Of a DNA stretch of 64,000 nt, positions 1 to 64,000 are shown in pieces. A model generated the notes under the pieces. The model saw only the letters and a program-made list of their open reading frames with translations, searched no databases and was not told where the DNA came from. This DNA comes from Herbiconiux sp. VKM Ac-1786. GTDB taxonomy: Bacteria > Actinomycetota > Actinomycetes > Actinomycetales > Microbacteriaceae. The stretch is from contig NZ_JADKSG010000002.1 of assembly GCF_015350805.1 (NCBI RefSeq), positions 1,364,001 through 1,428,000 on the forward strand. Reading direction: 5' to 3'. Numbering within the stretch: the stretch's first letter is position 1; every line of letters begins with the position of its first letter. The position numbers and the translations under genes were made by a program.

Positions 1-36
1 GTCGATCGGATCGTGAAGAAGCTCAAGCTCCTCTGA
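1..36 (+). CDS. 3' end of an unidentified gene (partial)
   Basis: Frame 1 is open from the window edge and ends at TGA 34-36, giving the tail VDRIVKKLKLL. The basic-hydrophobic end fits a protein C-terminus, and the next gene converges on it from the other strand. Eleven residues are too few to name a family, and chance cannot be excluded. Confidence 0.35.
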   Translation, partial: VDRIVKKLKLL

Positions 37-61
37 CCCGGCGGGTGGTGCTGCTCGCGAG

Positions 62-427
62 CTAGGCGCTGATCGCGATCTCGTCCTCGGAGCCGGAGCC
101 GGAGCCGGAGCCGCTGCCCGAGCCGCTCGCCGCGGCCACCGCACGGCCGTGGGCGCTCTGCAGGATCCAGGCGAGCGCCGAGCCGTGGCGGGGGTCGAAG
201 CGCGACGCGCGACGCCAGACGTCCACGAAGACGTCGAAGCAGACGCCCTCGCCCTGCTGCGGATCGGCCACGAACTGGCGGATGAAGCCCAGCACCCGCG
301 GAGCCACGCGATCGTAGAGCTCGGCGAACGCCTCGGCGTCGCCCTCGGCCGTCCGCGCCAGCAGCGCGTCGAGCGGCGCGATGCTCGGGAGGCTTCCGTC
401 GTGCGGGGTCACGCTCCACTGTGACAT
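62..427 (-). CDS. ECF sigma factor-like protein, region 2 only, with Ser-Gly repeat tail
   Basis: The 121-residue product resembles sigma-70 region 2 of ECF factors: an acidic start (GDAEAFAELYDRV), then FIRQFV and FVDVWRRASRFDP, followed by a helix like the DNA-melting region (ALAWILQSAHGRAVA). The usual linker and region 4 helix-turn-helix are absent. After region 2 the protein runs into a Ser-Gly repeat and ends DEIAISA. A full ECF factor has about 170-200 residues. I chose ATG 427 because a G-rich stretch lies just upstream; GTG 448 would add seven residues. Without region 4 it probably cannot recognise a -35 element. It may be a decaying gene or a protein that only binds core polymerase. 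It is divergent from trpF. Confidence 0.6.
   Translation of the reverse strand: MSQWSVTPHDGSLPSIAPLDALLARTAEGDAEAFAELYDRVAPRVLGFIRQFVADPQQGEGVCFDVFVDVWRRASRFDPRHGSALAWILQSAHGRAVAAASGSGSGSGSGSGSEDEIAISA
89..112 (-). repeat. Four tandem GGAGCC hexamers coding the Ser-Gly tail
   Basis: Four exact copies of GGAGCC in a row, followed by imperfect copies to about 128. Read on the minus strand, they code for alternating Gly and Ser at the end of the sigma-like gene. Such a tract can expand or contract by slippage in steps of two codons without breaking the frame. Confidence 0.8.
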
Positions 428-512
428 GACCCCCAGGTCGATGCTCACGGATCGACCGGCACCCAGCCGATCGTCGCTCAGCGGCACCGGACGCCCGAGG
501 CGGTCGGGCCGG

Positions 513-518
513 TAGGCT
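513..518 (+). promoter_or_regulatory. -10 box of trpF, probable leaderless promoter
   Basis: TAGGCT lies six bases before the trpF ATG and no Shine-Dalgarno sequence is present. Transcription would therefore start at or next to the start codon. Boxes with the same geometry precede several other genes here (12797, 23181, 30629, 58579 and 62546). No clear -35 element is visible. Confidence 0.6.
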
Positions 519-524
519 CGCCGC

Positions 525-1151
525 ATGGATGCCGCGCCGCTGCTCGTGAAGGTGTGCGGGCTCCGCACCGAGGCCGCGATCGACACCGCCGTGGCGGCCG
601 GGGCCGATGCCGTGGGCTTCGTCGTCGCGGCCGGGAGCCCGCGGTACGTCGACGCCGGCACCGCCCGGCGGCTCGTCGAGCACACCGCCGGCCGGGTCAC
701 CACCGTGCTGGTGACGAAGGGGCTGACGCCGGAGGACGCCGCCGCGGCGGCCCGCGCGGCGGGGGTCGACGTGCTGCAGGTGCACGGGTTCGATCGCTCG
801 GAGGTGGGCCGGGCATCCGCTCTGTTCCCGCGGGTGTGGCGGGCGACGTCGGCCGACGCGGCGGAGCTGCACTCGTGGGGCGAGGAGCTGCTGCTGATCG
901 ACTCGCCGCGACCCGGATCGGGCGAGCGGTGGGACCTCGGGGCGCTGCAGGAGCGTCGGCCCGCGGAGGCGTGGCTGCTCGCGGGCGGGCTCGATCCCTC
1001 GAACGTCGGGCAGGCGGTCGCGGAGGCCGCGCCGAGCGGCGTCGACGTCTCGAGCGGGGTGGAGTCGGCTCCCGGGGTGAAGGATCACCGGCTGATCGAG
1101 CGCTTCGTCGAAGAGGCGAGAGCGGCCCGGGCGACCCGGGCGAGACCGTGA
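525..1151 (+). CDS. trpF: Phosphoribosylanthranilate isomerase
   Basis: This cytosolic TIM-barrel enzyme catalyses the Amadori rearrangement of N-(5-phosphoribosyl)anthranilate to CdRP in tryptophan biosynthesis. The 208 residues match the family length. Signatures seen are the N-terminal KVCGLR strand with the catalytic Cys, a central LLIDSPRPGSG segment, LLAGGLDPSNV and the C-terminal phosphate-binding GVDVSSGVE. The start is ATG 525, just behind a TAGGCT -10 box. The next gene begins inside the stop codon (GTGA), so the two are probably translated together. No other trp gene is nearby, so trpF stands apart from any trp operon, as often happens in actinobacteria. Confidence 0.95.
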   Translation: MDAAPLLVKVCGLRTEAAIDTAVAAGADAVGFVVAAGSPRYVDAGTARRLVEHTAGRVTTVLVTKGLTPEDAAAAARAAGVDVLQVHGFDRSEVGRASALFPRVWRATSADAAELHSWGEELLLIDSPRPGSGERWDLGALQERRPAEAWLLAGGLDPSNVGQAVAEAAPSGVDVSSGVESAPGVKDHRLIERFVEEARAARATRARP

Positions 1152-1528
1152 AAAGCGTCGAGGAGTTCATCGCCGCCCTCGACCCGGCGCAGCGCGAGCA
1201 GGTGGTCGAGCTGCGCCGCATCGTCCTGGCGCTCCCGGTCGACCTGACCGAGCACGTCAAGTGGAACTCCCCCAGCTACGTGCACGACGGCCTCGACCGC
1301 CTCACGATGAACGTGCGCAACAAGGAGCGCGCCGTGCAGCTCGTCCTGCACCTCGACACCGCGCGGCCCGAGGTCAAGAACGCCCCTCCGGTGATGGTCG
1401 ACGAGACCGGGCTGGTGCGCTGGCTGTCCGACATCCGCGGGGTGATCACCGTGCCGCCGGGCACCGCGGTGAGCGAGCTGGAGCCTCGACTCACGGCGGC
1501 GCTGACCGGGTGGCTGCGCATCCGCTGA
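1148..1528 (+). CDS. DUF1801 domain protein
   Basis: A 126-residue single-domain protein of the DUF1801 (YdhG/iron chaperone-like) family. Typical features are an N-terminal helix (FIAALDPAQREQVVELRR), the conserved HVKWNSPSY segment, and a C-terminal half that ends in a helix. The family has a compact alpha/beta fold; a frataxin-like role is reported for one Bacillus member but is not general. The GTG start overlaps the trpF TGA by four bases, so translation is likely coupled. A strong hairpin follows the stop. The function in this organism is unknown. Confidence 0.85.
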   Translation: MKSVEEFIAALDPAQREQVVELRRIVLALPVDLTEHVKWNSPSYVHDGLDRLTMNVRNKERAVQLVLHLDTARPEVKNAPPVMVDETGLVRWLSDIRGVITVPPGTAVSELEPRLTAALTGWLRIR

Positions 1529-1546
1529 CCTGTTCGTCGGGTTTCG

Positions 1547-1564
1547 TTCCGACGCTGGTCGGAA
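1547..1564 (+). terminator. Stem-loop after the trpF-DUF1801 pair
   Basis: Perfect 7-bp stem TTCCGAC / GTCGGAA with loop GCTG, starting 19 bases after the stop codon. There is no U-run, as is common for high-GC actinobacterial terminators. Confidence 0.55.
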
Positions 1565-1694
1565 GCGGGGCGGTGCAGAACTGAACAGCTGTCGGAACAT
1601 CCGGAATCGCGCTCTCACGAGCCATTTCGCGGCGTTATGGTGGAGCCACTCTTCACCCCCCGAAGAGCGGGAAGACTGAACGCGGAGGTCGATC

Positions 1695-2531
1695 ATGCCG
1701 TTTGTGACCACGGACGATGGCGCAGAAATCTACTACAAGGACTGGGGCAGCCCCGATGCCCAGCCCATCATGTTCCACCACGGATGGCCGCTGTCGTCCG
1801 ACGACTGGGACGCGCAGATGCTCTACTTCCTCGACCAGGGCTACCGGGTGATCGCCAGCGACCGCCGCGGCCACGGCCGCAGCAGCCAGATCGGCACCGG
1901 CCACGACATGGACCACTACGCCAGCGACGCCTCGGCCGTCGTCGAGCACCTCGACCTGCAGAACGCGATCCACATCGGCCATTCGACCGGTGGCGGCCAG
2001 GTCGCCCGCTACGTCGCGAAGTACGGCGAGCCGCAGGGCCGCGTGGCCAAGGCCGTGCTCGTCTCCTCGGTGCCGCCGCTGATGGTGCAGACCGACGCCA
2101 ACCCCGAGGGCACCCCGATCTCGGTCTTCGACGGCTTCCGCAGCGCGCTGGCCGCGAACCGCTCCGAGTTCTACCAGGCCGTCGCCTCCGGCCCCTTCTA
2201 CGGCTTCAACCGGCCGGGCGTCACCCTGTCCGAGCCCGTCGTCGCCAACTGGTGGCGCCAGGGAATGACCGGCAGCGCGCTCGCGCACTACATCGGCATC
2301 GCGGCCTTCTCGGAGACCGACCAGACCGAGGACCTCAAGGCCATCACGGTGCCCGTGCTCGTCACCCAGGGCGACGACGACCAGGTCGTGCCCTACAAGG
2401 ACGCCTCGCTGAAGCAGCACGAGCTCCTGCAGAACTCGACGCTGAAGATCTACGAGGGCTACCCGCACGGCATGCTGACGACCCACGCCGACGTGATCAA
2501 CCCCGACCTGCTCGCCTTCATCAAGTCGTAG
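1695..2531 (+). CDS. Alpha/beta hydrolase, non-haem haloperoxidase/arylesterase type
   Basis: This 278-residue protein has the alpha/beta-hydrolase fold of the cofactor-free chloroperoxidase/arylesterase group. The nucleophile elbow is GHSTGGG (Ser97). The acid lies in VTQGDDDQVVP near residue 227 and the His in GYPHGML near residue 258. The oxyanion segment HHGWPLSSDDW is typical. Natural members hydrolyse esters or lactones; peroxidase activity is usually a side reaction through a peracid. The start has a GGAGGT Shine-Dalgarno eight bases upstream. No signal peptide is visible, so it is cytosolic. A 13-bp hairpin follows. The substrate cannot be inferred. Confidence 0.9.
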   Translation: MPFVTTDDGAEIYYKDWGSPDAQPIMFHHGWPLSSDDWDAQMLYFLDQGYRVIASDRRGHGRSSQIGTGHDMDHYASDASAVVEHLDLQNAIHIGHSTGGGQVARYVAKYGEPQGRVAKAVLVSSVPPLMVQTDANPEGTPISVFDGFRSALAANRSEFYQAVASGPFYGFNRPGVTLSEPVVANWWRQGMTGSALAHYIGIAAFSETDQTEDLKAITVPVLVTQGDDDQVVPYKDASLKQHELLQNSTLKIYEGYPHGMLTTHADVINPDLLAFIKS

Positions 2532-2546
2532 CGGCTCACCCCGTTC

Positions 2547-2586
2547 GAAGAGGTGCACCACCGGCTCGCCCGGGGTGCACCTCTTC
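2547..2586 (+). terminator. Strong hairpin after the hydrolase gene
   Basis: The 13-base arms (2547-2559 and 2574-2586) pair perfectly around a 14-base loop, beginning 16 bases after the stop. The element ends 40 bases before the next start, so it should isolate the hydrolase transcript from the GrpB gene. Confidence 0.75.
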
Positions 2587-2626
2587 TGCGTCCAGGCCGC
2601 TCGTCGGGGCCTGCGAGGATGGGCGG

Positions 2627-3307
2627 GTGCAGCAGAGCAAGGGGCCGCGACGGCCCGAGGTGACGACCGTCGAGATCGTGGGCGGGCCCGAGCGGCTGAC
2701 GGTGGGTCTGCACGACTACGACCCCGCCTGGGCGACGGTCTTCGAGACGCACCGGCGCCTGATTCAGGATGCTCTCGCCGGAGCCCGCGTCGGGAGCGAC
2801 CCCCTCGTGAGCGAGCCCCTCGTGAGCGAGCCCGTCGGCATCGAGCCCGTCGGCATCGGGCCCATCGGCATCTGGCACATCGGCTCGACCGCGGTGCCGG
2901 GCCTCGCGGCCAAGCCGATCGTCGACGTCGTCGTGACGGTCGACGACATCACCGCCGAGGAGGACTACCTCGACGCGCTGCTGGCCGCCGGCTACGAGCT
3001 CCGCGTGCGGGAGCCCGGCCACCGTCTCGTGCGCACCCCCGAGCGCGACGTGCACGTGCACGTCTACCAGCGCGGCGACCGCGCCGTCACGGAGTACCTG
3101 CTGCTGCGCGACCACCTCCGGGCCGACGCCGGCGACCGCGCCCTCTACGAGAGCACCAAGCGCGCCCTGATGGCCGAGAGCTGGGCCGACATGAACGCCT
3201 ACTCCGAGGCGAAGACCGAGGTCATCCTCGCGATCAAGGAGCGAGCGCGGCGCGCGGGCGGCGCCGGCACCGGCATCGGTGCCGGGCTCAGCGACCGACC
3301 CGCGTGA
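2627..3307 (+). CDS. GrpB-family nucleotidyltransferase-like protein
   Basis: A 226-residue member of the GrpB/UPF0157 family, related to minimal nucleotidyltransferases. The hallmark motifs are YDPAWATVF, IWHIGSTAVPGLAAKPIVDVVV (cut here by a repeat just before it), HVHVYQRGD and the C-terminal YSEAKTEVI. GTG 2627 fits a GAGGAT box six bases upstream. The odd feature is an insertion of about 23 residues before the HIGSTAVPG strand, coded by a 15-bp tandem repeat. Normal members pass straight from the first helix into that strand. The 3' end overlaps the convergent glycolipid-binding gene by 20 bases. The biochemical role of the family is unsettled. Confidence 0.85.
   Translation: MQQSKGPRRPEVTTVEIVGGPERLTVGLHDYDPAWATVFETHRRLIQDALAGARVGSDPLVSEPLVSEPVGIEPVGIGPIGIWHIGSTAVPGLAAKPIVDVVVTVDDITAEEDYLDALLAAGYELRVREPGHRLVRTPERDVHVHVYQRGDRAVTEYLLLRDHLRADAGDRALYESTKRALMAESWADMNAYSEAKTEVILAIKERARRAGGAGTGIGAGLSDRPA
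2804..2872 (+). repeat. 15-bp in-frame tandem repeat inside the GrpB gene
   Basis: Two exact copies of CTCGTGAGCGAGCCC are followed by two diverged copies beginning GTCGGCATCG and a partial fifth. They code LVSEP, LVSEP, VGIEP, VGIGP and IGI. The period keeps the reading frame, so copy number could vary without loss of the gene. Confidence 0.85.
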
Positions 3308-3857
3308 AGAGGCCGGGGTAGTCGGTGACGAAACCCTCGTCGTCGACCTCGACGTCGCGCACGAAGCTGCCGTCGAGCGACTCGTAGCGGTAGGTCGAGG
3401 GAGCGATGCGCGTGTAGCGCTGGCGGTCGGCCGAGACGTGCAGCGAGGGGACGTCCACGTAGGCCGTCGTGATCTCGGCGCTCTGACCGAGGGCCAGGCC
3501 GATGCGGCGGATCGGCAGGGTGTTGCTGAAGGGGGTGGCGCTCAGATCGACGTCGATCGCCTCGGTGAGGGCGACGAGCATCCGCCCGTCATCGCCCTCC
3601 CAGTGGCCGTCGCCGGTCGACCACAGTTCGAGCGAGCGGCTCGTGGAGGTCTCGGCGACGCTGACGTAGCGGGTGCGCCAGGCCTCGTCGCACTCGATGC
3701 GGTAGAAGACGTCGAAGCCGGTCGCGTCGCCGTCGGCCGGGTCGGCGGTGATGTGGCCGACCGCCGTCGCACCCGAGGGGGTGAGAGTGAGGGTGAGGCC
3801 CTCGAAACCGGTGCGGGATGCCGGGACCCACGCCAGCGAGCGGGTGACGATCTGCAC
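3288..3857 (-). CDS. Putative glycolipid-binding domain protein
   Basis: The 189-residue product resembles the putative glycolipid-binding family (formerly DUF1089; beta-barrel structures are known, function is not proven). Marks are TGFDVFYRIECDEAWRTRYV, the SRSLELWSTGDGHW region with many aromatic residues, and the C-terminal RYESLDGSFVRDVEVDDEGFV. GTG 3857 is chosen because GAGGAGGTC lies just upstream; upstream in-frame extension would be low-complexity. No signal peptide or membrane segment is seen, so it is cytosolic. It converges on GrpB with a 20-base overlap. Confidence 0.75.
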   Translation of the reverse strand: MQIVTRSLAWVPASRTGFEGLTLTLTPSGATAVGHITADPADGDATGFDVFYRIECDEAWRTRYVSVAETSTSRSLELWSTGDGHWEGDDGRMLVALTEAIDVDLSATPFSNTLPIRRIGLALGQSAEITTAYVDVPSLHVSADRQRYTRIAPSTYRYESLDGSFVRDVEVDDEGFVTDYPGLFTRVGR

Positions 3858-3880
3858 GACTGACCTCCTCGCGGACGAAC

Positions 3881-4636
3881 CTACTCCCCCGTCCGCTCCC
3901 CCGCCGGGGCCCCGCCCGAGCCCGCCGCGCCGCCCGCCGCGCCCGGTGCCTCGCCGGCCGCGCCCGCCGCGCTGCCCGCCGCACCCGGCGCCTCGCCGGA
4001 CGAGGCGCGCGCCGCCCGCCGCTGCCGGAGGTACGCGATCAGGGCCGAGCCCACGGTCAGCACGGCGATGCCGATCAGCACCCACTCCATGTACTGCTGC
4101 ACGATCGCGGCCACCTCGGGGATGCCGCCGAGCGCGAAGCCGAGCCCGATGATCGCGGCCGACCAGAGCAGGGCGCCGAGGGCGTTGTAGGCCGAGAAGT
4201 GCGAGCGCTTCATCCGCCCGACGCCTGCGGCGACCGGCGCGAAGGTGCGCACGACGCCGATGAAGCGGGCGATCGTGACGGCCCAGCCGCCGAAGCGGTC
4301 GAAGAAGGCCTGGGTGCGGTCGACATTCTTGCGGCTGAAGAAGCCGGAGTCGCGCCGCTCGAAGATCGCCGGGCCGGCGCGCTTGCCGATCGTGTAGCCG
4401 AGCTGGTCACCCAGGAACGCGGCCGCGAACACCGCGAGGATCACGACGGGCAGCGGCAGCGGGATCGCGCCCGTGAACGTCAGCAGTCCGGCGAAGAACA
4501 GCAGGGTGTCGCCCGGCAGGAAGAACCCGATCAGGAGGCCCGTCTCGGCGAACACGATCACGCACACCAGCAGCAGGCCCCACAGGCCGGCGCCCTGGAT
4601 GGCGTCCTGGAACCCGAAGATGTCTCTGACCACCAT
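3881..4636 (-). CDS. DedA-family inner membrane protein
   Basis: A 251-residue polytopic membrane protein of the DedA (SNARE-associated/VTT) family, linked elsewhere to flipping of undecaprenyl phosphate or other phospholipids. Seen are the N-terminal hydrophobic helix with the acidic FAETGLLIGFFLPGD motif, LGDQLGYTIGKRAG, the FDRFGGWAVTIARFIGVVRTFAPVAAG re-entrant segment with its key arginines, and two C-terminal helices. The last 45 residues are a disordered Ala/Gly/Pro tail made of GEAPGAAG-like repeats, which the family does not need. It stands alone behind a large palindrome. Confidence 0.92.
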   Translation of the reverse strand: MVVRDIFGFQDAIQGAGLWGLLLVCVIVFAETGLLIGFFLPGDTLLFFAGLLTFTGAIPLPLPVVILAVFAAAFLGDQLGYTIGKRAGPAIFERRDSGFFSRKNVDRTQAFFDRFGGWAVTIARFIGVVRTFAPVAAGVGRMKRSHFSAYNALGALLWSAAIIGLGFALGGIPEVAAIVQQYMEWVLIGIAVLTVGSALIAYLRQRRAARASSGEAPGAAGSAAGAAGEAPGAAGGAAGSGGAPAGERTGE

Positions 4637-4737
4637 GGCTCGACCCTAGCCGCTCCGCCCGGTCGCCCTGTCCGCCCGCGCCACCCGTCGCGGGCCGGTG
4701 TCACGCGCGCGGCGGCACCCCGGGCACCTGGGGCGCG

Positions 4738-4810
4738 GTCGGTACGGGAGGAGAATACGGCCGATGGGCCGTATAGGGGGTTATGGGGCCGATTCTCCTC
4801 CCGTACCGAC
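4738..4810. terminator. Nested perfect palindrome, probable terminator
   Basis: The arms 4738-4756 and 4792-4810 are perfect 19-base reverse complements. Inside the 35-base loop a second hairpin (TACGGCC, loop GATG, GGCCGTA; 4756-4773) shares one base with the outer arm. It lies between the 3' end of the flavoprotein gene (4845, minus strand) and the DedA start (4636), where a terminator is expected. Its right arm shares CCGATTCTCC with the palindrome at 59391. Confidence 0.7.
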
Positions 4811-4844
4811 GGGGAGGAGGGGCGGGGAGGAGCGGCGGGGCGCG

Positions 4845-5873
4845 CTAGAGCGGGCCGAGGAGGTGGCGGGCGACGGCCGCGGCCGTGCGGGCGCCGGCTC
4901 CGGCGGCGACGATGAGCTGCTGCGGCCCCGGGGGCGTGAGGTCGCCGGCCGCGTAGAGGCCCGGCACCGAGGTGGCGCCGACGGCGTCGACCACGAGGTG
5001 CCCGTCGGCGTCGCGCTCGAGACCGGTGAGCTCGGCGAGGTGGGCGTCGGGGACGGTCCAGGTGGGGCGCACGAAGCCGCCCGTGCGCGGGATGACCGTG
5101 CCGTCGGCGAGGCGCACTCCCGTGAGGCCCGAGCGGTCGCCCTCGAGGTCGTCGATCGGCCGGCGCTCGACCGCGATGCCGCGGGTCGCGAGCGCCGTCT
5201 CCTCGGCCTCGGTGACCGCGTCGGCGGCGTCGTTCGTGAAGACGATCAGGTCGTCGGTGACCTGCGAGACGATCAGCGCCCGCTCGGCGAGGTCGGACGC
5301 GGTGCCGATCAGCGCCAGCGGCTGGTCGCTCTTCTCGAACAGGTCGCAGGCCAGGCAGCTGTGCAGGGCGGTGCCGTAGTAGGCCCGGATGCTCGGCAGC
5401 GCCGGCAGCGTCTCGGCCAGCCCGTGCGTCAGCACCACGACCGGCGCCGTCACGACCCGGTCGGCCGATCCGCGCACCCCGCGGGACGAGACGGTGAACC
5501 CGCCCTCCCCCGGCGTGATGGTGCCGACGAGCCCCTGGTGGAACTCGGCGGTGGGGTATGCCGCGAACTCCTCGCGCCCGAGCGCCCGCAGCTCGAGCGG
5601 CGAGACGCCGTCGCGCGTGATGAAGCCGTGCGAGATGAGGGTGGCCGAATGGCGCGGCCGGTTGCTGTCGAGGATCAGCACGCGGCGCCGGGCGCGCACG
5701 AGGTTGAGGCCGACGGACAGGCCGGCGGGGCCGCCGCCGATCACGATGACCTCGTACCGGTCGCCGTCGAAACCGCGCACGGCCTCGGCGGGGCCCGCAG
5801 CCGCCGCGGCCGCAGCCGAGACCCCCGCGCCCCCAGCCGTCGCGGCCGAGACGCCCGCGCCCCCGCTCGTCAC
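4845..5873 (-). CDS. Thioredoxin reductase-like FAD/NAD(P)H oxidoreductase
   Basis: A 342-residue two-dinucleotide-fold flavoprotein. An FAD motif ([14 protein letters not shown]) starts near residue 42, a CLAC redox-type motif lies in the NAD(P)H half, and the FAD-closing [15 protein letters not shown] lies near the C-terminus, as in thioredoxin reductases. The NAD(P)H-domain glycine motif is degenerate ([12 protein letters not shown]), so the electron donor is unclear. The first 35 residues are an Ala/Gly extension with a repeated GGAGVSA unit, possibly dispensable. The GTG start overlaps the gltX stop by four bases, so it is translated after gltX. A large palindrome follows. Confidence 0.85.
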
Positions 5874-7399
5874 AGCGCCGCCACCAGCGCCTCGAGCCGC
5901 GCGATCGTCTCGGCCTTGCCGAGGATCTGCATCGACTCGAACAGCGGCGGCGAGATGCGCCGCCCCGAGAGGGCGACCCGCAGCGGCCCGTAGGCCACGC
6001 GCGGCTTCAGCCCCAGCCCGTCGATCAGCGCCGCGGCGAGCGCCGACTGGATGGCCTCGTGCTCCCACTCCGACTCGGGCACGTCGAGCAGCCCGGCGAT
6101 GGCCGCGTTGAGCACGAGCCCGGCGTTCTCGGGCAGCGACGTGCGCGCGTCGTCGTCGTAGCCGAGCGACGCCGCCGGCACGAAGAACGACCCCAGCAGC
6201 GCGGGCGCCTCGCCGAGCAGCTGCATGCGCGTCTGCACGAGCGGGGCGACCTGGTCGAGGACGTGCTGCTGCGCATCCGTCACCGGAACCGACACGATGC
6301 CCGCCGCCTCGAGGTAGGGCACGAGACGCGCCGCGAAGTCGTCGGCGGCCAGCAGCCGGATGTGGTCGCCGTCGATCGACTCGGCCTTCTTCAGGTCGAA
6401 GCGGGCCGGGTTCGGCAGCACGTCGACCACGTCGAACGCGGCAACCATCTCCTCGAGCGAGAACACGTCGCGGTCGGGCGCGAGCGACCAGCCGAGCAGT
6501 GCCAGGTAGTTCACGAGCCCCTCGGGGATGAATCCGCGCTCGCGGTGCAGGAACAGGTTCGACTCGGGGTCGCGCTTCGAGAGCTTCTTGTTGCCGTCGC
6601 CCATGACGTAGGGCAGGTGGCCGAAGCGCGGCACGAAGGTGGTCACCCCGATGTCGATCAGCGCGTGGTACAGCGCGATCTGGCGCGGGGTCGACGAGAG
6701 CAGGTCCTCTCCGCGCAGCACGTGGGTGACGCCCATCAGGGCGTCGTCGAGCGGGTTCACGAGCGTGTAGAGCGGATGCCCGTTGGGCCGCACGATCACG
6801 AAGTCGGTGAACGATCCCGCCGGGAACGTGATCTCGCCGCGCACGAGGTCGTCGAACGACAGGTCGGTGTCGGGCACCCGCAGGCGCAGCGCCGGCTCGC
6901 GGCCCTCGGCGCGGAACGCTGCCCGCTGGTCGTCGGTGAGCGTGCGGTCGAAGTTGTCGTAGCCCAGCTGCTTGGCGCGGCCGGCCGCCTCGTTGCGGGC
7001 GTCGATCTCCTCGGCGTTGGAGTAGCTCTCGTAGACGTGGCCCGACTCGAGCAGCCGCGCGATGACGCCGCGGTAGAGGTCGTAGCGCTCCGACTGCCGG
7101 TAGGGCGCGTGCGGGCCGCCGATGCCGGGCCCCTCGTCCCAGTTCAGGCCGAGCCAGGTGAGCGCGTCGACGAGCTGCTCGTAGCTCTCCTCCGAGTCGC
7201 GGTTCGCGTCGGTGTCCTCGATGCGGAAGATCATCTTTCCACCCGTGTGGCGCGCGTAGGCCCAGTTGAACAGAGCGGTGCGCACGAGCCCCACGTGGGG
7301 CGTGCCGGTGGGGCTCGGGCAGAACCGCACGCGCACGTCGGCGCCCGTGGCAGTGGAGAACGGATGCTCGGACGACTGTGCTGGTGACGTTGCGCTCAT
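5870..7399 (-). CDS. gltX: Glutamyl-tRNA synthetase
   Basis: A class I aminoacyl-tRNA synthetase of 509 residues that charges tRNA-Glu (and, where the GatCAB route is used, tRNA-Gln) in the cytosol. The Rossmann-fold signature [13 protein letters not shown] (the HIGH-type motif) lies near residue 27, the zinc-region equivalent follows, and KKLSKRDP (KMSKS loop) is near residue 270. The C-terminal anticodon-binding helical domain is intact. It begins about 20 residues before the usual conserved start, so a downstream start is possible. It is the first gene of a pair with the flavoprotein and is divergent from the LuxR-type gene. Confidence 0.96.
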
Positions 7400-7513
7400 G
7401 ACCCGCCGATTCTATCGGGGCTGCCCGACACCGGAGGTGGGCAGCGGGCGCGAACGGACGTACGATTCGTCCAGGCGCCCGGAGAAGCGAGTGCGAAGCG
7501 ACGGGATACGACC

Positions 7514-9244
7514 ATGGCCGAGCGGCCGGCACGGCTGTGGAGCCGTTCGGTGCGCGCCGCGCTCGACGCGGGTGACCCGCGGGGAGCCGCCGATTCCGCC
7601 GCCGCGGGCTGGCCGCGCTTCCTGCAGACCGATCCGACGCTCGTCGCCGCGACCGTGCAGGCGCTGCCCGCCGCCGAGCGCGACGGGCGTGCGGGTCTCG
7701 TGACGGCGCTGGCGCTCGCTCTCGACGCGGCTCCGGAGGGGGCGGGACGCGCATCCGCCCCGCTGCTGGAGACACAGGCCGACCGCCTGCTCCGCCGCGG
7801 TGCCGACCGGGCGGCCCGGGCGGGCGCACCCGATGCCGAGTCGCCCGAGCTCGACGAGCTCGTGATCGCGCGGGCCGCCCTGGCCGGGCTGCACCGCCGG
7901 CGGGGCTGCTTCACCGAGGCGCAGGCCGAGCTGGATCGCGCCGACGCCTGGCTCGAGGGCCTGCGAGGGGTCGACGCGGGGGTGCTGACGCTGCTGCGCG
8001 CCCGCCTGCGTCTGGAGCGGGCCCTCGTCGCGGTGCACCGCGACGGCATGGGCGCCGACCGCTCGACCGCTCCGGTGTCGACCCTCACCGAGACCTCGAT
8101 GCACCCCGCCGACCGGGTCACCGCCGCCGGGCTGATGGCCCTGTCGGCGTTCGTGCGCGACGACGCCGCGGCCGCCGAGGTCTGGATCGACGCCGCCGAG
8201 CGCGCCGCCACGGCCGAGGCGACCCCGCGGGACGCCGCCGAGATCCCGCTCGAGGAGTCTCCGGCGCTGGCCCCCGCCGTGTTCACCGCGTTCCTGATCG
8301 CGCACGACCGCGCCGAGCTCGGCGACGCCGCCGCCACCGCGGCCCGGCTGGCCGCGATCGCGCACGGCTCGGAGTGGCGCGCCTACGCCTCGCTCGCCGA
8401 GGCGATGCTGCTGCTGCTCGGCTCGCGGCACGCCGCCGCCTCGGCCGCCCTGGCCGACGCGGACGAGCAGATGCGGGACTGGTCGGGCGGGCTGCTGGCC
8501 GCGGTGCTGGCGGCCGGCATCCGGGCGCGCCTCGACGTGGAGCAGGGCCGGCCGCTCGGGCCGGGGTTCGAGGACGGGCGCCGGATGGACGACGACCGGC
8601 ACGTGCTGTGCCGGGCTCAGCTCGTGGGGTGGTCGCTGCTGTCGGGCGGCGGGCACGACGGCGGCGGGCACCGCGGCGGCGGGGCCCGTGAGGTCGGCGA
8701 GGGCGCCGACGCCGCCGAAGTCGCCGCGCACGCCGCCCGGGCCCGTCAGGCCGTCGCCGCCTGCCTCGCCGCCGGCCCGCGCCACGCCGCTCCGGGCCTC
8801 GCCGACGCGCTGCTGGTCGACGCGGTCGCCGCGCTCCGGCAGGGCGACGACGAGGGTGCCGCCCACAGCTTCGACGAGGCGCTCGCGGTGGCGGCCCGCA
8901 GCGGCACCCGGCGGCCGTTCCGGCACCCGTCGAGGTCGGACCTGACGGTGCTGGTGCGCCGCGCATCCGCTCGCCCGCACCCGGAGCAGGTGCGGCTGCT
9001 GCTCGACGAACTGCGCCCCTCGACCGACGAGGCGGTGCAGCTGAGCGAGCGCGAGATCCAGGTGCTGGCCGGGCTCCGACGCGGGTCGTCGGTGCAGGTG
9101 CTGGCGCGCGAGCTCTTCCTGTCGCCGAACACGGTCAAGACGCACGTGCGGAACATCTACCGCAAGCTCGGCGCGAACGACCGCGAGTCGGCGTTCGCAG
9201 CCGCGAGCGAGCACGGCATCGCGCTCGACATCACGCCGCGCTGA
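7514..9244 (+). CDS. Large LuxR-family transcriptional regulator
   Basis: A 576-residue protein with a C-terminal LuxR/GerE helix-turn-helix at about residues 513-572 (LSEREIQVLAGL, then LFLSPNTVKTHVRNIYRKL, the DNA-recognition helix). The first 500 residues are Ala/Arg/Leu-rich helices that look like TPR repeats, similar to the scaffold of MalT/LAL regulators, but no Walker A nucleotide-binding motif is seen. It may bind a protein or ligand through the helical part. An internal glycine/histidine-rich stretch (GGGHDGGGHRGGG) interrupts it near residue 380. It is divergent from gltX and followed by a DUF1206 gene; the target is unknown. Confidence 0.85.
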   Translation: MAERPARLWSRSVRAALDAGDPRGAADSAAAGWPRFLQTDPTLVAATVQALPAAERDGRAGLVTALALALDAAPEGAGRASAPLLETQADRLLRRGADRAARAGAPDAESPELDELVIARAALAGLHRRRGCFTEAQAELDRADAWLEGLRGVDAGVLTLLRARLRLERALVAVHRDGMGADRSTAPVSTLTETSMHPADRVTAAGLMALSAFVRDDAAAAEVWIDAAERAATAEATPRDAAEIPLEESPALAPAVFTAFLIAHDRAELGDAAATAARLAAIAHGSEWRAYASLAEAMLLLLGSRHAAASAALADADEQMRDWSGGLLAAVLAAGIRARLDVEQGRPLGPGFEDGRRMDDDRHVLCRAQLVGWSLLSGGGHDGGGHRGGGAREVGEGADAAEVAAHAARARQAVAACLAAGPRHAAPGLADALLVDAVAALRQGDDEGAAHSFDEALAVAARSGTRRPFRHPSRSDLTVLVRRASARPHPEQVRLLLDELRPSTDEAVQLSEREIQVLAGLRRGSSVQVLARELFLSPNTVKTHVRNIYRKLGANDRESAFAAASEHGIALDITPR

Positions 9245-9299
9245 GCGGCGCTGCCCCGCGATGGACGGAGCCGCGCCGTGCGGGTGGCAGGCTGGAGGG

Positions 9300-10109
9300 A
9301 TGTCCCCCTCCGCGAAGAGCGCCGTGCGCGACGTGAGCCGCAACCCGGTCTTCCGCATGATCGCGCGCTCGGGCTTCGCGGTGAACGGGATGCTGCACAT
9401 CCTGATCGGGCTGATCGCGATCGGCATCGCCCTGCCCGGCACGGAGGGCGGCGAGGCCGACCAGTCGGGCGCCCTCCGCCAGCTGGCCACCACGCCGGGC
9501 GGGCTGTTCGTGCTCTGGGCGTCGGTTCTCGCCCTCGTCGCGCTCGGGCTGTTCCAGCTGATCACACTGCCGCTGCTCAGCGCCGCCGGCACCGCGAAGA
9601 CCTGGGGCCGTCGCGTCGCCGAGGCCGCCAAGGCGGTCGTCTACCTGGTGCTCGGCGCCACGGCGCTGATCTTCGCCCTGGGCGGCTCGACCAGCGGCTC
9701 CGACACCAGTCAGACGTTCAGCGCCGGCCTGATCGCGACGCCTGGCGGGGTCTTCCTGCTCGTCGCCGTCGGCCTCACGGTGGGCGGCTTCGGCATCGGC
9801 TTCGTGGCGATCGCGGTGCGCCGCGGCTTCCGCAAGCTGATCGTGGTGCCGGCCGGGCGGCTCGGCCGCGTGGTCGTCAGGCTCGGCACCGTGGGCTACG
9901 CCTCCCAGGGGCTGGCGCTCGTCGTGGTCGGGGTGCTCTTCGTGGTCGCCGCCGTCAGCTCCGACTCGGCGGCCGCCTCGGGCCTGGACGGCGCCCTGAA
10001 GGTGCTGGCCGGGCTGCCGTTCGGCATCGTGCTGCTCGTGGCGGTCGGCGTCGGCTTCCTCGCGTACGGCCTGTTCCTGATCGCCCGGGCGAGGCTCGCG
10101 ACGCTGTGA
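9300..10109 (+). CDS. DUF1206 integral membrane protein
   Basis: A 269-residue membrane protein with six predicted helices arranged as three repeats of about 75 residues. Each repeat begins with a motif of the type GFAVNGMLHILIGL, VVYLVLGATAL or VGYASQGLALVVVG, as in the DUF1206 family. The N-terminus is cytoplasmic and basic. ATG 9300 is preferred because a CAGGCT -10-like box ends six bases before it; an upstream ATG at 9261 would add residues with no family similarity. The function of the family is unknown. It converges on the ABC permease gene across a 273-base gap. Confidence 0.88.
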   Translation: MSPSAKSAVRDVSRNPVFRMIARSGFAVNGMLHILIGLIAIGIALPGTEGGEADQSGALRQLATTPGGLFVLWASVLALVALGLFQLITLPLLSAAGTAKTWGRRVAEAAKAVVYLVLGATALIFALGGSTSGSDTSQTFSAGLIATPGGVFLLVAVGLTVGGFGIGFVAIAVRRGFRKLIVVPAGRLGRVVVRLGTVGYASQGLALVVVGVLFVVAAVSSDSAAASGLDGALKVLAGLPFGIVLLVAVGVGFLAYGLFLIARARLATL

Positions 10110-10382
10110 CCTGTGCGGGGCTGTGACGGATGCGCGGCCTCGGCGGCCCGTCGACCGAGCCGATCGGGCCACCGCACCCTGACCGACGCCGTGGGCGACG
10201 CCCACCGGCAGCGGGGTGCCGCGCCGCCGTCGGGTCCGTCCTTCTGCACGGGCACGGCGGGCTGCACTCCGGGTGGCTCCAGTGTCCGGAACCGCCGGAC
10301 GGTCTGCAAGAGCCGCTTGCGGACATGTCCGCTTCCGGGCAGGGCCGCGCTTCCGTGAAGGGCCGGGCCCCCGACCCGCCGC
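10110..10382. other. Intergenic region between convergent genes with two palindromes
   Basis: No gene is supported. It holds a perfect 14-bp palindrome, GCGGACATGTCCGC (10319-10332), and a 6-bp inverted repeat, GTCCGG / CCGGAC (10284-10289 and 10295-10300). Both share the half-site GTCCG. No U-tract follows either one. They could be transcription terminators or binding sites. Confidence 0.45.
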
Positions 10383-11963
10383 CTAGGCGGCCGAGCGCAG
10401 CGACTTCAGGCGCGAGAGCACCTCGGGCGCCGAGCGGTCGAGCAGCGCCCCGCCGAGGCGCAGTCCCAGCACGAGCAGCCCGCCGCCGAGACCGAGGCCC
10501 ACCGCGAGCGTGAGCCAGCCGAACAGGGCCGAGTCCAGCGCGAGGCTGAGCACCGCGAGCACGACCGCCGGGATCGTCAGCAGCATCACGATGCCCCAGG
10601 TCGCGAAGCCCGAGAGCGCCGTCGTGAAGCCCGCACCGGGCGCCGACTTGAACGGGTTGTCCCCCGCCTGCGGCACCGGGATGACGATCCGCGCCGACGA
10701 CACGCTGACCACGGCGAAGCCGCTCAGCAGCGCCGCCGCCGACAGCCCGAGCAGCATCGGCAGCCGGTCCCAGGCGTCGATCACGGCGACGGGCACGATC
10801 GTGCCGAGCAGCACCAGCGGCACCGAGATGACCGCCAGTGCACCGATCCTGCCGAGCCGGTCGTCGATGCCGCGCACCCCGTCGGCGACGTGGGTCGCGA
10901 AGGCGGTGCCGTCGAAGGAGATGTCCGCGTAGAGCGCGATGCCGAGGAAGAACGCGATGATCGGGCCGGTGAGGGTGAAGATCCACTCCCCCGAGCCGTT
11001 CGCCGAGTAGAACCAGAGCAGCACCGGCACGAGCGGAACGGTGATGAGCTGCCGGGCGTAGCGCGGGTCACGGCGCCAGTAGGTCAGGGCGCGGGCCGCC
11101 ACGGCGCCGGCCGGCGTCGCGGGGAGCAGGCCGAACATCCCCGTCTTCCCCTTGGCGACGCGCTTGGCCCCTGAGGCCGGCGGGGTCACCAGGGCCGCGG
11201 CGAGCGCGGCCCGCCAGACGACAAGCAGCAGGGCCAGCGTCGCGAGCGCGATCACGAGCTTCACCAGCGCGGGCACCCAGTCGCCGATCGCGACGTCGGC
11301 CGCCACCGCCCAGGGGGCACCGAACGGCGTCCAGCCGACGATGCGCGCGATCTCGGGCAGCTGCTCGGCCGAGACGGCGAGGGTGCGGCCGAGGCCGATG
11401 ACGATGGGCCCGAGCAGGATGATCGGGATGAACACGAGCACGCCGCCGAGCTCACGGAACCGCCGCTTCGACTGCAGCGTCGTGGACAGCGCGGACACGG
11501 CCCGCGAGCCGACCACGCAGATCAGCAGCGCGATCAGGCCGCCGATCACGGCGGCGACCGCGGCGAGCGGCGAACGGATCCAGCTCGCGGCCGTCGCGAC
11601 CGCGGCGATGGCGGTCACGATGCCGGGAACGCCGAGCACCCCCGAGAGCGTGAGCCCCGCGAGCAGGGTGTTCAGCGGCACGGGGAAGACCGAGAGCCGC
11701 GCCGGATCGAGGGTCTGGTCGATGCCGAAGGCGAACAGCGGCACCACGATCCAGCCGAGCACCACGACGGCGCCGACGAGCACGAGGACGGTCGAGGTGA
11801 GCTCGACCGGCGCGAAGGCGAGCGCGATCAGCCCGGCCAGCACCCCGACGAGCAGCCCCAGCCCGTAGAGGCCGCCGATGATCACGGCGACGAGCTGCCA
11901 GGGGCTGCGCTTCAGCGAGTTGCGGAGGACGAGCAGCCGCAGCCTTACGAGCGTCGCAACCAT
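10383..11963 (-). CDS. ABC-2 type exporter permease
   Basis: A 526-residue integral membrane protein with about 12 hydrophobic helices, encoded directly behind an ABC ATPase with a 19-base overlap, so the two form one transporter. The layout (paired groups of six helices with long loops, and the YWRRDPRYARQLITVPLVPVLLW segment near the middle) matches large ABC-2 type permeases of actinobacteria. These export lipids, drugs or peptides; the cargo here is unknown. ATG 11963 is the first start that keeps the hydrophobic N-terminus (RLRLLVLRNSLKRSPWQLVAV). Confidence 0.88.
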   Translation of the reverse strand: MVATLVRLRLLVLRNSLKRSPWQLVAVIIGGLYGLGLLVGVLAGLIALAFAPVELTSTVLVLVGAVVVLGWIVVPLFAFGIDQTLDPARLSVFPVPLNTLLAGLTLSGVLGVPGIVTAIAAVATAASWIRSPLAAVAAVIGGLIALLICVVGSRAVSALSTTLQSKRRFRELGGVLVFIPIILLGPIVIGLGRTLAVSAEQLPEIARIVGWTPFGAPWAVAADVAIGDWVPALVKLVIALATLALLLVVWRAALAAALVTPPASGAKRVAKGKTGMFGLLPATPAGAVAARALTYWRRDPRYARQLITVPLVPVLLWFYSANGSGEWIFTLTGPIIAFFLGIALYADISFDGTAFATHVADGVRGIDDRLGRIGALAVISVPLVLLGTIVPVAVIDAWDRLPMLLGLSAAALLSGFAVVSVSSARIVIPVPQAGDNPFKSAPGAGFTTALSGFATWGIVMLLTIPAVVLAVLSLALDSALFGWLTLAVGLGLGGGLLVLGLRLGGALLDRSAPEVLSRLKSLRSAA

Positions 11964-12712
11964 TCCGGCCCCTCCGCGTGCGTGCGGCCGCCGACGAGCT
12001 CGACGAACCGGTCCTCCAGGGTCGAGTCGCCGCGCACCTCGTCGACGGTGCCCGCGACGAGCACCTGACCGTTCGCGACGACGGCGACGTGGTCGCACAT
12101 GCGCTGCACCAGGTCCATGACGTGGCTCGACACGATCACCGTGCCGCCGTTCTGCACGTAGCCGGCCAGGATGTCGCGGATGTTCGCCGCCGACACCGGG
12201 TCGACCGACTCGAACGGCTCGTCGAGCACCAGCAGCCGCGGGGCGTGCACGAGCGCGCAGGCGAGCGCGATCTTCTTCGTCATGCCGGCCGAGTAGTCGA
12301 CCACGAGGGTGCCGGCCGCCTGCTCGAGGTCGAGCAGCCTCAGCAGGTCGGCGACGCGCTCCGCCACCTCGGCCCGCTCGAGGCCGAACAGCAGACCGTT
12401 GTAGGTGACCAGCTGCTCGCCGGTGAGCCGGTCGAACAGCTTCACGCCGTCGCTGAGGTTGCCGATCAGCGCCTTGGCCTTCAGTGGTTCGCGCCACAGG
12501 TCGATGCCGTGCACGAGCGACTGCCCCGCATCCGGCCGGAGGAGGCCCGTGGCCATCGAGAGCGTCGTGGTCTTGCCGGCGCCGTTCGGGCCGACGAGGC
12601 CGTAGAACGAGCCGGTCGGAACCGTGAGGCTCAGGTCGTTCACGGCGATCTTGTCGCCGAAGCGCTTGCTGAGTCGGTTCAGCTGCAGCGCCGGTGCTGA
12701 TGGATCGGACAA
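11945..12712 (-). CDS. ABC transporter ATP-binding protein
   Basis: The 255-residue nucleotide-binding subunit has Walker A GPNGAGKT (residues 41-48), a Walker B strand RLLVLDEPFESVDP and the switch His in VIVSSHV. The signature loop reads YSAGMTKKIALA instead of LSGGQ, a form seen in ABC-2/CcmA-type ATPases. It energises the downstream permease, whose start codon lies within its 3' end. The operon is divergent from the MpaB-like gene, and the 96-base gap must hold both promoters. Confidence 0.93.
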   Translation of the reverse strand: MSDPSAPALQLNRLSKRFGDKIAVNDLSLTVPTGSFYGLVGPNGAGKTTTLSMATGLLRPDAGQSLVHGIDLWREPLKAKALIGNLSDGVKLFDRLTGEQLVTYNGLLFGLERAEVAERVADLLRLLDLEQAAGTLVVDYSAGMTKKIALACALVHAPRLLVLDEPFESVDPVSAANIRDILAGYVQNGGTVIVSSHVMDLVQRMCDHVAVVANGQVLVAGTVDEVRGDSTLEDRFVELVGGRTHAEGPEWLRRS

Positions 12713-12808
12713 GGCATCCCCCAGAGAGTCGTGTCGGTCCCCTCAACTCTGGCCGAACTCGCAGGCGGAGACAAACGCCCACGCCCAGGAGCGGCATACG
12801 CTCGGACT

Positions 12809-13726
12809 ATGTCATCCCCGCGCCGCTCCGACCGCCGGGACCGCTGGCGCTCGCACCTGCTCTCCACCCTCTCGGGCCAGAGCGACGGCCGCCCGGCCTG
12901 GGTGCAGGCCATCGCCGAGGGCGACGACGTCGGCTACTTCGGCCCCGGCTCCGCCTCGTGGGCGGTGCACGGCGGCATGGCGACGATGGTCGCCGGCATC
13001 CGCGCGCTGCTGATGCAGACGCTGCACCCGGGCGCGATGGCGGGCGTGCACGACTGGTCGCGCTACAAGGAGGACCCGCTCGGCCGCCTGACCGGCACCA
13101 TCCGCTGGCTGGTCACGGTGACCTTCGCCGACACGGTCGTCGCCGATCGCGAATCGGGCCGAGTCGCCCACTTCCACGAGCGCGTGCGCGGCGAGTACGT
13201 CGACAACCACGGCGAGACCGTGCCCTACACGGCCGGCGACCCCGAGCTGCTGTCGTGGGTGCACGTCGTCTTCACCGACGCCTTCCTCGCGAGCCACACG
13301 CTGTGGGACGCGCCGATCCCGGGCGGCGCCGACACGTACGTCCGCGAATGGGCGAAGGCCGGCGAGCTGATCGGGGTGCAGGACGCACCGCGGAGCGAGG
13401 CCGAGCTCCGCGGGCAGCTCGAGGCGTTCCGGGCCTCCGGGGTGCTCAAGAGCGACGAGCGCGTGCGCGAGGCGGTGCGGTTCATCCGCCGTCCGCCGCT
13501 CGCGAAGGGCTTCCTGCCCGCCTACCGCATCATGTTCGCGGGTGCCGTGGCGTCGCTGCCGAAGGAGTACCGGCGGATGCTCGGCCTCCGCCGCTCGCCC
13601 CTGCCGGTGATCTGGGCCACCGGCCGCGTGCTCGCCGTGGTGCGGCGCGTGATGGGCAGCGAATCGTCGTCGGAGGAGGCCGCGCTGTCGCGCATCCGTC
13701 GCCTGGCGCGGTCTGCAACGTTATAA
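12809..13726 (+). CDS. MpaB-type (DUF2236) oxygenase-like protein
   Basis: A 305-residue protein of the DUF2236/MpaB family, which includes haem-dependent oxygenases such as latex-clearing protein. Features are SWAVHGGMATMVAGIRALLMQTLHPGAMAGV, the DWSRYKEDPLGRLTGT segment, and the helix GDPELLSWVHVVFTDAFL with conserved His, which probably supplies haem contacts. ATG 12809 follows a TACGCT -10 box by six bases, so a leaderless start is likely; an upstream in-frame start has no similarity. No signal peptide is seen. The substrate is unknown. Its stop codon lies inside a LacI-type operator for the next gene. Confidence 0.85.
   Translation: MSSPRRSDRRDRWRSHLLSTLSGQSDGRPAWVQAIAEGDDVGYFGPGSASWAVHGGMATMVAGIRALLMQTLHPGAMAGVHDWSRYKEDPLGRLTGTIRWLVTVTFADTVVADRESGRVAHFHERVRGEYVDNHGETVPYTAGDPELLSWVHVVFTDAFLASHTLWDAPIPGGADTYVREWAKAGELIGVQDAPRSEAELRGQLEAFRASGVLKSDERVREAVRFIRRPPLAKGFLPAYRIMFAGAVASLPKEYRRMLGLRRSPLPVIWATGRVLAVVRRVMGSESSSEEAALSRIRRLARSATL
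13714..13725. promoter_or_regulatory. LacI-type operator half-match upstream of the regulator gene
   Basis: TGCAACGTTATA overlaps the stop codon of the upstream gene and lies 30 bases before the regulator ATG. It matches the centre (CAACGTT) of the two operators in front of the binding-protein gene. Its position suggests negative autoregulation. Confidence 0.6.
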
Positions 13727-13755
13727 ACCGCGCACCGGGGTTGTAGTCTTCGACG

Positions 13756-14772
13756 ATGTCGATCACGCTGCACGACGTCGCCCGCCTCGCCGGGGTGTCG
13801 ATCAAGACGGTGTCGAACGTGATCAACGACTACCCCCACATCCGCCCCGACACGCGCTCGCGGGTGCTCGCGGCGATCGAGGAGCTCGACTACCGGCCGA
13901 ACCTGTCGGCCCGGGGGCTGCGCTCGGGGCGCACGGGGGCCATCGGCCTGATCATCCCCGACCTCCGCAACGCCTACTTCGCCGAGCTGGCGGACGCCGT
14001 GATGACCGCGGCGCACAAGCGCGGGCTGTACGTGCTGATCGAGCAGATGGGCGGCTACGACAAGGAGTCCGAGCTCGCCATCCTGCGCGGGCCGCGGATG
14101 CAGATGGTCGACGGCATCCTGTACAGCGTGCTCACGCTCGGGCAGGAGGACGCCGCGCTGCTCGACATCCCGACCCCGCTGGTGCTGCTCGGCGACCGCA
14201 TCTACAACGGGCCCACCGACCACGTGACCATGCCGAACGTCGAGGGCTCGCGGGTCGCGACCGAGCACCTGATCGGCCTCGGCCGGCGCCGCCTGCTCGC
14301 GCTCGGTGCGCACGAGGACGAGATCATCGGCTCGGCGGGGCTGCGGCTCCGCGGCTACCAGGACGCCCTGGAGGCGACCGGCATCCCGTTCGACCCCGAG
14401 CTCGTCGTCAACGTGCAGAACTGGCACCGGTTCGACGGAGCGGAGGCCATGCGCACGGTGATCGCGTCGGGCATCCACTTCGACGGCGTGGTGGCCTTCA
14501 ACGACTCGTTGGCGCTCGGTGCGATGCGGGTCGTGCAGGAGGCCGGGCTGCGGGTGCCCGACGACGTCGCCTTCATCGGCTTCGACGACATCGACGAGAC
14601 ACGGTACTCGCTGCCGACGCTGTCGACCATCGATCCGAGCCGCGAGGAGATCGCCGAGATCGCGGTCGGCTGGCTGCTCGAGCGCATCGGGGCACCCCGC
14701 GGGAGCATCGCGCCCCGGGAGCACGAGACCGCGATCCGGCTGGTGCCGCGCGAGTCGACCACGCTCGCCTAG
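13756..14772 (+). CDS. LacI-family transcriptional regulator of the arabinoside operon
   Basis: A 338-residue repressor. The helix-turn-helix is at residues 4-24 (LHDVARLAGVSIKTVSNVIN), the hinge helix contains YRPNLSARGLRSGRTGAIGLI, and a periplasmic-binding-protein-like effector domain follows, with VVAFNDSLALGAMRVVQEAGLRVPDDVAFIGFDD. The canonical hinge and ADIIEP-like sugar-binding loops are intact. It probably binds palindromes of the form TACAACGTTGTA ahead of the transporter operon and a related site ahead of itself. The likely inducer is arabinose or an arabino-oligosaccharide, inferred from the downstream GH51 gene. It sits immediately upstream of the operon on the same strand. Confidence 0.94.
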   Translation: MSITLHDVARLAGVSIKTVSNVINDYPHIRPDTRSRVLAAIEELDYRPNLSARGLRSGRTGAIGLIIPDLRNAYFAELADAVMTAAHKRGLYVLIEQMGGYDKESELAILRGPRMQMVDGILYSVLTLGQEDAALLDIPTPLVLLGDRIYNGPTDHVTMPNVEGSRVATEHLIGLGRRRLLALGAHEDEIIGSAGLRLRGYQDALEATGIPFDPELVVNVQNWHRFDGAEAMRTVIASGIHFDGVVAFNDSLALGAMRVVQEAGLRVPDDVAFIGFDDIDETRYSLPTLSTIDPSREEIAEIAVGWLLERIGAPRGSIAPREHETAIRLVPRESTTLA

Positions 14773-14812
14773 GCCGCAGAGCGCCGGAGCGATGACGCTT
14801 CGATAACGGGTC

Positions 14813-14873
14813 TTGACTTCGGTCGAGGGGCTCCCGCATCATGTCTCTACAACGTTTACCGTACAACGTTGTA
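14813..14873 (+). promoter_or_regulatory. Promoter and tandem operators of the arabinoside operon
   Basis: A -35 box TTGACT (14813-14818) and a -10-like CATCAT (14837-14842) are separated by 18 bases. Just downstream lie two operators: TACAACGTTTAC (14848-14859) and the perfect palindrome TACAACGTTGTA (14862-14873). They cover the expected transcription start, so a bound LacI-type repressor would block initiation. Their 14-base centre-to-centre spacing places them on roughly the same to slightly offset helix face. Confidence 0.8.
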
Positions 14874-14899
14874 AAGACCATGAATCAAGGAGGATTCGG

Positions 14900-16273
14900 A
14901 TGGCTCCGAGAATGTCACACCTGCTGGCCGCGACGAGTGCCGGGGTCCTGCTGCTCGGCCTGGCAGCCTGCACCCCCGACGTCGGCGGCGGCGCCGGCAG
15001 CACCGATTCGGCGGGCGGCGACGCCGGCTCCTGCAGCAACGAGATCGTGAACCCCGATGCACCTCAGGTCTCGGTCTGGGCCTGGTACCCGAACATCAAC
15101 ACCGTCGTCGACATGTTCAACAAGACCCACGACGACGTGCAGGTGTGCTGGTCGAACGCCGGACAGGGCGGCGACGAGTACGCCAAGTTCTCCACCGCGA
15201 TCGCGGCCGGCACCGGCGCCCCCGACGTCATCATGCTGGAGGCCGAGGTGCTGCCCGGCTTCATCATCCAGGACGCACTCGTCGACCTCTCCGAGCACGG
15301 CGCCGACGACGTCAAGGCGAACTTCAGCGAGGGCGCCTGGAAGGACGTCTCGAGCGGGTCCTCCGTCTACGCCATCCCGGTCGACGGCGGCCCGATGGCC
15401 ATGATCTACCGCTCCGACATCTTCGAGAAGTACGGCATCGCGATCCCCACCACCTGGGACGAGTACGCCGCCGCCGCCCAGAAGCTGAAGGATGCGGGCG
15501 GCCCGTTCATGGGCGACTTCGGCAGCAACGTGCCGGCCTGGTTCACCGCGCTGATGACCCAGAACGGCCAGACCGCCTGGGACTACGACTCGGCCAGCCC
15601 GCAGTCGATCGGCATCGACCTGAACGACGACGGCAGCAAGCAGGTCGCCACCTACTGGCAGGAGCTCGTCTCCAAGGGCCTCGTCGACACGCAGGACCAG
15701 TTCACGACCGACTACGTGGCCGGCCTCGCGAACGGCTCCTACGCCACCTACGTCTCGGCCGCCTGGGCTCCCGGCTACCTGACCGGCGCCGGCGGCGCCG
15801 CGACCGGTGACGGCGCCGAGTGGCAGGTCGCCCCGCTCCCCCAGTGGGACGCCTCGAACCCCGTCTCGGTGAACTGGGGCGGCTCGACCTTCGCGGTCAC
15901 CACCCAGGCCTCCGACAAGGACCTCGCGGCCACCGTGGCCAAGGAGCTCTACGCCTCGCCCGAGGAGCTGCAGGACGGCATCGACACGCAGACGATCTTC
16001 CCGCTGAACCAGCAGGTGCTCGCCTCCCAGGCCTTCGCCGACGCCCCGATCGAGTTCTTCAACGGCCAGAAGGCCAACGGAGAGGTCTACATCCCGGCCG
16101 AGAACGAGTACCCCGGGTACACCTACAGCCCGTTCACCACGTACTACTACTCCGAACTGACCAAGGCGATGGTGACCATGATCGACGGCAGCAAGACCGG
16201 CGAGCAGGCCCTGGACGACCTGCAGGGCACCATGACCGACTACGCCAAGGCGCAGGGCTTCACGGTCGAGTGA
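14900..16273 (+). CDS. Extracellular sugar-binding lipoprotein of an ABC importer
   Basis: A 457-residue family 1 solute-binding protein. It has a signal peptide with lipobox LGLAAC (modified Cys near residue 26), a mature start rich in Gly/Ser, then WAWYPNINTVVDMFNKTHDDV and the two-lobed fold with many Trp/Tyr residues. It captures a sugar or oligosaccharide outside the membrane and delivers it to the two permeases encoded directly after it. ATG 14900 has a strong AAGGAGGA Shine-Dalgarno. The next start codon overlaps its stop (TGATG). By context the ligand is probably an arabinose-containing oligosaccharide. Confidence 0.94.
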   Translation: MAPRMSHLLAATSAGVLLLGLAACTPDVGGGAGSTDSAGGDAGSCSNEIVNPDAPQVSVWAWYPNINTVVDMFNKTHDDVQVCWSNAGQGGDEYAKFSTAIAAGTGAPDVIMLEAEVLPGFIIQDALVDLSEHGADDVKANFSEGAWKDVSSGSSVYAIPVDGGPMAMIYRSDIFEKYGIAIPTTWDEYAAAAQKLKDAGGPFMGDFGSNVPAWFTALMTQNGQTAWDYDSASPQSIGIDLNDDGSKQVATYWQELVSKGLVDTQDQFTTDYVAGLANGSYATYVSAAWAPGYLTGAGGAATGDGAEWQVAPLPQWDASNPVSVNWGGSTFAVTTQASDKDLAATVAKELYASPEELQDGIDTQTIFPLNQQVLASQAFADAPIEFFNGQKANGEVYIPAENEYPGYTYSPFTTYYYSELTKAMVTMIDGSKTGEQALDDLQGTMTDYAKAQGFTVE

Positions 16274-17190
16274 TGAGCGTCTCCGCTGCCGCGAGGCCCC
16301 GTCGCCGGCGATCGATCAGGAGAGGCTGGATCGGGTGGCTGTTCGTCGCCCCCTTCGGCATCGTCTTCCTGGTGTTCCTCGTCGCGCCCCTGGCCTACGC
16401 GTTCTACCTCAGCCTCTTCTCGAAGGGACTCGCCACCGGCACGGTCTTCAGCGGGGCGGGCAACTACGTCAAGGCGTTCACCGATCCGGAGTTCCTCAGC
16501 GGTCTCTGGTTCGTGCTGCGCTTCGCCGTGGTGCTCATCCCCCTGCAGATGGCGGTGTCACTCGCGGCAGCGCTGGTGCTCGACTCGCTCACCACGAGGC
16601 TCTCCCGGTTCTCCCGGCTCGCGATCTTCGTGCCGTACGCCATCCCCGCGGTCATCGGCACCCTGATGTGGGGCTTCCTCTACAGCCCCGTGTTCGGGCC
16701 GCTGACCGGCATCTTCGGGGCCATCAACCAGTCGGCGCCCGACATCCTGAGCGCCGACAACATCTTCGGCGGGCTCCTGAACGTCGTGGTGTGGCAGTGG
16801 GCCGGGTACTACATGATCATCATCTACGCGGCCCTGCAGGGCATCGATCCGAGCATCTACGAGGCGGCCCGCATCGACGGCGCCACCCCGCGGCAGATCG
16901 CGTTCCGCGTGAAGATCCCGATGATCTCGAGCGCCATGGTGCTCATCCTGGTGTTCGCCCTGATCGGCACGCTGCAGTTCTTCACCGAGCCGCAGGTGCT
17001 GAAACCGATCGCCAACGGCGCCATCACCGCGAGCTTCACGCCGAACATCTACGCGTACAACCTGGCGTTCCAGTTCTCGCAGTTCAACTACGCGTCGACC
17101 ATCTCGTTCGCGCTCGGCATCGTCGTCTTCATCGCGGTGTACATCTTCCTGTTCAGCACCCGCAAGCGCCGGGGAGGGTTCTCGTCATGA
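16273..17190 (+). CDS. Sugar ABC importer permease, MalF type
   Basis: A 305-residue membrane subunit with six transmembrane helices of the binding-protein-dependent permease family. The cytoplasmic EAA loop is present (EAARIDGATPRQIAFRVKIPM), which contacts the ATPase. The basic N-terminus is cytoplasmic. It starts at ATG 16273 within the stop of the binding protein and overlaps the next permease by ATGA. No ATPase gene is in the operon, so a shared MsiK-type ATPase encoded elsewhere probably powers it, as is common for actinobacterial sugar importers. Confidence 0.93.
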   Translation: MSVSAAARPRRRRSIRRGWIGWLFVAPFGIVFLVFLVAPLAYAFYLSLFSKGLATGTVFSGAGNYVKAFTDPEFLSGLWFVLRFAVVLIPLQMAVSLAAALVLDSLTTRLSRFSRLAIFVPYAIPAVIGTLMWGFLYSPVFGPLTGIFGAINQSAPDILSADNIFGGLLNVVVWQWAGYYMIIIYAALQGIDPSIYEAARIDGATPRQIAFRVKIPMISSAMVLILVFALIGTLQFFTEPQVLKPIANGAITASFTPNIYAYNLAFQFSQFNYASTISFALGIVVFIAVYIFLFSTRKRRGGFSS

Positions 17191-18083
17191 CCACCGCAAC
17201 ATCGATCCCGGCCGGCACGATGCGCCGGCCGAAGGCCCGTCGCAACATCACCGCGCACATCTTCCTCGTGGCGCTCATCGTGTACTTCCTGCTGCCGCTC
17301 TGGTGGCTGGTGGTGGCGAGCACCAAGGACCCGCAGGGGCTGTTCACCGGCACCGGCGGCGCGCTCTGGTTCGACAAGAACTTCAACCTGATCGCCAACC
17401 TGCAGGAGCTGTTCACCTACAAGGGCGGCATCTATCTGAAGTGGCTCGGCAACTCGGCGCTCTACTCGCTCGTCGGCGGGGTCGGCGCCACGGTGCTGGC
17501 CGTGCTCGCCGGCTACGGCTTCGCGAAGTACCGCTTCAAGGGGCGCGACCTCTCGTTCGCCATCCTGCTCGGCTCGGTGATGGTGCCGCTGACGGCGCTC
17601 GTCATCCCGACCTTCATGCTGATGTCGCAGCTGCACCTGACGAACACGATCTGGGCGGTCATCCTGCCTTCGCTGCTCAGCCCGTTCGGGGTCTACCTGA
17701 TGCGGGTCTACGCGGCCGACGCGATCCCCGACGAGCTGCTCGACGCCGCGCGCGTCGACGGCTCGGGCGAGTTCCGCACCTTCCTCCGGGTGGCGCTGCC
17801 GCTGATGCGACCGGCGGTCGTGACCGTGCTGCTGCTCTCGGTGGTCGGCACCTGGAACAACTACTTCCTGCCCCTCGCGGTCCTGAGCGACCAGAACCTC
17901 TACCCCGTCACCGTCGGGCTCGGCGGCTGGCAGGCCCTCGCCGCATCGAACAACGGTGGCGGCACGTCGCTCTACACGCTGATCGTGGTGGGCTCGCTGG
18001 TGTCGATCATCCCGCTGATCATCGCGTTCCTGTCACTGCAGAAGTACTGGCAGGGCGGGCTCTCGCTCGGCGCACTGAAGTAG
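17187..18083 (+). CDS. Sugar ABC importer permease, MalG type
   Basis: A 298-residue second permease subunit with six helices. The EAA-type loop reads LLDAARVDGSGEFRTFLRVALPLM, and the C-terminal segment WNNYFLPLAVLSDQNLYPVTVGL is typical of MalG-like proteins. It pairs with the preceding MalF-type subunit. ATG 17187 overlaps the upstream stop by four bases, which gives equal subunit synthesis. A 48-base gap with its own Shine-Dalgarno (GAAGGA) separates it from the glycosidase gene, still within one operon. Confidence 0.93.
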   Translation: MTTATSIPAGTMRRPKARRNITAHIFLVALIVYFLLPLWWLVVASTKDPQGLFTGTGGALWFDKNFNLIANLQELFTYKGGIYLKWLGNSALYSLVGGVGATVLAVLAGYGFAKYRFKGRDLSFAILLGSVMVPLTALVIPTFMLMSQLHLTNTIWAVILPSLLSPFGVYLMRVYAADAIPDELLDAARVDGSGEFRTFLRVALPLMRPAVVTVLLLSVVGTWNNYFLPLAVLSDQNLYPVTVGLGGWQALAASNNGGGTSLYTLIVVGSLVSIIPLIIAFLSLQKYWQGGLSLGALK

Positions 18084-18131
18084 CACCCACCCTCTTCTCC
18101 ACCTCTCCACCCCGTCTTCCGAAGGACAGCC

Positions 18132-19643
18132 ATGGTCACCGCACGCCTCACCATCGACCCCCACTTCACCGTCGGCCCCATCAACCGCCGCCTGTTCGGC
18201 TCGTTCGTCGAGCACCTCGGCCGCTGCGTCTACGACGGGCTGTACGAGCCCGGTCACCCCACCGCCGACGCGGAGGGCTTCCGGCAGGACGTGATCGACC
18301 TCGTCAAGGAGCTCGGCGTCTCGACCATCCGCTACCCCGGCGGCAACTTCGTCTCGGGCTTCCGCTGGGAGGACAGCGTCGGGCCGGTCGGGGAACGGCC
18401 CCGCCGCCTCGACCTCGCCTGGCACTCGACCGAGACCAACGAGGTCGGCCTGCACGAGTTCTCGAGCTGGCTCGAGAAGGTCGGCAGCGAGCTGATGCTC
18501 GCCGTGAACCTCGGCACCCGCGGCACGCTCGAGGCGCTCGACCTGCTCGAGTACTCCAACCTGCCGGGCGGCACCGCCCTCAGCCAGCAGCGCATCGACA
18601 ACGGGCGCACCGACGCGTTCGGCGTGAAGATGTGGTGCCTCGGCAACGAGATGGACGGCCCCTGGCAGCTCGGCCACCGCTCGGCGGAGGACTACGGCAC
18701 GCTCGCCTCGCAGACCGCGAAGGCCATGCGGCAGCTCGACCCCTCGGTCGAGCTCGTGGCCTGCGGCTCCTCCAGCGCGCACATGCCGACCTTCGGCGAG
18801 TGGGAGCGGGTCGTGCTCAGCCACACCTACGACGACGTCGACTACATCTCCTGCCACGCCTACTACCAGGAGAAGAACGGCGACCTCGGCAGCTTCCTGG
18901 CCTCGGCGGTCGACATGGACCACTTCATCGACTCGGTCGTGGCCACCGCCGACCACGTGAAGGCCGTGCTCGGCTCGTCCAAGACCGTGAACATCTCCTT
19001 CGACGAGTGGAACGTCTGGTACCTCGACCGCTACGAGAACGTCGACAAGATCGAGGGCATCGACAACTGGCCGGTCGCGCCCCGCCTCCTGGAGGACGCC
19101 TACTCGGTGGCCGACGCGGTCGTGTTCGGCAACCTGCTGATCTCGCTGCTGCGCCACGCCGACCGCGTCACGAGCGCCTCGCTCGCGCAGCTCGTGAACG
19201 TGATCGCGCCGATCATGACCGAGCCGGGCGGCCCGGCCTGGAAGCAGACCACCTACTTCCCGTTCGCCCTCACCTCGCGGCTCGCCACGGGCGACGCGCT
19301 CGACGTGAAGCTCGAGGCCGACAGCTACGAGACCGCGGTGTACGGCACGGTGCCGCTCGTCGACGCCGTCGCCACCCACGACACCGCCACGGGCGCGACC
19401 TCGGTGTTCCTGGTGAACCGCAGCCAGAGCGAGCCGGCGACCGTGACGATCGACACCGCCGCACTCGGCGCGGTGACCGTGCGCGAGGCGCAGACGCTCG
19501 CCGACGCCGACACCTCGGCGAAGAACGTGCTGGGCGACCCGGAGCGCGTCGGCCTGTCGGCGACCGAGGGCATCGAGGTGCGGGACGGCGGTCTGACGCT
19601 CACCCTGCCCCCCGTGTCGTGGACGGCGATCTCGTTGGGCTGA
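18132..19643 (+). CDS. abfA: Alpha-L-arabinofuranosidase, GH51
   Basis: A 503-residue GH51 enzyme that releases terminal alpha-L-arabinofuranose from arabinan or arabinoxylan fragments. The TIM barrel carries the acid/base Glu in WCLGNEMDGPWQ (Glu173) and the nucleophile Glu in SFDEWNVW (Glu292). The start FTVGPINRRLFGSFVEHLGR and RYPGGNFVSGFRWED are family marks, and a C-terminal beta domain follows from about residue 380. There is no signal peptide, so oligosaccharides are hydrolysed after import by the adjacent ABC system. It is the last gene of the LacI-controlled operon. Confidence 0.96.
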   Translation: MVTARLTIDPHFTVGPINRRLFGSFVEHLGRCVYDGLYEPGHPTADAEGFRQDVIDLVKELGVSTIRYPGGNFVSGFRWEDSVGPVGERPRRLDLAWHSTETNEVGLHEFSSWLEKVGSELMLAVNLGTRGTLEALDLLEYSNLPGGTALSQQRIDNGRTDAFGVKMWCLGNEMDGPWQLGHRSAEDYGTLASQTAKAMRQLDPSVELVACGSSSAHMPTFGEWERVVLSHTYDDVDYISCHAYYQEKNGDLGSFLASAVDMDHFIDSVVATADHVKAVLGSSKTVNISFDEWNVWYLDRYENVDKIEGIDNWPVAPRLLEDAYSVADAVVFGNLLISLLRHADRVTSASLAQLVNVIAPIMTEPGGPAWKQTTYFPFALTSRLATGDALDVKLEADSYETAVYGTVPLVDAVATHDTATGATSVFLVNRSQSEPATVTIDTAALGAVTVREAQTLADADTSAKNVLGDPERVGLSATEGIEVRDGGLTLTLPPVSWTAISLG

Positions 19644-19709
19644 GCGACCCGGTAGAGTCGAGGGGAACCGCGGCCGTCGGACGCCGCGATCGGAATGAGG
19701 AGATCAGAC

Positions 19710-20090
19710 GTGACGACCGTGGTCCTGCCGCCGAAGCCGAGAACGATGCTGGCCGCGCCCGTCAAGGGCATCGTCGCCGTGGTGCTCTGGGTCATCGCCA
19801 TCGCCCTCTGGGTCATCGCACCGAACATGACCGACCCGCGTTGGGGCGCGTTCCTCATCGACATCGGCATCGTGCTGGCCTCGGTCGGCTTCGCCGCTCC
19901 GACGCTGACGTACTCCACGCCGCTCCGCAACACGATCATCGCGGGCGTCGCCGCCATCGCGCTGTTCGCGCTGGGCGACCTCGGCGAGATCCTCGTGATC
20001 AGCTACATGCTGCGCATCCTGGTGCCGCTGCTGGCCCTGTTCTCGGCGCTGTACGCCGTCGTCGGCCGCGTGCGGGTCTGGTACAACTAG
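19710..20090 (+). CDS. Small four-helix membrane protein, unknown function
   Basis: A 126-residue protein with four hydrophobic helices (IVAVVLWVIAIALWVI, WGAFLIDIGIVLASVGF, NTIIAGVAAIALFALGDLG, LVPLLALFSALYAVVG). The N-terminus is cytoplasmic and basic. GTG 19710 has a GAGGAG Shine-Dalgarno seven bases away; ATG 19695 would overlap that site. A TAGAGT -10-like box lies about 45 bases upstream. I recognise no family. Confidence 0.7.
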   Translation: MTTVVLPPKPRTMLAAPVKGIVAVVLWVIAIALWVIAPNMTDPRWGAFLIDIGIVLASVGFAAPTLTYSTPLRNTIIAGVAAIALFALGDLGEILVISYMLRILVPLLALFSALYAVVGRVRVWYN

Positions 20091-20151
20091 CACCTCCGCG
20101 CCCGTAACGCACTCGTTCGGGCGCCGAAACACGGCCGTCACACACGCGCCC

Positions 20152-20157
20152 TAGATT
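20152..20157 (+). promoter_or_regulatory. -10 box of a small leaderless ORF
   Basis: TAGATT ends six bases before the ATG at 20164. The spacing matches the other leaderless starts in this window. No clear -35 is visible. Confidence 0.5.
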
Positions 20158-20163
20158 CGAGCC

Positions 20164-20262
20164 ATGAGGTCGTCGCACGAGTCACTGGGGTTCTGCCAGT
20201 GGTTCTGCCTGCGCCGGCAGAGCGGTCACCACAACACCGCCGTCTACTCGTTCAACTCCTGA
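20164..20262 (+). CDS. 32-residue leaderless small peptide with a CxxxC motif
   Basis: The peptide begins MRSSHESLGFCQWFCLRR and ends TAVYSFNS. It contains two Cys around QWF, a basic patch and HH. The -10 box TAGATT sits six bases upstream, so it could be the first thing translated on its transcript. It is followed by 99 bases and the VOC gene. It may be a regulatory leader peptide or a free microprotein. Its composition (aromatic, Cys, His) is unlike random high-GC sequence, which would be Arg/Ala/Pro-rich. Confidence 0.45.
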   Translation: MRSSHESLGFCQWFCLRRQSGHHNTAVYSFNS

Positions 20263-20361
20263 CCGCGCCCCGCGTCGAGGCACCGGTCCGCCCATCGGGC
20301 GGCTGACCCGTCGCGGGCATTCGCGCGACCAGTGAACGATTCCTCCGGACGGGGTACCCCC

Positions 20362-21063
20362 ATGCGACTCGACGACGTCTGCATCGTGAACAGCGATGTG
20401 ACCGCCTCCGACGACTTCTACCGCGACACGCTCGGCCTGAAGCGGCGGATGCGCAACGTGCGCTTCGCCGACTTCGTGTTCGACGGCGGGCCGCGGCTGG
20501 CCATGTGGCTGCGGCCGAGCATCGCCGAGACGGTGGGCCCCGCCTATCCGTCGCGGGCCGGCCTGCCGTTCCGCGTGGTGCTCGAGGTTCCGGATGCGCG
20601 GCCCGGCCCGGTCGCCGACCCCGACGGGTTCGTGCTGACGCTCGCGCCCTCGGTCGCGGGCGGCACCGGGGGCGGCACCAGCCGCCTCGCGGAGGTCGAG
20701 CTCGCCGTGTCCGACCCGGAGGCGACGGGCGGGTTCCTCGAGACCCTCGGGTTCTCGCGGGCATGCGGTGACCCGCTGCGCTACGACGGAGGCGACGGCA
20801 CCGTCATCGCCCTCGTCGCGGCCGCCTTGCTGCCCGGGTCGCCCCGGCTCGCGGAGTTCTCGCAGAACGGCGGGCACGTGATGCTCGCCGTCGAGCTGGA
20901 CACCGGCGAGCAGGTCGACGCCCTCCACGAATCGCTCACCGCGCGCGGCCTCGCCGCCTCCGGGCCCCCCGCCGTCTACGAGTGGGGCGCCCGGTCGACG
21001 TACTTCGTCGACCCCGACGGGTACATCTGGGAGATCTACGCCTGGGTCGAGACGCCCCGCTGA
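20362..21063 (+). CDS. VOC-family protein with two glyoxalase-like modules
   Basis: A 233-residue protein with two paired beta-alpha-beta-beta-beta units of the vicinal-oxygen-chelate superfamily. The first starts DDVCIVNSDVTASDDFYRDTLGLKR, the second RLAEVELAVSDPEATGGFLETLGF, and the protein ends with YFVDPDGYIWEIYAW. Family members are metal-dependent glyoxalases, dioxygenases or drug-binding resistance proteins. The usual metal His at the first strand is replaced (CIVNSD), so enzyme activity is uncertain. ATG 20362 is my choice; GTG 20332 would add 10 residues. It precedes a nucleoside-related group on the same strand. Confidence 0.8.
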   Translation: MRLDDVCIVNSDVTASDDFYRDTLGLKRRMRNVRFADFVFDGGPRLAMWLRPSIAETVGPAYPSRAGLPFRVVLEVPDARPGPVADPDGFVLTLAPSVAGGTGGGTSRLAEVELAVSDPEATGGFLETLGFSRACGDPLRYDGGDGTVIALVAAALLPGSPRLAEFSQNGGHVMLAVELDTGEQVDALHESLTARGLAASGPPAVYEWGARSTYFVDPDGYIWEIYAWVETPR

Positions 21064-21118
21064 TCTCCCCGCACCACCGCACGTCCTTCTTGCACCACCA
21101 CACCCAAGGAGCACTTCC

Positions 21119-22213
21119 ATGATCCGTTCCACCCCTTTCAGCCGGCTCGGCGCCCTCGGCGCCCTCTCCGCCACCGCCGCCCTCGTCCTGGCGGGCTGCG
21201 CCTCCGCCCCGAGTGACGCGAGCAGCGCATCCGGAACCGCCTCGTCGGGCGAGACCGAGGCCCTGCCCTGCATCGTCAGCGACCAGGGCGGCTTCGACGA
21301 CCAGTCGTTCAACCAGCTGGGCCTCGAGGGCGTCACCATGGCGGCCGAGGCGCTCGGCACCGAGCACATCGACGTCCAGAGCGAGACCGAGAGCGACTAC
21401 GCGCCGAACATCGCGAGCCTCGTCGACCAGGGCTGCACCACCATCGTCACCATGGGCTACCTGCTCGCGGCGGCCACCGAAGAGGCCGCGACGGCCAACC
21501 CCGACGTGCACTTCATCATGGTCGACGACAACACGATCGCCGCCGACAACGTCAAGCCCGTGGTCTGGGACACCTCGCAGGCCGGCTTCCTCGTCGGCTA
21601 CGCCGCAGCCGACTACACGACGACCGGCAAGGTCGGCACCTACGGCGGGGCGCAGATCCCGCCCGTCACGCTCTACATGGACGGCTTCGCCCGCGGCGTC
21701 GAATACCACAACGCCGAGAAGGGCACCGACGTGCAGGTCGTCGGCTGGAACCCCGACACCCAGGAGGGCCAGTTCACCGGCAACTTCAGCGACATCAACG
21801 CGGCGAAGGTGCTCTCGCAGGGCATCCTCGAGCAGGGCGTCGACGTGATCGTGCCGGTCGGCGGTCCGATCTACCAGGGGGCGGCGCAGGCCATCCGCGA
21901 GTCGACGACGCCGGTGGCGCTCGTGGGCGTCGACACCGACATGTACGTCAGCGACCCCGAGTACGACGACCTCTGGTTCTCGTCGATCGCGCGGGACATG
22001 CCGAAGTCGATCTCCGAGGTCATCCAGGCGTCGGCGACCGGCGACTTCTCGAACGAGCCCTACGTGGGCACGCTCGAGAACGGCGGCGTGCTGATGAGCC
22101 CGTTCCACGACTTCGAGTCGAAGGTGGCGCCGACCCTGCAGGGCGAGCTCGACACCATCGAGGCGGGCATCGTCGCGGGCGACATCACCATCGACACCCC
22201 CTCGGCCCCGTAG
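21119..22213 (+). CDS. BMP-family substrate-binding lipoprotein (nucleoside type)
   Basis: A 364-residue basic-membrane-protein family lipoprotein. It has a signal peptide with lipobox VLAGC (Cys about residue 27), then the BMP start IVSDQGGFDDQSFNQLGLEGV, with the Asp/Phe residues that bind the nucleoside base, and YAAADYTTTGKVGTYGGAQIPPVTLYMDGFARG. Known homologues (PnrA, BmpA/YufN) bind purine nucleosides for ABC importers. The Shine-Dalgarno is AAGGAG. No BMP-type permease or ATPase genes follow; instead a nucleoside-hydrolase-like and an amidohydrolase gene do, so the importer core must lie elsewhere. Confidence 0.9.
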   Translation: MIRSTPFSRLGALGALSATAALVLAGCASAPSDASSASGTASSGETEALPCIVSDQGGFDDQSFNQLGLEGVTMAAEALGTEHIDVQSETESDYAPNIASLVDQGCTTIVTMGYLLAAATEEAATANPDVHFIMVDDNTIAADNVKPVVWDTSQAGFLVGYAAADYTTTGKVGTYGGAQIPPVTLYMDGFARGVEYHNAEKGTDVQVVGWNPDTQEGQFTGNFSDINAAKVLSQGILEQGVDVIVPVGGPIYQGAAQAIRESTTPVALVGVDTDMYVSDPEYDDLWFSSIARDMPKSISEVIQASATGDFSNEPYVGTLENGGVLMSPFHDFESKVAPTLQGELDTIEAGIVAGDITIDTPSAP

Positions 22214-22219
22214 GCGATC

Positions 22220-23170
22220 GTGCACGAGCTGATCTGCATCACCGACCCGGGGCAGGAGCAGGCCGTGGCGCTGCTCGCGATCCTCGCCTCGCCCGAGGAC
22301 TTCCACGTGCAGGCGATCGTCGCCGGCGCGGGCAACACGACCCTCGAGAACACCGTCGAGAACGTGTTCAAGGTGCTCGAGCTGGCGGGGCCCGAGACGG
22401 ATGCTCCGCAGATCCCCGTGCACCGCGGCGTCGCCCGGCCCCTCCTCCGCCCCCTCGTCACGGCCGCGCACGTGCACGGCGAGACCGGACTGGACGGCTA
22501 CGCCTTCCCGCCCGTCGAGGGCCGGGCGTCGGAGGAGCCGGGGGTCGCCGCGATCATCCGCCTCTGCCGCGCGGCTCCCCCGGGCGGCATCACCATCGCG
22601 CAGTTCTGCAGCATGACCACCCTCGCCGTCGCCCTGACGGAGGCGCCCGACATCGCGGAGCACATCGACCAGGTCGTGATGATGGCGGGCGCCTACTTCG
22701 AGGTGGGCAACATCACGCCCGCGGCGGAGTTCAACGTCTTCGTCGACCCGCACGCCGCGGCCATCGTGCTCGCGTCGGGCATCCGCCTCGTCATGCTGCC
22801 GCTCGACGTCACCCACCAGCTCAGGAACACCCCCGAGCGGCTCGAGGCGTTCTCGGCCCTCGGCACCCGCTGCGGGCGTGCGGTCGACGAGCTGCTGACC
22901 TTCTCGCAGGACTTCGACCTCGAGAAGTACGGCTGGGACGGCGCCCCGCTGCACGGCCCCGTCGTGCCGCTGTACCTGCTGCGGCCCGAGCTCTTCCACG
23001 GGCGTTCGATCAACGCGCGGGTCGAGACGGGCAGCGAGCTGACGATGGGGATGCTCGTCGCCGACTGGTGGGGCGTCACCGACCTCCCGGCGAACGTGTT
23101 CTACGCCCGCGACGTCGACGCCGCGCCGTTCTACGCCGAGCTCACGGCGCGGATCGCGAGGCTGCCGTAG
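22220..23170 (+). CDS. Nucleoside hydrolase-like protein with altered catalytic motif
   Basis: A 316-residue protein of the inosine-uridine preferring nucleoside hydrolase fold. Retained marks are IVAGAGNTTLENTVEN, the central VVMMAGAYFEVGNITPAAEFNVFVDPHAA and the C-terminal helix. The calcium-binding start, normally DxDxGxDDA, reads ITDPGQEQA here (Glu13, Gln14), and the later HDP motif reads HGP near residue 245. Both replace aspartates that bind calcium in known enzymes. It may be inactive, use another mechanism, or act as a binding protein. The GTG start is seven bases after the BMP stop, within one operon. Confidence 0.85.
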   Translation: MHELICITDPGQEQAVALLAILASPEDFHVQAIVAGAGNTTLENTVENVFKVLELAGPETDAPQIPVHRGVARPLLRPLVTAAHVHGETGLDGYAFPPVEGRASEEPGVAAIIRLCRAAPPGGITIAQFCSMTTLAVALTEAPDIAEHIDQVVMMAGAYFEVGNITPAAEFNVFVDPHAAAIVLASGIRLVMLPLDVTHQLRNTPERLEAFSALGTRCGRAVDELLTFSQDFDLEKYGWDGAPLHGPVVPLYLLRPELFHGRSINARVETGSELTMGMLVADWWGVTDLPANVFYARDVDAAPFYAELTARIARLP

Positions 23171-23193
23171 TGGCGCGGGCTACGGTCGAACCC

Positions 23194-24717
23194 ATGCGCA
23201 CGCCCCCGCCCTCGCCGACACTGTGGCGGAACGCCCTGGTCATCGCCCTCGACGAGGCGCACGGCGCGACCCCCTTCCGCGCCGACGTGCTCGTCGAGGG
23301 CACCGACATCCGGGCGGTCGCCGACGTGTCGCTGCCCGGTCGCCCGGTGCCCTCCCCGGGCACCACCGTGATCGACGCGAGCGGGCTGCTGCTGACGCCC
23401 GGGCTGGTGAACGCGCACACGCACTCGTGGGAGATCCTGCTGCGGGGCACGAGCGCGCCGCTGCCGCTCGAGGTGTGGACGCTGCTCAGCTACCCGCCGA
23501 CCGGCGTCGCGCCGGTGCCGTCACGGCTGATCCACCTCCGCACGGTCGTCGCCGCCCTCGAGTCGCTGCGCGGCGGCGCCACCACGCTGCTCGACGACAC
23601 CGGCGAGCTGCCCGGCCAGACGCCGGCCGGCATCGCGGAGGTCTTCCGGGCGTACGACGCCACGGGCATCCGCGCCACCTGCACCGGAACCGGCATCGAC
23701 GTGCCCGTCGTCGACCGCCTGCCCTTCGCCGACGAGGTGCTGCCGGCCGAGGTGCTGGCCGCCAGCCGCGACTCGATGCCGCCGAGCGCCGTGGTGCAGG
23801 AGGCGTTCTTCGCGTTCTCGGCCGAGGCGCGGATGCTCGCCCGGCCGTACCCCCGCATCCGCTACGCCCTGTCACCGAGCGCCCCACAGCGCGTCACCGA
23901 CGAGTTCCTGGTGCGGGCGGCGGACCAGGCCCGCGAGCACGGCGAGGTGCTGCACACGCACCTGCTCGAGACGAAGCTGCAGCAGACCCTCGCGCTGAGC
24001 CGCTATCCCGGCCGCACCATCGTCGAGCACCTGGACGCCCTCGGCGTGCTCGGCCCGAACCTCACCGTCGCGCACGGCATCTGGCTCACCCCGCACGACC
24101 TCGAGCTGCTGGCGGCCTCGGGCGCGACCGTCGCCCACAACCCGGTCTCGAACCTCAAGCTCGGCTCGGGCACGCTGCCCTGGCGGGCGATGCACGACGC
24201 GGGGGCGCGGGTGGCGCTCGGCTCGGACGGGGCCTCGAGCAACGACACGATGCGGATGCTCGACGTGCTGAAGCAGACCGCGCTCGCCCACACCCTGGGC
24301 GACCCCGACTACCGGCGGTGGCCGCTCGTCTCCGAGGTGCTGCACGCCGGGACGGTCGCCGGCGCCCGCGCCGCCGGCTGGGGCGACCGCACCGGATCGC
24401 TCACCCCGGGACTCGCCGCCGACCTCGTGGTCTACGACCTCGCCGCGACCACCGCCTTCACGCCGCTGAATGACGCCGCTCAGCAGCTCGTCTTCGCCGA
24501 GAACGGGGCATCGATCGCCGAGGTCTGGGTCGACGGGCGGTGCGTGCTGCGGGACGGGCGCAGCACGCTGGTCGACGAGGAGGCGCTGCTGGCGGAGTTC
24601 CGCGCGGAGGCGGCCGCGTACCTCGGGGCGCAGCTGCCGGAGTGGCGGCGGCTGCAGGAGTCGCTCGAGCCCGCGATCCGGGAGGCCTACTTACGAGCCT
24701 GGGCGTCGGCGGGGTAG
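23194..24717 (+). CDS. Amidohydrolase, guanine/chlorohydrolase-type deaminase subfamily
   Basis: A 507-residue metal-dependent TIM-barrel amidohydrolase. Metal ligands are visible: NAHTHSWE (His75, His77), the barrel His in VLHTHLLET, the His in VAHGIWLTPHD and the Asp in LGSDGASSNDTMRML. The arrangement matches the AtzB/TrzN/guanine deaminase group, which removes amino groups from purines or triazines. ATG 23194 follows a TACGGT box by seven bases; GTG 23170, touching the upstream stop, is an alternative. By context (BMP nucleoside-binding protein, nucleoside-hydrolase-like protein) a purine or related base is the likely substrate. Confidence 0.88.
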   Translation: MRTPPPSPTLWRNALVIALDEAHGATPFRADVLVEGTDIRAVADVSLPGRPVPSPGTTVIDASGLLLTPGLVNAHTHSWEILLRGTSAPLPLEVWTLLSYPPTGVAPVPSRLIHLRTVVAALESLRGGATTLLDDTGELPGQTPAGIAEVFRAYDATGIRATCTGTGIDVPVVDRLPFADEVLPAEVLAASRDSMPPSAVVQEAFFAFSAEARMLARPYPRIRYALSPSAPQRVTDEFLVRAADQAREHGEVLHTHLLETKLQQTLALSRYPGRTIVEHLDALGVLGPNLTVAHGIWLTPHDLELLAASGATVAHNPVSNLKLGSGTLPWRAMHDAGARVALGSDGASSNDTMRMLDVLKQTALAHTLGDPDYRRWPLVSEVLHAGTVAGARAAGWGDRTGSLTPGLAADLVVYDLAATTAFTPLNDAAQQLVFAENGASIAEVWVDGRCVLRDGRSTLVDEEALLAEFRAEAAAYLGAQLPEWRRLQESLEPAIREAYLRAWASAG

Positions 24718-24894
24718 GCTGTCGGTCTGACCAACCCCCGTTGGTGTGGTCGGTCCCCTTCCCTCGTGCCCCCGGGCTGTGCGACAGCACCGCGCCCGCG
24801 GGCCCCGCGCCCGGAGCGCGGCAGGGTGGGCCCGATCCGAGGCTGAAAACCTCCGGCATCCCCGCATCCGCATCGAAGCCCGGAGGTCACCTCT
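24715..24894 (+). promoter_or_regulatory. Structured 5' leader able to hide the Shine-Dalgarno site
   Basis: A TAGGCT -10 box (24715-24720) at the end of the previous gene would start a leader of about 167 bases. It opens with a hairpin ACCAAC-CCCC-GTTGGT (24730-24745), then a very GC-rich section. ACCTCCGG (24849-24856) is the exact complement of CCGGAGGT (24880-24887), which contains the Shine-Dalgarno of the MFS gene. CCTC in that anti-SD can instead pair with GAGG (24839-24842) across CTGAAAA. Two exclusive states are therefore possible, as in a translational riboswitch. It matches no riboswitch class I recognise. Confidence 0.55.
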
Positions 24895-26370
24895 ATGTCC
24901 CGAACCGTCTCAGCCGCCCGCACCCCGAACCGGTGGTGGGCCCTCGTCGTGCTCGCGCTCACCCAGCTCGTGGTCGTGCTCGACGGCACCATCGTCAACA
25001 TCGCCCTGCCGCAGGCGCAGGAGCAGCTCGGCCTCAGCGACGTCGAGCGCCAGTGGGTCGTCACCGCCTACGCGCTCGCCTTCGGCGCTCTGCTGCTGCT
25101 CGGCGGCCGCATCGCCGACTACTGGGGCCGCAAGCGCACCTACCTCGTCGGCATGCTCGGCTTCGGCGTCGCCTCCGCCTTCGGCGGCCTGGCGCAGAAC
25201 GGCACCGAGCTGATCCTCGCCCGCGGGCTGCAGGGCGTCTTCGCCGCCCTGCTCGCCCCCGCCGCGCTGGCACTGCTGACCGTGACCTTCCCCGGCGGCC
25301 GCGAGCGCAACACCGCCTTCGCCGTGTTCGGCACGGTCGCCGGTGCGGGTGCCGCGGTCGGCCTCGTGCTCGGCGGCGTACTCACCGAGTTCGCCGACTG
25401 GCGCTGGTGCCTGCTCGTCAACGTCTTCTTCGTGATCGTCGGCCTGATCGGCGGCATGCTGCTGGTCAAGGAGTCCAAGGCCGAGGGCGACAACCGCTAC
25501 GACGTGCTCGGCGCGATCACCGTCACGCTCGGGCTCGGTTCGCTGGTCTACGGCTTCAGCCTCGCCGAGGGCGGCTGGGGCGAACTCGACACGATCGGCT
25601 TCCTCGCGCTCGGCGTCGGCCTCCTCGTGCTCTTCGTCGTGATCGAGCGCCGCGTGGCGCAGCCCCTGCTGCCGCTCCGGATCGTCACCAACCGCGTGCG
25701 CGGCGGCGCCTTCCTCGTGCAGGCGCTCGTCGGCAGCGTGATGATCGGCGCGATGCTGTACCTGGCCTTCCACCTGCAGATCGTGCTCGGGCTCGACCCG
25801 CTGCCCGCCGGGCTCGCCAGCCTGCCGATGACCGCGGTGATCATGGTCGTCGCGCCCGTCGCCACGAAGCTGCTGCCCGCGATCGGCCCGCGTCCGCTGA
25901 TGATCGGCGGCCCGCTGATCGCCGCCGCCGGCCTCGTCTACCTCAGCTTCATCACGGCCGACGGCTCGTACCTCGTGCAGGTGCTGCCCGCGCTGATCGT
26001 GATCGGCGTCGGCATGGCGATGGTCTTCGTGCCGCTGCAGAACCTCGCGCTCTCGGGCGTCGCCCCGCACGACGCCGGTGCCGCCTCGGCCACCGCGAAC
26101 TCGGCGATGCAGATCGGCGGCTCGATCGGCCTGTCGGTCTTCACCGCGATCTACGCCTCGGCCGTGGCCGGGTTCTCCCCCGCCGCGGGCACCGCGGCCG
26201 GGGTCGCCCAGCTGCAGGCGTTCACGAGCGGCTACTCGGCGGCGTTCCTCGCCTCCGCGGTGGGTCTCGTGCTGGCGTCGGTCATCGCGGCGACGCTCAT
26301 CCGCGGCTCGAAGGACGAGCTGCTGCCCCAGGCCGCCGACGCCTCGTCGGCCGCGGTGCCCGTGCACTGA
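24895..26370 (+). CDS. MFS drug exporter, DHA2 family (14 helices)
   Basis: A 491-residue major-facilitator antiporter of the EmrB/QacA type. It has about 14 hydrophobic helices, an N-terminal LDGTIVNIALPQAQ segment (DHA2 motif D1), the loop GGRIADYWGRKRTYLVGM (motif A) and helix 5 motif C-like FAVFGTVAGAGAAVGLVLGGVL. It probably expels hydrophobic compounds in exchange for protons. A strong GGAGGT Shine-Dalgarno exists but can pair with an upstream anti-SD, so expression may be switched by the leader. It converges on the CBS membrane proteins. Confidence 0.92.
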   Translation: MSRTVSAARTPNRWWALVVLALTQLVVVLDGTIVNIALPQAQEQLGLSDVERQWVVTAYALAFGALLLLGGRIADYWGRKRTYLVGMLGFGVASAFGGLAQNGTELILARGLQGVFAALLAPAALALLTVTFPGGRERNTAFAVFGTVAGAGAAVGLVLGGVLTEFADWRWCLLVNVFFVIVGLIGGMLLVKESKAEGDNRYDVLGAITVTLGLGSLVYGFSLAEGGWGELDTIGFLALGVGLLVLFVVIERRVAQPLLPLRIVTNRVRGGAFLVQALVGSVMIGAMLYLAFHLQIVLGLDPLPAGLASLPMTAVIMVVAPVATKLLPAIGPRPLMIGGPLIAAAGLVYLSFITADGSYLVQVLPALIVIGVGMAMVFVPLQNLALSGVAPHDAGAASATANSAMQIGGSIGLSVFTAIYASAVAGFSPAAGTAAGVAQLQAFTSGYSAAFLASAVGLVLASVIAATLIRGSKDELLPQAADASSAAVPVH

Positions 26371-26403
26371 CCCGGAGGGCCGGCACGGGCATCCGATCGA
26401 CGG

Positions 26404-26425
26404 GCGTGACGTGCAAGCGTCACGC
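26404..26425. terminator. Bidirectional terminator hairpin between convergent genes
   Basis: GCGTGACG and CGTCACGC form a perfect 8-bp stem around TGCAAG. It lies 33 bases after the MFS stop and 8 bases past the 3' end of the opposing CBS-protein gene, so it can serve both strands. Confidence 0.65.
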
Positions 26426-26432
26426 GCCGGCG

Positions 26433-27470
26433 CTACGCGCTCGTCGCGTCGGAGACCTCGCCGACGAGCTCCTCGATGATGTCCTCGAGGAAGAGCACGC
26501 CCGTGACCTCGCCCTCGGCGGTCAGCGATCGCGCCACGTGCGAGCCGCGGCGGCGCATGCCCTCGAGGGCGTCCTCGAGATCGGCGTCGCGGGCCACCGA
26601 GGTGAGGCGACGGATGCGCTTGCCGGGCACGGGCGCGTCGAAGGCGTCGCCCGCCAGATCCATCACGTCCTTCAGGTGCAGGTAGCCCTCGGGCTCCCCC
26701 GCCGCATCCGTGAGGATGTAGCGGGAGTAGCCGTGCGACGCGACCGCCCCCTGGATGTCCCGCGGGGTCGCCCCGGCGGGCAGCAGCACCATCTCGGCGA
26801 TCGGCACCTCGACGTCGCGCACCTTCTTCGTCGTGAACTCGAACGCGGCGGTGAGCGTGCCCGACGCATCCGTCAGCACCCCCTCGCGAGTCGACTGCTC
26901 GACGATCGACGCGACCTCGTCGAGCGTGTACGAGCTCGTCGCCTCGTCTTTCGGCGTCACCCGGAAGGCGCGCAGGATGAGGTTCGCCAGCCCGTTAAGC
27001 GTCCAGATCACCGGGCGCACGACCTTCGACACGAACACCAGCGGCGGCGCGAGGATGAGCGCGGCGCGGTCGGGCACCGAGAAGCTGAGGTTCTTCGGCA
27101 CCATCTCGCCGAACACGACGTGCAGGAAGGTCACCAGCACCAGCGCGATCACGAACGCGACCCCGCCGATCAGCTCGGGGCTGAGCGGTGTGAGCGCGAG
27201 CGGGTACTCGAGCAGGTGGTGGATGGCCGGCTCCGAGACGTTCAGGATGACCAGCGAGCACACCGTGATGCCGAGCTGACTCGTGGCCAGCATGAGCGTG
27301 GCGTGCTCCATGGCCCAGAGGGTCGTCTTGGCGGCCTTGCTGCCGGCCTCGGCGCGCGGCTCGATCTGCGAGCGGCGGGCCGAGATCACGGCGAACTCGG
27401 CGCCGACGAAGAACGCGTTGACGACGAGCAACACGACGAGCCACACGATTCCGGGAACGATGTCGCTCAT
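26433..27470 (-). CDS. CNNM/CorC-like membrane protein (hemolysin family, CBS pair)
   Basis: A 345-residue protein with an N-terminal DUF21 domain of about four helices (VVNAFFVGAEFAVISARRSQIE is the family start; VFGEMVPKNLSFSVP follows) and a C-terminal CBS-domain pair (YSRYILTDAAGEPEGYLHLKDVMD and EDIIEELVGEV). DUF21/CBS proteins are linked to magnesium or other ion export. The short C-terminus lacks the CorC_HlyC domain found in its upstream neighbour. ATG 27470 overlaps that neighbour's stop by four bases. The two probably form one complex. Confidence 0.9.
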   Translation of the reverse strand: MSDIVPGIVWLVVLLVVNAFFVGAEFAVISARRSQIEPRAEAGSKAAKTTLWAMEHATLMLATSQLGITVCSLVILNVSEPAIHHLLEYPLALTPLSPELIGGVAFVIALVLVTFLHVVFGEMVPKNLSFSVPDRAALILAPPLVFVSKVVRPVIWTLNGLANLILRAFRVTPKDEATSSYTLDEVASIVEQSTREGVLTDASGTLTAAFEFTTKKVRDVEVPIAEMVLLPAGATPRDIQGAVASHGYSRYILTDAAGEPEGYLHLKDVMDLAGDAFDAPVPGKRIRRLTSVARDADLEDALEGMRRRGSHVARSLTAEGEVTGVLFLEDIIEELVGEVSDATSA

Positions 27471-28840
27471 CGCTGCTCCTCCAGTCGGGTGTCGATGAGG
27501 GTGGCGGGGGTGCCGCCTGTGGGGCTCGCGGTCGCGGCGTCGGCGGGCAGCTCCTCGGGGATGAAGCGCAGCCGGTCGAGCCGCAGCCCGTCGACGCGCT
27601 CGACCCGCAGCACGCCGCCGTCGATGCCGATCTCGTCGCCGAGCTCGGGCAGCCGGTCGAGCTCGTCGATCACGTAGCCGGCGACGGTCTCGTGATCCTC
27701 CTCGGCGGGCACGCGGATGCCCGTGCGGGCCTGCAGCTCGTCGGGCCGAAGGCTCGCGTCGAACGTGATGGAGCGTCCGGTGCGCACGATGCCCGCGCGC
27801 AGGCGGTCGTGCTCGTCCTCGAGCTCGCCGACGAGCTCCTCCACCAGGTCCTCCAGGGTGACGATGCCGGCCGTTCCGCCGTGCTCGTCGGTCGCGATCG
27901 CGATCTGGAAGCCGTTGCGGCGGAGAAGGCCGAGCAGCGTGTCGATGCCCATCGACTCGGGCACGAAGAGCGGGTCGACCATGAGCTCGGAGACGGGGAC
28001 GGCCTGCCGGGCATCCGGATCGATGCCGAAGCCCTGCTTGACGTGCACGACGCCGACGATGTCGTCGACACTGGTGCCCGTGACCGGGAAGCGCGAGAAG
28101 CCGGTGCGCTGCGCGAGCGCCACGACGTCGGCCGCGGTGTCGTCGGGGGTGACGCTCGCCATGCGCACGCGCGGTGTCATGACGTCGGCCGTCTCGCGCT
28201 CGGAGAAGGTGAGGGTGCGGCCGAGCAGCGTCGCGTGGTCGGTGTCGAGCATGCCCTCGAGGGCGGAGCGGCGCACGAGCGAGCCGAGCTCCTCGGCCGA
28301 GCGGGCGCCCGAGAGCTCCTCCTTCGGCTCGATGCCCATCGCGCGGATGAGGGCGTTGGCCGTGTTGTTGAACAGCAGGATGACCGGCTTGAAGATCGTC
28401 GTGAAGACCACCTGGAACGGCACGACGACCTTCGCGGTCTGGCGGGGCAGCGCCAGCGCGAAGTTCTTCGGCACGAGCTCGCCGATGACCATCGAGAACA
28501 GCGTGGCGATCAGGATGCCCAGCACCGCCCCGATGCCGGGAACGACACCCTCGGGGATGCCGACGCCGATCAGCGGCTCGCGGAGGAGCGACGAGATGGC
28601 GGGCTCGAAGGTGTAGCCCGTGAGCAGGGTGGTGAGGGTGATGCCGAGCTGCGCGCCCGAGAGGTGGGTCGAGGTGATGCGCAGGGCGGAGATGGTGGGG
28701 CCGAGCCGCTTCTCGCCGCGCGCCTGGCGCTGCTCGAGGTCGTGGCGGTCGAGGTTCACGAGGGCGAACTCGCTGGCCACGAAGAACCCGGTGCCGACGG
28801 TCAGCACGAGGCCGATCGCGAGCATGGTCAGCTCATACAA
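27467..28840 (-). CDS. CNNM/CorC-like membrane protein with C-terminal CorC_HlyC domain
   Basis: A 457-residue paralogue of the next gene, with DUF21 helices (FFVASEFALVNLDRHDLEQ, VIGELVPKNFALALP), a CBS pair (VMTPRVRMASV, FSRFPVTGTSVDDIVGVVHVKQ, DEHGGTAGIVTLEDLVEELVGE) and a CorC_HlyC domain near the C-terminus (LDELPEL-type region). TTG 28840 is chosen because AGGGGG sits seven bases upstream; ATG 28825 is the alternative. It is the first gene of a two-gene operon. Two unequal paralogues in tandem are typical of actinobacteria. A C-rich tract (about 28983-29013) and no gene occupy the upstream 235 bases. Confidence 0.88.
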   Translation of the reverse strand: MYELTMLAIGLVLTVGTGFFVASEFALVNLDRHDLEQRQARGEKRLGPTISALRITSTHLSGAQLGITLTTLLTGYTFEPAISSLLREPLIGVGIPEGVVPGIGAVLGILIATLFSMVIGELVPKNFALALPRQTAKVVVPFQVVFTTIFKPVILLFNNTANALIRAMGIEPKEELSGARSAEELGSLVRRSALEGMLDTDHATLLGRTLTFSERETADVMTPRVRMASVTPDDTAADVVALAQRTGFSRFPVTGTSVDDIVGVVHVKQGFGIDPDARQAVPVSELMVDPLFVPESMGIDTLLGLLRRNGFQIAIATDEHGGTAGIVTLEDLVEELVGELEDEHDRLRAGIVRTGRSITFDASLRPDELQARTGIRVPAEEDHETVAGYVIDELDRLPELGDEIGIDGGVLRVERVDGLRLDRLRFIPEELPADAATASPTGGTPATLIDTRLEEQR

Positions 28841-29075
28841 GGGTGGGCCCCCTGCGGATGAGCACGCGGGCTGCACCGTCGTGGTGAGCGCCGTGGTTCA
28901 GGTCGGCAAGGGGCACGGGCCTGTGATGAGGGGGGTCGTCCATGCCCTCAATCGTACCGGACCCTCCTGGAAAACCCCCTGGACCCCGCCCCCACCCCCC
29001 GCCCCCACCCCCTCGGGGTCGCGCAAAGGCCCCTTCGTTCCGCGCCGGAGGGACTTCTGCGCGACCCGGGCGCCC

Positions 29076-29426
29076 TCAGGGGCGCTGCGCGCGCGGGAGG
29101 TTCGCGACCACGAGGTCGTAGGAGTTGACGATCAGGTCGAACACGAGCTCGCCGTCGGAGTCGGGGCCGAGCGTCACCGTCACCCAGTGGCGCTTGTTCA
29201 TGTGGTAGCCCGGCCGGATGTACGAGTGGTCGCGCACGAGCGCCTCGCCGTGCGCGGGGGCGACCTTGAGGGTGACGCTCTCGACCTCGGAGTCGAGCGG
29301 GGTGAGGGCGAAGACCTTGCCCACGACCTTCGCCACCGCGGTCTCGGGCCCGAACGGGCGCTCGTCGGTGGTCGCGGGCAGGGCGGCGCAGGCCTCGAGC
29401 ACGTCGGCGCGGCGGGTGATGACCAT
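29076..29426 (-). CDS. MmcQ/YjbR family protein
   Basis: A 116-residue single-domain protein of the MmcQ/YjbR (CyaY-like fold) family. It shows the typical PFGPETAVAKVVGKVFAL segment, the VTLKVAP strand, and the C-terminal YHMNKRHWVTVTL and SYDLVVANLP pieces. The family has a double-wing DNA-binding-like fold, but its function is unproven. ATG 29426 is the only plausible start. It is a lone gene, divergent from the lipoprotein gene at 29518. Confidence 0.9.
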   Translation of the reverse strand: MVITRRADVLEACAALPATTDERPFGPETAVAKVVGKVFALTPLDSEVESVTLKVAPAHGEALVRDHSYIRPGYHMNKRHWVTVTLGPDSDGELVFDLIVNSYDLVVANLPRAQRP

Positions 29427-29517
29427 GAGGGCACGCTAGCGCGAACCCCCGACACGAGCATCCGCCCGGCAATTCGACAGCTGTGCAAGGATGGGCCCAC
29501 GACCGAAGGAGGCCGCC

Positions 29518-29955
29518 GTGCCGAGTCCGCCCAGCCGCCTGCTCGTCGGGCTCACCCTCGTCGCCGCGGCCGCGGTGCTGACCGGATGCACACCGGCGGT
29601 CGACTCGATCGACGCCCTCGAGGCGTACCAGCGCGAGCAGACCGACGCCGACCTCGTGCCGGCCGACGTCGACGGATCCGTGCTCGACGCGGTCGACCCG
29701 TCGTCGACGCGCCTCCTCGCGGAGGTCGACGGCACGACGATCTACGCCGCGAAGCCGGCCGCGGGCGACCCCACCATGGACGGCAGCGGCGCCTGCCTCG
29801 TGCTCGTCTCGTCGCAGCCGATGGCGGGCTGCGGCAGCCGCCTGCCCGTCACCGTCTCGGGCCCCGGCCCGAACGAGTACTCCCTCTCCCCCCGGATGCC
29901 CGACGACGAGGGCTGGACCGAGGTCGTCGACGGCCTCTGGAGCCGCCCGAAGTAG
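29518..29955 (+). CDS. Small secreted lipoprotein, unknown function
   Basis: A 145-residue lipoprotein. The signal peptide is PPSRLLVGLTLVAAAAVL with lipobox LTGC. The mature part is acidic and contains two more Cys (ACLVL and GCGS) that may form a disulfide, and it ends in LWSRPK. GTG 29518 has the Shine-Dalgarno AAGGAGG. It is anchored outside the membrane. I recognise no family. Confidence 0.75.
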   Translation: MPSPPSRLLVGLTLVAAAAVLTGCTPAVDSIDALEAYQREQTDADLVPADVDGSVLDAVDPSSTRLLAEVDGTTIYAAKPAAGDPTMDGSGACLVLVSSQPMAGCGSRLPVTVSGPGPNEYSLSPRMPDDEGWTEVVDGLWSRPK

Positions 29956-29987
29956 GGCCGACGCCGCCGATGCGGTTGGATGGGGGC

Positions 29988-30584
29988 ATGTCGACGACGA
30001 TGCCCGCCCTGACCGATCTCGAGTGGAGCCGCGGGGAGGGTGAGGCGGCCGTCGACGGCGGCACCCTCACGCTGACCGCCGCGGCCGGCACCGACTGGAC
30101 CAACGACGCCGGCGGCGCCGAGCCCCAGCACCGCGCCACGAGCCTCGGTTTCGTTCCCGAGGGCGACTTCCGCCTCTCGGCCCGCGTCCGCGTCGAGGGC
30201 GCGCGCAGCACCTTCGACGCCGGCGTGCTCGCGATCTGGGTCGACGAGACGCACTGGGCGAAGATCTGCTTCGAGTGGTCGCCGCAGGGCACGGCGATGG
30301 TCGTCAGCGTCGTCACGAACGACTTCTCCGACGACGTGAACTCCACCGACGTCCACGGCGACGCCGTGTACCTCCGGGTGTCGCGGGTCGGGCCGGCGTG
30401 GGCGTTCCACTCCTCGGCCGACGGTGTCGAGTGGCGCTTCGTGCGGGTCTTCCGGCTGGCGGGCGCGGGGCCGGTACACGTCGGCTTCCTGGCCCAGGCG
30501 CCGCTGGGCGAGAGCTGCACGGCGGTGTTCGACGAGATCGCGCTCGTGCCCGGCACGCTCGGCGAGCTGCGCGACGGGTCGTAG
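29988..30584 (+). CDS. DUF1349 concanavalin-like protein
   Basis: A 198-residue beta-sandwich protein of the DUF1349 family. It shows LTLTAAAGTDWTNDAGG near the start, FDAGVLAIWVDETHWAKICFEWSPQG in the middle, YLRVSRVGPAWAFHSSADGVEWRFVRVFRL and the C-terminal VGFLAQAPLGE. The fold resembles lectin/glucanase sheets, and a carbohydrate ligand is plausible but unproven. There is no signal peptide. ATG 29988 is chosen; ATG 29970 would add six residues. Confidence 0.85.
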   Translation: MSTTMPALTDLEWSRGEGEAAVDGGTLTLTAAAGTDWTNDAGGAEPQHRATSLGFVPEGDFRLSARVRVEGARSTFDAGVLAIWVDETHWAKICFEWSPQGTAMVVSVVTNDFSDDVNSTDVHGDAVYLRVSRVGPAWAFHSSADGVEWRFVRVFRLAGAGPVHVGFLAQAPLGESCTAVFDEIALVPGTLGELRDGS

Positions 30585-30640
30585 CGGCCACGACCCCCGC
30601 CGTTCATCCGCTGTTCGCCGACGCCCGCTACGGTGCCGAC

Positions 30641-31576
30641 GTGACGCTGTTCAACGGCTGGGCCGTTCCCGCCGACCTCGACGACCTGCTCAAGCACTCG
30701 GTGCTCGACGACGATGACGACGACCCGGTGCTGCTCGGCACCGACGGCGCGCCCGTCGACACCTGGCGCGAGGGCTATCCCTACGACGAGCGCCTCGACC
30801 GCGCCGACTACGAGGCGGGCAAGCGCCTGCTGCAGATCGAGCTGCTGAAGCTGCAGAACTGGATCAAGCTGCACGGCCGCCGCCTCGTGATCGTGTTCGA
30901 GGGCCGCGACGCCGCCGGCAAGGGCGGCACGATCAAGCGCTTCACCGAGCACCTGAACCCCCGGGGCGCCCGGGTCGTGGCGCTCGAGAAGCCGACCGAG
31001 CGCGAGTCGGGGCAGTGGTACTTCCAGCGCTACGTGCCGCACCTGCCGGCCGCGGGCGAGATGGTGCTGTTCGACCGCTCCTGGTACAACCGCGCGGGCG
31101 TCGAGCGCGTGATGGGCTTCTGCACCGACGAGCAGTACGACGAGTTCATGCGCCAGGCCCCGCTGTTCGAGAGCATGCTCACGGGTGACGGCATCGACCT
31201 CGTGAAGCTCTGGTTCTCGGTCTCGGCCGACGAGCAGCGCACCCGCTTCGCCATCCGCATGGTCGACCCGGTGCGGCAGTGGAAGCTCTCGCCGATGGAC
31301 CTCGAGTCGCTCGACAAGTGGCAGCGCTACACCGACGCGAAGGAGGCGATGTTCGCGGCGACCGACACCGCCGACGCCCCCTGGACCGTGGTCAAGAGCA
31401 ACGACAAGAAGCGCGCCCGCCTCGAGGCGATGCGCCACGTGCTGAGCCTCTACGACTACGACGGCAAGGACGACTCGATCGTCGGCCGGCCCGATCCGCT
31501 GATCGTGGGCTCGGCCGCCGACGTGTACGAGCGTGGCGAGAACGAGGCCCAGGCGCCGGGCGGGGTGCCCCGGTGA
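30641..31576 (+). CDS. ppk2: Polyphosphate kinase 2 (PPK2)
   Basis: A 311-residue PPK2 enzyme that transfers phosphate between polyphosphate and nucleoside di- or monophosphates. Walker A is EGRDAAGKGGTIKR (about residue 86), the lid region contains PTERESGQWYFQRY, and Walker B is VLFDRSWYNRAGVERVMGF. GTG 30641 lies six bases after a TACGGT -10 box, giving a leaderless start. An acidic run (LDDDDDDP) precedes the catalytic domain. It overlaps the phosphopantetheinyl transferase start by GTGA, so the two are coupled. It could recycle adenylates used by the adjacent adenylation enzyme; that is inference. Confidence 0.94.
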   Translation: MTLFNGWAVPADLDDLLKHSVLDDDDDDPVLLGTDGAPVDTWREGYPYDERLDRADYEAGKRLLQIELLKLQNWIKLHGRRLVIVFEGRDAAGKGGTIKRFTEHLNPRGARVVALEKPTERESGQWYFQRYVPHLPAAGEMVLFDRSWYNRAGVERVMGFCTDEQYDEFMRQAPLFESMLTGDGIDLVKLWFSVSADEQRTRFAIRMVDPVRQWKLSPMDLESLDKWQRYTDAKEAMFAATDTADAPWTVVKSNDKKRARLEAMRHVLSLYDYDGKDDSIVGRPDPLIVGSAADVYERGENEAQAPGGVPR

Positions 31577-32349
31577 CCCCGCAGGTGCACGTGCGCTGGG
31601 TGCCGCTGCCCGCATCAGGCGACGGGGCGCCCGACGTCGAGGCCCTGCTCCCCCTGCTCAGCGACGAAGAGCGGATGCGCGCCGTCACCACCCCCGACCC
31701 CCACGTCGCGGCGCGATTCGTGCTCGGGCGCATCGCCGTGCGGCACCTCGCGGCCGAGCTCGCCCGCCCCGCCCCGGGCGCCGAGGCACCGACGCCGGAC
31801 GAGGTCACCGTCTGGGCGCTCTGCCCCGACTGCGGCGGACCGCACGGACGCCCCCACGTCGACGTGCGGAAGCCCAAGGGCCGGCCGCTCAGCGTCAGCA
31901 TCGCGCACTGCGCCGCCGGCGTAGTGGTCGCGGCGAGCTGGTCGGGCACCGTCGGCATCGACGTGGAGCTCGCCGACACCCCGGTCGAGGCGATGGCCGC
32001 GATCGCCGCGCTCGTGCCCCCGGCCGCCCGGCCGTCCGGCCGCTCCTGGGACCCGGTGCAGCACTGGACGCGCATCGAGGCCGTGCTGAAGGCCGACGGC
32101 CGCGCCCTCCGCGTCGACCCCTCGGCCGTGCTCCTCCGCCGCGACGCGGGAGCCCTCACCGCCACGATCGCGGGCGATCCCCCGCGGCCCGAGGGCGAGG
32201 CGGAGCCGGTCTACGCCGTGGCCGACCTGCGCCTGGACGACGCGGTACGGGCATCCGTCGCCGTGCTGCCGCGGAAGCCCTCGGCCAAGCCGACCGTGCC
32301 CGTGGTCACCTGGCGGCCGCTCGACCTCGTCGCCCCCTCCCCGGTCTAG
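31573..32349 (+). CDS. 4'-phosphopantetheinyl transferase
   Basis: A 258-residue Sfp-type transferase that moves phosphopantetheine from CoA to a serine of carrier proteins. Seen are the CPDCGGPHGRPHV motif, the SIAHCAAGVVVAAS strand, the magnesium-binding GIDVELAD (Asp about 129) and the late WTRIEAVLKADG helix (the WxxKEA-type motif, with Ile-Glu in place of Lys-Glu). It starts inside the PPK2 stop. It converges on the M1-Pls operon with only three bases between stop codons, so the natural client is probably the Pls carrier domain encoded there. Confidence 0.88.
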   Translation: MTPQVHVRWVPLPASGDGAPDVEALLPLLSDEERMRAVTTPDPHVAARFVLGRIAVRHLAAELARPAPGAEAPTPDEVTVWALCPDCGGPHGRPHVDVRKPKGRPLSVSIAHCAAGVVVAASWSGTVGIDVELADTPVEAMAAIAALVPPAARPSGRSWDPVQHWTRIEAVLKADGRALRVDPSAVLLRRDAGALTATIAGDPPRPEGEAEPVYAVADLRLDDAVRASVAVLPRKPSAKPTVPVVTWRPLDLVAPSPV

Positions 32350-32352
32350 GCG

Positions 32353-33663
32353 TCAGGGCAGGGGCGGGAGGGGCGTGGCGTGCAGCCACGCCGCGAACAG
32401 GGGCGCCACGGGACGGGCCGAGACCGAGTGCGCGAGCGCCACGAACGCCGGGGTGTCGGCGCTGCCATGGCGGTGCTCCGCCGTCCAGGTGCGCAGCAGC
32501 TCGAAGAACGTCGCGTCGCCGATCGTCAGGCGCAGCGCGTGCAGCGTGAGCGCTCCGCGCTTGTACACGCGGTCGTCGAACATCGCCACCGGTCCGGGGT
32601 CGGCGACCACGAGGTCCTGCGGGGCGGCGGCCAGCATCCGATGGTGCTCGCGCGCCAGCGCATCCGCCGGTGGCCCGCCCCGCTCCTCCGACCACAACCA
32701 CTCGGCGTAGCAGGCGAAGCCCTCGTTCAGCCAGATGTCGCGCCAGGCCTTCACGCCCACGCTGTTGCCGAACCACTGGTGCGCGAGCTCGTGCGCGATC
32801 AGCCGGTCGCTGCCGTGCCGTCCGTCGACGTGATTCGCCCCGAAGATGGCCATCGCCTGCGCCTCGAGCGGGATCTCGAGCTCGTCCTCGGTCACGACCA
32901 CGGCGTAGCGGGAGAACGGGTACGGCCCGAAGACCCGGGAGAAGAAGCCGATCATCTCCGGCAGCTGCGCGAGGTCCGTGTCGACCCGCGCCTGCAGCTC
33001 GGCCGGGTAGTAGCGGTCGACGGGCACGGCACCCCGGCTCGACCGCACCGTGTAGCGCCCGATCTGCACGGTCGCGAGGTACGCCGAGGTCGGAGCATCC
33101 TGTTCGTAGAGCCAGCTGCTGCGCCCGCTGCGGCCCGTGCGCTCGACGAGCCGCCCGCTCGCGGCCACGGTGTAGCCCTCCTCGACGGTGACGCGGAGGC
33201 GGTAGGCCGCCTTGTCCTCGGGCCGGTCGTTGCACGGGAACCAGGTCGACGAGCCGATCGGCTGCGACGCCGTGAGCACGCCGTCGGTGAGCTCCTCCCA
33301 CCCCAGCGGCCCCCAGGTGCTGCGCCGGGGGCCCGGCCGCCCGCCGTACTCGACCCGCACCGTGAAGCGCTGCCCGGCCGGGATCGGCGAGGCCGGCCGC
33401 ACCGACAGCACGTGCGAGCCCTGCGAGACCCGCGCCGGCCGGGCGCCGTCGACCTTCACCTTCGAGGCCTTGAGCTTGGAGAGCCCGAGGTCGATGCGGT
33501 CGAGGTCGACCACCGCCACCGCCGTGATCACGGCGACCCCGTCGAGCCGGTTCGTCTCGACCCGGTAGTCGAGGTCGAGGTCGTAGTGCTCGACCCGGTA
33601 CGACCAGGTGCCGACGCCCGGCGTGTAGGGGTCGCCCGAGAAGGCGACGCCGCGCCCGGTCAC
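32353..33663 (-). CDS. M1-family zinc metallopeptidase
   Basis: A 436-residue gluzincin aminopeptidase. The zinc site is HELAHQWFGN (about residues 288-297) with the third ligand in NEGFACYAEWLW 19 residues on. The substrate N-terminus loop reads PLEAQAM in place of GAMEN, as in actinobacterial M1 members. The N-terminal beta domain starts with VEHYDLDLDYRVE. There is no signal peptide or membrane helix. GTG 33663 overlaps the Pls stop by four bases, so it is made together with the synthetase. In epsilon-poly-lysine producers the degrading enzyme is a zinc aminopeptidase, which suggests a trimming or self-protection role here. Confidence 0.9.
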   Translation of the reverse strand: MTGRGVAFSGDPYTPGVGTWSYRVEHYDLDLDYRVETNRLDGVAVITAVAVVDLDRIDLGLSKLKASKVKVDGARPARVSQGSHVLSVRPASPIPAGQRFTVRVEYGGRPGPRRSTWGPLGWEELTDGVLTASQPIGSSTWFPCNDRPEDKAAYRLRVTVEEGYTVAASGRLVERTGRSGRSSWLYEQDAPTSAYLATVQIGRYTVRSSRGAVPVDRYYPAELQARVDTDLAQLPEMIGFFSRVFGPYPFSRYAVVVTEDELEIPLEAQAMAIFGANHVDGRHGSDRLIAHELAHQWFGNSVGVKAWRDIWLNEGFACYAEWLWSEERGGPPADALAREHHRMLAAAPQDLVVADPGPVAMFDDRVYKRGALTLHALRLTIGDATFFELLRTWTAEHRHGSADTPAFVALAHSVSARPVAPLFAAWLHATPLPPLP

Positions 33664-36600
33664 GAGCCGTCCCGAGCGGCCAGGGCGTCCGGCGCCGGCG
33701 CGGCGTTCCGGCCCCCCAGCGCCGCCCACCGGTACTCGGCCGTGCGCACCTCGCGCCAGGGCCCGATCGGGTTGCCGCTCCAGCGGCTGCCCGCGGGCAC
33801 CGTGTCGCCCCGCATCACGAGCGAGGCGGGGCCCACCGTGCCGTCGGCGGCGATCCGCGCGGCGGGCAGGATGACGCTGTGCGGGCCGAGGGTCGCCCCC
33901 CGGTCGAGGTCAACGGTGTCGAGACTCATGATCCGATCATGGAACAGATGCGTCTGAACCACACATCCCCGGTTCACCGTCGACGCGTCGGCGAGGGTGA
34001 CGAGGTCGGCCTCGGGCAGCCAGTACGTCTCGCACCAGACGCCCGTGCCGATCTTCGCGCCGAGGCTGCGCAGCCACCAGACGAGCGCCGGGGTGCCGGT
34101 CGCGGCCTGCGCGAACCAGGGCGCGGCGACCATCTCGGTGAAGGTGTCGGCGACTTCGCTCCGCCAGACGAAGCTCGACCAGAGCGGATGCTCGCCCCGC
34201 CGGATCCGCCCGATCAGCACCCACTTCGCCACCGTGCTGACCCCCGCGGCCACCGCTCCGGCGACCAGCAGCACGACCCCGCTCAGCACCACCGCGAGCC
34301 ACAGCCCCACGGAGGCGAGCGCCGCGAGCGCGAACACGACCCCCAGGCCGATCGCGCAGGTGACGATCACGGGGATCACGCGCAGCAGCTCCCACAGGAT
34401 GCGCGCGACCCGCAGCCGCGCGGGCGGCGAGAAAGTGCGGCTGAGGTCGCCCTCCGCGGCCGTGCGGCGCAGCCGCACCGGCGGCGAGCCGAGCCACGAC
34501 GAGCCGTTCTTGGCCTTCCGGGGCGCCGACGAGAGCACGGCGACGAGGCCGTCGCGCGGCACCCGGTGGCCCGGCGCCGCCATGCCGGAGTTGCCGAGGA
34601 AGGCGCGTTCGCCGATCTCGGCGCGGGCCACGTGCATCCAGCCCCCGCCGAGCTCGTAGGAGGCCACGAGGGTGTCGTCGGCGAGGAAGGCCCCGTCGCG
34701 CACCGTCGTCATGGCCGGGATGAGCAGCACCGTCGACGCCTCGACGTCGCGCCCGATGCGGGCACCGAGCAGCCGCAGCCAGACCGGCGTGAACAGCCCC
34801 GAGTAGAGCGGGAACAGCAGCGTGCGGGCCTGGTCGAGCAGCCGCTCGGTCGACCAGATCTGCCAGCCGACCCGCCCCCGCACCGCGTGCACGCCCTCGG
34901 TGACCCCGAGGCCGAGCAGGCGCGTGAGCGCCACGACGAGCACGGCCAGCACGACACCGGCGACGAGCGTGCCGGGCACCACCGCAGCAAGGCTCCGCAC
35001 GGCCGCGTCGCCGAGGTCGGCGGCTCCGCGGGCGGCCGCCAGCACCACGAGCGCTCCGGCCGCGAGCGCGACGACGGGCACCAGCGCGAGCACGATCGAC
35101 GACAGCCCGTAGGCGATCAGCCAGGCGGGGCGGCGGGCCGGGCGCTCCTCGGGCCACCAGCCGCGGGCCTTGCCGACGCGGGCGGCGGGCGAGCCGGCCC
35201 AGCGCTGACCCGACGGCACCCGCCCGAACACCGAGGAGCCCGGGTCGATCTCGGCGCGCTTGCCGATCCGGGTGCCGGGCAGCAGCGTGCTGCGCGCGCC
35301 GATGCTGGAGCCCGCCCCGATGCGCACCGCGCCGACCCGCAGCACGTCGCCGTCGACCCAGTAGCCCGAGAGGTCGACCTCGGGCTCCACGGCGGCGCCC
35401 CGGCCGATCGTCAGGAAGCCGGTCACGGGCGGCAGCGCGTGCAGATCGACGTCGTCGGCGATCCGGGCGCCGAGCGCGCGGGCGTAGAGCGCGATCCAGG
35501 GCGCCCCCGCGAGGCTGACGGCCCCCACCTGGTGCGCGATCTGCTCCGCGAGCCAGAGCCGCAGGTGCCACGAGCCGCCGCGGGGATGATCGCCCGGCTC
35601 CAGCCCGCGCAGCAGCAGCCGCGACGCCAGCACCGAGATGCCCATCCGGCCGAACGGCGTGGCGAACAGCAGCAGCCCGACGATCAGCAGCCAGAGCGGC
35701 ACGGTCGGCAGCCAGTCGAAGCCGCCGAACGGCACGAGGATCGCGGAGGCCGTGAACAGGTAGACCAGCCAGCGCAGCCCGGCGAGCACGAACAGCGGGA
35801 TGCCGAGCACCGTCTGCAGCACCTGCATGCGCCGCGGGGTGGGCGCGACCGGCTCCCGGCCCGGCCCGGCCGGGGTGCCCGCGGCATCCGCTTCGTCGGA
35901 GCGGGAGCGCAGCTCGTCGGCCATCGCGCCGAGCCGCGGGTGCGCGTAGACGTCGGCGACGGTGAACTCGGGGTCGATCTCGCGCACGCCCGCGACGAGC
36001 TGGGCGGCCGCGAGCGAGCCGCCGCCGAGGTCGAAGAAGTTCGAGCGGTCGTCGGTGACGGAGGCGCCGAGCACCCCCGTCCAGAGGGCGGCGAGCCGCG
36101 CGGTGAAGGGGTCGTCGATCGCGGGGGCGTCGCCGTCGCCGATCGGCGCCGCGCCCGGAAGCGGCCACGGCAGCGCCTTCTTGTCGACCTTGCCCGAGAC
36201 CCGCACGGGCAGCTCGTCGAGCACGGCGATCAGCGGCACGAGCGCGGCGGGCAGCTCCTCGCGCAGGCGCGCGACGGCGGCCTCGCGGTCGAATCCGGGC
36301 GCCACGACGTAGCCGACCAGCATCGCGGTGCCCGCCGCGGTCTGCTGCACGGTGACGGCGGCGCCCGCGACGCCCGGCAGCGCCTGCAGCGCGGCCTCGA
36401 TCTCGCCGAGCTCGATCCGCCGGCCGCCGACCTTCACCTGGTCGTCGGCCCGGCCCTGGAAGACGAGCCCCTCGGGGTCGTAGCGCACGAGGTCGCCTGA
36501 GCGGTAGGCGCGCTCCCAGCCGAGTGACGGCATCGGCGCGTACTTCTCGGCGTCCTTCGCGGGGTCGAGGTAGCGGGCGAGCCCCACTCCCCCGATGATC

Positions 36601-37673
36601 AGCTCTCCGGATGCTCCGGGCGCCACCGGCTCGCCGTTCTCGTCGACCACCGCCAGCTCCCAGCCGTCCAGCGGCAGCCCGATACGCACGGGGCCGTCGC
36701 CGCCGAGCGGGGCGGCGCAGGCGACGACGGTCGCCTCGGTGGGGCCGTAGGTGTTCCAGACCTCGCGGCCCGGGGTGGCGAGCCGCTGGCCGAGCTCGGC
36801 CGGCACCGCCTCGCCGCCGAAGATCAGCAGGCGCACGTTCTCGAGCGACTCGGCGGGCCAGAGCGCGGCGAGCGTGGGCACGGTCGAGACGACCGAGATG
36901 CCGCGAGCGGTGAGCCAGGGCCCGAGGTCCATGCCGCTCCTCACGAGCGAGCGCGGGGCGGGCACGAGGCAGGCGCCGTGCGCCCAGGCGAGCCACATCT
37001 CCTCGCACGAGGCGTCGAAGGCCACGGACAGGCCGGCCAGCACGCGGTCGCCGGGGCCGAGCGGCTCGTCGACGACGAACAGGCGCGACTCGGCGTCGAC
37101 GAAGGCGGCGGCCGAGCGGTGGCTGACGGCGACGCCCTTCGGGGTGCCGGTCGATCCCGAGGTGAAGATGATCCAGGCGTCGTCGGCCGGCGTGGGCGGC
37201 GAGAGCACGGGCAGGCCCGCCGTGCTCGGGTGGGGGTCCCGGGCATCCGCGTCGACCAGCAGCACCTCGGCGGCCGGCGCCGTTCGGGGGCGGTAGCGCA
37301 GGGCGCCGGTGAGCACGCCCACCACGTCGGCCTCGCCGAAGACGAGCTCGGCGCGCTCCTCGGGGTCGTCGACGTCGACCGGCACGTAGGCCGCCCCGGC
37401 CGCGAGCACCGCGAGGATGCCGACGTACAGCTCGCGGTGACCCGAGGCCATCCGCACGCCCACCCGGTCGCCCCGGCGCACACCGGCGGCGTGCAGCTCG
37501 GCCGCGACGGCGATCACCCGGGCCATCAGCTCGCGGTAGCTCAGCGCGCCGTCGCCATCGTCGAGGGCCGAGGCCTCCGGATGCGCGGCGACGGTCTCCC
37601 GCAGGATGTCGACGAGCGTGCGGGCCGGAGCGGCCAGCGCGCTCCGGTCGAGCGTGGGCTGCGCGGTGGTCAT
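33660..37673 (-). CDS. Pls/PosA-family nonribosomal peptide synthetase
   Basis: A 1337-residue membrane synthetase. Residues 20-510 are an adenylation domain (FTSGSTGTPKGVAVSH, NTYGPTEATVV, YRSGDL, GRADDQVKVGGRRIELGE, SGKVDKKALP). A carrier domain follows, with DLGGGSLAAA (Ser553). From about residue 620 to the end are six hydrophobic helices around soluble lobes carrying hexapeptide-type turns (IGARSTLLPGTRIGKRAEID). There is no thioesterase. This order and length match epsilon-poly-L-lysine synthetase, which builds a homopolymer iteratively. The pocket residues read by eye are D-A-E-S-I-G-T-V-V-K, close to lysine codes such as the one I recall for bacitracin synthetase. It lies behind dgt and is coupled to the M1 gene. 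Confidence 0.92.
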   Translation of the reverse strand: MTTAQPTLDRSALAAPARTLVDILRETVAAHPEASALDDGDGALSYRELMARVIAVAAELHAAGVRRGDRVGVRMASGHRELYVGILAVLAAGAAYVPVDVDDPEERAELVFGEADVVGVLTGALRYRPRTAPAAEVLLVDADARDPHPSTAGLPVLSPPTPADDAWIIFTSGSTGTPKGVAVSHRSAAAFVDAESRLFVVDEPLGPGDRVLAGLSVAFDASCEEMWLAWAHGACLVPAPRSLVRSGMDLGPWLTARGISVVSTVPTLAALWPAESLENVRLLIFGGEAVPAELGQRLATPGREVWNTYGPTEATVVACAAPLGGDGPVRIGLPLDGWELAVVDENGEPVAPGASGELIIGGVGLARYLDPAKDAEKYAPMPSLGWERAYRSGDLVRYDPEGLVFQGRADDQVKVGGRRIELGEIEAALQALPGVAGAAVTVQQTAAGTAMLVGYVVAPGFDREAAVARLREELPAALVPLIAVLDELPVRVSGKVDKKALPWPLPGAAPIGDGDAPAIDDPFTARLAALWTGVLGASVTDDRSNFFDLGGGSLAAAQLVAGVREIDPEFTVADVYAHPRLGAMADELRSRSDEADAAGTPAGPGREPVAPTPRRMQVLQTVLGIPLFVLAGLRWLVYLFTASAILVPFGGFDWLPTVPLWLLIVGLLLFATPFGRMGISVLASRLLLRGLEPGDHPRGGSWHLRLWLAEQIAHQVGAVSLAGAPWIALYARALGARIADDVDLHALPPVTGFLTIGRGAAVEPEVDLSGYWVDGDVLRVGAVRIGAGSSIGARSTLLPGTRIGKRAEIDPGSSVFGRVPSGQRWAGSPAARVGKARGWWPEERPARRPAWLIAYGLSSIVLALVPVVALAAGALVVLAAARGAADLGDAAVRSLAAVVPGTLVAGVVLAVLVVALTRLLGLGVTEGVHAVRGRVGWQIWSTERLLDQARTLLFPLYSGLFTPVWLRLLGARIGRDVEASTVLLIPAMTTVRDGAFLADDTLVASYELGGGWMHVARAEIGERAFLGNSGMAAPGHRVPRDGLVAVLSSAPRKAKNGSSWLGSPPVRLRRTAAEGDLSRTFSPPARLRVARILWELLRVIPVIVTCAIGLGVVFALAALASVGLWLAVVLSGVVLLVAGAVAAGVSTVAKWVLIGRIRRGEHPLWSSFVWRSEVADTFTEMVAAPWFAQAATGTPALVWWLRSLGAKIGTGVWCETYWLPEADLVTLADASTVNRGCVVQTHLFHDRIMSLDTVDLDRGATLGPHSVILPAARIAADGTVGPASLVMRGDTVPAGSRWSGNPIGPWREVRTAEYRWAALGGRNAAPAPDALAARDGS

Positions 37674-37731
37674 GCGCCCATGGTGGCGATCTCAGGTGAA
37701 CAGCAGGAGACGAACGGTGAACGGGCCACCG

Positions 37732-39288
37732 TCAGCTGCCGAAGGCCCAGGGTTCGCGGTCGCCGCGGAGGCGCGAGGCGAGGGCGGTCGCCTGCTCGTC
37801 GGTGAGCGAGGCGACGTAGTCCAGGATGCCGCGGGCCCGGCCGAAGCGTGCCAGCGCGACCGGGTCGGTGGTCGGGCGGCCGGAGCCCGGGGCGTCGGCG
37901 TCCTCGGGCAGCCACTCGGGCGCATCCGCCCGCAGCCGGAAGTACCCGTCGGTGGCGAGCTCGACGAAGTCGAGCAGCTTCTGCGGCGCCCGGGCGCCGT
38001 CGCGCGGGTCGTCGAGCCAGGAGTCGAGCTCGGTGACGAGGGTGTCGAGCACCCGCGCCTGGCCGCGCTGGTAGGTGGCGAAGTCGGGGCGGTCGATCAC
38101 GAAGCGGGTGTGCACGAACTTCAGCACGGTCACGTCGTGCCAGGCGTCGGGCAGCAGCGACACGTGGCCCGAGCGCACGTTCGGGTCGGCGAGCACGAGC
38201 ACCGAGCGCTGCAGGCGGCCGATCCACGACGACACGAACGACTCGATCGCCCGCTCGGTCTGGCTCGAGCCGTCGAAGGGCACGGCGAGCAGGCCCTCCA
38301 CGAGCTCGGTCGCGACCCGCTGCACCGAGGCGCGGAAGATCTCGTCGCTGGCGATCCACGGGTCGCGGGAGACGATCCGACGGCGCAGCAGCTCGAGGGA
38401 GTGCCCGGGCATCCGGTTCCACAGCTCCTCGGCGTCGAGCGCGGCGAGCGCCGTCTGCTCGCGCAGGAAGGTGCGGAACTCGACCGCGACGGCCGCCTGC
38501 TGCAGCACGCCCGCGCGGTAGAAGTCGTCGAGGTCGTGCAGGGAGTAGGCGATGTCGTCGGCGACGTCCATCACCGAGCACTCGACGGTCTGCTGCCAGG
38601 GGGCGATCGCGTCGAAGCCGCGGCGCGCGTCGAGCAGGTCGGCGAGGTCGAGGCTGTAGGCCGAGAACTTCGGCGGGGCGGTCTCCCAGCGGCTGGCGGT
38701 GGAGCCGCGGGGCAGGCGGGTGGGGTCGTCGGAGTCGATCTCGGGGCGGCAGAGGGTGCGGCCCCACGGGTACTTCAGCACGGCGGCGCGGGAGGCCGCG
38801 GTGAGGTTCAGGCCCTCCTCCACGGTCTCGCAGACGTCGAGCACCGAGAGGATGCGGAACGACTGCGCGTTGCCCTCGAAGCCCTCGGCGAGCCCCAGGC
38901 GGTCGCGGGCGAGCCGGTCGAGCACCTGCTCGCCGAGGTGCCCGAACGGCGGGTGGCCGAGGTCGTGGGCGCTGGCGGCGGCCTGCACCACGACCGGGTC
39001 GCAGCCGCCGAGCCGGTCGACGAGCTCCCGCTGGGCGGCATCCGTCGTCGTCAGCTGCATCGCGATGGCGCGGGCGACCGCGGTGACCTTGATCGAGTGG
39101 GTGAGCCGGTTGTGCACGACCTGGCCGACGCCCGACGGCGAGATCACCTGGGTCACGGCCGAGAGCCGGGCGAAGTAGGGCGAGAAGCGGATGCGCTCGA
39201 GATCGACCCGGTACTCGGGGAACTCCTCGCCCGTGGCGAAGCGGTCGACGGGTTCGGCGATGCGTCGCCGGCGGCGGTTCTCGTCCAT
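37732..39288 (-). CDS. dgt: Deoxyguanosinetriphosphate triphosphohydrolase-like HD protein
   Basis: A 518-residue HD-domain enzyme that splits dNTPs to deoxynucleosides and triphosphate. Metal ligands are seen in THSIKVTAVARAIA, SAHDLGHPPFGHLGEQ (the HD pair, with Asp-His-Pro-Pro-Phe-Gly-His) and VMDVADDIAYSLHDLDDF. The basic N-terminus MDENRRRRRIAEP is usual for the family. It ends 58 bases before the Pls start on the same strand, so the two may share a transcript, though no functional link is known. It is divergent from the DUF4397 gene. Confidence 0.93.
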   Translation of the reverse strand: MDENRRRRRIAEPVDRFATGEEFPEYRVDLERIRFSPYFARLSAVTQVISPSGVGQVVHNRLTHSIKVTAVARAIAMQLTTTDAAQRELVDRLGGCDPVVVQAAASAHDLGHPPFGHLGEQVLDRLARDRLGLAEGFEGNAQSFRILSVLDVCETVEEGLNLTAASRAAVLKYPWGRTLCRPEIDSDDPTRLPRGSTASRWETAPPKFSAYSLDLADLLDARRGFDAIAPWQQTVECSVMDVADDIAYSLHDLDDFYRAGVLQQAAVAVEFRTFLREQTALAALDAEELWNRMPGHSLELLRRRIVSRDPWIASDEIFRASVQRVATELVEGLLAVPFDGSSQTERAIESFVSSWIGRLQRSVLVLADPNVRSGHVSLLPDAWHDVTVLKFVHTRFVIDRPDFATYQRGQARVLDTLVTELDSWLDDPRDGARAPQKLLDFVELATDGYFRLRADAPEWLPEDADAPGSGRPTTDPVALARFGRARGILDYVASLTDEQATALASRLRGDREPWAFGS

Positions 39289-39443
39289 CCGCCCAGCCTA
39301 TTGCGAGGCCCGGAGCGGACCGCGCGCGTGCCGTCCCGAAAAAAATCGTCGGCGGGTGCATCCGAATCGCATCGACCGCGGGAAGAGCCTTCCGTAAGCA
39401 GTTTTCTCTCGGCCCCTCCCCGGGGCTCGACCAGGAGGTACTC

Positions 39444-40289
39444 ATGCACAAGAAGAAGATCCCCGCCGCCATCGCCGCCGGCGCTCTCATCGCCCTCGGC
39501 GGATCGGTCGCCGGCGCGCTGCCGGCCTCGGCCGCCGACGGAGACGCGAAGCTCTCGGTGCTGCACGCGGTTCCCGGCCTCACCGTCGACGTCTACGTCA
39601 ACAACGCGCTGACCCTCGACGACTTCACCCCGGGCAGCCTCGCCGGCCCGCTCGACCTGCCGGCCGGCACCTACTCGGTGGCCATCGCGGCGGCGGATGC
39701 GGCCGACGCCTCCGCCCCCGCCATCGGCCCGATCGACCTGCAGCTGGCCGCCGGCGGCAACTACACCGCCGTCGCGCACCTCACCCCGGCCGGCGAGCCG
39801 ACGGCGACGCTGTACACCAACGACACCTCCACCCTCGCCGCGGGCGAGGGCCGGCTGACCGTGCGCCACGACGCCGCGGCCCCCGCGGTCGACGTGCTCG
39901 CAGGCGGCGCCGCCGTGGTGAGCAACCTGTCGAACCCCGACGAGAAGGTGCTGAACCTCCCCGCCGGCACCGTCTCGGCCTCGGTCGCGGCGACCGGCAC
40001 CACCACCCCGGTGATCGGCCCGGCCGACGTGAACGCCGCCGAAGGCGTCAACACGATCGTCTACGCCTGGGGCAGCCTGGAGGACGGCAACCTCGCCCTC
40101 GCGGTGCAGACCATCGACGGACTGCACTCCAACCCGAGCGGCGTGCCCGCCGGATCGGCCGGTCTCGTGGCCACCAACCGCCCGGCCGACCCGACCGGTC
40201 TGGTGATCGGCGCCTCCGCCCTGCTGGTGCTCGCCGCCGGCGCGGGAGTGGCCCTGCGCCGTCGCAGCGTCGCGAAGGCCGCGCGCTGA
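39444..40289 (+). CDS. Secreted DUF4397 protein with C-terminal anchor
   Basis: A 281-residue exported protein. The signal peptide is KKKIPAAIAAGALIALGGSVAG, cleaved near ALPASAADG. Two DUF4397 beta repeats follow (LSVLHAVPGLTVDVYVNNALTLDDF and LTVRHDAAAPAVDVLAGGAAVV). The C-terminus has a hydrophobic helix and RRRSVAKAAR, like a sortase-type anchor, but no clear LPXTG is seen before it. DUF4397 genes next to a class F sortase are common in Microbacteriaceae-like genomes. The Shine-Dalgarno is AGGAGGTAC. The role is unknown; it is probably a surface protein controlled by the adjacent sigma factor. Confidence 0.88.
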   Translation: MHKKKIPAAIAAGALIALGGSVAGALPASAADGDAKLSVLHAVPGLTVDVYVNNALTLDDFTPGSLAGPLDLPAGTYSVAIAAADAADASAPAIGPIDLQLAAGGNYTAVAHLTPAGEPTATLYTNDTSTLAAGEGRLTVRHDAAAPAVDVLAGGAAVVSNLSNPDEKVLNLPAGTVSASVAATGTTTPVIGPADVNAAEGVNTIVYAWGSLEDGNLALAVQTIDGLHSNPSGVPAGSAGLVATNRPADPTGLVIGASALLVLAAGAGVALRRRSVAKAAR

Positions 40290-40312
40290 CCCGGTCGCGC
40301 ACCCGACGGGCC

Positions 40313-41005
40313 GTGGCGCGGGCGGGTGCACCCCTCGCCCTCGCCGCGGCCCTCGTCGCCGGGGTGGTGACCGGATGCTCTGCACCGGCGTCCACAGCCG
40401 TCACCGCCCCGGCGACCTCCTCCCTCGATTCGGCGGCGGCGCCCACGCCGACGCCGACCCCCACGCCCGCCGCTGGCGCTGCCTCTGCCACTGCCCTTCC
40501 GGCCGTGCCCGAGGTGCCGCGGACCGACGCCGGACTGCCCGCCTCGACCCCTGCCGTACCCGAGCCGGCGCGGGTCGAGGTGCCGGCGCTCGGCATCGAC
40601 GTGTCGGTGCTGCCCGAGGGCATCGACGACGCCGGAGCCCTGGCCCTGCCCGAGGACCCGGGGCTGGCGTCGTGGTACCGCTTCGGTCCTTCGCCCTTCG
40701 CGGCTGCCGGCTCGGCGGTGATCGCGGCGCACGTCGACTCGCTGCAGTACGGCCTCGGCGACTTCGCGTCGCTCGCCGGAGCCGCGCCCGGCACCGAGGT
40801 CGTCGTGAGCTCGGCCGACGGCTCCACCGCCCGGTTCGCGGTGGTCTCGGTCGAGACCGCCGACAAGACCGGCGTGCCCTGGGCCACCGTGTTCGACCGC
40901 ACCGGGGATCCCCGGCTGACCCTGATCACCTGCGGAGGCGAGTTCGACTACAGCACCGGTCACTACCTCAGCAACGTCATCGTCACGGCGGCACCGGTCA
41001 CGTGA
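40313..41005 (+). CDS. Class F sortase
   Basis: A 230-residue cell-surface transpeptidase-like protein. It has a lipoprotein-like signal peptide (lipobox VVTGC), an extended Pro/Thr/Ala spacer to about residue 85, then the sortase barrel. The catalytic His is in VIAAHVDS and the Cys in LTLITCGGEFD. The position where many family members have Arg (two residues after the Tyr of HYLSNVIV) is Leu, so activity should not be assumed. It lies between the DUF4397 gene and the ECF sigma gene. The GTG start follows the upstream stop by 23 bases. Confidence 0.85.
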   Translation: MARAGAPLALAAALVAGVVTGCSAPASTAVTAPATSSLDSAAAPTPTPTPTPAAGAASATALPAVPEVPRTDAGLPASTPAVPEPARVEVPALGIDVSVLPEGIDDAGALALPEDPGLASWYRFGPSPFAAAGSAVIAAHVDSLQYGLGDFASLAGAAPGTEVVVSSADGSTARFAVVSVETADKTGVPWATVFDRTGDPRLTLITCGGEFDYSTGHYLSNVIVTAAPVT

Positions 41006-41134
41006 GGCGGGGGCGACAGTATGCTCGGACACACGACGGCCCTCGCGCCCACCGTGCCTCCACCGCACGGGCGGCCCCCGGCCGCACCCGAGCGGCGCGA
41101 CGAGGCGCCGCGACGACGAAGGCGATCCTCTGAC

Positions 41135-41833
41135 GTGAGCGAGCAGCACCCCGACGGCCGGGCACCCGCCCGGCTCTCCGTGGTGCCTTCCGGTGGGGCG
41201 GTGCCTTCGGGTGGGGCGGTGCCTTCGGGTGGGGCGGTGCCCGCGGGAGCCGACGCGCATCCGGAGCCGCTCGACGAGGACGCCCGGCTCGCGGGCCGCT
41301 TCGCCGCGGGCGAGGAGGACGCCCTGGCCGAGGTCTACACCCGCTGGTCGCGGCTCGTCTTCACGCTGGCGCTGCGCTCGCTCGGCGACCACAGCGAGGC
41401 TGAGGACGTCGCCCAGAAGGTGTTCGTCGCCGCCTGGCGCGGGCGCTCGGGTTTCGAGGCCGGCCGATCCGGGCTCGCCGCCTGGCTCGTGGGCATCACC
41501 CGGCACTGCATCGCCGACGCGCACGAGGCCCGATCGCGGCGACTGCGCACCGAGGAGGCCCTCGTCGGCGGCGCCGTGCTCACCGCGATCGTGCGGGAGC
41601 GCGACGACGAGACGGCGGCGGTCGCCGAACGGCTGATGATCGCCGAGGAGCTCGAGCGGCTCGAACCCGTGCCCCAGCGGGTGATGAGACTTGCCTTCTT
41701 CGACGACCTCACGCACACGCAGATCGCCGATACCCTCGGTCTGCCGCTCGGAACGGTGAAGAGCCACATCCGTCGTTCTCTCGTTCGGCTACGAACACGT
41801 TTGGAGGTGAGTGATGAGCCATATCGATCCTGA
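41135..41833 (+). CDS. ECF RNA polymerase sigma factor (SigK-like)
   Basis: A 232-residue sigma factor with region 2 ([37 protein letters not shown]) and region 4 ([49 protein letters not shown]). An N-terminal extension contains three VPSGGA repeats. GTG 41135 is chosen. ATG 41021 in the same frame coincides with TATGCT, which looks like a -10 box, and would add 38 low-complexity residues. It overlaps the anti-sigma gene by 20 bases and probably drives the DUF4397-sortase promoter. Confidence 0.88.
41183..41236 (+). repeat. Three 18-bp tandem repeats at the start of the sigma gene
   Basis: The unit GTGCCTTCSGGTGGGGCG occurs three times in a row, the first copy differing by one base. It codes three VPSGGA units and keeps the reading frame, so unit number can vary. 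Confidence 0.85.
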
Positions 41834-42653
41834 CACGCTGGCGCTCGTGGCGATGTCCGAGCTGGAGCCGACCCCGGCCGAGCGCCGGCACCTGGCCACG
41901 TGCGACGCGTGCGCCTCCGAGCTCGCCTCACTCGCCCGCACCGCCTCGGTGGGCCGCGCCTCGGCGGGCGTCTCGTCGGTGGCGCCGTCGCCCGAGCTGT
42001 GGCAGCGCATCCGGGCCGAGCTCGGGCTCGACGGCGGGGCCGAGGAGAACGACACCGTCTCCTCCGCCCCGGTCGTGCGGGCGGGCGCTCCCCTCGTCGC
42101 TGCACCGGCGGCCGAGTCGTCGCTGCCGGCCGAGCTGCGGGAGCCCGTGGAGCTGCGCGAGCCGGTCGAGCTGCACGCCGAGCGCGGGCGGCGGCGGGGT
42201 GGGCGGCGCTGGCTGCCCGTGATCGCCGCGGCCGCCATCGTGGGCCTCGTCGGCGGGCTCGGCATCGGCGCCTGGATCGGGACGACCTCGACCCCCTCGG
42301 GCTCCGTCGTCGCCCGGGCGGTGCTCGACCCGTTCCCCGCGTGGCCGGATGCGCGCGGCAGCGCCGTGGTCGAGGAGCTGCCCGACGGCAGCCGCGAGGT
42401 CGTCGTCGACGTCGACGCGGCGGTCGCGCCGGAGTCGGGTGCGGATCCTCTCCGCGAGGTCTGGCTGATCGCCGGAGACGCCTCGGGACTCGTCAGCATC
42501 GGCTTCCTCGACGGCACCTCAGGCCGCTTCGCGGTGCCGGCCGGCCTCGACCTCGGGGTCTACTCGCAGGTCGACGTCTCGGCCGAGCCCGACAACGGCG
42601 ACCCGGCCCACTCGGGCGACTCGATCGTGCGCGGGCCCCTCCGCCAGGGCTGA
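41814..42653 (+). CDS. Zinc-type anti-sigma factor with RskA-like C-terminus
   Basis: A 279-residue membrane protein. The N-terminal anti-sigma module has the zinc motif HLATCDAC (HxxxCxxC). It is followed by a Pro/Glu-rich linker with [13 protein letters not shown] repeats, one transmembrane helix ([20 protein letters not shown]), and an extracytoplasmic beta domain like the RskA C-terminal domain. It probably binds the sigma factor encoded just before it and releases it on an envelope signal. ATG 41814 has a GGAGGT site five bases upstream; the 20-base overlap with sigma implies coupled synthesis at balanced ratio. Confidence 0.9.
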
Positions 42654-42680
42654 CGCGGGCTTCCACCGAGGGCCGGTCGG

Positions 42681-43403
42681 TCAGGCCGGGTTGATCAGGT
42701 CGGCGTGGCTCATCAGGCTGTCGTCCGCGTCGACGGGGAACGCCTCCACGACGTCGAGCGCGAGCACGGCGTCGATCAGCGCCCGGCTGCCCGCGACGAT
42801 CGTGGAGTCCCAGTCGATCTCCGACGCCAGCACCCAGGCGTGATCCGCCGGCCAGATCAGCTGCGGCATCGGCCCTTCGAACGGCGGGGTCCACCCGATC
42901 CCGGCGGCCCACGGCCACTCCGGATCGGCCAGCTCGGCGAGCCGCCCCCCGAGCAGCCCGTAGGCCCGCCCCGGCAGCTCGAACCGGGGACCCGGGAGCG
43001 TGACACCGTGCCCCCAGCCCTCCCACACGGCGAGCGTGACGGCATCCGATGTCGTGGCCGCGGCGAGCGCCGGCACCAGCGCGGCGAGCAGCCGGGGGTC
43101 GAGCCGGCCGGTCGGCGGCGCGCTCACCCGCCGCCCGTCGACCTCGACGTCACCGCGCAGCTCGTCGACCCCCGCGACCCGGTGCCACTGAGCGAGCGGA
43201 TGCACGACCCGCCCCGTGCGCGCGGCGACCTCCGCCCAGCCCCACGGCCCGAGCGCGCCCCCGGCGCCGTCGTCGACCTCCACCGGATGCAGCACCCGCG
43301 CGTACGCCTCGAACCCCCGACCGGCGACGCCGCCGACGCTCCCCCAGCCGCCGAGCCGCGGCGCGATCCACGCCCCGGGGTCACCACTCAGGACGGGCTG
43401 CAC
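42681..43403 (-). CDS. Conserved-looking hypothetical protein
   Basis: A 240-residue soluble protein with many Trp residues (LGGWGSV, LGPWGWAEV, VWEGWGHG, WPWAAGIGWTPP). The C-terminal part, WPADHAWVLASEIDWDSTIVAGSRALIDAVLA, looks well ordered. GTG 43403 is chosen because AGGATGAAGG lies just upstream and because it avoids the overlap that the longer start (43496) would make with the next gene. I recognise no family name. It converges on the anti-sigma gene. Confidence 0.65.
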   Translation of the reverse strand: MQPVLSGDPGAWIAPRLGGWGSVGGVAGRGFEAYARVLHPVEVDDGAGGALGPWGWAEVAARTGRVVHPLAQWHRVAGVDELRGDVEVDGRRVSAPPTGRLDPRLLAALVPALAAATTSDAVTLAVWEGWGHGVTLPGPRFELPGRAYGLLGGRLAELADPEWPWAAGIGWTPPFEGPMPQLIWPADHAWVLASEIDWDSTIVAGSRALIDAVLALDVVEAFPVDADDSLMSHADLINPA

Positions 43404-43458
43404 GCCTTCATCCTCGCGCGCCGCGCCCGAGGGTGTCGAGCCCGTGGGTGTCAACGCC

Positions 43459-43776
43459 TCAGGCGCCGTCGCCTGCGACCGCGTCGTCGCCGCCACTCGG
43501 GCTGCGCGTGCCCGCCTGGCGGCCGGCCGCGTCGGCGCCCGGGGCCACGACCTGCTCCTTGCCGTCGGCGGCCAGCTCCTCGGCGATCTGCTGCGCCGAG
43601 CGGGGCTCGGTGAGCTCGCCCGCGTCCTGGTCGTGGATGCTGTAGCCGCGCTCCGCGGGCAGCTCCGGCGACCCGCCCTGGCCGACGCCGGGGGCGATCC
43701 CCGCGCGGCTCAGCTCCTCGGTGGAGGGCAGCTCGTCGGTGTTTCGCTCGTCGGTGTTCTGCTCGTCGGTGTCCAT
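43459..43776 (-). CDS. Acidic disordered protein with TDE repeats
   Basis: A 105-residue acidic protein. It starts with three repeats (DEQNTDERNTDE), then PSTEELSRAG and a middle part with RGYSIHDQDAGELTEPRSAQQIAEELA that looks helical, and ends in low-complexity Gly/Ala. The start ATG 43776 lies directly behind the flavoprotein gene on the same strand, with a 10-base gap. Function unknown. Confidence 0.6.
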   Translation of the reverse strand: MDTDEQNTDERNTDELPSTEELSRAGIAPGVGQGGSPELPAERGYSIHDQDAGELTEPRSAQQIAEELAADGKEQVVAPGADAAGRQAGTRSPSGGDDAVAGDGA

Positions 43777-43786
43777 GCCGAGCAAC

Positions 43787-44893
43787 CTACGCCGATGCGG
43801 GCCGCCCGCCACCGGTCGCGAGGCGCCGGCCGAGCTCCCGCCCGAGTGCGTCGCCCGACGCCCACGCGGTCGACACCGAGGAGCGCTCGCCCCACGCGTC
43901 GCCGCACACCCCCACCGGCCCGAACAGCCCGAACGGCTCCTCGTGCTGGCGCGAGGGGTTCGCGAACGTCCACCGGTGCACCACGGCCGACACCGGTGCG
44001 ACCTCCAGCTCGAGCAACGCGGCCACGGCCTCGACGACGGCATCGGCGACGGTCTCCGGATGCTCGAGATGCTCCCGCGCGAGATCCCCCGTCGTGTGTG
44101 CCACGAGCACCGGCGCCCCGTCGCCCTGCCGGTCGCCGTCGTCGGCGACGAACGCCAGCACGGGCGACCCGTCGACGAAGGCTCCGTGGAGATCCGACGG
44201 CCAGCGCCGCTCGTCATAGCTCAGCACCACGGACAGCGTCGGCTCCCACTCCTCCGCCGCCGTCAGGGCGGCGCGTGCGGGCGACCCCGGCGCGAGCATC
44301 CGCCCCGCCTGCGGATCGGGCATGGCGAGCACGACGGCCACGAACGCCGCCCCGTCGACCACGACCCCGCGCCCGACCGCCCCGGCAGCAGCGGCCGCCT
44401 CCACCGCCTCGGCCGCCTCCGGCACCTTCACCGCCTCGACCGCGTGCGACTGCTCGATCACGACGCCGTCGGCCTCGACCGCGCCCGCCAGGTCGGCCGC
44501 GAGCGAGCGCAGCCCGGCGGTGGCCGCGTAGCGCATCGGCCCGGTCTTCCGCTCCCGGCCGGTCACGGCGCCCGAGTCGTCGACGGTGAGCGCCGAGAAC
44601 GTGTCGGTCCACTCGCGTACGAGCCCCCGGCGGCGCCACGACGTCACGAGCGCCTCGAACGGCGACCCCTCGGGCACGGTGAAGTAGCGGGCACCGATGT
44701 CGGCCGGCCGGCCCTCGACCCGCTTCGTGGCGAGGCGCCCCCCGGGAACGCGCCCGCGGTCGACGACCCGCACCGGCACGCCCGCCTCGTGCAGCGCCCG
44801 GGCGCAGGCGAGCCCCGAGATGCCGGCTCCGACCACGAGCACCTCCCGCGCGTCGGGGTTCGAGGTGGACGCGTTGTCGGGTGCGGTGCTCAT
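43787..44893 (-). CDS. Renalase-like FAD-dependent oxidoreductase
   Basis: A 368-residue flavoprotein of the amine oxidase/renalase type. The N-terminal dinucleotide motif is VVGAGISGLACARALHEAG (residues 20-38), with VDRGRVPGGRLATKR after it. The C-terminal FAD contact is VGVCGDAWGERSSVSTAWASGDALG. Bacterial renalases re-oxidise mis-reduced NAD(P)H isomers, which would make this a repair enzyme, but the subfamily is not certain. ATG 44893 follows a CAGGAT-type box by six bases. It is divergent from the DUF3140 gene. Confidence 0.85.
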   Translation of the reverse strand: MSTAPDNASTSNPDAREVLVVGAGISGLACARALHEAGVPVRVVDRGRVPGGRLATKRVEGRPADIGARYFTVPEGSPFEALVTSWRRRGLVREWTDTFSALTVDDSGAVTGRERKTGPMRYAATAGLRSLAADLAGAVEADGVVIEQSHAVEAVKVPEAAEAVEAAAAAGAVGRGVVVDGAAFVAVVLAMPDPQAGRMLAPGSPARAALTAAEEWEPTLSVVLSYDERRWPSDLHGAFVDGSPVLAFVADDGDRQGDGAPVLVAHTTGDLAREHLEHPETVADAVVEAVAALLELEVAPVSAVVHRWTFANPSRQHEEPFGLFGPVGVCGDAWGERSSVSTAWASGDALGRELGRRLATGGGRPASA

Positions 44894-44947
44894 CCCCCCA
44901 TCCTGGCCCGGGGATGCCGGATGCGCGCGACGGAGGGAGAGTGGAGC

Positions 44948-45322
44948 ATGGCTGAGAACGACGAGACCGAACGCGACGACGTGCGGAAGGAGTTCGACGA
45001 GGCGGTCACGATGACCGCGGGCGAGCTCGAGGACTGGCTGGACACCGACGAGTCGACGTCGGTGGGCCAGAAGGACGGGGGCCAGGGGAAGGACGGCGGC
45101 GGCGAGTCCGTCGGCCACCACTCCGGCCGCCGCATCGTCGAGATCCTGCACACGAAGAAGGCCGACCTCACCGACGACGACGTCGCCCACATGAAGAAGG
45201 TGGTCGGTTACGTGCACCGCCACCTCGCGCAGCGCCCCGACGGCGACGTGACCGACACCCCGTGGCGCTGGTCGCTGATGAACTGGGGCCACGACCCCCT
45301 CAAGAAGAACCGCAAGAAATAG
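44948..45322 (+). CDS. DUF3140 protein
   Basis: A 124-residue protein of the DUF3140 family. Marks are RKEFDEAVTMTAGELEDWLDTDESTSVG, then HHSGRRIVEILHTKKADLTDDDVAHMKKVVGYVHRH and the C-terminal WRWSLMNWGHDPLKK. It is charged and soluble. The family often lies near DUF2945 or stress genes, and its function is unknown. The Shine-Dalgarno is GAGGGAGAG. A bidirectional terminator separates it from the stress operon. Confidence 0.88.
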   Translation: MAENDETERDDVRKEFDEAVTMTAGELEDWLDTDESTSVGQKDGGQGKDGGGESVGHHSGRRIVEILHTKKADLTDDDVAHMKKVVGYVHRHLAQRPDGDVTDTPWRWSLMNWGHDPLKKNRKK

Positions 45323-45342
45323 GAGAAGAACGCGCAGACGCA

Positions 45343-45380
45343 CGAACGCGCCGCCCCTCCGGAGAGGGACGGCGCGTTCG
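45343..45380. terminator. Bidirectional terminator between DUF3140 and CsbD genes
   Basis: CGAACGCGCCG and CGGCGCGTTCG (45343-45353, 45370-45380) pair over 11 bp. The loop can pair further as CCCTCCGGAGAGGG-like sequence. It sits between two stop codons that face each other. Confidence 0.75.
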
Positions 45381-45391
45381 CAGGGGGACGA

Positions 45392-45565
45392 CTAGTTCTT
45401 GAAGGCGTCCTTGACGTTCTCGCCGGCCTGCTTGACGTCGGACTTGGTCTGGTCGGCCTTGCCCTCGGCGACGAGCTCGTCGTTGTTGGTGACCTTGCCG
45501 ACGGCCTCCTTGGCCTTTCCGGCCAGGTCCTCGGCGGCGTTCTTGATCTTGTCTGCTGCACTCAT
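45392..45565 (-). CDS. CsbD-family stress protein
   Basis: A 57-residue CsbD-like protein, hydrophilic and helical: KIKNAAEDLAGKAKEAVG, then DELVAEGKADQTKSDVKQAGE and a short tail. In Bacillus csbD belongs to the sigma-B general stress regulon; no biochemical role is known. The Shine-Dalgarno is AAGGAGAAC. It is the last gene of the Asp23-type operon, which supports a stress role. Confidence 0.93.
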   Translation of the reverse strand: MSAADKIKNAAEDLAGKAKEAVGKVTNNDELVAEGKADQTKSDVKQAGENVKDAFKN

Positions 45566-45628
45566 GATGGGTTCTCCTTCGTTTCGTGATGTGGGGCCCG
45601 GCGGATGCCGGACCCGGTGGGGGTGTGG

Positions 45629-45742
45629 CTAACGGCGGGTCAGCTTCTTGGCCGCGTGCTTCGCGGCTTCGGCCCTGGTGCCCGCGATGTAGGCGGTGAT
45701 GCCCACGGCGATGACGATGATCCAGTGGATCGGCTTCGACAT
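45629..45742 (-). CDS. 37-residue single-helix membrane peptide
   Basis: The peptide has one hydrophobic helix (WIIVIAVGITAYIAG) followed by a basic tail (KHAAKKLTRR), so its C-terminus should be cytoplasmic. A good Shine-Dalgarno (AGGAAGGA) lies seven bases upstream. It sits between the AmaP-like gene and csbD on the same strand, so it probably belongs to the envelope-stress operon. It may help anchor an Asp23 complex; that is inference. Confidence 0.7.
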   Translation of the reverse strand: MSKPIHWIIVIAVGITAYIAGTRAEAAKHAAKKLTRR

Positions 45743-45799
45743 GTCTGTTCCTTCCTGCCTCGTGAGGCGCCTGCCGGAGACCGGCGGGGTCGAGTGCGG

Positions 45800-46405
45800 C
45801 TACTGCAGCCGCGTCGAGCCGCTGACCCGGGCCCGGAAGCCCCCGCTGATCTGCACGAGAGCGGGAAGCTCCCGGCCGAGCAGCTGGTCGAGCGCCCGGA
45901 GGTTCGACTCCACGATCGCCGAGGCGTCGGCGGGCGACACCCCGCGCCGGCAGGTCACGGAGACCTTGAGCGTGGGGGTGCGCTTGACCCGGTAGGTCGT
46001 CACGTGCGAGGCGACGAACTCGGGACGGGCGGACAGGGCATCCTGGATCGCCTCTTCGGCGACCTTGGACGAGATCACGGTCTGCCCGTGCTCGCCCACG
46101 GACTCGTCGACGACGGTGCCGGTGCGGCCGCGACCCTGCCGCAGCGCGAACGCCACGAGCAGCACGACGGCGAGCACGATGACGACCAGCACGGCCGGCA
46201 TGATCCAGCTGACGCCGGTGCCGCCGAGCGGGGTGGCCTGAAGCCAGCTGGCGACCTGGTCGCGGATCGGGTCGGCCGAGGCCTTCCAGCCGTCGCGCAC
46301 CGAGGGCAGCAGCACGGCGGTGGCCGCAGCGGAGCCCACGGCGACGAGCAGCAGCCCGACGACGAGGAGCAGGAGGCGGTTCAGGCCCCGATTGGTGCTG
46401 TTCAT
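45800..46405 (-). CDS. AmaP-like membrane anchor of the Asp23 operon
   Basis: A 201-residue protein with two N-terminal transmembrane helices (LLLLVVGLLLVAVGSAAATAVL and WIMPAVLVVIVLAVVLLVAFAL) and a cytoplasmic alpha/beta domain (VISSKVAEEAIQDALSARPEF, then TPTLKVSVTCRRGVSPADA) that resembles Asp23 itself. In staphylococci AmaP anchors Asp23 to the membrane. The start ATG overlaps the upstream stop by four bases. Confidence 0.8.
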   Translation of the reverse strand: MNSTNRGLNRLLLLVVGLLLVAVGSAAATAVLLPSVRDGWKASADPIRDQVASWLQATPLGGTGVSWIMPAVLVVIVLAVVLLVAFALRQGRGRTGTVVDESVGEHGQTVISSKVAEEAIQDALSARPEFVASHVTTYRVKRTPTLKVSVTCRRGVSPADASAIVESNLRALDQLLGRELPALVQISGGFRARVSGSTRLQ

Positions 46406-46980
46406 GCTCCGACCTTCCCGTTCTCGCGCACACGCACGCGGCTGGAGACCTTCTGGCGCAGGCCGTAGCCGGCCAGCTCCCGGTCGACGGCCTCCGTGAC
46501 GTCGGCCCGGTCGACCGGGACACCCGAGGTGGGCACCAGGTCGACGACGGCGACGCGCTTGGAGACCGAGACCGTGGTGTGGTCGGGGTCGACGTCGGCG
46601 GCCAGCGAGGCGTGCCGGGCGAGAGCCGACGCCACCACCTCGTTGTCGACGACGGTCGCCGCGCGCTCGGTCTCGAGCACGTGCCGCGGCCGACGACCGG
46701 GGGCGAGCCCCAGCACGATCAGCACGAGGCCGAGCACGACGGCCACCGCACCGGCGGCCACCACGATGCCGGCGGGCGCCTCCGGCAGGTTCACTGCGGA
46801 GGCGAACATGTCGGCGGGCGCCACCAGCAGGGCCGGGAGGCCGAGCAGCGCGATCACGATCTCGGTGCCGACCCAGGCGAGGGCGAGGACGAGCAGCACC
46901 GCGACGACGATGGCCGCCGTCGAGCGAGGCGAGTGCAGCTCACGCCGCGTGACGCGGCGACGCACGGATGCGGTGCTCAT
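46402..46980 (-). CDS. DUF6286-type membrane protein of the Asp23 operon
   Basis: A 192-residue protein with a basic cytoplasmic N-terminus, two transmembrane helices (AIVVAVLLVLALAWVGTEIVIALLG and GIVVAAGAVAVVLGLVLIVLGL) and a C-terminal cytoplasmic domain of the same kind as the next gene (VVDNEVVASALARHASLAADVDP, VAVVDLVPTSGVPVDRADVTEAV). It looks like a diverged copy of the AmaP-like anchor. ATGA overlaps occur at both ends. Confidence 0.78.
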   Translation of the reverse strand: MSTASVRRRVTRRELHSPRSTAAIVVAVLLVLALAWVGTEIVIALLGLPALLVAPADMFASAVNLPEAPAGIVVAAGAVAVVLGLVLIVLGLAPGRRPRHVLETERAATVVDNEVVASALARHASLAADVDPDHTTVSVSKRVAVVDLVPTSGVPVDRADVTEAVDRELAGYGLRQKVSSRVRVRENGKVGA

Positions 46981-47396
46981 GCGACCCTCTCCTCGGTTCG
47001 GATGTCGATGCCCGTGACCTTGACGGTCACGGTGGCGATGGTGGACCCGGTCAGCTGCTGGACGCGGGTGCGGATGGTCTCCTGCGCCGCGGCCACCCGG
47101 TCGAGGATCGGGCCCCCTGACCGGATGACCGACGACGGTTCGCGCTCGATCCTCGACAGCGACACGACCCGGACGGGCGTGGCCACCGTGAGGGCGAGAA
47201 GACCCCGGCTGTCGGCCAGGTCGACGCTCACCTTCGACGCGGAGACCCCGAGGGCCTCCGCCGTCACCGCGGCGACGACCCTGTTCAGGGCCTTCGACGC
47301 GATGCGGTTGCGTCCGCGGCGGACGGTGCCGGCCGTCGCGGGGAGGGACGCCGCCGAGCCGGCCGGCGCGGCCGGACGTTCAGCGGTGATCGTCAT
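46977..47396 (-). CDS. Asp23/Gls24-like protein, second copy
   Basis: A 139-residue soluble Asp23-like protein. The core (IASKALNRVVAAVTAEALGVSASKVSVDL, LLALTVATPVRV, then RVAAAQETIRTRVQQLTGSTIATVTVKVTGIDI) follows the Asp23 fold, but the N-terminus is a Pro/Ala extension. It probably assembles with the other Asp23 protein at the membrane. Four-base overlaps bind it to both neighbours. Confidence 0.78.
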   Translation of the reverse strand: MTITAERPAAPAGSAASLPATAGTVRRGRNRIASKALNRVVAAVTAEALGVSASKVSVDLADSRGLLALTVATPVRVVSLSRIEREPSSVIRSGGPILDRVAAAQETIRTRVQQLTGSTIATVTVKVTGIDIRTEERVA

Positions 47397-47584
47397 GACG
47401 AGGTGCGCTTTCCGCGGAACGCGTCGACGACGCGCGAGACGTCGAGGTCACCCGAGACGACCCGGCCGACCGCCGCCCCGATCGCCATGGCGATCGCGAC
47501 GAAGAAGAAGGCCCAGAAGCCGACGATGACCCAGGTCAGGGCGAGCACCGCCCCGACGAGGATGCCGGTACGGGTCGCGGTCAC
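47393..47584 (-). CDS. DUF2273-like small membrane protein
   Basis: A 63-residue protein with two helices (TGILVGAVLALTWVIVGFWAFFFVAIAMAIGAAVG) and a cytoplasmic tail SGDLDVSRVVDAFRGKRTSS. Such proteins accompany Asp23 and AmaP in Gram-positive envelope-stress operons. GTG 47584 lies inside the stop of the upstream asp23 gene (GTGA). Confidence 0.8.
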   Translation of the reverse strand: MTATRTGILVGAVLALTWVIVGFWAFFFVAIAMAIGAAVGRVVSGDLDVSRVVDAFRGKRTSS

Positions 47585-48018
47585 AGGACTCGCGCCTCGG
47601 CTGCGTCGTCGTCGGCGTCGTCGGAGGGCAGGTGCACGTCGTTGACGGTCACGTTGACCTCGGTGACCTCGAGCCCGACGATCGACTCGACGGCCTGGAT
47701 GATGTTCTGGCGCACGCCGTCGGCCACGTCCTGCAGGGGCGCGGGGTACTCGGCGACGATGGTCACGTCGACCGCGACCTGCTTCTCGCCGACCTCGACG
47801 CTGATGCCCTGACCGAGGTCGGTGCTCGAGATCGCGTCGCGGATGGCGCCGAAGGCACGAGCGGCGCCGCCACCGAGGGCGTGCACGCCGCGCGACTCGC
47901 GAGCGGCGATGCCGGCGACCTTCGACACGACGTTGTCGTTGATGACGGTCTTGCCGTGACCGGTGTCGGTCGAGGTGGCGGTGGTGGCGGGGATTCCGGC
48001 CGGCGTGGTGGTGGCCAT
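47581..48018 (-). CDS. asp23: Asp23/Gls24 envelope stress protein
   Basis: A 145-residue Asp23-family protein. The conserved centre is VINDNVVSKVAGIAARESRGVHALGGG, followed by ISVEVGEKQVAVDVTIVAEYPAPLQDVADGVRQNI and the C-terminal VESIVGLEVTEVNVTVNDVHLP. In other Gram-positives it coats the inner membrane surface and is induced by alkaline or envelope stress. It is the first gene of a seven-gene minus-strand operon; the promoter must lie in the 204 bases upstream (48019-48222). The Shine-Dalgarno is AAGGAGCAGA. Confidence 0.9.
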   Translation of the reverse strand: MATTTPAGIPATTATSTDTGHGKTVINDNVVSKVAGIAARESRGVHALGGGAARAFGAIRDAISSTDLGQGISVEVGEKQVAVDVTIVAEYPAPLQDVADGVRQNIIQAVESIVGLEVTEVNVTVNDVHLPSDDADDDAAEARVL

Positions 48019-48202
48019 GTTCTGCTCCTTGTCGTGGGGCCCCGGGTGGGCCTGTTCGCTTCACAACTAAGACGGGTCGAGCTCGCAGATCGTCACGCGG
48101 GTTCCGGAAAAGTTTCCGGGGCGTGCGGCCGGGCGGCCGAGCGTCCTGCAGCCGGCGGGTACGACCGACTGCACCCGACAGCTTGGCACAGAAGAATTCA
48201 GT

Positions 48203-48230
48203 ACGGCTAGTAGTTAGACCATCTAGCCGT
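48203..48230 (-). terminator. Hairpin overlapping the stop of the AlaX-like gene
   Basis: ACGGCTAG and CTAGCCGT (48203-48210, 48223-48230) pair perfectly around 12 bases. The stop TAG of the minus-strand gene is inside the stem. No T-run follows. It may separate this gene from the Asp23 operon. Confidence 0.55.
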
Positions 48231-49089
48231 TTTGCGCGGTGATCATTCGCATAGCGGCTCCGTCGTCGTCGAGACCGAGCGTCACCGTGAGGGTGCCGAG
48301 CTCGCCGAGATGCGCGGCATGGGTGCCTCCGCAGGCGATCGAGGCGTGGCCGTCGGGCAGTTCGCACTCCCAGAACCGGCGGGTCGAGAGCGAGCGGTCG
48401 TCACGACGGATGCGCACCGCCGCGTCGCCCGTCAGCCACCCGGCCAGCGTGCCGTTCACCGCCGCCGCGACGGCCTCGAGCTCCGCGGCGAGCCGCGCCG
48501 AGTCGAAGCCGCGCTTGCGGAGCGACTTGCCCAGCCGGTACTCGTCGACCGAGCCGTGCGGGCGGATGCGCGAGGACGCGATCGCCGTCTGGTCGAAGTC
48601 GGGGCTGCCGAGCGCGTCGGCCGCGACCTCCTTGCTCCAGAACCCGGCGAGCGCCCGGTTCAGCGCCAGCGAGGCGAGGTGGCAGGAGGTGTGGCCGAGC
48701 GAGAGGGCGCGGCGGTGATCCTCGTCGACCTCGGCGGCGACGGTGTCGCCCTCGGCGATCGGGGCGTCGGCGTCGACGAGGTGCGCGACCACGAACGCCC
48801 AGCCCTCGGTGCCGAGCCGCACGGGCAGCCTCTCCCCCAGGTGCAGCTCGGTTCCGTCGCTCGCGGCGATGCGGCAGTCGAGCACCGGCACGGGGCCCGA
48901 CTCCGTGACGAGCACGCCGAGGTCGGGGCCCTGGTCGGGCCAGGTGGGGTCGAGCGGATGGAACGGGGTCGCGTCGAGCAGGACGGCGGCACGGCCATCC
49001 GCGAGCAGTTCACGGTGCAGCACCGTGCCCGTGCCGCGGGTCTGCCCGTCGGGGTAGCCGATCTGGGTGTCGAGGGAGGGAAGAGCCAT
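48223..49089 (-). CDS. Alanyl-tRNA editing (AlaX-like) metal-dependent hydrolase
   Basis: A 288-residue protein like the free-standing editing domain of alanyl-tRNA synthetase. The zinc site is formed by GHTSCHLASLALNR (HxxxH) and CGGTHAAHLGELG (CxxxH). An N-terminal beta-barrel part with LGERLPVRLG follows the AlaX-M arrangement. It would remove mischarged Ser or Gly from tRNA-Ala in the cytosol. ATG 49089 is followed by MALPSLDTQIGY. It lies between the Asp23 operon and a dehydrogenase gene on the same strand. Confidence 0.85.
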   Translation of the reverse strand: MALPSLDTQIGYPDGQTRGTGTVLHRELLADGRAAVLLDATPFHPLDPTWPDQGPDLGVLVTESGPVPVLDCRIAASDGTELHLGERLPVRLGTEGWAFVVAHLVDADAPIAEGDTVAAEVDEDHRRALSLGHTSCHLASLALNRALAGFWSKEVAADALGSPDFDQTAIASSRIRPHGSVDEYRLGKSLRKRGFDSARLAAELEAVAAAVNGTLAGWLTGDAAVRIRRDDRSLSTRRFWECELPDGHASIACGGTHAAHLGELGTLTVTLGLDDDGAAMRMITAQNG

Positions 49090-49112
49090 ACCCGAATCGT
49101 AGGCGCCGGGCG

Positions 49113-49970
49113 TCAGCGGTAGCGGTAGAACCCCTCACCCGACTCGACGCCGAGCTTGCCCTGGTCGAGGTAGTGCTCCTTGAGGTACGCGGCCCACGCC
49201 TGCGAGCCCGCGTCGGGTCGCGCCGAGGCGATCGCGTAGGCGGTGCGGAGGCCCACCACGTCGAAGATCTGGAACGGCCCGAGCGGCGCCCCCGTGCCGA
49301 TCCGCCAGGTGGCGTCGACCGTCTCGGGCTCGGCCACGCCCTTCAGCACGAGCTCGGCGCCGGCGTTCAGCAGCGGCACGAGCAGCGAGTTGAGCACGTA
49401 GCCCGGCTGCTCCTTGTGCAGCTGGATGGGGACCATGCCGATCTCCACCGCGAACGCGACGACGCGCTGGTAGACCGCCGGGTCGGTCTGCGGCGTGCCC
49501 ATGATCTCGGCGGTGTTCTGGCGCCAGATGTGGTTGGCGAAGTGCAGCGCCAGGAAGCGGTCGGGCCGGCCGGTGGCGTCGGCGATCGCGCTCGGCAGGA
49601 GCGTCGAGGAGTTGGTCGCGAACACCGTCGACTCCGGCGCCGCAGCGGCGATCTGCGCGTACACCGAGCGCTTCAGCTCGACGTTCTCGGGCACGGCCTC
49701 GATCACGAGCCCGGCCTGCGAGACGGCCTCGGCGAGGTCGGTCGAGAAGCGGATGCGCGTCAGCGCCTCCTCGGCCCCCGCCCGCTTCTCCCGGCCGCTG
49801 TCGGCCACGTACTGGTCGACGATGGCATCAAGGCGCCGCCTGGCCGCCTGGATCGCGTCGTCGCTCACGTCGTAGCTGACGACGGGGATGCCGTGGCTGG
49901 CGGTCTGGAACGCGATCTGCGCGCCGAGCACGCCGGCACCGAGCACGGTGACCGATTCGAAGACGGGCAT
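49113..49970 (-). CDS. 3-hydroxyacyl-CoA dehydrogenase
   Basis: A 285-residue NAD-dependent dehydrogenase of the 3-hydroxybutyryl-CoA type. The Rossmann motif is VTVLGAGVLGAQIAF (residues 7-21). VIEAVPENVELKRSVYAQI, the FATNSSTLLPSAIA strand and the catalytic LALHFANHIW follow, then the C-terminal helical domain LNSLLVPLLNAGAELV. It oxidises 3-hydroxyacyl-CoA in fatty-acid or butanoate metabolism. It is short (one C-terminal domain) and lacks a hydratase partner here. It is divergent from the monooxygenase gene across 89 bases. Confidence 0.92.
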   Translation of the reverse strand: MPVFESVTVLGAGVLGAQIAFQTASHGIPVVSYDVSDDAIQAARRRLDAIVDQYVADSGREKRAGAEEALTRIRFSTDLAEAVSQAGLVIEAVPENVELKRSVYAQIAAAAPESTVFATNSSTLLPSAIADATGRPDRFLALHFANHIWRQNTAEIMGTPQTDPAVYQRVVAFAVEIGMVPIQLHKEQPGYVLNSLLVPLLNAGAELVLKGVAEPETVDATWRIGTGAPLGPFQIFDVVGLRTAYAIASARPDAGSQAWAAYLKEHYLDQGKLGVESGEGFYRYR

Positions 49971-50059
49971 GGTGCGGCCTTTCTGTCTGGATGCGGTCAC
50001 CGTAGCGTGATGGTGGAGCGACCGCGAGGAATCCCCGGGGCGTTGACAAGGAGGTCGTC

Positions 50060-51532
50060 GTGCACACCGTGGACGTGGTGGTGGTCGGCGCAGGGCTCGC
50101 GGGCGTGGGGATGGCCGCACGGCTGCGGCGCGCGCATCCGGAGCTCGAGCTCGTCGTGCTCGAGGGGCGTTCGGCCATCGGCGGCACGTGGGACCTGTTC
50201 CGCTACCCGGGCGTGCGCTCGGACTCGGACATGCACACGCTGGGCTACCCGTTCCGGCCGTGGACCGACGAGCGGTCGATCGCGCCGGCGGGGGTCATCC
50301 GCGACTACGTGCGGAGCACGGCGGAGGCGGAGGGGCTGCTGCCGCTCATCCGGTTCGGGCAGCGGGTGACGGGCGCCGCCTGGAGCAGCGCGGACGGACG
50401 GTGGCGGGTCGAGGTCTCAGGCGGCGAGCCCGTCGAGTGCCGCTTCCTGGTGCTCTGCACGGGCTACTACCGCTACGAGGCGGGCTACACGCCCGAGCTC
50501 CCGGGGCTCGACGACTTCGCGGGGCGGCTCGTGCATCCGCAGCACTGGCCCGAGGGCCTTGACGTCGCGGGCCGGCGGGTCGTCGTGGTCGGCAGCGGGG
50601 CCACGGCGGTCACGCTGGTGCCGGCGCTCGCCGAGGCGGGCGCCCGGGTGACGATGCTGCAGCGCTCGCCGAGCTACGTGGGCGCGGTGGCCTCGCGTGA
50701 CGCCTTCGCGAGACGGGTGGGGCGGATGCTCCCGCCGGCCGCCGCGCACCGGGTCGTGCGGGCGAAGAACGTGGCCGTCTCGACCGCGATCTACCGCTTC
50801 GCGCGACTGCGCCCGGCGGCGATGCGGGCCATCCTGCTGCGACGGGCCGCCGCCGCGCTGCCCCCCGGCTTCGACCTGGGACACTTCAGCCCGCGCTACG
50901 ACCCGTGGGACGAGCGCCTGTGCGCCGTGCCGGACGGCGACCTGTTCGGCGCGCTCTCGGGCGGGCGGGCCGAGGTGGTCACCGACCGCATCGCCCGGGT
51001 CGTGCCCGAAGGCGTCGAGCTCGTGTCGGGGCGGATGCTCGGGGCCGACGTTCTGGTGACCGCGACGGGGCTCGTGCTGCAGCCGCTCGGCGGCATCCGG
51101 CTCACCGTCGACGGCGACCCCGTCGACGTCTCGACGAGGTATGCCTATCGCGGAATGATGCTCTCGGGCGTGCCGAACCTGGCCTTCACCATCGGCTACG
51201 TCAACGCCTCGTGGACCCTGAAGACCGACCTCGTCGCCCGCTACGTCACGCGCCTGATCACCCGCCTCGCCCGCACCGGCGCCGCCTCCGTCACCCCGCA
51301 GCCGCCCCCGGAGGCGCGCGCGCCCGCGAGCGCCACCGCCGAAGGCGCGCCCGCCCCCGTGCCGGGCGAGGCCGAGCCCATGCTCGGCCTCGCCTCCGGC
51401 TACTTCCGCCGCGGCACCCATCTCCTCCCACGCCGAGGACGTCGCGGCCCCTGGCGCGTGCACCAGGACTACCTCCGCGACGTCCTCTCCCTGTCCCACG
51501 GCTCCCTCCGCCGCGGCCTCCGCTACCGCTAG
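50060..51532 (+). CDS. Flavin-containing Baeyer-Villiger-type monooxygenase
   Basis: A 490-residue class B flavin monooxygenase. FAD motif VVVGAGLAGVGMAARLR (residues 6-22), the loop FRYPGVRSDSDMHTLGYPF, the BVMO fingerprint FAGRLVHPQHWP (residues 153-164, exactly FxGxxxHxxxWP), and the NADPH motif VVVVGSGATAVTLV are all present. It inserts oxygen into ketones or oxidises heteroatoms using NADPH and oxygen. GTG 50060 has AAGGAGGT as Shine-Dalgarno. The C-terminal 50 residues carry an Ala/Pro-rich stretch. It converges on dctA with a 4-base overlap. The substrate is unknown. Confidence 0.92.
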   Translation: MHTVDVVVVGAGLAGVGMAARLRRAHPELELVVLEGRSAIGGTWDLFRYPGVRSDSDMHTLGYPFRPWTDERSIAPAGVIRDYVRSTAEAEGLLPLIRFGQRVTGAAWSSADGRWRVEVSGGEPVECRFLVLCTGYYRYEAGYTPELPGLDDFAGRLVHPQHWPEGLDVAGRRVVVVGSGATAVTLVPALAEAGARVTMLQRSPSYVGAVASRDAFARRVGRMLPPAAAHRVVRAKNVAVSTAIYRFARLRPAAMRAILLRRAAAALPPGFDLGHFSPRYDPWDERLCAVPDGDLFGALSGGRAEVVTDRIARVVPEGVELVSGRMLGADVLVTATGLVLQPLGGIRLTVDGDPVDVSTRYAYRGMMLSGVPNLAFTIGYVNASWTLKTDLVARYVTRLITRLARTGAASVTPQPPPEARAPASATAEGAPAPVPGEAEPMLGLASGYFRRGTHLLPRRGRRGPWRVHQDYLRDVLSLSHGSLRRGLRYR

Positions 51533-52953
51533 CGGCGGGCGGGGGTCGCGGGCTCCTCGAGGGGGCCGACGATGGCGGCGACGGCCGCCGTGGTGGGGCG
51601 CTGCTCTCGGGCGACCTCCGCCTGCTCGTCGGCGCCGAGGTGGTCGTCGGCGCTCATGGTCGTCTCGTCGAAGGGGCGCTCCCCGGCCAGCACGGCGGTG
51701 AGCTGCTCGCGGTCGAGCTCCTTCGTCCAGGTGCCGACGAGCAGCGTGGCGACGGCGTTGCCGGTGAAGTTCGTCAGCGCGCGGGCCTCCGACATGAAGC
51801 GGTCGATGCCGACGATCACGCCGACGCCGTCGACGAGGTCGGGGCGGTGCGCCTGCAGGCCGCCGGCGAGGGTGGCGAGTCCGGCTCCGGTGACGCCCGC
51901 CGCACCCTTGGAGGCCAGCATCATGAACAGCAGCAGCGAGATCTGCTCCCCCAGCGCCAGCGGGGTTCCCATCGCGCTGGCGATGAACAGCGACGCCATC
52001 GTCAGGTAGATCGCCGTGCCGTCGAGGTTGAACGAGTACCCGGTCGGCACCGTGATGCCGGCGACGGGCTTGGAGACGCCGACGTGCTCCATCTTGGCGA
52101 TCAGGCGGGGCAGCACGACCTCGCTCGAGGAGGTCGAGACGATCAGCAGGTACTCCCGGCCGAGGTACTTCATGAGCTTGAAGATGTTCACCCGCGCGAC
52201 CGCCCAGAGCAGCGAGCCGAGCACGACCACGATGAACAGCGCGCAGGTGATGTAGAACGCGATCATCAGCGTGCCGAGGCTGATGATGGCCTGGAATCCG
52301 GTGGCCCCCACGACCGCCGCGATGGCGCCGAAGGCCCCGATTGGAGCGACCCACATGATCATGCCGAGGATGCGGAACACCAGCGCCTGGATCTGCCGGA
52401 TCGCCCCGAGGATCGGAGCGCCCTTCGCCCCCATCTTCTGCAGCGCGAACCCGACGAGCAGCGCCACGAACAGCACCTGCAGGATGTTGCCCGCCGTCAG
52501 TGACGACAGCAGCGAGGTCGGGATGATCCCCAGCACGAACGCGGTCGGGTCGCTCGACTCGGCCGAGTCGGGCGCCTCGTACGTCGTCGCGCCGATCATC
52601 AGGCCCTCGCCCGGGTGGATGATGTTGCCCACGAGGAGCCCGATCCCGAGCGCGAAGGTCGACATCACGATGAAGTAGCCGAGCGCGAGCCCGCCGACCT
52701 TGCCGACGGTGGCGGCCTTCGCGATCGAGCCGACCCCGAGCACGATCGTGCAGAAGATGATCGGGGCGATCATCATCTTGATCAGCCCCACGAAGGCCTC
52801 GCCGATCGGCTTCAGGCCGACCGCGAACTGCGGGGCGAGCAGGCCGACCGTGGCGCCGGCGATCACGGCGACGATGACGGCGATGTACAGGTAGTGCGAC
52901 GAGTCGATGCGCCGCCGCTTGGTGCGCGGGGCGGTGCCGGTGTGGAGCGCCAT
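51529..52953 (-). CDS. dctA: C4-dicarboxylate/proton symporter
   Basis: A 474-residue dicarboxylate/amino acid:cation symporter. The membrane domain begins YLYIAVIVAVIAGATVGLLAP. Conserved pieces are the re-entrant loop SSSEVVLPRL with the serine-rich motif, the TM7 motif SFNLDGTAIYLTMA, and GAAGVTGAGLATLAG with VDGVGVIVGIDRFMSEARALTNFTGNA. It takes up succinate, malate or fumarate. The C-terminal 50 residues are a hydrophilic tail. It is divergent from a DcuS/CitA-type sensor kinase, which probably controls it through the shared 118-base region. Confidence 0.95.
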   Translation of the reverse strand: MALHTGTAPRTKRRRIDSSHYLYIAVIVAVIAGATVGLLAPQFAVGLKPIGEAFVGLIKMMIAPIIFCTIVLGVGSIAKAATVGKVGGLALGYFIVMSTFALGIGLLVGNIIHPGEGLMIGATTYEAPDSAESSDPTAFVLGIIPTSLLSSLTAGNILQVLFVALLVGFALQKMGAKGAPILGAIRQIQALVFRILGMIMWVAPIGAFGAIAAVVGATGFQAIISLGTLMIAFYITCALFIVVVLGSLLWAVARVNIFKLMKYLGREYLLIVSTSSSEVVLPRLIAKMEHVGVSKPVAGITVPTGYSFNLDGTAIYLTMASLFIASAMGTPLALGEQISLLLFMMLASKGAAGVTGAGLATLAGGLQAHRPDLVDGVGVIVGIDRFMSEARALTNFTGNAVATLLVGTWTKELDREQLTAVLAGERPFDETTMSADDHLGADEQAEVAREQRPTTAAVAAIVGPLEEPATPARR

Positions 52954-53071
52954 TGCTTCCTCTTCCTCGAGATCCGTCCGGGTCACATCGGTGCCCGGTC
53001 GACCCAGGATGCGCGCGCGGCCGCTCCCGCCTGGCATTGTGTTCATACTGGTCACGAGAGGCGAGGGCGAC

Positions 53072-54676
53072 ATGATCCGACGGTGGAGCATCGCGGCGAA
53101 GCTGTTCGCCCTGCAGCTCGTCGTCATCCTCGCCCTCACCGCCGCCGCGGTGCTGCTCAGCTGGGCGGATGCGCGGGCCGACGTCGAGCGCGACGCGGCC
53201 GCCCGCTCGCTGGCCGTCGCCGAGACCCTCGCCCAGGACCCGTTCGTGCAGGACGGCGTGCAGAGCGCCGACCCCACCGCCGTGCTGCAGCCCTACGCGG
53301 CCGACGTGATGCAGGCGGCCGGCATCGACTTCGTCACCATCATGGGCCCCGACCGCATCCGCTTCACCCACCGCGATCCCGCCGAGATCGGCCGGCCGTT
53401 CCTCGGCAACATCGATCGGGCGCTGGCCGGCGAGGCCTTCACCGAGACCTACACCGGCACCCTCGGCCCCTCCGTACGGGCGGTCGTGCCCATCGAGAGC
53501 GACACCGGCGACGTCGTGGCGCTCGTCTCGGCCGGCATCACGGTCTCGGCCACCCAGGTCGTGCTCGGCACCCGCATCGCGACCGTGCTGGTGGCCGCGG
53601 CCGCCGCGCTGCTGCTCGGCGCACTCGCGTCCTGGGCGCTCAGCCGCTACCTCCGGCGGGTCACCTGGGGCCGCGGCGCCGAGGAGATGAGCCGCATGTT
53701 CGCCTACTACGAGGGGGTGCTGCACTCCATCGGCGAGGGCCTGGTGCTGCAGAACGCGAACCGCGACGTCGTGCTCTACAACGACCGCGCGGCCGAGCTG
53801 CTCGGCCTGCCTCCGTCGCCCCGCCGTCAGGCTCCGGATGCGCGGCCGCAGCCGCTCGCCCGCCTCACCCTGCCCGAGCCGCTGTCCGAGGTGCTGGCGT
53901 CCGACGCCGTGGCGGTCGACGAGATCGTGATCACGCCGACGCACGTGCTGGTGCTCGACCGCGACCGCATCGTGCCGGGGCCGGAGGGCGGAGCATCCGC
54001 TCGGGTGATCGGAACCGTCACCACGCTGCGCGACCACACCCGCCTGCAGGAGCTGACCGGCGAGCTGGCGACCATGACCACGCTCTCGGACGCGCTGCGC
54101 TCGCAGGCGCACGAGTTCGCGAACCGGCTGCACACGATCATCGCGCTGATCGAGCTCGACCGGCCCGCCGAGGCCGCCGAGCTCGCCACGGGCGAACTGG
54201 CGATCAGCCAGCAGCTCGCCGACCGCCTGCTCACCGCGGTCGAGGAGCCGGTGCTGCTCGCCCTGCTGCTCGGCAAGTCGGCGCAGGCGGCCGAGCGCGG
54301 CATCGGCTTCGAGGTGGGCATCCCGTCGCGGGTCGGCGGCGGCGCGCTGCCCCCGCAGGAGCTGATCACGATCGTCGGGAACCTGATCGACAACGCCTTC
54401 GACGCCGTCGCCGGCACCCCTGACCCGGTCGTGTCGGTCGACATCGACGGCGACGACCCCGCGCTCCTCGTGATCGAGGTCTCCGACAGCGGCGCCGGGC
54501 CCGACCCGGCGGCGGCCCGCGGGCTGTTCGAGTTCGGCGCCACGACGAAGACGGTGACGGATGCCCGCTCCACCGGCCGCGGCATCGGCCTCGCCCTGGT
54601 GCGGCAGTCGGTCGCGCGTCTCGGCGGCCGCATCGCGGTCGACGGCTCGCGCTTCACGGTGGAGCTGCCGCGGTGA
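53072..54676 (+). CDS. CitA/DcuS-type sensor histidine kinase
   Basis: A 534-residue membrane kinase: a first helix (LFALQLVVILALTAAAVLL), an extracytoplasmic PASp/Cache domain (residues 35-170, containing TIMGPDRIRFTHRDPAEIGRPFLGNI, the family's ligand region), a second helix (VLVAAAAALLLGALASWAL), a cytoplasmic PAS near 210-320, then the H box QAHEFANRLH (His347) and the ATPase boxes NLIDNAFDA and GRGIGLALVRQSV. It probably senses C4-dicarboxylates or citrate. The Shine-Dalgarno is GAGGCGAGG. Its stop overlaps the response regulator start. Confidence 0.94.
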   Translation: MIRRWSIAAKLFALQLVVILALTAAAVLLSWADARADVERDAAARSLAVAETLAQDPFVQDGVQSADPTAVLQPYAADVMQAAGIDFVTIMGPDRIRFTHRDPAEIGRPFLGNIDRALAGEAFTETYTGTLGPSVRAVVPIESDTGDVVALVSAGITVSATQVVLGTRIATVLVAAAAALLLGALASWALSRYLRRVTWGRGAEEMSRMFAYYEGVLHSIGEGLVLQNANRDVVLYNDRAAELLGLPPSPRRQAPDARPQPLARLTLPEPLSEVLASDAVAVDEIVITPTHVLVLDRDRIVPGPEGGASARVIGTVTTLRDHTRLQELTGELATMTTLSDALRSQAHEFANRLHTIIALIELDRPAEAAELATGELAISQQLADRLLTAVEEPVLLALLLGKSAQAAERGIGFEVGIPSRVGGGALPPQELITIVGNLIDNAFDAVAGTPDPVVSVDIDGDDPALLVIEVSDSGAGPDPAAARGLFEFGATTKTVTDARSTGRGIGLALVRQSVARLGGRIAVDGSRFTVELPR

Positions 54677-55374
54677 GCGCGATCCGGGTGCTGGTCGTCG
54701 AGGACGAGCCGCTGACCGCGGAGGCGCACGCCGCCTACGTCGGGCGCCTCGAGGGCTTCGAGCTGGCGGGGGTGGCCGGCACGGGGTCGGCGGCGATCCG
54801 GGCGCTGCGGGCGGCGGCGGGTGCCGGGCAGCCGGGCATCGACCTGATCCTGCTCGACGTGAACCTGCCCGACACGACCGGCATCGAGCTGTGCCGGCAC
54901 CTGCGCGCCTCGGGCATCGAGACCGACGTCATCGCGGTCACCGCGGTGCGCGACGCCGCCGTGGTGCGCTCGGCGGTGTCGCTCGGCATCGTGCAGTACC
55001 TGATCAAGCCCTTCACCTTCGCGTCGTTCGCCGAGAAGCTCGGGGCCTACCGCGACTACCACTCCCGGCTCGCCGACTCCGTGGTCACCGACCAGTCGGA
55101 GATCGACTCGTCGTTCGCGGCACTCCGCTCCTCGACGGGCGGCGACCTGCCCAAGGGCCTGACCGCGGCGACGCTCGGCCAGGTGCGCGAGGTGCTGCGC
55201 TCGGCCGCGCCGGCGGGCCTGTCGGCGACCGAGCTCGGCGCCCGGCTGTCGCTGTCCCGCGTGACCGCCCGGCGCTACCTCGAGCACCTCACCGACACGG
55301 GGGCCGCCCTGCGCGGCCAGCGCTACGGCGCCCCCGGCCGCCCCGAGGTGGAGTACCGCGCCGCCGCGCGCTGA
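54673..55374 (+). CDS. Response regulator, DcuR/CitB type
   Basis: A 233-residue regulator. The receiver domain has the acidic pocket VVEDEPL and the phosphorylated Asp62 in LILLDVNLPD, with the Lys in YLIKPF. The C-terminal helix-turn-helix (LSATELGARLSLSRVTARRYLEHLTDTGAA) is of the CitB/DcuR class. It probably activates dctA, which is divergent from the kinase gene. GTG 54673 lies within the kinase stop (GTGA). Confidence 0.94.
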   Translation: MSAIRVLVVEDEPLTAEAHAAYVGRLEGFELAGVAGTGSAAIRALRAAAGAGQPGIDLILLDVNLPDTTGIELCRHLRASGIETDVIAVTAVRDAAVVRSAVSLGIVQYLIKPFTFASFAEKLGAYRDYHSRLADSVVTDQSEIDSSFAALRSSTGGDLPKGLTAATLGQVREVLRSAAPAGLSATELGARLSLSRVTARRYLEHLTDTGAALRGQRYGAPGRPEVEYRAAAR

Positions 55375-55516
55375 TCCGCGTCGCCGCGCCCTCTCCGGGC
55401 GCCTTCTGCCACGTGCTCCGGGGCACTGTCAAGCCACCTGCCGCCCCCGAGCGGCCGCCCTAGCGTCGCCGATACACGGAGACGACCGTCTCCCCACCTG
55501 TCTGGAGGACAACACC

Positions 55517-55960
55517 ATGGCTGCGAAATGGATCGCACGGATTCTCGGCATCGTCGTCGCCCTGCTGGCGATCATCGGACTGTTCATCGAGGGCGAGCAC
55601 CTCGGCGGATTCGCCAACGTCGACCTCACACTCGACATCGCCCGCATCGTGATCGCGGCCGCGCTGCTCTGGGTCGGCTTCGGCCGGGTCAGCCGGGCGG
55701 CGCTCGCGACGGTGCTCGGCATCGTCGGGGTGGGCTACATCCTGATGGCCGTGCTCGCGTTCGTCGACTCGACGCTGTTCGGCGTGCTGCCGACCGGCTT
55801 CACCGGCTTCGACATCGGCTTCCACCTCGTCTCCGGCATCCTGGCGCTCGTGGGCGCCTTCCTGCCGCTCCGCGACGACGCCGCCCGACGCGTCAGTCGA
55901 CGGGGACGATCAGGCCCTGCCAGGTCTCGTCGATGTAGTCCTTCGTCCGCTGGTCGGTGA
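55517..55960 (+). CDS. DUF4383-like four-helix membrane protein, 3' end overlapping metQ
   Basis: A 147-residue membrane protein with four helices (ILGIVVALLAIIGLFI, IVIAAALLWVGFG, TVLGIVGVGYILMAVLAFVD, FHLVSGILALVGAFLPL). The pattern resembles the DUF4383 family. The last 22 residues are Arg/Ser/Pro-rich and are read from DNA that is also the antisense of metQ, with a 68-base overlap. The stop codon may have been lost and the tail may be meaningless. The start is preceded by TGGAGGAC. Function unknown. Confidence 0.7.
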   Translation: MAAKWIARILGIVVALLAIIGLFIEGEHLGGFANVDLTLDIARIVIAAALLWVGFGRVSRAALATVLGIVGVGYILMAVLAFVDSTLFGVLPTGFTGFDIGFHLVSGILALVGAFLPLRDDAARRVSRRGRSGPARSRRCSPSSAGR

Positions 55961-56732
55961 GCAGCTCGTAGAGCTTCGCGATCCGCGGGTCGTCCTTCAG
56001 GTCCGGGCTCGTCGCGAGGATGTTGTAGTAGTCGCTGTCGGTCGTCTCGAGGATGATCGCCTGGTCGCTCGTGAGGCCGGCCGGCAGCGCGAACGAGGCG
56101 GTCACGAACGCGGCGTCCGAGTCGGGAACGGCCAGCGCGAGGCTGGCGTTCTCGATCTCGGTGAACTCGAAGTCGCTCGGGTTCGAGGTCACGCCGTCGA
56201 GGTTCGTCACGCCGTCGGCCACCTCGATCAGGCCCTGAGCGGCGAGCAGCTTGAGGGCACGGCCCTCGTTGGTCGGGTCGTTCGGGATGGCGATCTTCGC
56301 TCCCTGCGGCAGCTGCTCCACGCTCGAGATCTTGTCGGAGTAGAAGCCGGCGGCCGGCAGGTAGACCTGTCCGGCGCTCACCAGGTCGCCCCCGGACTGC
56401 GTGTTGTAGGTGTCGAGGAAGGTCGCGTTCTGGAACAGGTTCGCATCGGTGCTGCCGTCGGTCAGCGCCGGGTTCGGCGTGTTGTAGTCGGTGAACTCCA
56501 CGAACTCGATGTCGAGCCCGGCCTCCTCGGCCAGGTTGTCCTGCACCCAGTTCAGGATGTCGCCGGCCGGCACGGCGAGCGCACCGACCTTGACGGTGCC
56601 GAGCCCGTCGCCGGCGGAGGTGCCGGCATCGCTCGAGCTCGAGCAGGCCGCCAGCGAGGCGGTGAGGGTGGCCGCCGCCACGAGGGCGAGGGCTCGGAGG
56701 ATGGTGCGCGGGCGGCGTGCTGTGCTGCTCAT
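55893..56732 (-). CDS. metQ: Methionine ABC transporter binding lipoprotein
   Basis: A 279-residue NlpA/MetQ family lipoprotein. It has a signal peptide with lipobox TASLAAC (Cys about 29), then VKVGALAVPAGDILNWV and DIEFVEFTDYNTPNPALTDGSTDANLFQNATFLD, the usual ligand-pocket sequence, and KIAIPNDPTNEGRALKLL. It binds D- or L-methionine outside the membrane for the MetI-MetN system. Its start overlaps the metI stop by four bases. It is the last gene of metNIQ and converges with the DUF4383-like gene. Confidence 0.94.
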   Translation of the reverse strand: MSSTARRPRTILRALALVAAATLTASLAACSSSSDAGTSAGDGLGTVKVGALAVPAGDILNWVQDNLAEEAGLDIEFVEFTDYNTPNPALTDGSTDANLFQNATFLDTYNTQSGGDLVSAGQVYLPAAGFYSDKISSVEQLPQGAKIAIPNDPTNEGRALKLLAAQGLIEVADGVTNLDGVTSNPSDFEFTEIENASLALAVPDSDAAFVTASFALPAGLTSDQAIILETTDSDYYNILATSPDLKDDPRIAKLYELLTDQRTKDYIDETWQGLIVPVD

Positions 56733-57520
56733 GGTGCGGCTCCTTCGGAAGGGGTGAGGGCGGTGCGGGAGGTGCGGGTGCGGGAGGTGCCCGTGCGGGC
56801 TCGCCGGCCGTCGGCGCCGCCGCGGTGCGAGACCCGCACGGCGATGCGGCTGAGCACCAGCTGCACGAGCTGCACGATGGCGAACAGGATGATCACGACG
56901 AAGACGATGTGGATCCAGCTGTAGCGCTGGAAGCCGTAGGTGATGGCGACGTTGCCGAGTCCGCCGCCGCCCACCACGCCGACCATGGCCGAGAAGTTGA
57001 TGATCGAGGTGATGGTGGTCGAGACGCCGAGCAGGATGGCGGGCATCGACTCGCTCAGCAGCACCCGCCGCACCAGCTGCCAGCGGGTGGCGCCGAGCGC
57101 ATCCGCCGTCTCGTAGAGCCCGGGGGCCACGTCGTTCACGGCGATCTCGACCATGCGGGCGAAGAACGGGATGGCGATGATCGTCAGCGGCACGATCGAG
57201 GCCGTGGTGCCGACGAAGGTGCCGATCAGCCAGCGGGTGAAGGGGATCAGGGCGATCATCAGGATGATGAAGGGCACCGAGCGCCCCACGTTGACGACGA
57301 AGCCGAGCACGCGGTTCACGGTGCGCGCGACCCACACGGGGCCGAGCGCCCGCTCGAGGAACGCGCCCTTCTCGGTGCCGACCAGCAGGATGCCGAGCGG
57401 CAGGCCGATCACGATCGTGAGCACCGTCGCGACACCCACCATGTAGAGGGTCTCGCCGGTGCCCTTCAGCAGCACCTCGGCGAGGTTCGACCAGAAGTCC
57501 GGGGAGTCGTAGTCGATCAC
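56729..57520 (-). CDS. metI: Methionine ABC transporter permease
   Basis: A 263-residue permease with five to six helices. The N-terminal MetI sequence FWSNLAEVLLKGTGETLYMVGVATVLTIVIGLPLGILLVGTEKG is clear, and the EAA loop GLYETADALGATRWQLVRRVLLSESMPAILLG is complete. The C-terminal 35 residues are a hydrophilic Arg/Thr extension absent from most family members. ATGA overlaps join it to metN and metQ. Confidence 0.94.
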   Translation of the reverse strand: MIDYDSPDFWSNLAEVLLKGTGETLYMVGVATVLTIVIGLPLGILLVGTEKGAFLERALGPVWVARTVNRVLGFVVNVGRSVPFIILMIALIPFTRWLIGTFVGTTASIVPLTIIAIPFFARMVEIAVNDVAPGLYETADALGATRWQLVRRVLLSESMPAILLGVSTTITSIINFSAMVGVVGGGGLGNVAITYGFQRYSWIHIVFVVIILFAIVQLVQLVLSRIAVRVSHRGGADGRRARTGTSRTRTSRTALTPSEGAAP

Positions 57521-58515
57521 GCGGCCTCACCGCCGCGCAGCCAGTCGACGATCAGGCCCTGCCGGCGGAGGTCGGCGACCACGGCGGCCGCGGCCTCACC
57601 CTGCACGGGGAGGCTCAGGCGCGTGCGCCCGGCCTGGGTTCCGCCGATGCGTTCGACGACGGCGCCGAGGATGCTCACGTCGAGCCGGTGCTCGCGAGCC
57701 AGCTGGGCGATCACCGGGCGGTCGGCGGTGCCGCCCGCGAAGGTGATGTCGATGACGGTGGGGCCGTCGCCCGGCCCCGGCGCGGCGAGCGGGAAGAGCT
57801 GACCGGCGAGGGCGGAGCCCGGCGTGCGCAGCAGCTCGACGAGCCGGCCCTGCTCGACGATGCGACCGTGCTCCATCAGGGCGGCGGAGGCGCAGATGCG
57901 CTTGACGACGTCCATCTCGTGGGTGATCAGCAGCACCGTGAGGTGGAGCTCGCGGTTCAGCCGCGCGATCAGGTCGAGGATCGACTCCGTCGTCTCGGGG
58001 TCGAGCGCGCTCGTCGCCTCGTCCGAGAGCAGCACCTTCGGCCGGGCGGCGAGCGCGCGGGCGATGCCGACGCGCTGCTTCTGCCCGCCCGAGAGCTGCG
58101 CCGGGTAGGCGCGGCCGCGGTCGGCGAGGCCCACGAGGTCGAGCATCTCGGATGCCCGGCCGGCCCGCTGGCCCCGCGGCACCCGCGCCGCCTCGAGCGC
58201 GAACTCCACGTTCTGCTGCACCGAGCGGTTGGCGAGCAGGTTGAAGTGCTGGAAGACCATGCCGACCTGCCGGCGCGCGGCGCGGAGCGCCGAGCCGTTC
58301 AGGCTCGTCAGCTCGGTGCCGGCCACGGAGACCGAGCCCGAGTCGGGCCGCTCCAGCAGGTTCACGGTGCGCAGCAGCGTGCTCTTGCCGGCGCCCGAGC
58401 GCCCGACGACGCCGAACACCTCGCCCTCGGGCACCTCGATGCTCACGTCGTCGAGGGCGCGCACGGCCGACGGCCCGTGGCCGTAGCTCTTCTGCAGGTG
58501 CTGCACCGTGATCAT
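57517..58515 (-). CDS. metN: Methionine ABC transporter ATPase with NIL domain
   Basis: A 332-residue ATPase. Walker A VGRSGAGKST, the signature LSGGQKQRVGIARAL, Walker B VLLSDEATSALDPET and the switch His in VLLITHEMD are complete. The C-terminal NIL domain (DVSILGAVVERIGGTQAGRTRLSL) binds methionine and inhibits transport when the cell has enough. ATG 58515 begins MITVQHLQKSYG. Only 76 bases separate it from the divergent small gene, too few for a SAM riboswitch, so control by an S-box is not supported. Confidence 0.95.
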   Translation of the reverse strand: MITVQHLQKSYGHGPSAVRALDDVSIEVPEGEVFGVVGRSGAGKSTLLRTVNLLERPDSGSVSVAGTELTSLNGSALRAARRQVGMVFQHFNLLANRSVQQNVEFALEAARVPRGQRAGRASEMLDLVGLADRGRAYPAQLSGGQKQRVGIARALAARPKVLLSDEATSALDPETTESILDLIARLNRELHLTVLLITHEMDVVKRICASAALMEHGRIVEQGRLVELLRTPGSALAGQLFPLAAPGPGDGPTVIDITFAGGTADRPVIAQLAREHRLDVSILGAVVERIGGTQAGRTRLSLPVQGEAAAAVVADLRRQGLIVDWLRGGEAA

Positions 58516-58591
58516 CCGTCGATCAGACCATCGAAGCGACGGTCACGGCCAATCACGGTTACGTCGTGTGACGCGGAGTAGGGTCGCGGAC

Positions 58592-58744
58592 ATGAGCGAC
58601 GAGAAGCGTGACTGGGTGGCCGAACACGAGCACGAGCATCCGGAGACCCCCGACGAGCAGGAGGCCGCGAAGGTCTCACCGGCGCAGGGCGAGCTGGCGG
58701 CCGAGCTGCGCAGCATCCGCGCCGTCGGCGAGGACAGGCGGTGA
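58592..58744 (+). CDS. Small acidic protein, leaderless
   Basis: A 50-residue hydrophilic protein (MSDEKRDWVAEHEHEHPETPDE...RRR-like basic end). It has no Cys and looks disordered. TAGGGT (58579-58584) ends seven bases before the ATG, so the mRNA is probably leaderless. It overlaps the PPOX enzyme start by GTGA. Function unknown. Confidence 0.65.
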   Translation: MSDEKRDWVAEHEHEHPETPDEQEAAKVSPAQGELAAELRSIRAVGEDRR

Positions 58745-59148
58745 CCGGGGAGGCCACCGCTCCCCCGCTGCTCGCGCTCGGCGACGAGCACTTCGTGTCG
58801 CTGACGACCTTCCGGAAGTCGGGCGTGCCCGTCTCGACCCCGGTCTGGATCGTGCGCGACGGCGACACCCTGCTCGTCACGACGCCCGACGGCACCGGCA
58901 AGGTCAAGCGCCTGCGCAACGACCCGCGCGTCGAGCTCCGACCGTGCAGCCGCATGGGAGCGGTGAAGGAGGGCGAGCCCGCCCGCCTCGGCCTGGCCGA
59001 GATCGAGCGCGACGCCGCCTCGGTGAAGCGCGGCGGCGGGCTGTTCCAGCGGAAGCACCCGCTGGAGTACCGCGTGTTCATGCTCGTGGAGCGCATCGCG
59101 GCGAAGCGGCAGAAGCCGCGCGTGATGCTCCGCATCCGCCCGGCCTGA
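58741..59148 (+). CDS. PPOX-class F420/flavin-dependent oxidoreductase
   Basis: A 135-residue split-barrel enzyme of the PPOX-like superfamily. FVSLTTFRKSGVPVSTPVWIVRDGDTLLVTTPDGTGKVKRLRNDPRVEL is the typical beta-barrel start for actinobacterial F420-dependent members. The C-terminus RVFMLVERIAAKRQKPRVMLRIRP completes the barrel. It should work as a homodimer with F420 or FMN. The substrate is unknown. It is translated together with the 50-residue upstream protein. A long palindrome follows 242 bases later. Confidence 0.88.
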   Translation: MTGEATAPPLLALGDEHFVSLTTFRKSGVPVSTPVWIVRDGDTLLVTTPDGTGKVKRLRNDPRVELRPCSRMGAVKEGEPARLGLAEIERDAASVKRGGGLFQRKHPLEYRVFMLVERIAAKRQKPRVMLRIRPA

Positions 59149-59390
59149 CGGCCGCCGACGTCGACGGCCGAGGCCGCCTCGACGAGTACGCGGGAACCCG
59201 GGCACCGGCCCGGACGCACAGCGCCCTCTTCGCCCGCACCATTCGGGTAGTACCTCGCCCGGCTGCCCGCGATCACGATCGCGTCGCTCACGATGATGTC
59301 GATGTTCGGGCTGCAGCGTCCCTCCGCGGAGCGATCGCCGGGAATCTCGCCGCTTTCGAGATGACCTCGTCGATCCCTGCGCGTACGCTC
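59149..59390. other. Intergenic region without a supported gene
   Basis: No open frame here has convincing protein-like composition. A 6-base inverted repeat CGGCCG...CGGCCG lies near 59152-59170. On the minus strand a weak open frame passes through but has no supported start. I see nothing else. Confidence 0.4.
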
Positions 59391-59451
59391 CGGACGGAGA
59401 ATCGGGGGGTCCGCCGCCACTACGGTCGGCGACCCCCCGATTCTCCGTCCG
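59391..59451. terminator. Long perfect palindrome between convergent genes
   Basis: The arms 59391-59411 and 59431-59451 are perfect 21-base reverse complements around a 19-base loop. The right arm contains CCGATTCTCC, as does the palindrome at 4792-4810, and both left arms contain GGAGAAT. It is placed at the end of two facing transcripts and overlaps the last codons of the truncated glycosyltransferase-like ORF. It may be a terminator, or a repeat element used as one. Confidence 0.75.
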
Positions 59452-59602
59452 TGACGCACACGCCGAGCAGCACGACGCCGTCATAGCCTCCGTCGACGAC
59501 GATCACCGAGGCCCGCCCGGCCAGCCGGCGCAGGTAGCCGGTCAGCTCGGGCAGGCCCGCGTCGCTCGTCCAGCGCAGCGGGAGGACGTCGTCGAGCGTC
59601 AC
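59420..59602 (-). pseudogene. Truncated glycosyltransferase-like ORF, coupled to its upstream gene
   Basis: A 60-residue ORF. It starts at GTG 59602 inside the stop of the upstream gene (GTGA) and ends in a long palindrome. The sequence VLPLRWTSDAGLPELTGYLRRLAGRASVIVVDGG resembles the first strand-helix-strand of family 2 glycosyltransferases (VLPxR, then VVDG before the nucleotide-sugar-binding site). The rest (GVVLLGVCVTDGESGG) does not continue that family. It looks like a remnant cut off at the palindrome, though its start still has good coupling. Confidence 0.45.
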
Positions 59603-60768
59603 TCCTCCCCGGGCACCGGCGGGCCCGTGCGCCAGCGCAGCACGGCGGCCACCCCGGAGGGCAGCGATCCCGAGACGTCGTCCTGGGCATCCGGAGCCTC
59701 GCGGCTGTCGGTGAACAGCACCGTCGCGTCGGTGAGCACCGCCGCGCGGCTGAGCGCGATCGGGGCGGGTACGCGGTCGAGCACCTCGGCGCCGAGGGCG
59801 TCCTCGGAGGCGGCGGCCACCCAGGGCTCGCTCGCCAGGGCGAGCAGCTCGTGCTCGCGCAGGCGCTCGGCGTCGATCAGGAGGGTGTCGACCTGCGCCG
59901 AGGCGAGGGCGTGCACGACACCGCCGAGCGTGCTCTCGACCCGGTTGTCGCCGCGGCCCTCGTGCAGCGCGACGAGATCGAGCACGGCCTTCTTGTCGTC
60001 GGCCAGGATGCGCGCGATCTCCGCGTCGAGGTGCTCGTCGAGCGCCTCGCTGCTCGCCCCGTCGGCGTGGGTGTCGACGGGCACCACCGTCAGGATGGCA
60101 CGCGACTCGGCCGAGAGCTCGCCCTCCGGCAGCTGCCGGGCACGGATGTCGCCCGCGATCGTGAGCAGCCGCGGCCGGTTCTCGTGCACGACGCGGTCGA
60201 TCGTGGTCGCGAGCTCGGACTGGGTGCGCCGCCAGATCTCCTCGGTGTGGTTCTGCAGGCGGTCGTGCCGCCAGCCGCCGCCCTTGATCTTGTGCAGCGT
60301 GTCGGTGCGCCCCTGCTGCGCCTCGTCGACGACGGGCTCGACGTCGCCGAGCCGGTGCAGCCGGATCTCGCCGCCGTCGCGGGACGTCTCGACCACCACG
60401 TACGCGAAGTCGCCCGGCCGGTGCTCGAGCAGCGGTACCAGGTCGGGCACCGGCTGGTACGCGACGATCTCGGGCTCGGTGGCGCGGCCGGGCAGCAGCG
60501 CCTGCACCACCACCTCGCCGTCGTGCACGAGCACGAAGAGGCAGCGCTCGCCGCCCGCGGGGTCGGCGGTCGCCATGGCGTCGGCGACTGCCTCGACGTC
60601 GGCCTCGGGCGCACCGGCGGCCGCGAGCCGGTCGGTGGCGCTGATCCGCCGCTCCTCGTTCACCTGGGGCGGGTCGGCGGTGTCGACCGAGATGTCGAGG
60701 TAGACCTGCGACCAGGGTCCGGATGCCCGGTACACCGCTGCGGGCAGGGCCGCCGTCTCCAGCGTCAT
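59599..60768 (-). CDS. Vms1/baeRF2-type protein (Rv2629-like)
   Basis: A 389-residue protein of the bacterial eRF1-like family that includes mycobacterial Rv2629. The first part (YRASGPWSQVYLDISVDTAD) and the middle RLHRLGDVEPVV and KIKGGGWRHDRLQNHTEEIWRR are typical; the Lys/Gly-Gly-Gly-Trp motif is the region where eRF1 carries its GGQ. The C-terminal half, VVHALASAQVDTLLIDAERL, is an eRF1 domain 3-like fold. Some relatives act on stalled peptidyl-tRNA. It overlaps PfpI at its start and the truncated ORF at its end. Confidence 0.85.
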   Translation of the reverse strand: MTLETAALPAAVYRASGPWSQVYLDISVDTADPPQVNEERRISATDRLAAAGAPEADVEAVADAMATADPAGGERCLFVLVHDGEVVVQALLPGRATEPEIVAYQPVPDLVPLLEHRPGDFAYVVVETSRDGGEIRLHRLGDVEPVVDEAQQGRTDTLHKIKGGGWRHDRLQNHTEEIWRRTQSELATTIDRVVHENRPRLLTIAGDIRARQLPEGELSAESRAILTVVPVDTHADGASSEALDEHLDAEIARILADDKKAVLDLVALHEGRGDNRVESTLGGVVHALASAQVDTLLIDAERLREHELLALASEPWVAAASEDALGAEVLDRVPAPIALSRAAVLTDATVLFTDSREAPDAQDDVSGSLPSGVAAVLRWRTGPPVPGEE

Positions 60769-61346
60769 TCCTCGGCCTGCCGGCTGCTCGGCGTCTCGGC
60801 GAACACCCGCACGAGCTCGCGCGTGAAGTCCTCCATGTCATCGGGGGTGCGCGAGGTGACGAGCGTCCAGCCGCCGACGTCGTCGACCTGCACGGGCTCG
60901 TCGACCCAGTCGGCGCCGGCGTTGATGATGTCGGTCTGCAGCGAGGGGTAGCTCGTGAGGGTCTTCTCGGCGAGCTGGCCCGTCTCGACGAGCGCCCAGG
61001 GGCCGTGGCAGATGGCGGCGACCGGCTTGCCGGCGTCGATGAACGCGGCGACGAGGTCGATGCCGTCCTCCTCGAGCCGGAGCTTGTCGGCGTTGATGGT
61101 GCCGCCCGGGATGATCAGGGCGTCGAACTCGTCGGCCGAGACCTTTCCGATGAGGGCGTCGGGGGTGAAGCTGCGACCCGGGTCCTTGTCGCCGACGAGC
61201 GACTGCACCGGGGAGTCCTCCACCGCCACGATCACCGGGTCGCCGCCGGCGTCCTCCACCGCCTGCCGGGGGGCGGCGAGCTCGGCCTCCTCGACTCCGT
61301 AGTTCGTGACGAGCAGTGCGATCCTCTTGCCGTCGAGTGCGGGCAT
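60765..61346 (-). CDS. PfpI/DJ-1 family protein
   Basis: A 193-residue type 1 glutamine amidotransferase-like protein. The nucleophile elbow is VAAICHGPWALVETG (Cys near residue 111), with the preceding acidic residue in TNYGVEEAELAAP. PfpI-like members act as deglycases, chaperones or proteases under stress. ATG 61346 has AGGAAAGGA upstream. It is the first gene of a three-gene chain with the Vms1-like gene and the truncated ORF. Confidence 0.93.
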   Translation of the reverse strand: MPALDGKRIALLVTNYGVEEAELAAPRQAVEDAGGDPVIVAVEDSPVQSLVGDKDPGRSFTPDALIGKVSADEFDALIIPGGTINADKLRLEEDGIDLVAAFIDAGKPVAAICHGPWALVETGQLAEKTLTSYPSLQTDIINAGADWVDEPVQVDDVGGWTLVTSRTPDDMEDFTRELVRVFAETPSSRQAEE

Positions 61347-61497
61347 GATGCGTCCTTTCCTCTTCTGAACCGGTGTTTCACCACCGAGGGAACTCCTCGT
61401 GCCGGTGGTCGCAAGGGGCTTGACGGACGCGTCCCTGACCGTCGTGGGAGTGTCGCGGGCTCCGGTGTCGGCGGCTCCGGCTAGTGTCGCCAGCACC

Positions 61498-62136
61498 ATG
61501 AGCAGCACCGGATTCGCGACCATCGACTTCGAGACCACCGGGCTGTTCGCGGCGGGAGACGACCGCGCCGTCGAGATCGCGGTGGTGCACTCCGACCCCG
61601 ACGGCACGATCACCGGTCGGTGGGACACGCTGATCGACCCGGGGCGCGGCCCCGGCCCCACGCGCATCCACCGCATCACCGCCGAGCACCTCGCGGGCGC
61701 GCCGAGCTTCGGCGACATCGCGCCCGAGCTGCTCGGGCTGCTCTCGGGGCGGGTGCTCGTGGCGCACAACGTGTCGTTCGACCAGCGGTTCCTGCTGGCC
61801 GAGCTGGCGCGCATCGGGTACCGGCTCGAGAGTCCGCCGGTGTCGCTGTGCACCATGCAGCTGGCGCGGCACTACCTGCCGGGCCTGCGGCGAGGGCTGT
61901 CGAGCTGCTGCGAGGTGCTCGGCATCGACCTCGAGGGGGCGCACCGGGCATCCGTCGACGCGCTGGCGACCGCGAAGCTGCTCGGGGCGTACATGGCGCA
62001 CACCGACGACCGCTCGGGGTGGCACGCGCTGGCGGCGAGCGCCGCCGCCCGGCCGCTGCCGGCGCTGCCGTCGCGCGGGGTGGCGTGGTACCCGCGGGAG
62101 CGCGCGGGCGAGCCGCTGGCGCTGCGGTTCGGCTGA
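61498..62136 (+). CDS. DEDDh 3'-5' exonuclease (DNA polymerase III epsilon-like)
   Basis: A 212-residue exonuclease. The acidic metal ligands are in ATIDFETTG (Asp, Glu), VLVAHNVSFDQRFL (Asp) and the late HRASVDALATAKLL (His and Asp of ExoIII). The region TRIHRITAEHLAGAP is the family's typical loop. It may proofread or process DNA. ATG 61498 follows TAGTGT, ten bases away; the longer start at 61399 adds residues with no similarity. The C-terminal 30 residues are a basic extension. It is divergent from the pfpI operon. Confidence 0.92.
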   Translation: MSSTGFATIDFETTGLFAAGDDRAVEIAVVHSDPDGTITGRWDTLIDPGRGPGPTRIHRITAEHLAGAPSFGDIAPELLGLLSGRVLVAHNVSFDQRFLLAELARIGYRLESPPVSLCTMQLARHYLPGLRRGLSSCCEVLGIDLEGAHRASVDALATAKLLGAYMAHTDDRSGWHALAASAAARPLPALPSRGVAWYPRERAGEPLALRFG

Positions 62137-62293
62137 ACGTGGCCCACGGGCGACGGTGCCGCAAGCCCCTGCGGGCGGGCGCGGGGTGTGTCTAGCGTGA
62201 GGTCGTGAGCGATCCGGGCACCGCCGCCGACACGGGACGGAGCTCGGTCTGACGCCGCACACCGCACCCCGCACACCGATGGAAGGACACGCC

Positions 62294-62476
62294 ATGACCG
62301 ACAGCGGACCCCAGGACAACCCGCAGAACCACGACCTGATCGAGGGCGACGCCGGAGTCGACAAGCCCTCGCAGGCCGAGGGCAGCGAGGAGCAGGCCGA
62401 CCAGGCGCAGCCCGCGCCCGGCCAGGGCGGCGGCAGCGAGGCCGACGAGGCCGAGACCCTCGGCGGCCACGACTGA
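62294..62476 (+). CDS. Small acidic disordered protein
   Basis: A 60-residue very acidic protein, Gln/Gly/Asp/Glu-rich (GPQDNPQNHDLIEGDAG, then EEQADQAQPAPGQGGG). No structure or family is visible. The Shine-Dalgarno GGAAGGA is clear, so it is probably made. Such proteins are common in actinobacteria and may be solutes or stress proteins. Confidence 0.6.
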   Translation: MTDSGPQDNPQNHDLIEGDAGVDKPSQAEGSEEQADQAQPAPGQGGGSEADEAETLGGHD

Positions 62477-62558
62477 GCAGCACCCTCACCGGCGGGCACG
62501 GGTGAGTGCTCGCAGTGAGCGGTGGCGGTGGGACGGCGGGAGTCGTAGGGTCGGCGGC

Positions 62559-62669
62559 ATGTCAACGATGCCTCCGCCCGACGTTCCGCCCGACGCTCCC
62601 ACTCCCCCGCCCGGCGCTCCAGGCGAGCCGCCCCAGGCGCCGCCCGAGCCGCCGCAGTTCCAGCGCTAG
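62559..62669 (+). CDS. 36-residue proline-rich microprotein, leaderless
   Basis: The peptide consists of PPP, PPD, PPG and PEPP motifs (MSTMPPPDVPPDAPTPPPG), nearly half Pro, and ends PQFQR. TAGGGT (62546-62551) ends seven bases before ATG. A strong hairpin follows after 21 bases, so the transcript would be very short, promoter to terminator about 170 bases. It may be translated or the RNA may be what matters. Confidence 0.5.
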   Translation: MSTMPPPDVPPDAPTPPPGAPGEPPQAPPEPPQFQR

Positions 62670-62690
62670 GGCCGAGCCCCACGCACGACG

Positions 62691-62721
62691 AAGGGCGCCG
62701 AGCTTCACGCTCGGTGCCCTT
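62691..62721. terminator. Terminator hairpin between small gene and MFS gene
   Basis: A 13-bp stem (62691-62703 with 62709-62721, one G-U pair) with loop TTCAC. CCTTTC follows on the plus strand and a C-rich strand on the other, so it can end both the small plus-strand gene and the minus-strand MFS gene. Confidence 0.75.
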
Positions 62722-62744
62722 TCGCGCGCGGTCGGGAGCTGTGC

Positions 62745-64000
62745 CTAGTGCATCGGCGCGGCGGCCGGGGCGCCCTCGGGCATCCGCTCGCCCTCGTCGG
62801 CCGTCTCGGCCGGACGCCGCACGAACAGCGCCGCCACCACCCCGAGCACCGAGATGATCGCGCCGCACAGGAACGCGGCCTGGATGCCCGACGCCGTCGC
62901 CGCGACCTGCGTGGCCCCGGCCGTCAGGCGCTGCGCGGTGACGCTGGCCATCAGCGCCACGAAGAGCGCGGTGCCGGCTGCTCCCGCGAGCTGCTGCACG
63001 GTGCCGATGATGGCCGAGCCGTGCGAGTACAGCCGAGGGGTGAGCGAGCCGAGGCCCGCGGTGAACAGCGGCGTGAACATGAACGCGAGCCCGGCGCTGA
63101 GCGCGATGTGCGCCCCGAGCACGAACCACACCGAGGTGTTCTGGTCGACCATCGTGAGGCCCCAGAGCACGAGGCTCACGGTGATGGCGCCGGGGATGAC
63201 GAGCGGCCGCGGCCCGACCCGGTCGTACAGGCGGCCGACGAACGGCGCGAGCACGCCCATCACGAGCCCGCCCGGCAGCAGCAGCAGACCGGTGGCGAGC
63301 GGGTCGAGCCCGAACACGCCCTGCAGCAGGAACGGCAGCACGATGATGGTGCCGAACAGCGCCATCATGCTCACCGCCATCAGCAGGATCGACACCGTGA
63401 AGGTGCGCGAGCGGAAGGTGCGCAGGTCGAGCAGCGCCTTGTCGCGGCGCTGCAGCGCGAGCTGGCGCAGCACGAAGGCCCCGAGCGACGCGATGCCGAC
63501 GATCAGCGGCAGCCAGCTCGACAGGAAGGTCGCGCCGGCCCCGCCGAGGGTGCTGAGGCCGTAGACCAGTCCGCCGAATCCGAGGGCCGACAGGATGATC
63601 GACCCGACGTCGATCGGCACCCGACGTGGCTCGGTGACGTTCACGACCCGCAGGGCGCCGAGCAGCAGCGCGCCGAGGGCGATCGGCAGCACGAGGATGA
63701 ACATCCACCGCCAGGACAGGGTGCTGAGGATGATGCCCGAGATGGTCGGGCCGATCGCGGGGGCGACCGAGATGACGATCGAGATGTTGCCCATCGTGCG
63801 CCCGCGCACCGCCGGCGGCACGAGGGTCATCACGGTGGTCATGAGCAGCGGCATCATGATCGCGGTTCCGCTGGCCTGCACGACGCGGCCGACGAGCAGC
63901 ACCTCGAAGCCGGGCGCCATCGCGGCGATCAGCGTGCCGAGCGAGAACAGCGACATGGCGGCGATGAAGATCGGGCGCGTGTTGAAGCGCTGCAGCAGGA
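62745..64000 (-). CDS. MFS multidrug exporter, DHA2 family (5' end missing)
   Basis: The C-terminal 417 or so residues of a 14-helix DHA2/MDR exporter. The frame remains open through the window edge (LLQRFNTRPIFIAAM), so the true start is outside. Helices such as VLLVGRVVQASGTAIMMPLLMTTVMTLVP, the motif C-like IGPTISGIILSTLSWRWMFI and the late LFTAGLGSLTPRLYSHGSAIIGTVQQLAGAAGTALF are typical. It probably extrudes toxic compounds by proton exchange. The C-terminus (DEGERMPEGAPAAAPMH) is hydrophilic. Confidence 0.93.
   Translation of the reverse strand, partial: LLQRFNTRPIFIAAMSLFSLGTLIAAMAPGFEVLLVGRVVQASGTAIMMPLLMTTVMTLVPPAVRGRTMGNISIVISVAPAIGPTISGIILSTLSWRWMFILVLPIALGALLLGALRVVNVTEPRRVPIDVGSIILSALGFGGLVYGLSTLGGAGATFLSSWLPLIVGIASLGAFVLRQLALQRRDKALLDLRTFRSRTFTVSILLMAVSMMALFGTIIVLPFLLQGVFGLDPLATGLLLLPGGLVMGVLAPFVGRLYDRVGPRPLVIPGAITVSLVLWGLTMVDQNTSVWFVLGAHIALSAGLAFMFTPLFTAGLGSLTPRLYSHGSAIIGTVQQLAGAAGTALFVALMASVTAQRLTAGATQVAATASGIQAAFLCGAIISVLGVVAALFVRRPAETADEGERMPEGAPAAAPMH

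What the first reader, a model, noticed from the sequence alone, without database searches (positions are those of the whole stretch)
30641..37673. Candidate poly-basic-amino-acid locus: Pls/PosA synthetase with M1 peptidase, phosphopantetheinyl transferase and PPK2
Seen: a 1337-residue adenylation-carrier-membrane protein with no thioesterase, a coupled M1 zinc peptidase (GTGA), and a coupled PPK2-phosphopantetheinyl transferase pair converging on it with three bases between stops. Known: epsilon-poly-L-lysine synthetase has this architecture, and its degrading enzyme is a zinc aminopeptidase. Inference: the four genes make, prime and trim a cationic homopolymer, and PPK2 recycles the AMP/ADP from the adenylation step. 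PPK2 next to a polycation enzyme is an unusual pairing and may also link polyphosphate (polyanion) to polycation storage.
Basis: partly seen in the sequence, partly recalled or inferred. Interest (0 to 1): 0.85.

Follow-up and report, generated by a model that had tools for sequence, protein, structure and literature searches.

The report
Polylysine synthase locus with dedicated activator
This is a known kind of bacterial gene pair, one enzyme that should make the antimicrobial polymer epsilon-polylysine and one that should trim it, here joined by the gene for its likely activating enzyme and, in a few relatives only, by a polyphosphate kinase whose link to the polymer is unproven.

Summary
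The four genes are real and lie where described. Pls (33660-37673, -) is an epsilon-poly-L-lysine (ePL) synthetase homologue. It scores 722 bits on TIGR02353 (cut-off 423), its A domain is 63.5% identical to the solved ePL synthetase (7WEW), and its ten-residue substrate code (DAESIGTVVK) is identical. An M1 peptidase lies downstream on the same strand in 102 of 102 related loci. This matches the published pls-pldII arrangement, so the core is known. The convergent protein is an Sfp-type phosphopantetheinyl transferase (PPT). All 59 Pls-positive genomes among 150 family members carry it, 54 within 5 kb of Pls. The host genome shows only two carrier proteins and two PPT-family genes, so this PPT most likely primes Pls. 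My limited literature searches found no description of that association. PPK2 is different: a listed match lies beside Pls in 4 of 59 Pls genomes (plus one outside locus). The linked copies form one clade, so the linkage probably arose once, and close relatives, including one of the same genus, lack it. It is class I-like (ADP rather than AMP), which weakens the AMP-recycling idea.

The parts
33660..37673 (-). Pls: epsilon-poly-L-lysine synthetase homologue (A domain about 25-501, carrier Ser553, C-terminal Pls/PosA domain 618-1303)
   Evidence: TIGR02353 722 bits, AA-adenyl 356 bits; 7WEW 620 bits, 63.5% identity; code DAESIGTVVK and Ser553; hydrophobic stretches in three groups at 618-682, 849-928, 1089-1155
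32353..33663 (-). M1 zinc peptidase in the pldII position, predicted ePL-degrading/trimming enzyme (436 aa, two Pfam M1 domains)
   Evidence: PF01433 and PF17900 over cut-off; nearest solved structure 6a8z; HExxH and WLxEG residues in 83 of 84 aligned rows, one row gapped; same strand, downstream of Pls in 102 of 102 loci
33660..33663 (-). 4-bp GTGA overlap of the Pls stop and the M1 start
   Evidence: sequence; a 4-bp overlap start is possible in 55 of 102 related loci
31573..32349 (+). Sfp-type 4'-phosphopantetheinyl transferase, predicted to prime the Pls carrier domain
   Evidence: profile hit to Sfp 1qr0 E 6.3e-15; fold match to 4mrt; invariant G128, D130, W165, E169, K173; only PPT-family match in the genome besides an AcpS-like one
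30641..31576 (+). Class I-type polyphosphate kinase 2; lineage-specific neighbour, role in the locus unproven
   Evidence: TIGR03707 377.7 bits, cut-off 301.8; 5ll0 E 8.6e-107; beside Pls in 4 of 59 Pls genomes plus L003

Best explanation
The locus is an actinobacterial epsilon-poly-L-lysine module. PPT loads phosphopantetheine onto Ser553 of the Pls carrier domain. The Pls A domain adenylates L-lysine with ATP, releasing PPi and later AMP, and hands it to the carrier. The C-terminal membrane domain joins lysines through alpha-carboxyl to epsilon-amino bonds without a thioesterase. The co-translated M1 peptidase (PldII position) hydrolyses the polymer, setting chain length and protecting the producer. 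PPK2 is a lineage-specific passenger of the PPT transcription unit and is not an established part of the pathway. Shown here: gene content, code identity, conserved gene association and motifs. Inferred from characterised homologues: the chemistry. Not shown: expression or product.
For: Family and domain scores. A domain nearest to ePL synthetase 7WEW, with the same ten-residue code in 7WEW, the window and 102 relatives (104 of 104 rows). Asp, Ala and Glu at code positions 1-3 are those that PMC10522769 ties to lysine-activating enzymes (sections 8, 9, 14 read). M1 beside Pls in 102 of 102 loci, including four loci from genomes of 8.9-9.9 Mb in another family (L126-L129). PPT is found in 59 of 59 Pls-positive and 10 of 91 Pls-negative genomes (Fisher p 1.1e-31, not corrected for kinship), within 5 kb in 54 of 59. 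The genome shows only two PP-binding carriers at E 0.001 or better (a 94-aa frame and Pls) and two PPT-family genes at E 1 or better (an AcpS-like 121-aa frame and this one). Published: pldII is coupled to pls in S. albulus (PMC9223678, PMC4361855, passages), and the pls of a Corynebacterium pls-peptidase operon made ePL in S. coelicolor (PMC8117764, Results read).
Against: No product, transcript or activity can be tested here, and C. variabile itself made no ePL in culture (PMC8117764), so such loci may be silent. The window M1 has no strong hydrophobic stretch (highest 19-residue hydropathy 1.62), whereas PldII is reported outside the membrane (PMC9223678). PMC9223678 models PldII with two zinc ions at residues that do not look like the single HExxH...E site of M1 enzymes (the M1 site is recalled); the S. 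albulus PldII sequence was not held, so the link from this M1 to PldII rests on position and on both being called zinc (amino)peptidases. PPT is not within 5 kb of Pls in 5 of 59 Pls genomes, and was not found near Pls in 42 of 42 loci outside Micrococcales (one of them, L044, ends at M1) nor in four Micrococcales ones, nor in L124 of the same order.
Confidence: 0.84

Rival explanations
1. PPK2 is a functional part of the module: it regenerates ATP from ADP with polyphosphate, together with adenylate kinase for the AMP made by the A domain, to power ePL synthesis.
For: PPK2, PPT, M1 and Pls stay together in five loci (window, G011, G045, G116, L003), although no flanking window gene was matched in the last three. 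The five PPK2s form one clade (99/96) with the same branching as their Pls. All 12 sample genomes with a PPK2 at least 77% identical also have Pls. Expressing ppk2, or pap with ppk2, raised ePL yield in engineered S. albulus (PMC10012588, passages).
Against: Only 4 of 59 Pls genomes have a listed PPK2 match within 20 kb of Pls; the next nearest is 34 kb off. Eight of the 12 genomes with the close PPK2 have it away from Pls, including a member of the same genus, G093. Five close Pls relatives in the same 10-row clade lack it there. The 12 of 12 co-occurrence is partly a genome-size effect (36 of 48 genomes of 3.5 Mb or more with a printed size have Pls; p 0.018, kin genomes). Class I enzymes prefer diphosphates (PMC8776046, passages).
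Confidence: 0.13
2. PPK2 links polyphosphate and polycation storage, for example as polyP-polylysine granules.
For: Adjacency only, plus the general fact (recalled) that polyanions bind polycations.
Against: ePL is secreted in S. albulus (PMC9223678, passage) while PPK2 has no hydrophobic stretch (highest 19-residue hydropathy 0.79). The acidic stretch at its N-terminus is also in the eight close PPK2s not linked to Pls.
Confidence: 0.03
3. The synthetase makes a different cationic homopolymer, or activates another diamino acid.
For: The family includes poly-ornithine, poly-Dab, poly-Dap and poly-beta-lysine synthetases (PMC10522769).
Against: All ten code residues equal those of 7WEW, position 2 being Ala as in lysine enzymes rather than Met or Phe (PMC10522769). 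An adjoining peptidase gene is the context of the lysine enzymes and not of the other three synthetases compared in PMC8117764.
Confidence: 0.06
4. The PPT serves some other carrier, and its place beside Pls is a family-level accident of gene order.
For: Relatedness inflates the co-occurrence statistics; 10 Pls-negative genomes carry a PPT of this profile.
Against: Only two carriers and one other PPT-family gene were found in the genome. The PPT stays beside Pls in two geometries (50 convergent downstream, 4 upstream on the same strand) and in three Micrococcales families (34 of 38 such loci).
Confidence: 0.05

Closest known systems
S. albulus pls-pldII operon (ePL synthetase and ePL-degrading enzyme II)
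   Same: Pls with the same A-domain code as 7WEW (its S. albulus origin is recalled); peptidase gene directly downstream on the same strand with a 4-bp overlap (PMC4361855, PMC9223678, passages)
   Different: Here a PPT converges on the pair and a PPK2 precedes the PPT. No PPT was found within the fetched flanks of the four large-genome loci L126-L129. The window M1 is 436 aa against a 1404-bp pldII (PMC9223678).
Corynebacterium variabile pls-peptidase operon (PMC8117764)
   Same: Synthetase-peptidase operon in a coryneform actinobacterium; the synthetase made ePL in S. coelicolor. That paper also reports Pls homologues in Microbacterium and Arthrobacter.
   Different: The main text of that paper does not contain the word phosphopantetheinyl.
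PosA, delta-poly-L-ornithine synthetase of Acinetobacter baumannii (PMC10522769)
   Same: Same A-carrier-terminal-domain architecture, same Asp and Glu pocket residues
   Different: Code position 2 is Met in PosA, Ala here; PosA (8g95) matches the window A domain far less well than 7WEW (205 against 620 bits)
Engineered PPK-mediated ATP regeneration in S. albulus (PMC10012588)
   Same: Pairs an ADP-to-ATP PPK2 with ePL synthesis
   Different: Man-made, with a separate polyP:AMP phosphotransferase for the AMP step; here the pairing is natural, lineage-restricted and untested

Membership tests
Pls/PosA synthetase family (TIGR02353) | C-terminal Pls/PosA domain over the curated cut-off | tested here: met
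   722.3 bits against 423.1, residues 618-1303; only match over the cut-off in the genome
Pls/PosA synthetase family (TIGR02353) | Adenylation plus carrier domain with active-site Ser; no condensation or thioesterase domain | tested here: met
   PF00501, PF13193, PF00550 found, no C or TE family listed; Ser553 in 83 of 84 rows, one gapped
Pls/PosA synthetase family (TIGR02353) | Six transmembrane helices in three pairs | tested here: inconclusive
   Hydropathy shows hydrophobic stretches in three groups; no dedicated topology prediction was run
epsilon-poly-L-lysine synthetase | A-domain pocket of a lysine-activating Pls | tested here: met
   DAESIGTVVK, identical to 7WEW
epsilon-poly-L-lysine synthetase | Makes epsilon-linked lysine polymer | not testable with these tools
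   needs expression and mass spectrometry
PldII-type ePL-degrading peptidase | Zinc peptidase gene directly downstream of pls | tested here: met
PldII-type ePL-degrading peptidase | Direct homology to S. albulus PldII | not tested
   PldII sequence not held; large-genome loci L126-L129 carry the same M1 family in that place; the two-zinc model of PMC9223678 sits badly with an M1 site
PldII-type ePL-degrading peptidase | Hydrolyses ePL | not testable with these tools
   enzyme assay needed
Sfp-type phosphopantetheinyl transferase | Sequence profile and fold of the Sfp group | tested here: met
Sfp-type phosphopantetheinyl transferase | Pfam ACPS gathering score | tested here: not met
   16.6 bits against 25; the single sequence is divergent, profile and fold decide
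PPK2 class I | Over the PPK2_P_aer (TIGR03707) cut-off and nearest to class I structures | tested here: met
   377.7 against 301.8; 5ll0, then 3czq and 6dzg. That 5ll0 is from F. tularensis and 3czq/6dzg from S. meliloti is recalled; PMC8776046 (passage) names both organisms' enzymes as class I
PPK2 class I | Phosphorylates ADP/GDP and not AMP | not testable with these tools
   enzyme assay needed

The most novel reading that the evidence does not exclude
In one lineage of Microbacteriaceae, evolution has attached a polyphosphate-driven ATP regenerator (class I PPK2) to an ePL synthetase and its dedicated PPT: a natural counterpart of the ATP-regeneration cassette that engineers added to S. 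albulus, in which polyphosphate pays for secreted polycation.
Probability: 0.13. Interest if true: 0.6.

Novelty: new variant of a known kind. Interest (0 to 1): 0.36.

Why it matters
ePL is a food-grade antimicrobial. The locus adds to the evidence that many Microbacteriaceae carry a compact ePL module (59 of 150 sampled genomes have Pls), and shows that in Micrococcales the likely priming enzyme travels with the synthetase. That PPT may be a missing piece for expressing Pls in other hosts and a marker for finding working loci. The PPK2 neighbour gives a cheap natural test of whether polyphosphate fuels ePL synthesis.

Tried and rejected
PPK2 as a conserved part of the locus: rejected by neighbourhood counts (4 of 59). 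That count uses the PPK2 matches printed, whose list stops near 95 bits; 10 of the 59 Pls genomes have no printed PPK2 match. Class I-like PPK2 (270 bits or more) and Pls occur together in 33 of 150 genomes, with 26 Pls only, 28 PPK2 only and 63 neither (p 0.002, no kinship or genome-size control). The close PPK2 orthologue occurs only in Pls genomes (12 of 12, p 6.5e-6), but a size control leaves p 0.018 on kin genomes, so I give it little weight. The size control used the 48 genomes of 3.5 Mb or more printed; the table leaves out 20 genomes.

N-terminal acidic stretch of PPK2 as a polycation-binding adaptation: rejected, because it is shared with the eight close PPK2s not linked to Pls.

Translational coupling PPK2-PPT and the three-base convergence as signs of function: not conserved.

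A fifth conserved gene in the locus: a clustering of flank ORFs of 110 aa or more in 49 Micrococcales loci found no family in more than 15 loci, with Pls, M1, PPT and PPK2 masked. The shared flanks there look like local synteny.

Pfam alone for the PPT was inconclusive; resolved by profile and fold.

Literature: searches (1 paper, passages seen; 5 papers, listing; 10 of 226 listed) showed no paper describing a PPT beside pls; one search (14 papers, listing; one read in passages) showed no natural PPK2-pls pairing. The library lacks most subscription journals, so this is weak evidence of absence. The founding PldII paper (PMC2935060) was not held. One search returned unrelated aminopeptidase papers.

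Full report
OBSERVATION. All four genes are present at the stated coordinates. PPK2 and PPT run on the + strand, M1 and Pls on the - strand. Both pairs are joined by GTGA overlaps, and three bases separate the converging stops. Pls scores 722 bits on TIGR02353, cut-off 423, and is the only protein over that cut-off in the 3.89-Mb genome.

WHAT PLS IS. The best solved relative of the A domain is ePL synthetase 7WEW (620 bits; 63.5% identity over 513 columns; its S. albulus origin is recalled). PosA, the ornithine enzyme, scores 205 bits. The ten pocket residues read DAESIGTVVK. The same code is found in 7WEW, the window and the 102 other Pls aligned (104 of 104 rows; the mapping to the ten standard positions is recalled). 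PMC10522769 (sections 8-11, 13, 14 read) shows that Asp and Glu at positions 1 and 3 bind the two amines, and that Ala at position 2 goes with lysine enzymes where PosA has Met and poly-Dap enzymes have Phe. The carrier Ser553 is conserved. Pfam lists no condensation or thioesterase domain, as in published Pls.

M1 PEPTIDASE. From the 80 genome contigs relatives (capped list of the best 80 of at least 593), 3 loci and 19 (the twentieth, L141, repeats G045), M1 follows Pls on the same strand in 102 of 102. The longest gaps are 2172 bp (L027), 631-675 bp (L036, L038, L050, L051) and 370 bp (L133); a 4-bp overlap start is possible in 55 of 102. Left out of the count were the PPK2-centred loci without Pls (L116-L123) and the short loci L001, L002 and L083-L112. 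Zinc-site residues are intact in 83 of 84 rows, the other being gapped. This is the published pls-pldII layout: in S. albulus the two genes overlap by 4 bp and form one operon (PMC4361855, passage), and pldII repression gave longer ePL and a less tolerant producer (PMC9223678, passages). In C. variabile a synthetase-peptidase operon was described and its synthetase made ePL in S. coelicolor (PMC8117764, Results and Discussion read). That paper already reports Pls homologues in Microbacterium, Arthrobacter and others. The core finding is therefore known. Two points do not fit smoothly: PldII is reported outside the membrane while this M1 shows no strong hydrophobic stretch, and PMC9223678 models PldII with two zinc ions at residues unlike an M1 site. 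The PldII sequence was not held, so this could not be settled.

PPT. Single-sequence Pfam was weak (16.6 bits). An alignment of 28 PPTs, all taken from Pls loci (25-65% identical to the window's), finds Sfp at 6.3e-15. The AlphaFold model (mean pLDDT 91.4) has 32 matches at E 0.001 or better, all of them PPTs of the Sfp size class. Among the 80 relatives, a PPT lies within the fetched flanks in 34 of 38 Micrococcales loci (Microbacteriaceae, Micrococcaceae, Intrasporangiaceae, by record title; L081 by its place in the tree) and 0 of 42 others. The four misses are L004, L006, L007 and L026, the last near a contig end; L044 among the 42 ends at M1. Of the loci, L124 (same order) and L139 (same family) also lack it nearby. 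In 150 family genomes, Pls (E 1e-150 or better) is in 59 and PPT (E 1e-4 or better) in 69. All 59 Pls genomes have the PPT, against 10 of 91 without Pls (p 1.1e-31, kinship not corrected; the two searches are taken to cover the same 150 because their handles recur). PPT is within 5 kb of Pls in 54 of 59: 50 convergent downstream, 4 upstream on the same strand. The host genome shows two carriers only, one in a 94-aa frame (presumably the fatty-acid ACP) and Pls, and two PPT-family genes only, an AcpS-like 121-aa frame and this one. By elimination this PPT most likely primes Pls. Searches showed no paper describing this association, within a library that lacks most subscription journals.

PPK2. 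The protein is class I-like. Class I enzymes phosphorylate diphosphates, and PA0141 has no detectable AMP activity; the C. glutamicum class I enzyme strongly prefers polyP synthesis (PMC8776046, passages). Its neighbourhood with Pls is rare: 1 of the 80 relatives (L003) and 4 of 59 Pls genomes in the family sample (G000, G011, G045, G116, at 2.1-2.3 kb; next nearest 34 kb, listed matches only). The other eight genomes with a close PPK2 (77-82% identical) carry it away from Pls, among them G093 of the same genus. The five linked PPK2s form one clade (99/96). Their Pls lie in a ten-row clade (SH-aLRT 99, quick method) that also holds five unlinked loci (G026, G034, G109, G134, L004), and the branching order of the linked loci is the same in both trees. 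One gain with later losses is the simplest reading. Flanking window genes were matched only in G011 among the linked loci, so the four genes stayed together while flanks changed, which is mild evidence for retention. Engineers raised ePL yields in S. albulus by adding PPKs (PMC10012588, passages), so an ATP-regenerating role is conceivable, but nothing here singles it out from hitch-hiking.

MECHANISM. PPT primes Pls; Pls adenylates lysine and polymerises it at the membrane; M1 trims or clears the polymer. These steps are inferred from characterised homologues plus conserved association; no step is shown for this organism.

VERDICT. A known kind of locus (pls-pldII) in a variant with a co-travelling, probably dedicated PPT across Micrococcales and a lineage-specific PPK2 passenger. 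Interest is moderate and lies mainly in the PPT association.

Noticed in passing
G004, G087, G035, G110 and L016:7348-7962: In these loci the PPT lies upstream of Pls on the same strand instead of converging on it, so the pair has been rearranged at least once while staying together.
   Followed up: partly
G007, G076, G090, G096: Pls matches come in two pieces in these family members, which may be gene decay, frameshifts or assembly faults.
   Followed up: no
L031, L040, L047, L048, L053, L058, L060, L063, L064, L066, L124: In these eleven Micrococcaceae-like loci several flank ORF families are shared, including a protein that looks ArgC-like by eye.
   Followed up: no
window 28620-30584 (+): A 654-aa protein with a C-terminal DUF1349 domain ends 56 bases before PPK2 on the same strand; in the same-genus relative L113 only its residues 8-122 and 153-287 are matched, about 1.5 kb apart.
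   Followed up: partly
window 37735-39288 (-): An HD-domain protein lies directly upstream of Pls on the same strand; of the 14 loci compared it was matched only in L113.
   Followed up: partly
L027, L036, L038, L050, L051: In these Tsukamurella and Williamsia loci the Pls-M1 gap opens to 0.6-2.2 kb, room for an inserted gene that was not examined.
   Followed up: no
G014, G016, G017, G019, G056, G079, G130, G133, G135, G142: Ten family genomes carry a PPT of this profile without a Pls match at E 1e-150; they may hold other carrier-protein pathways or relics of Pls.
   Followed up: no
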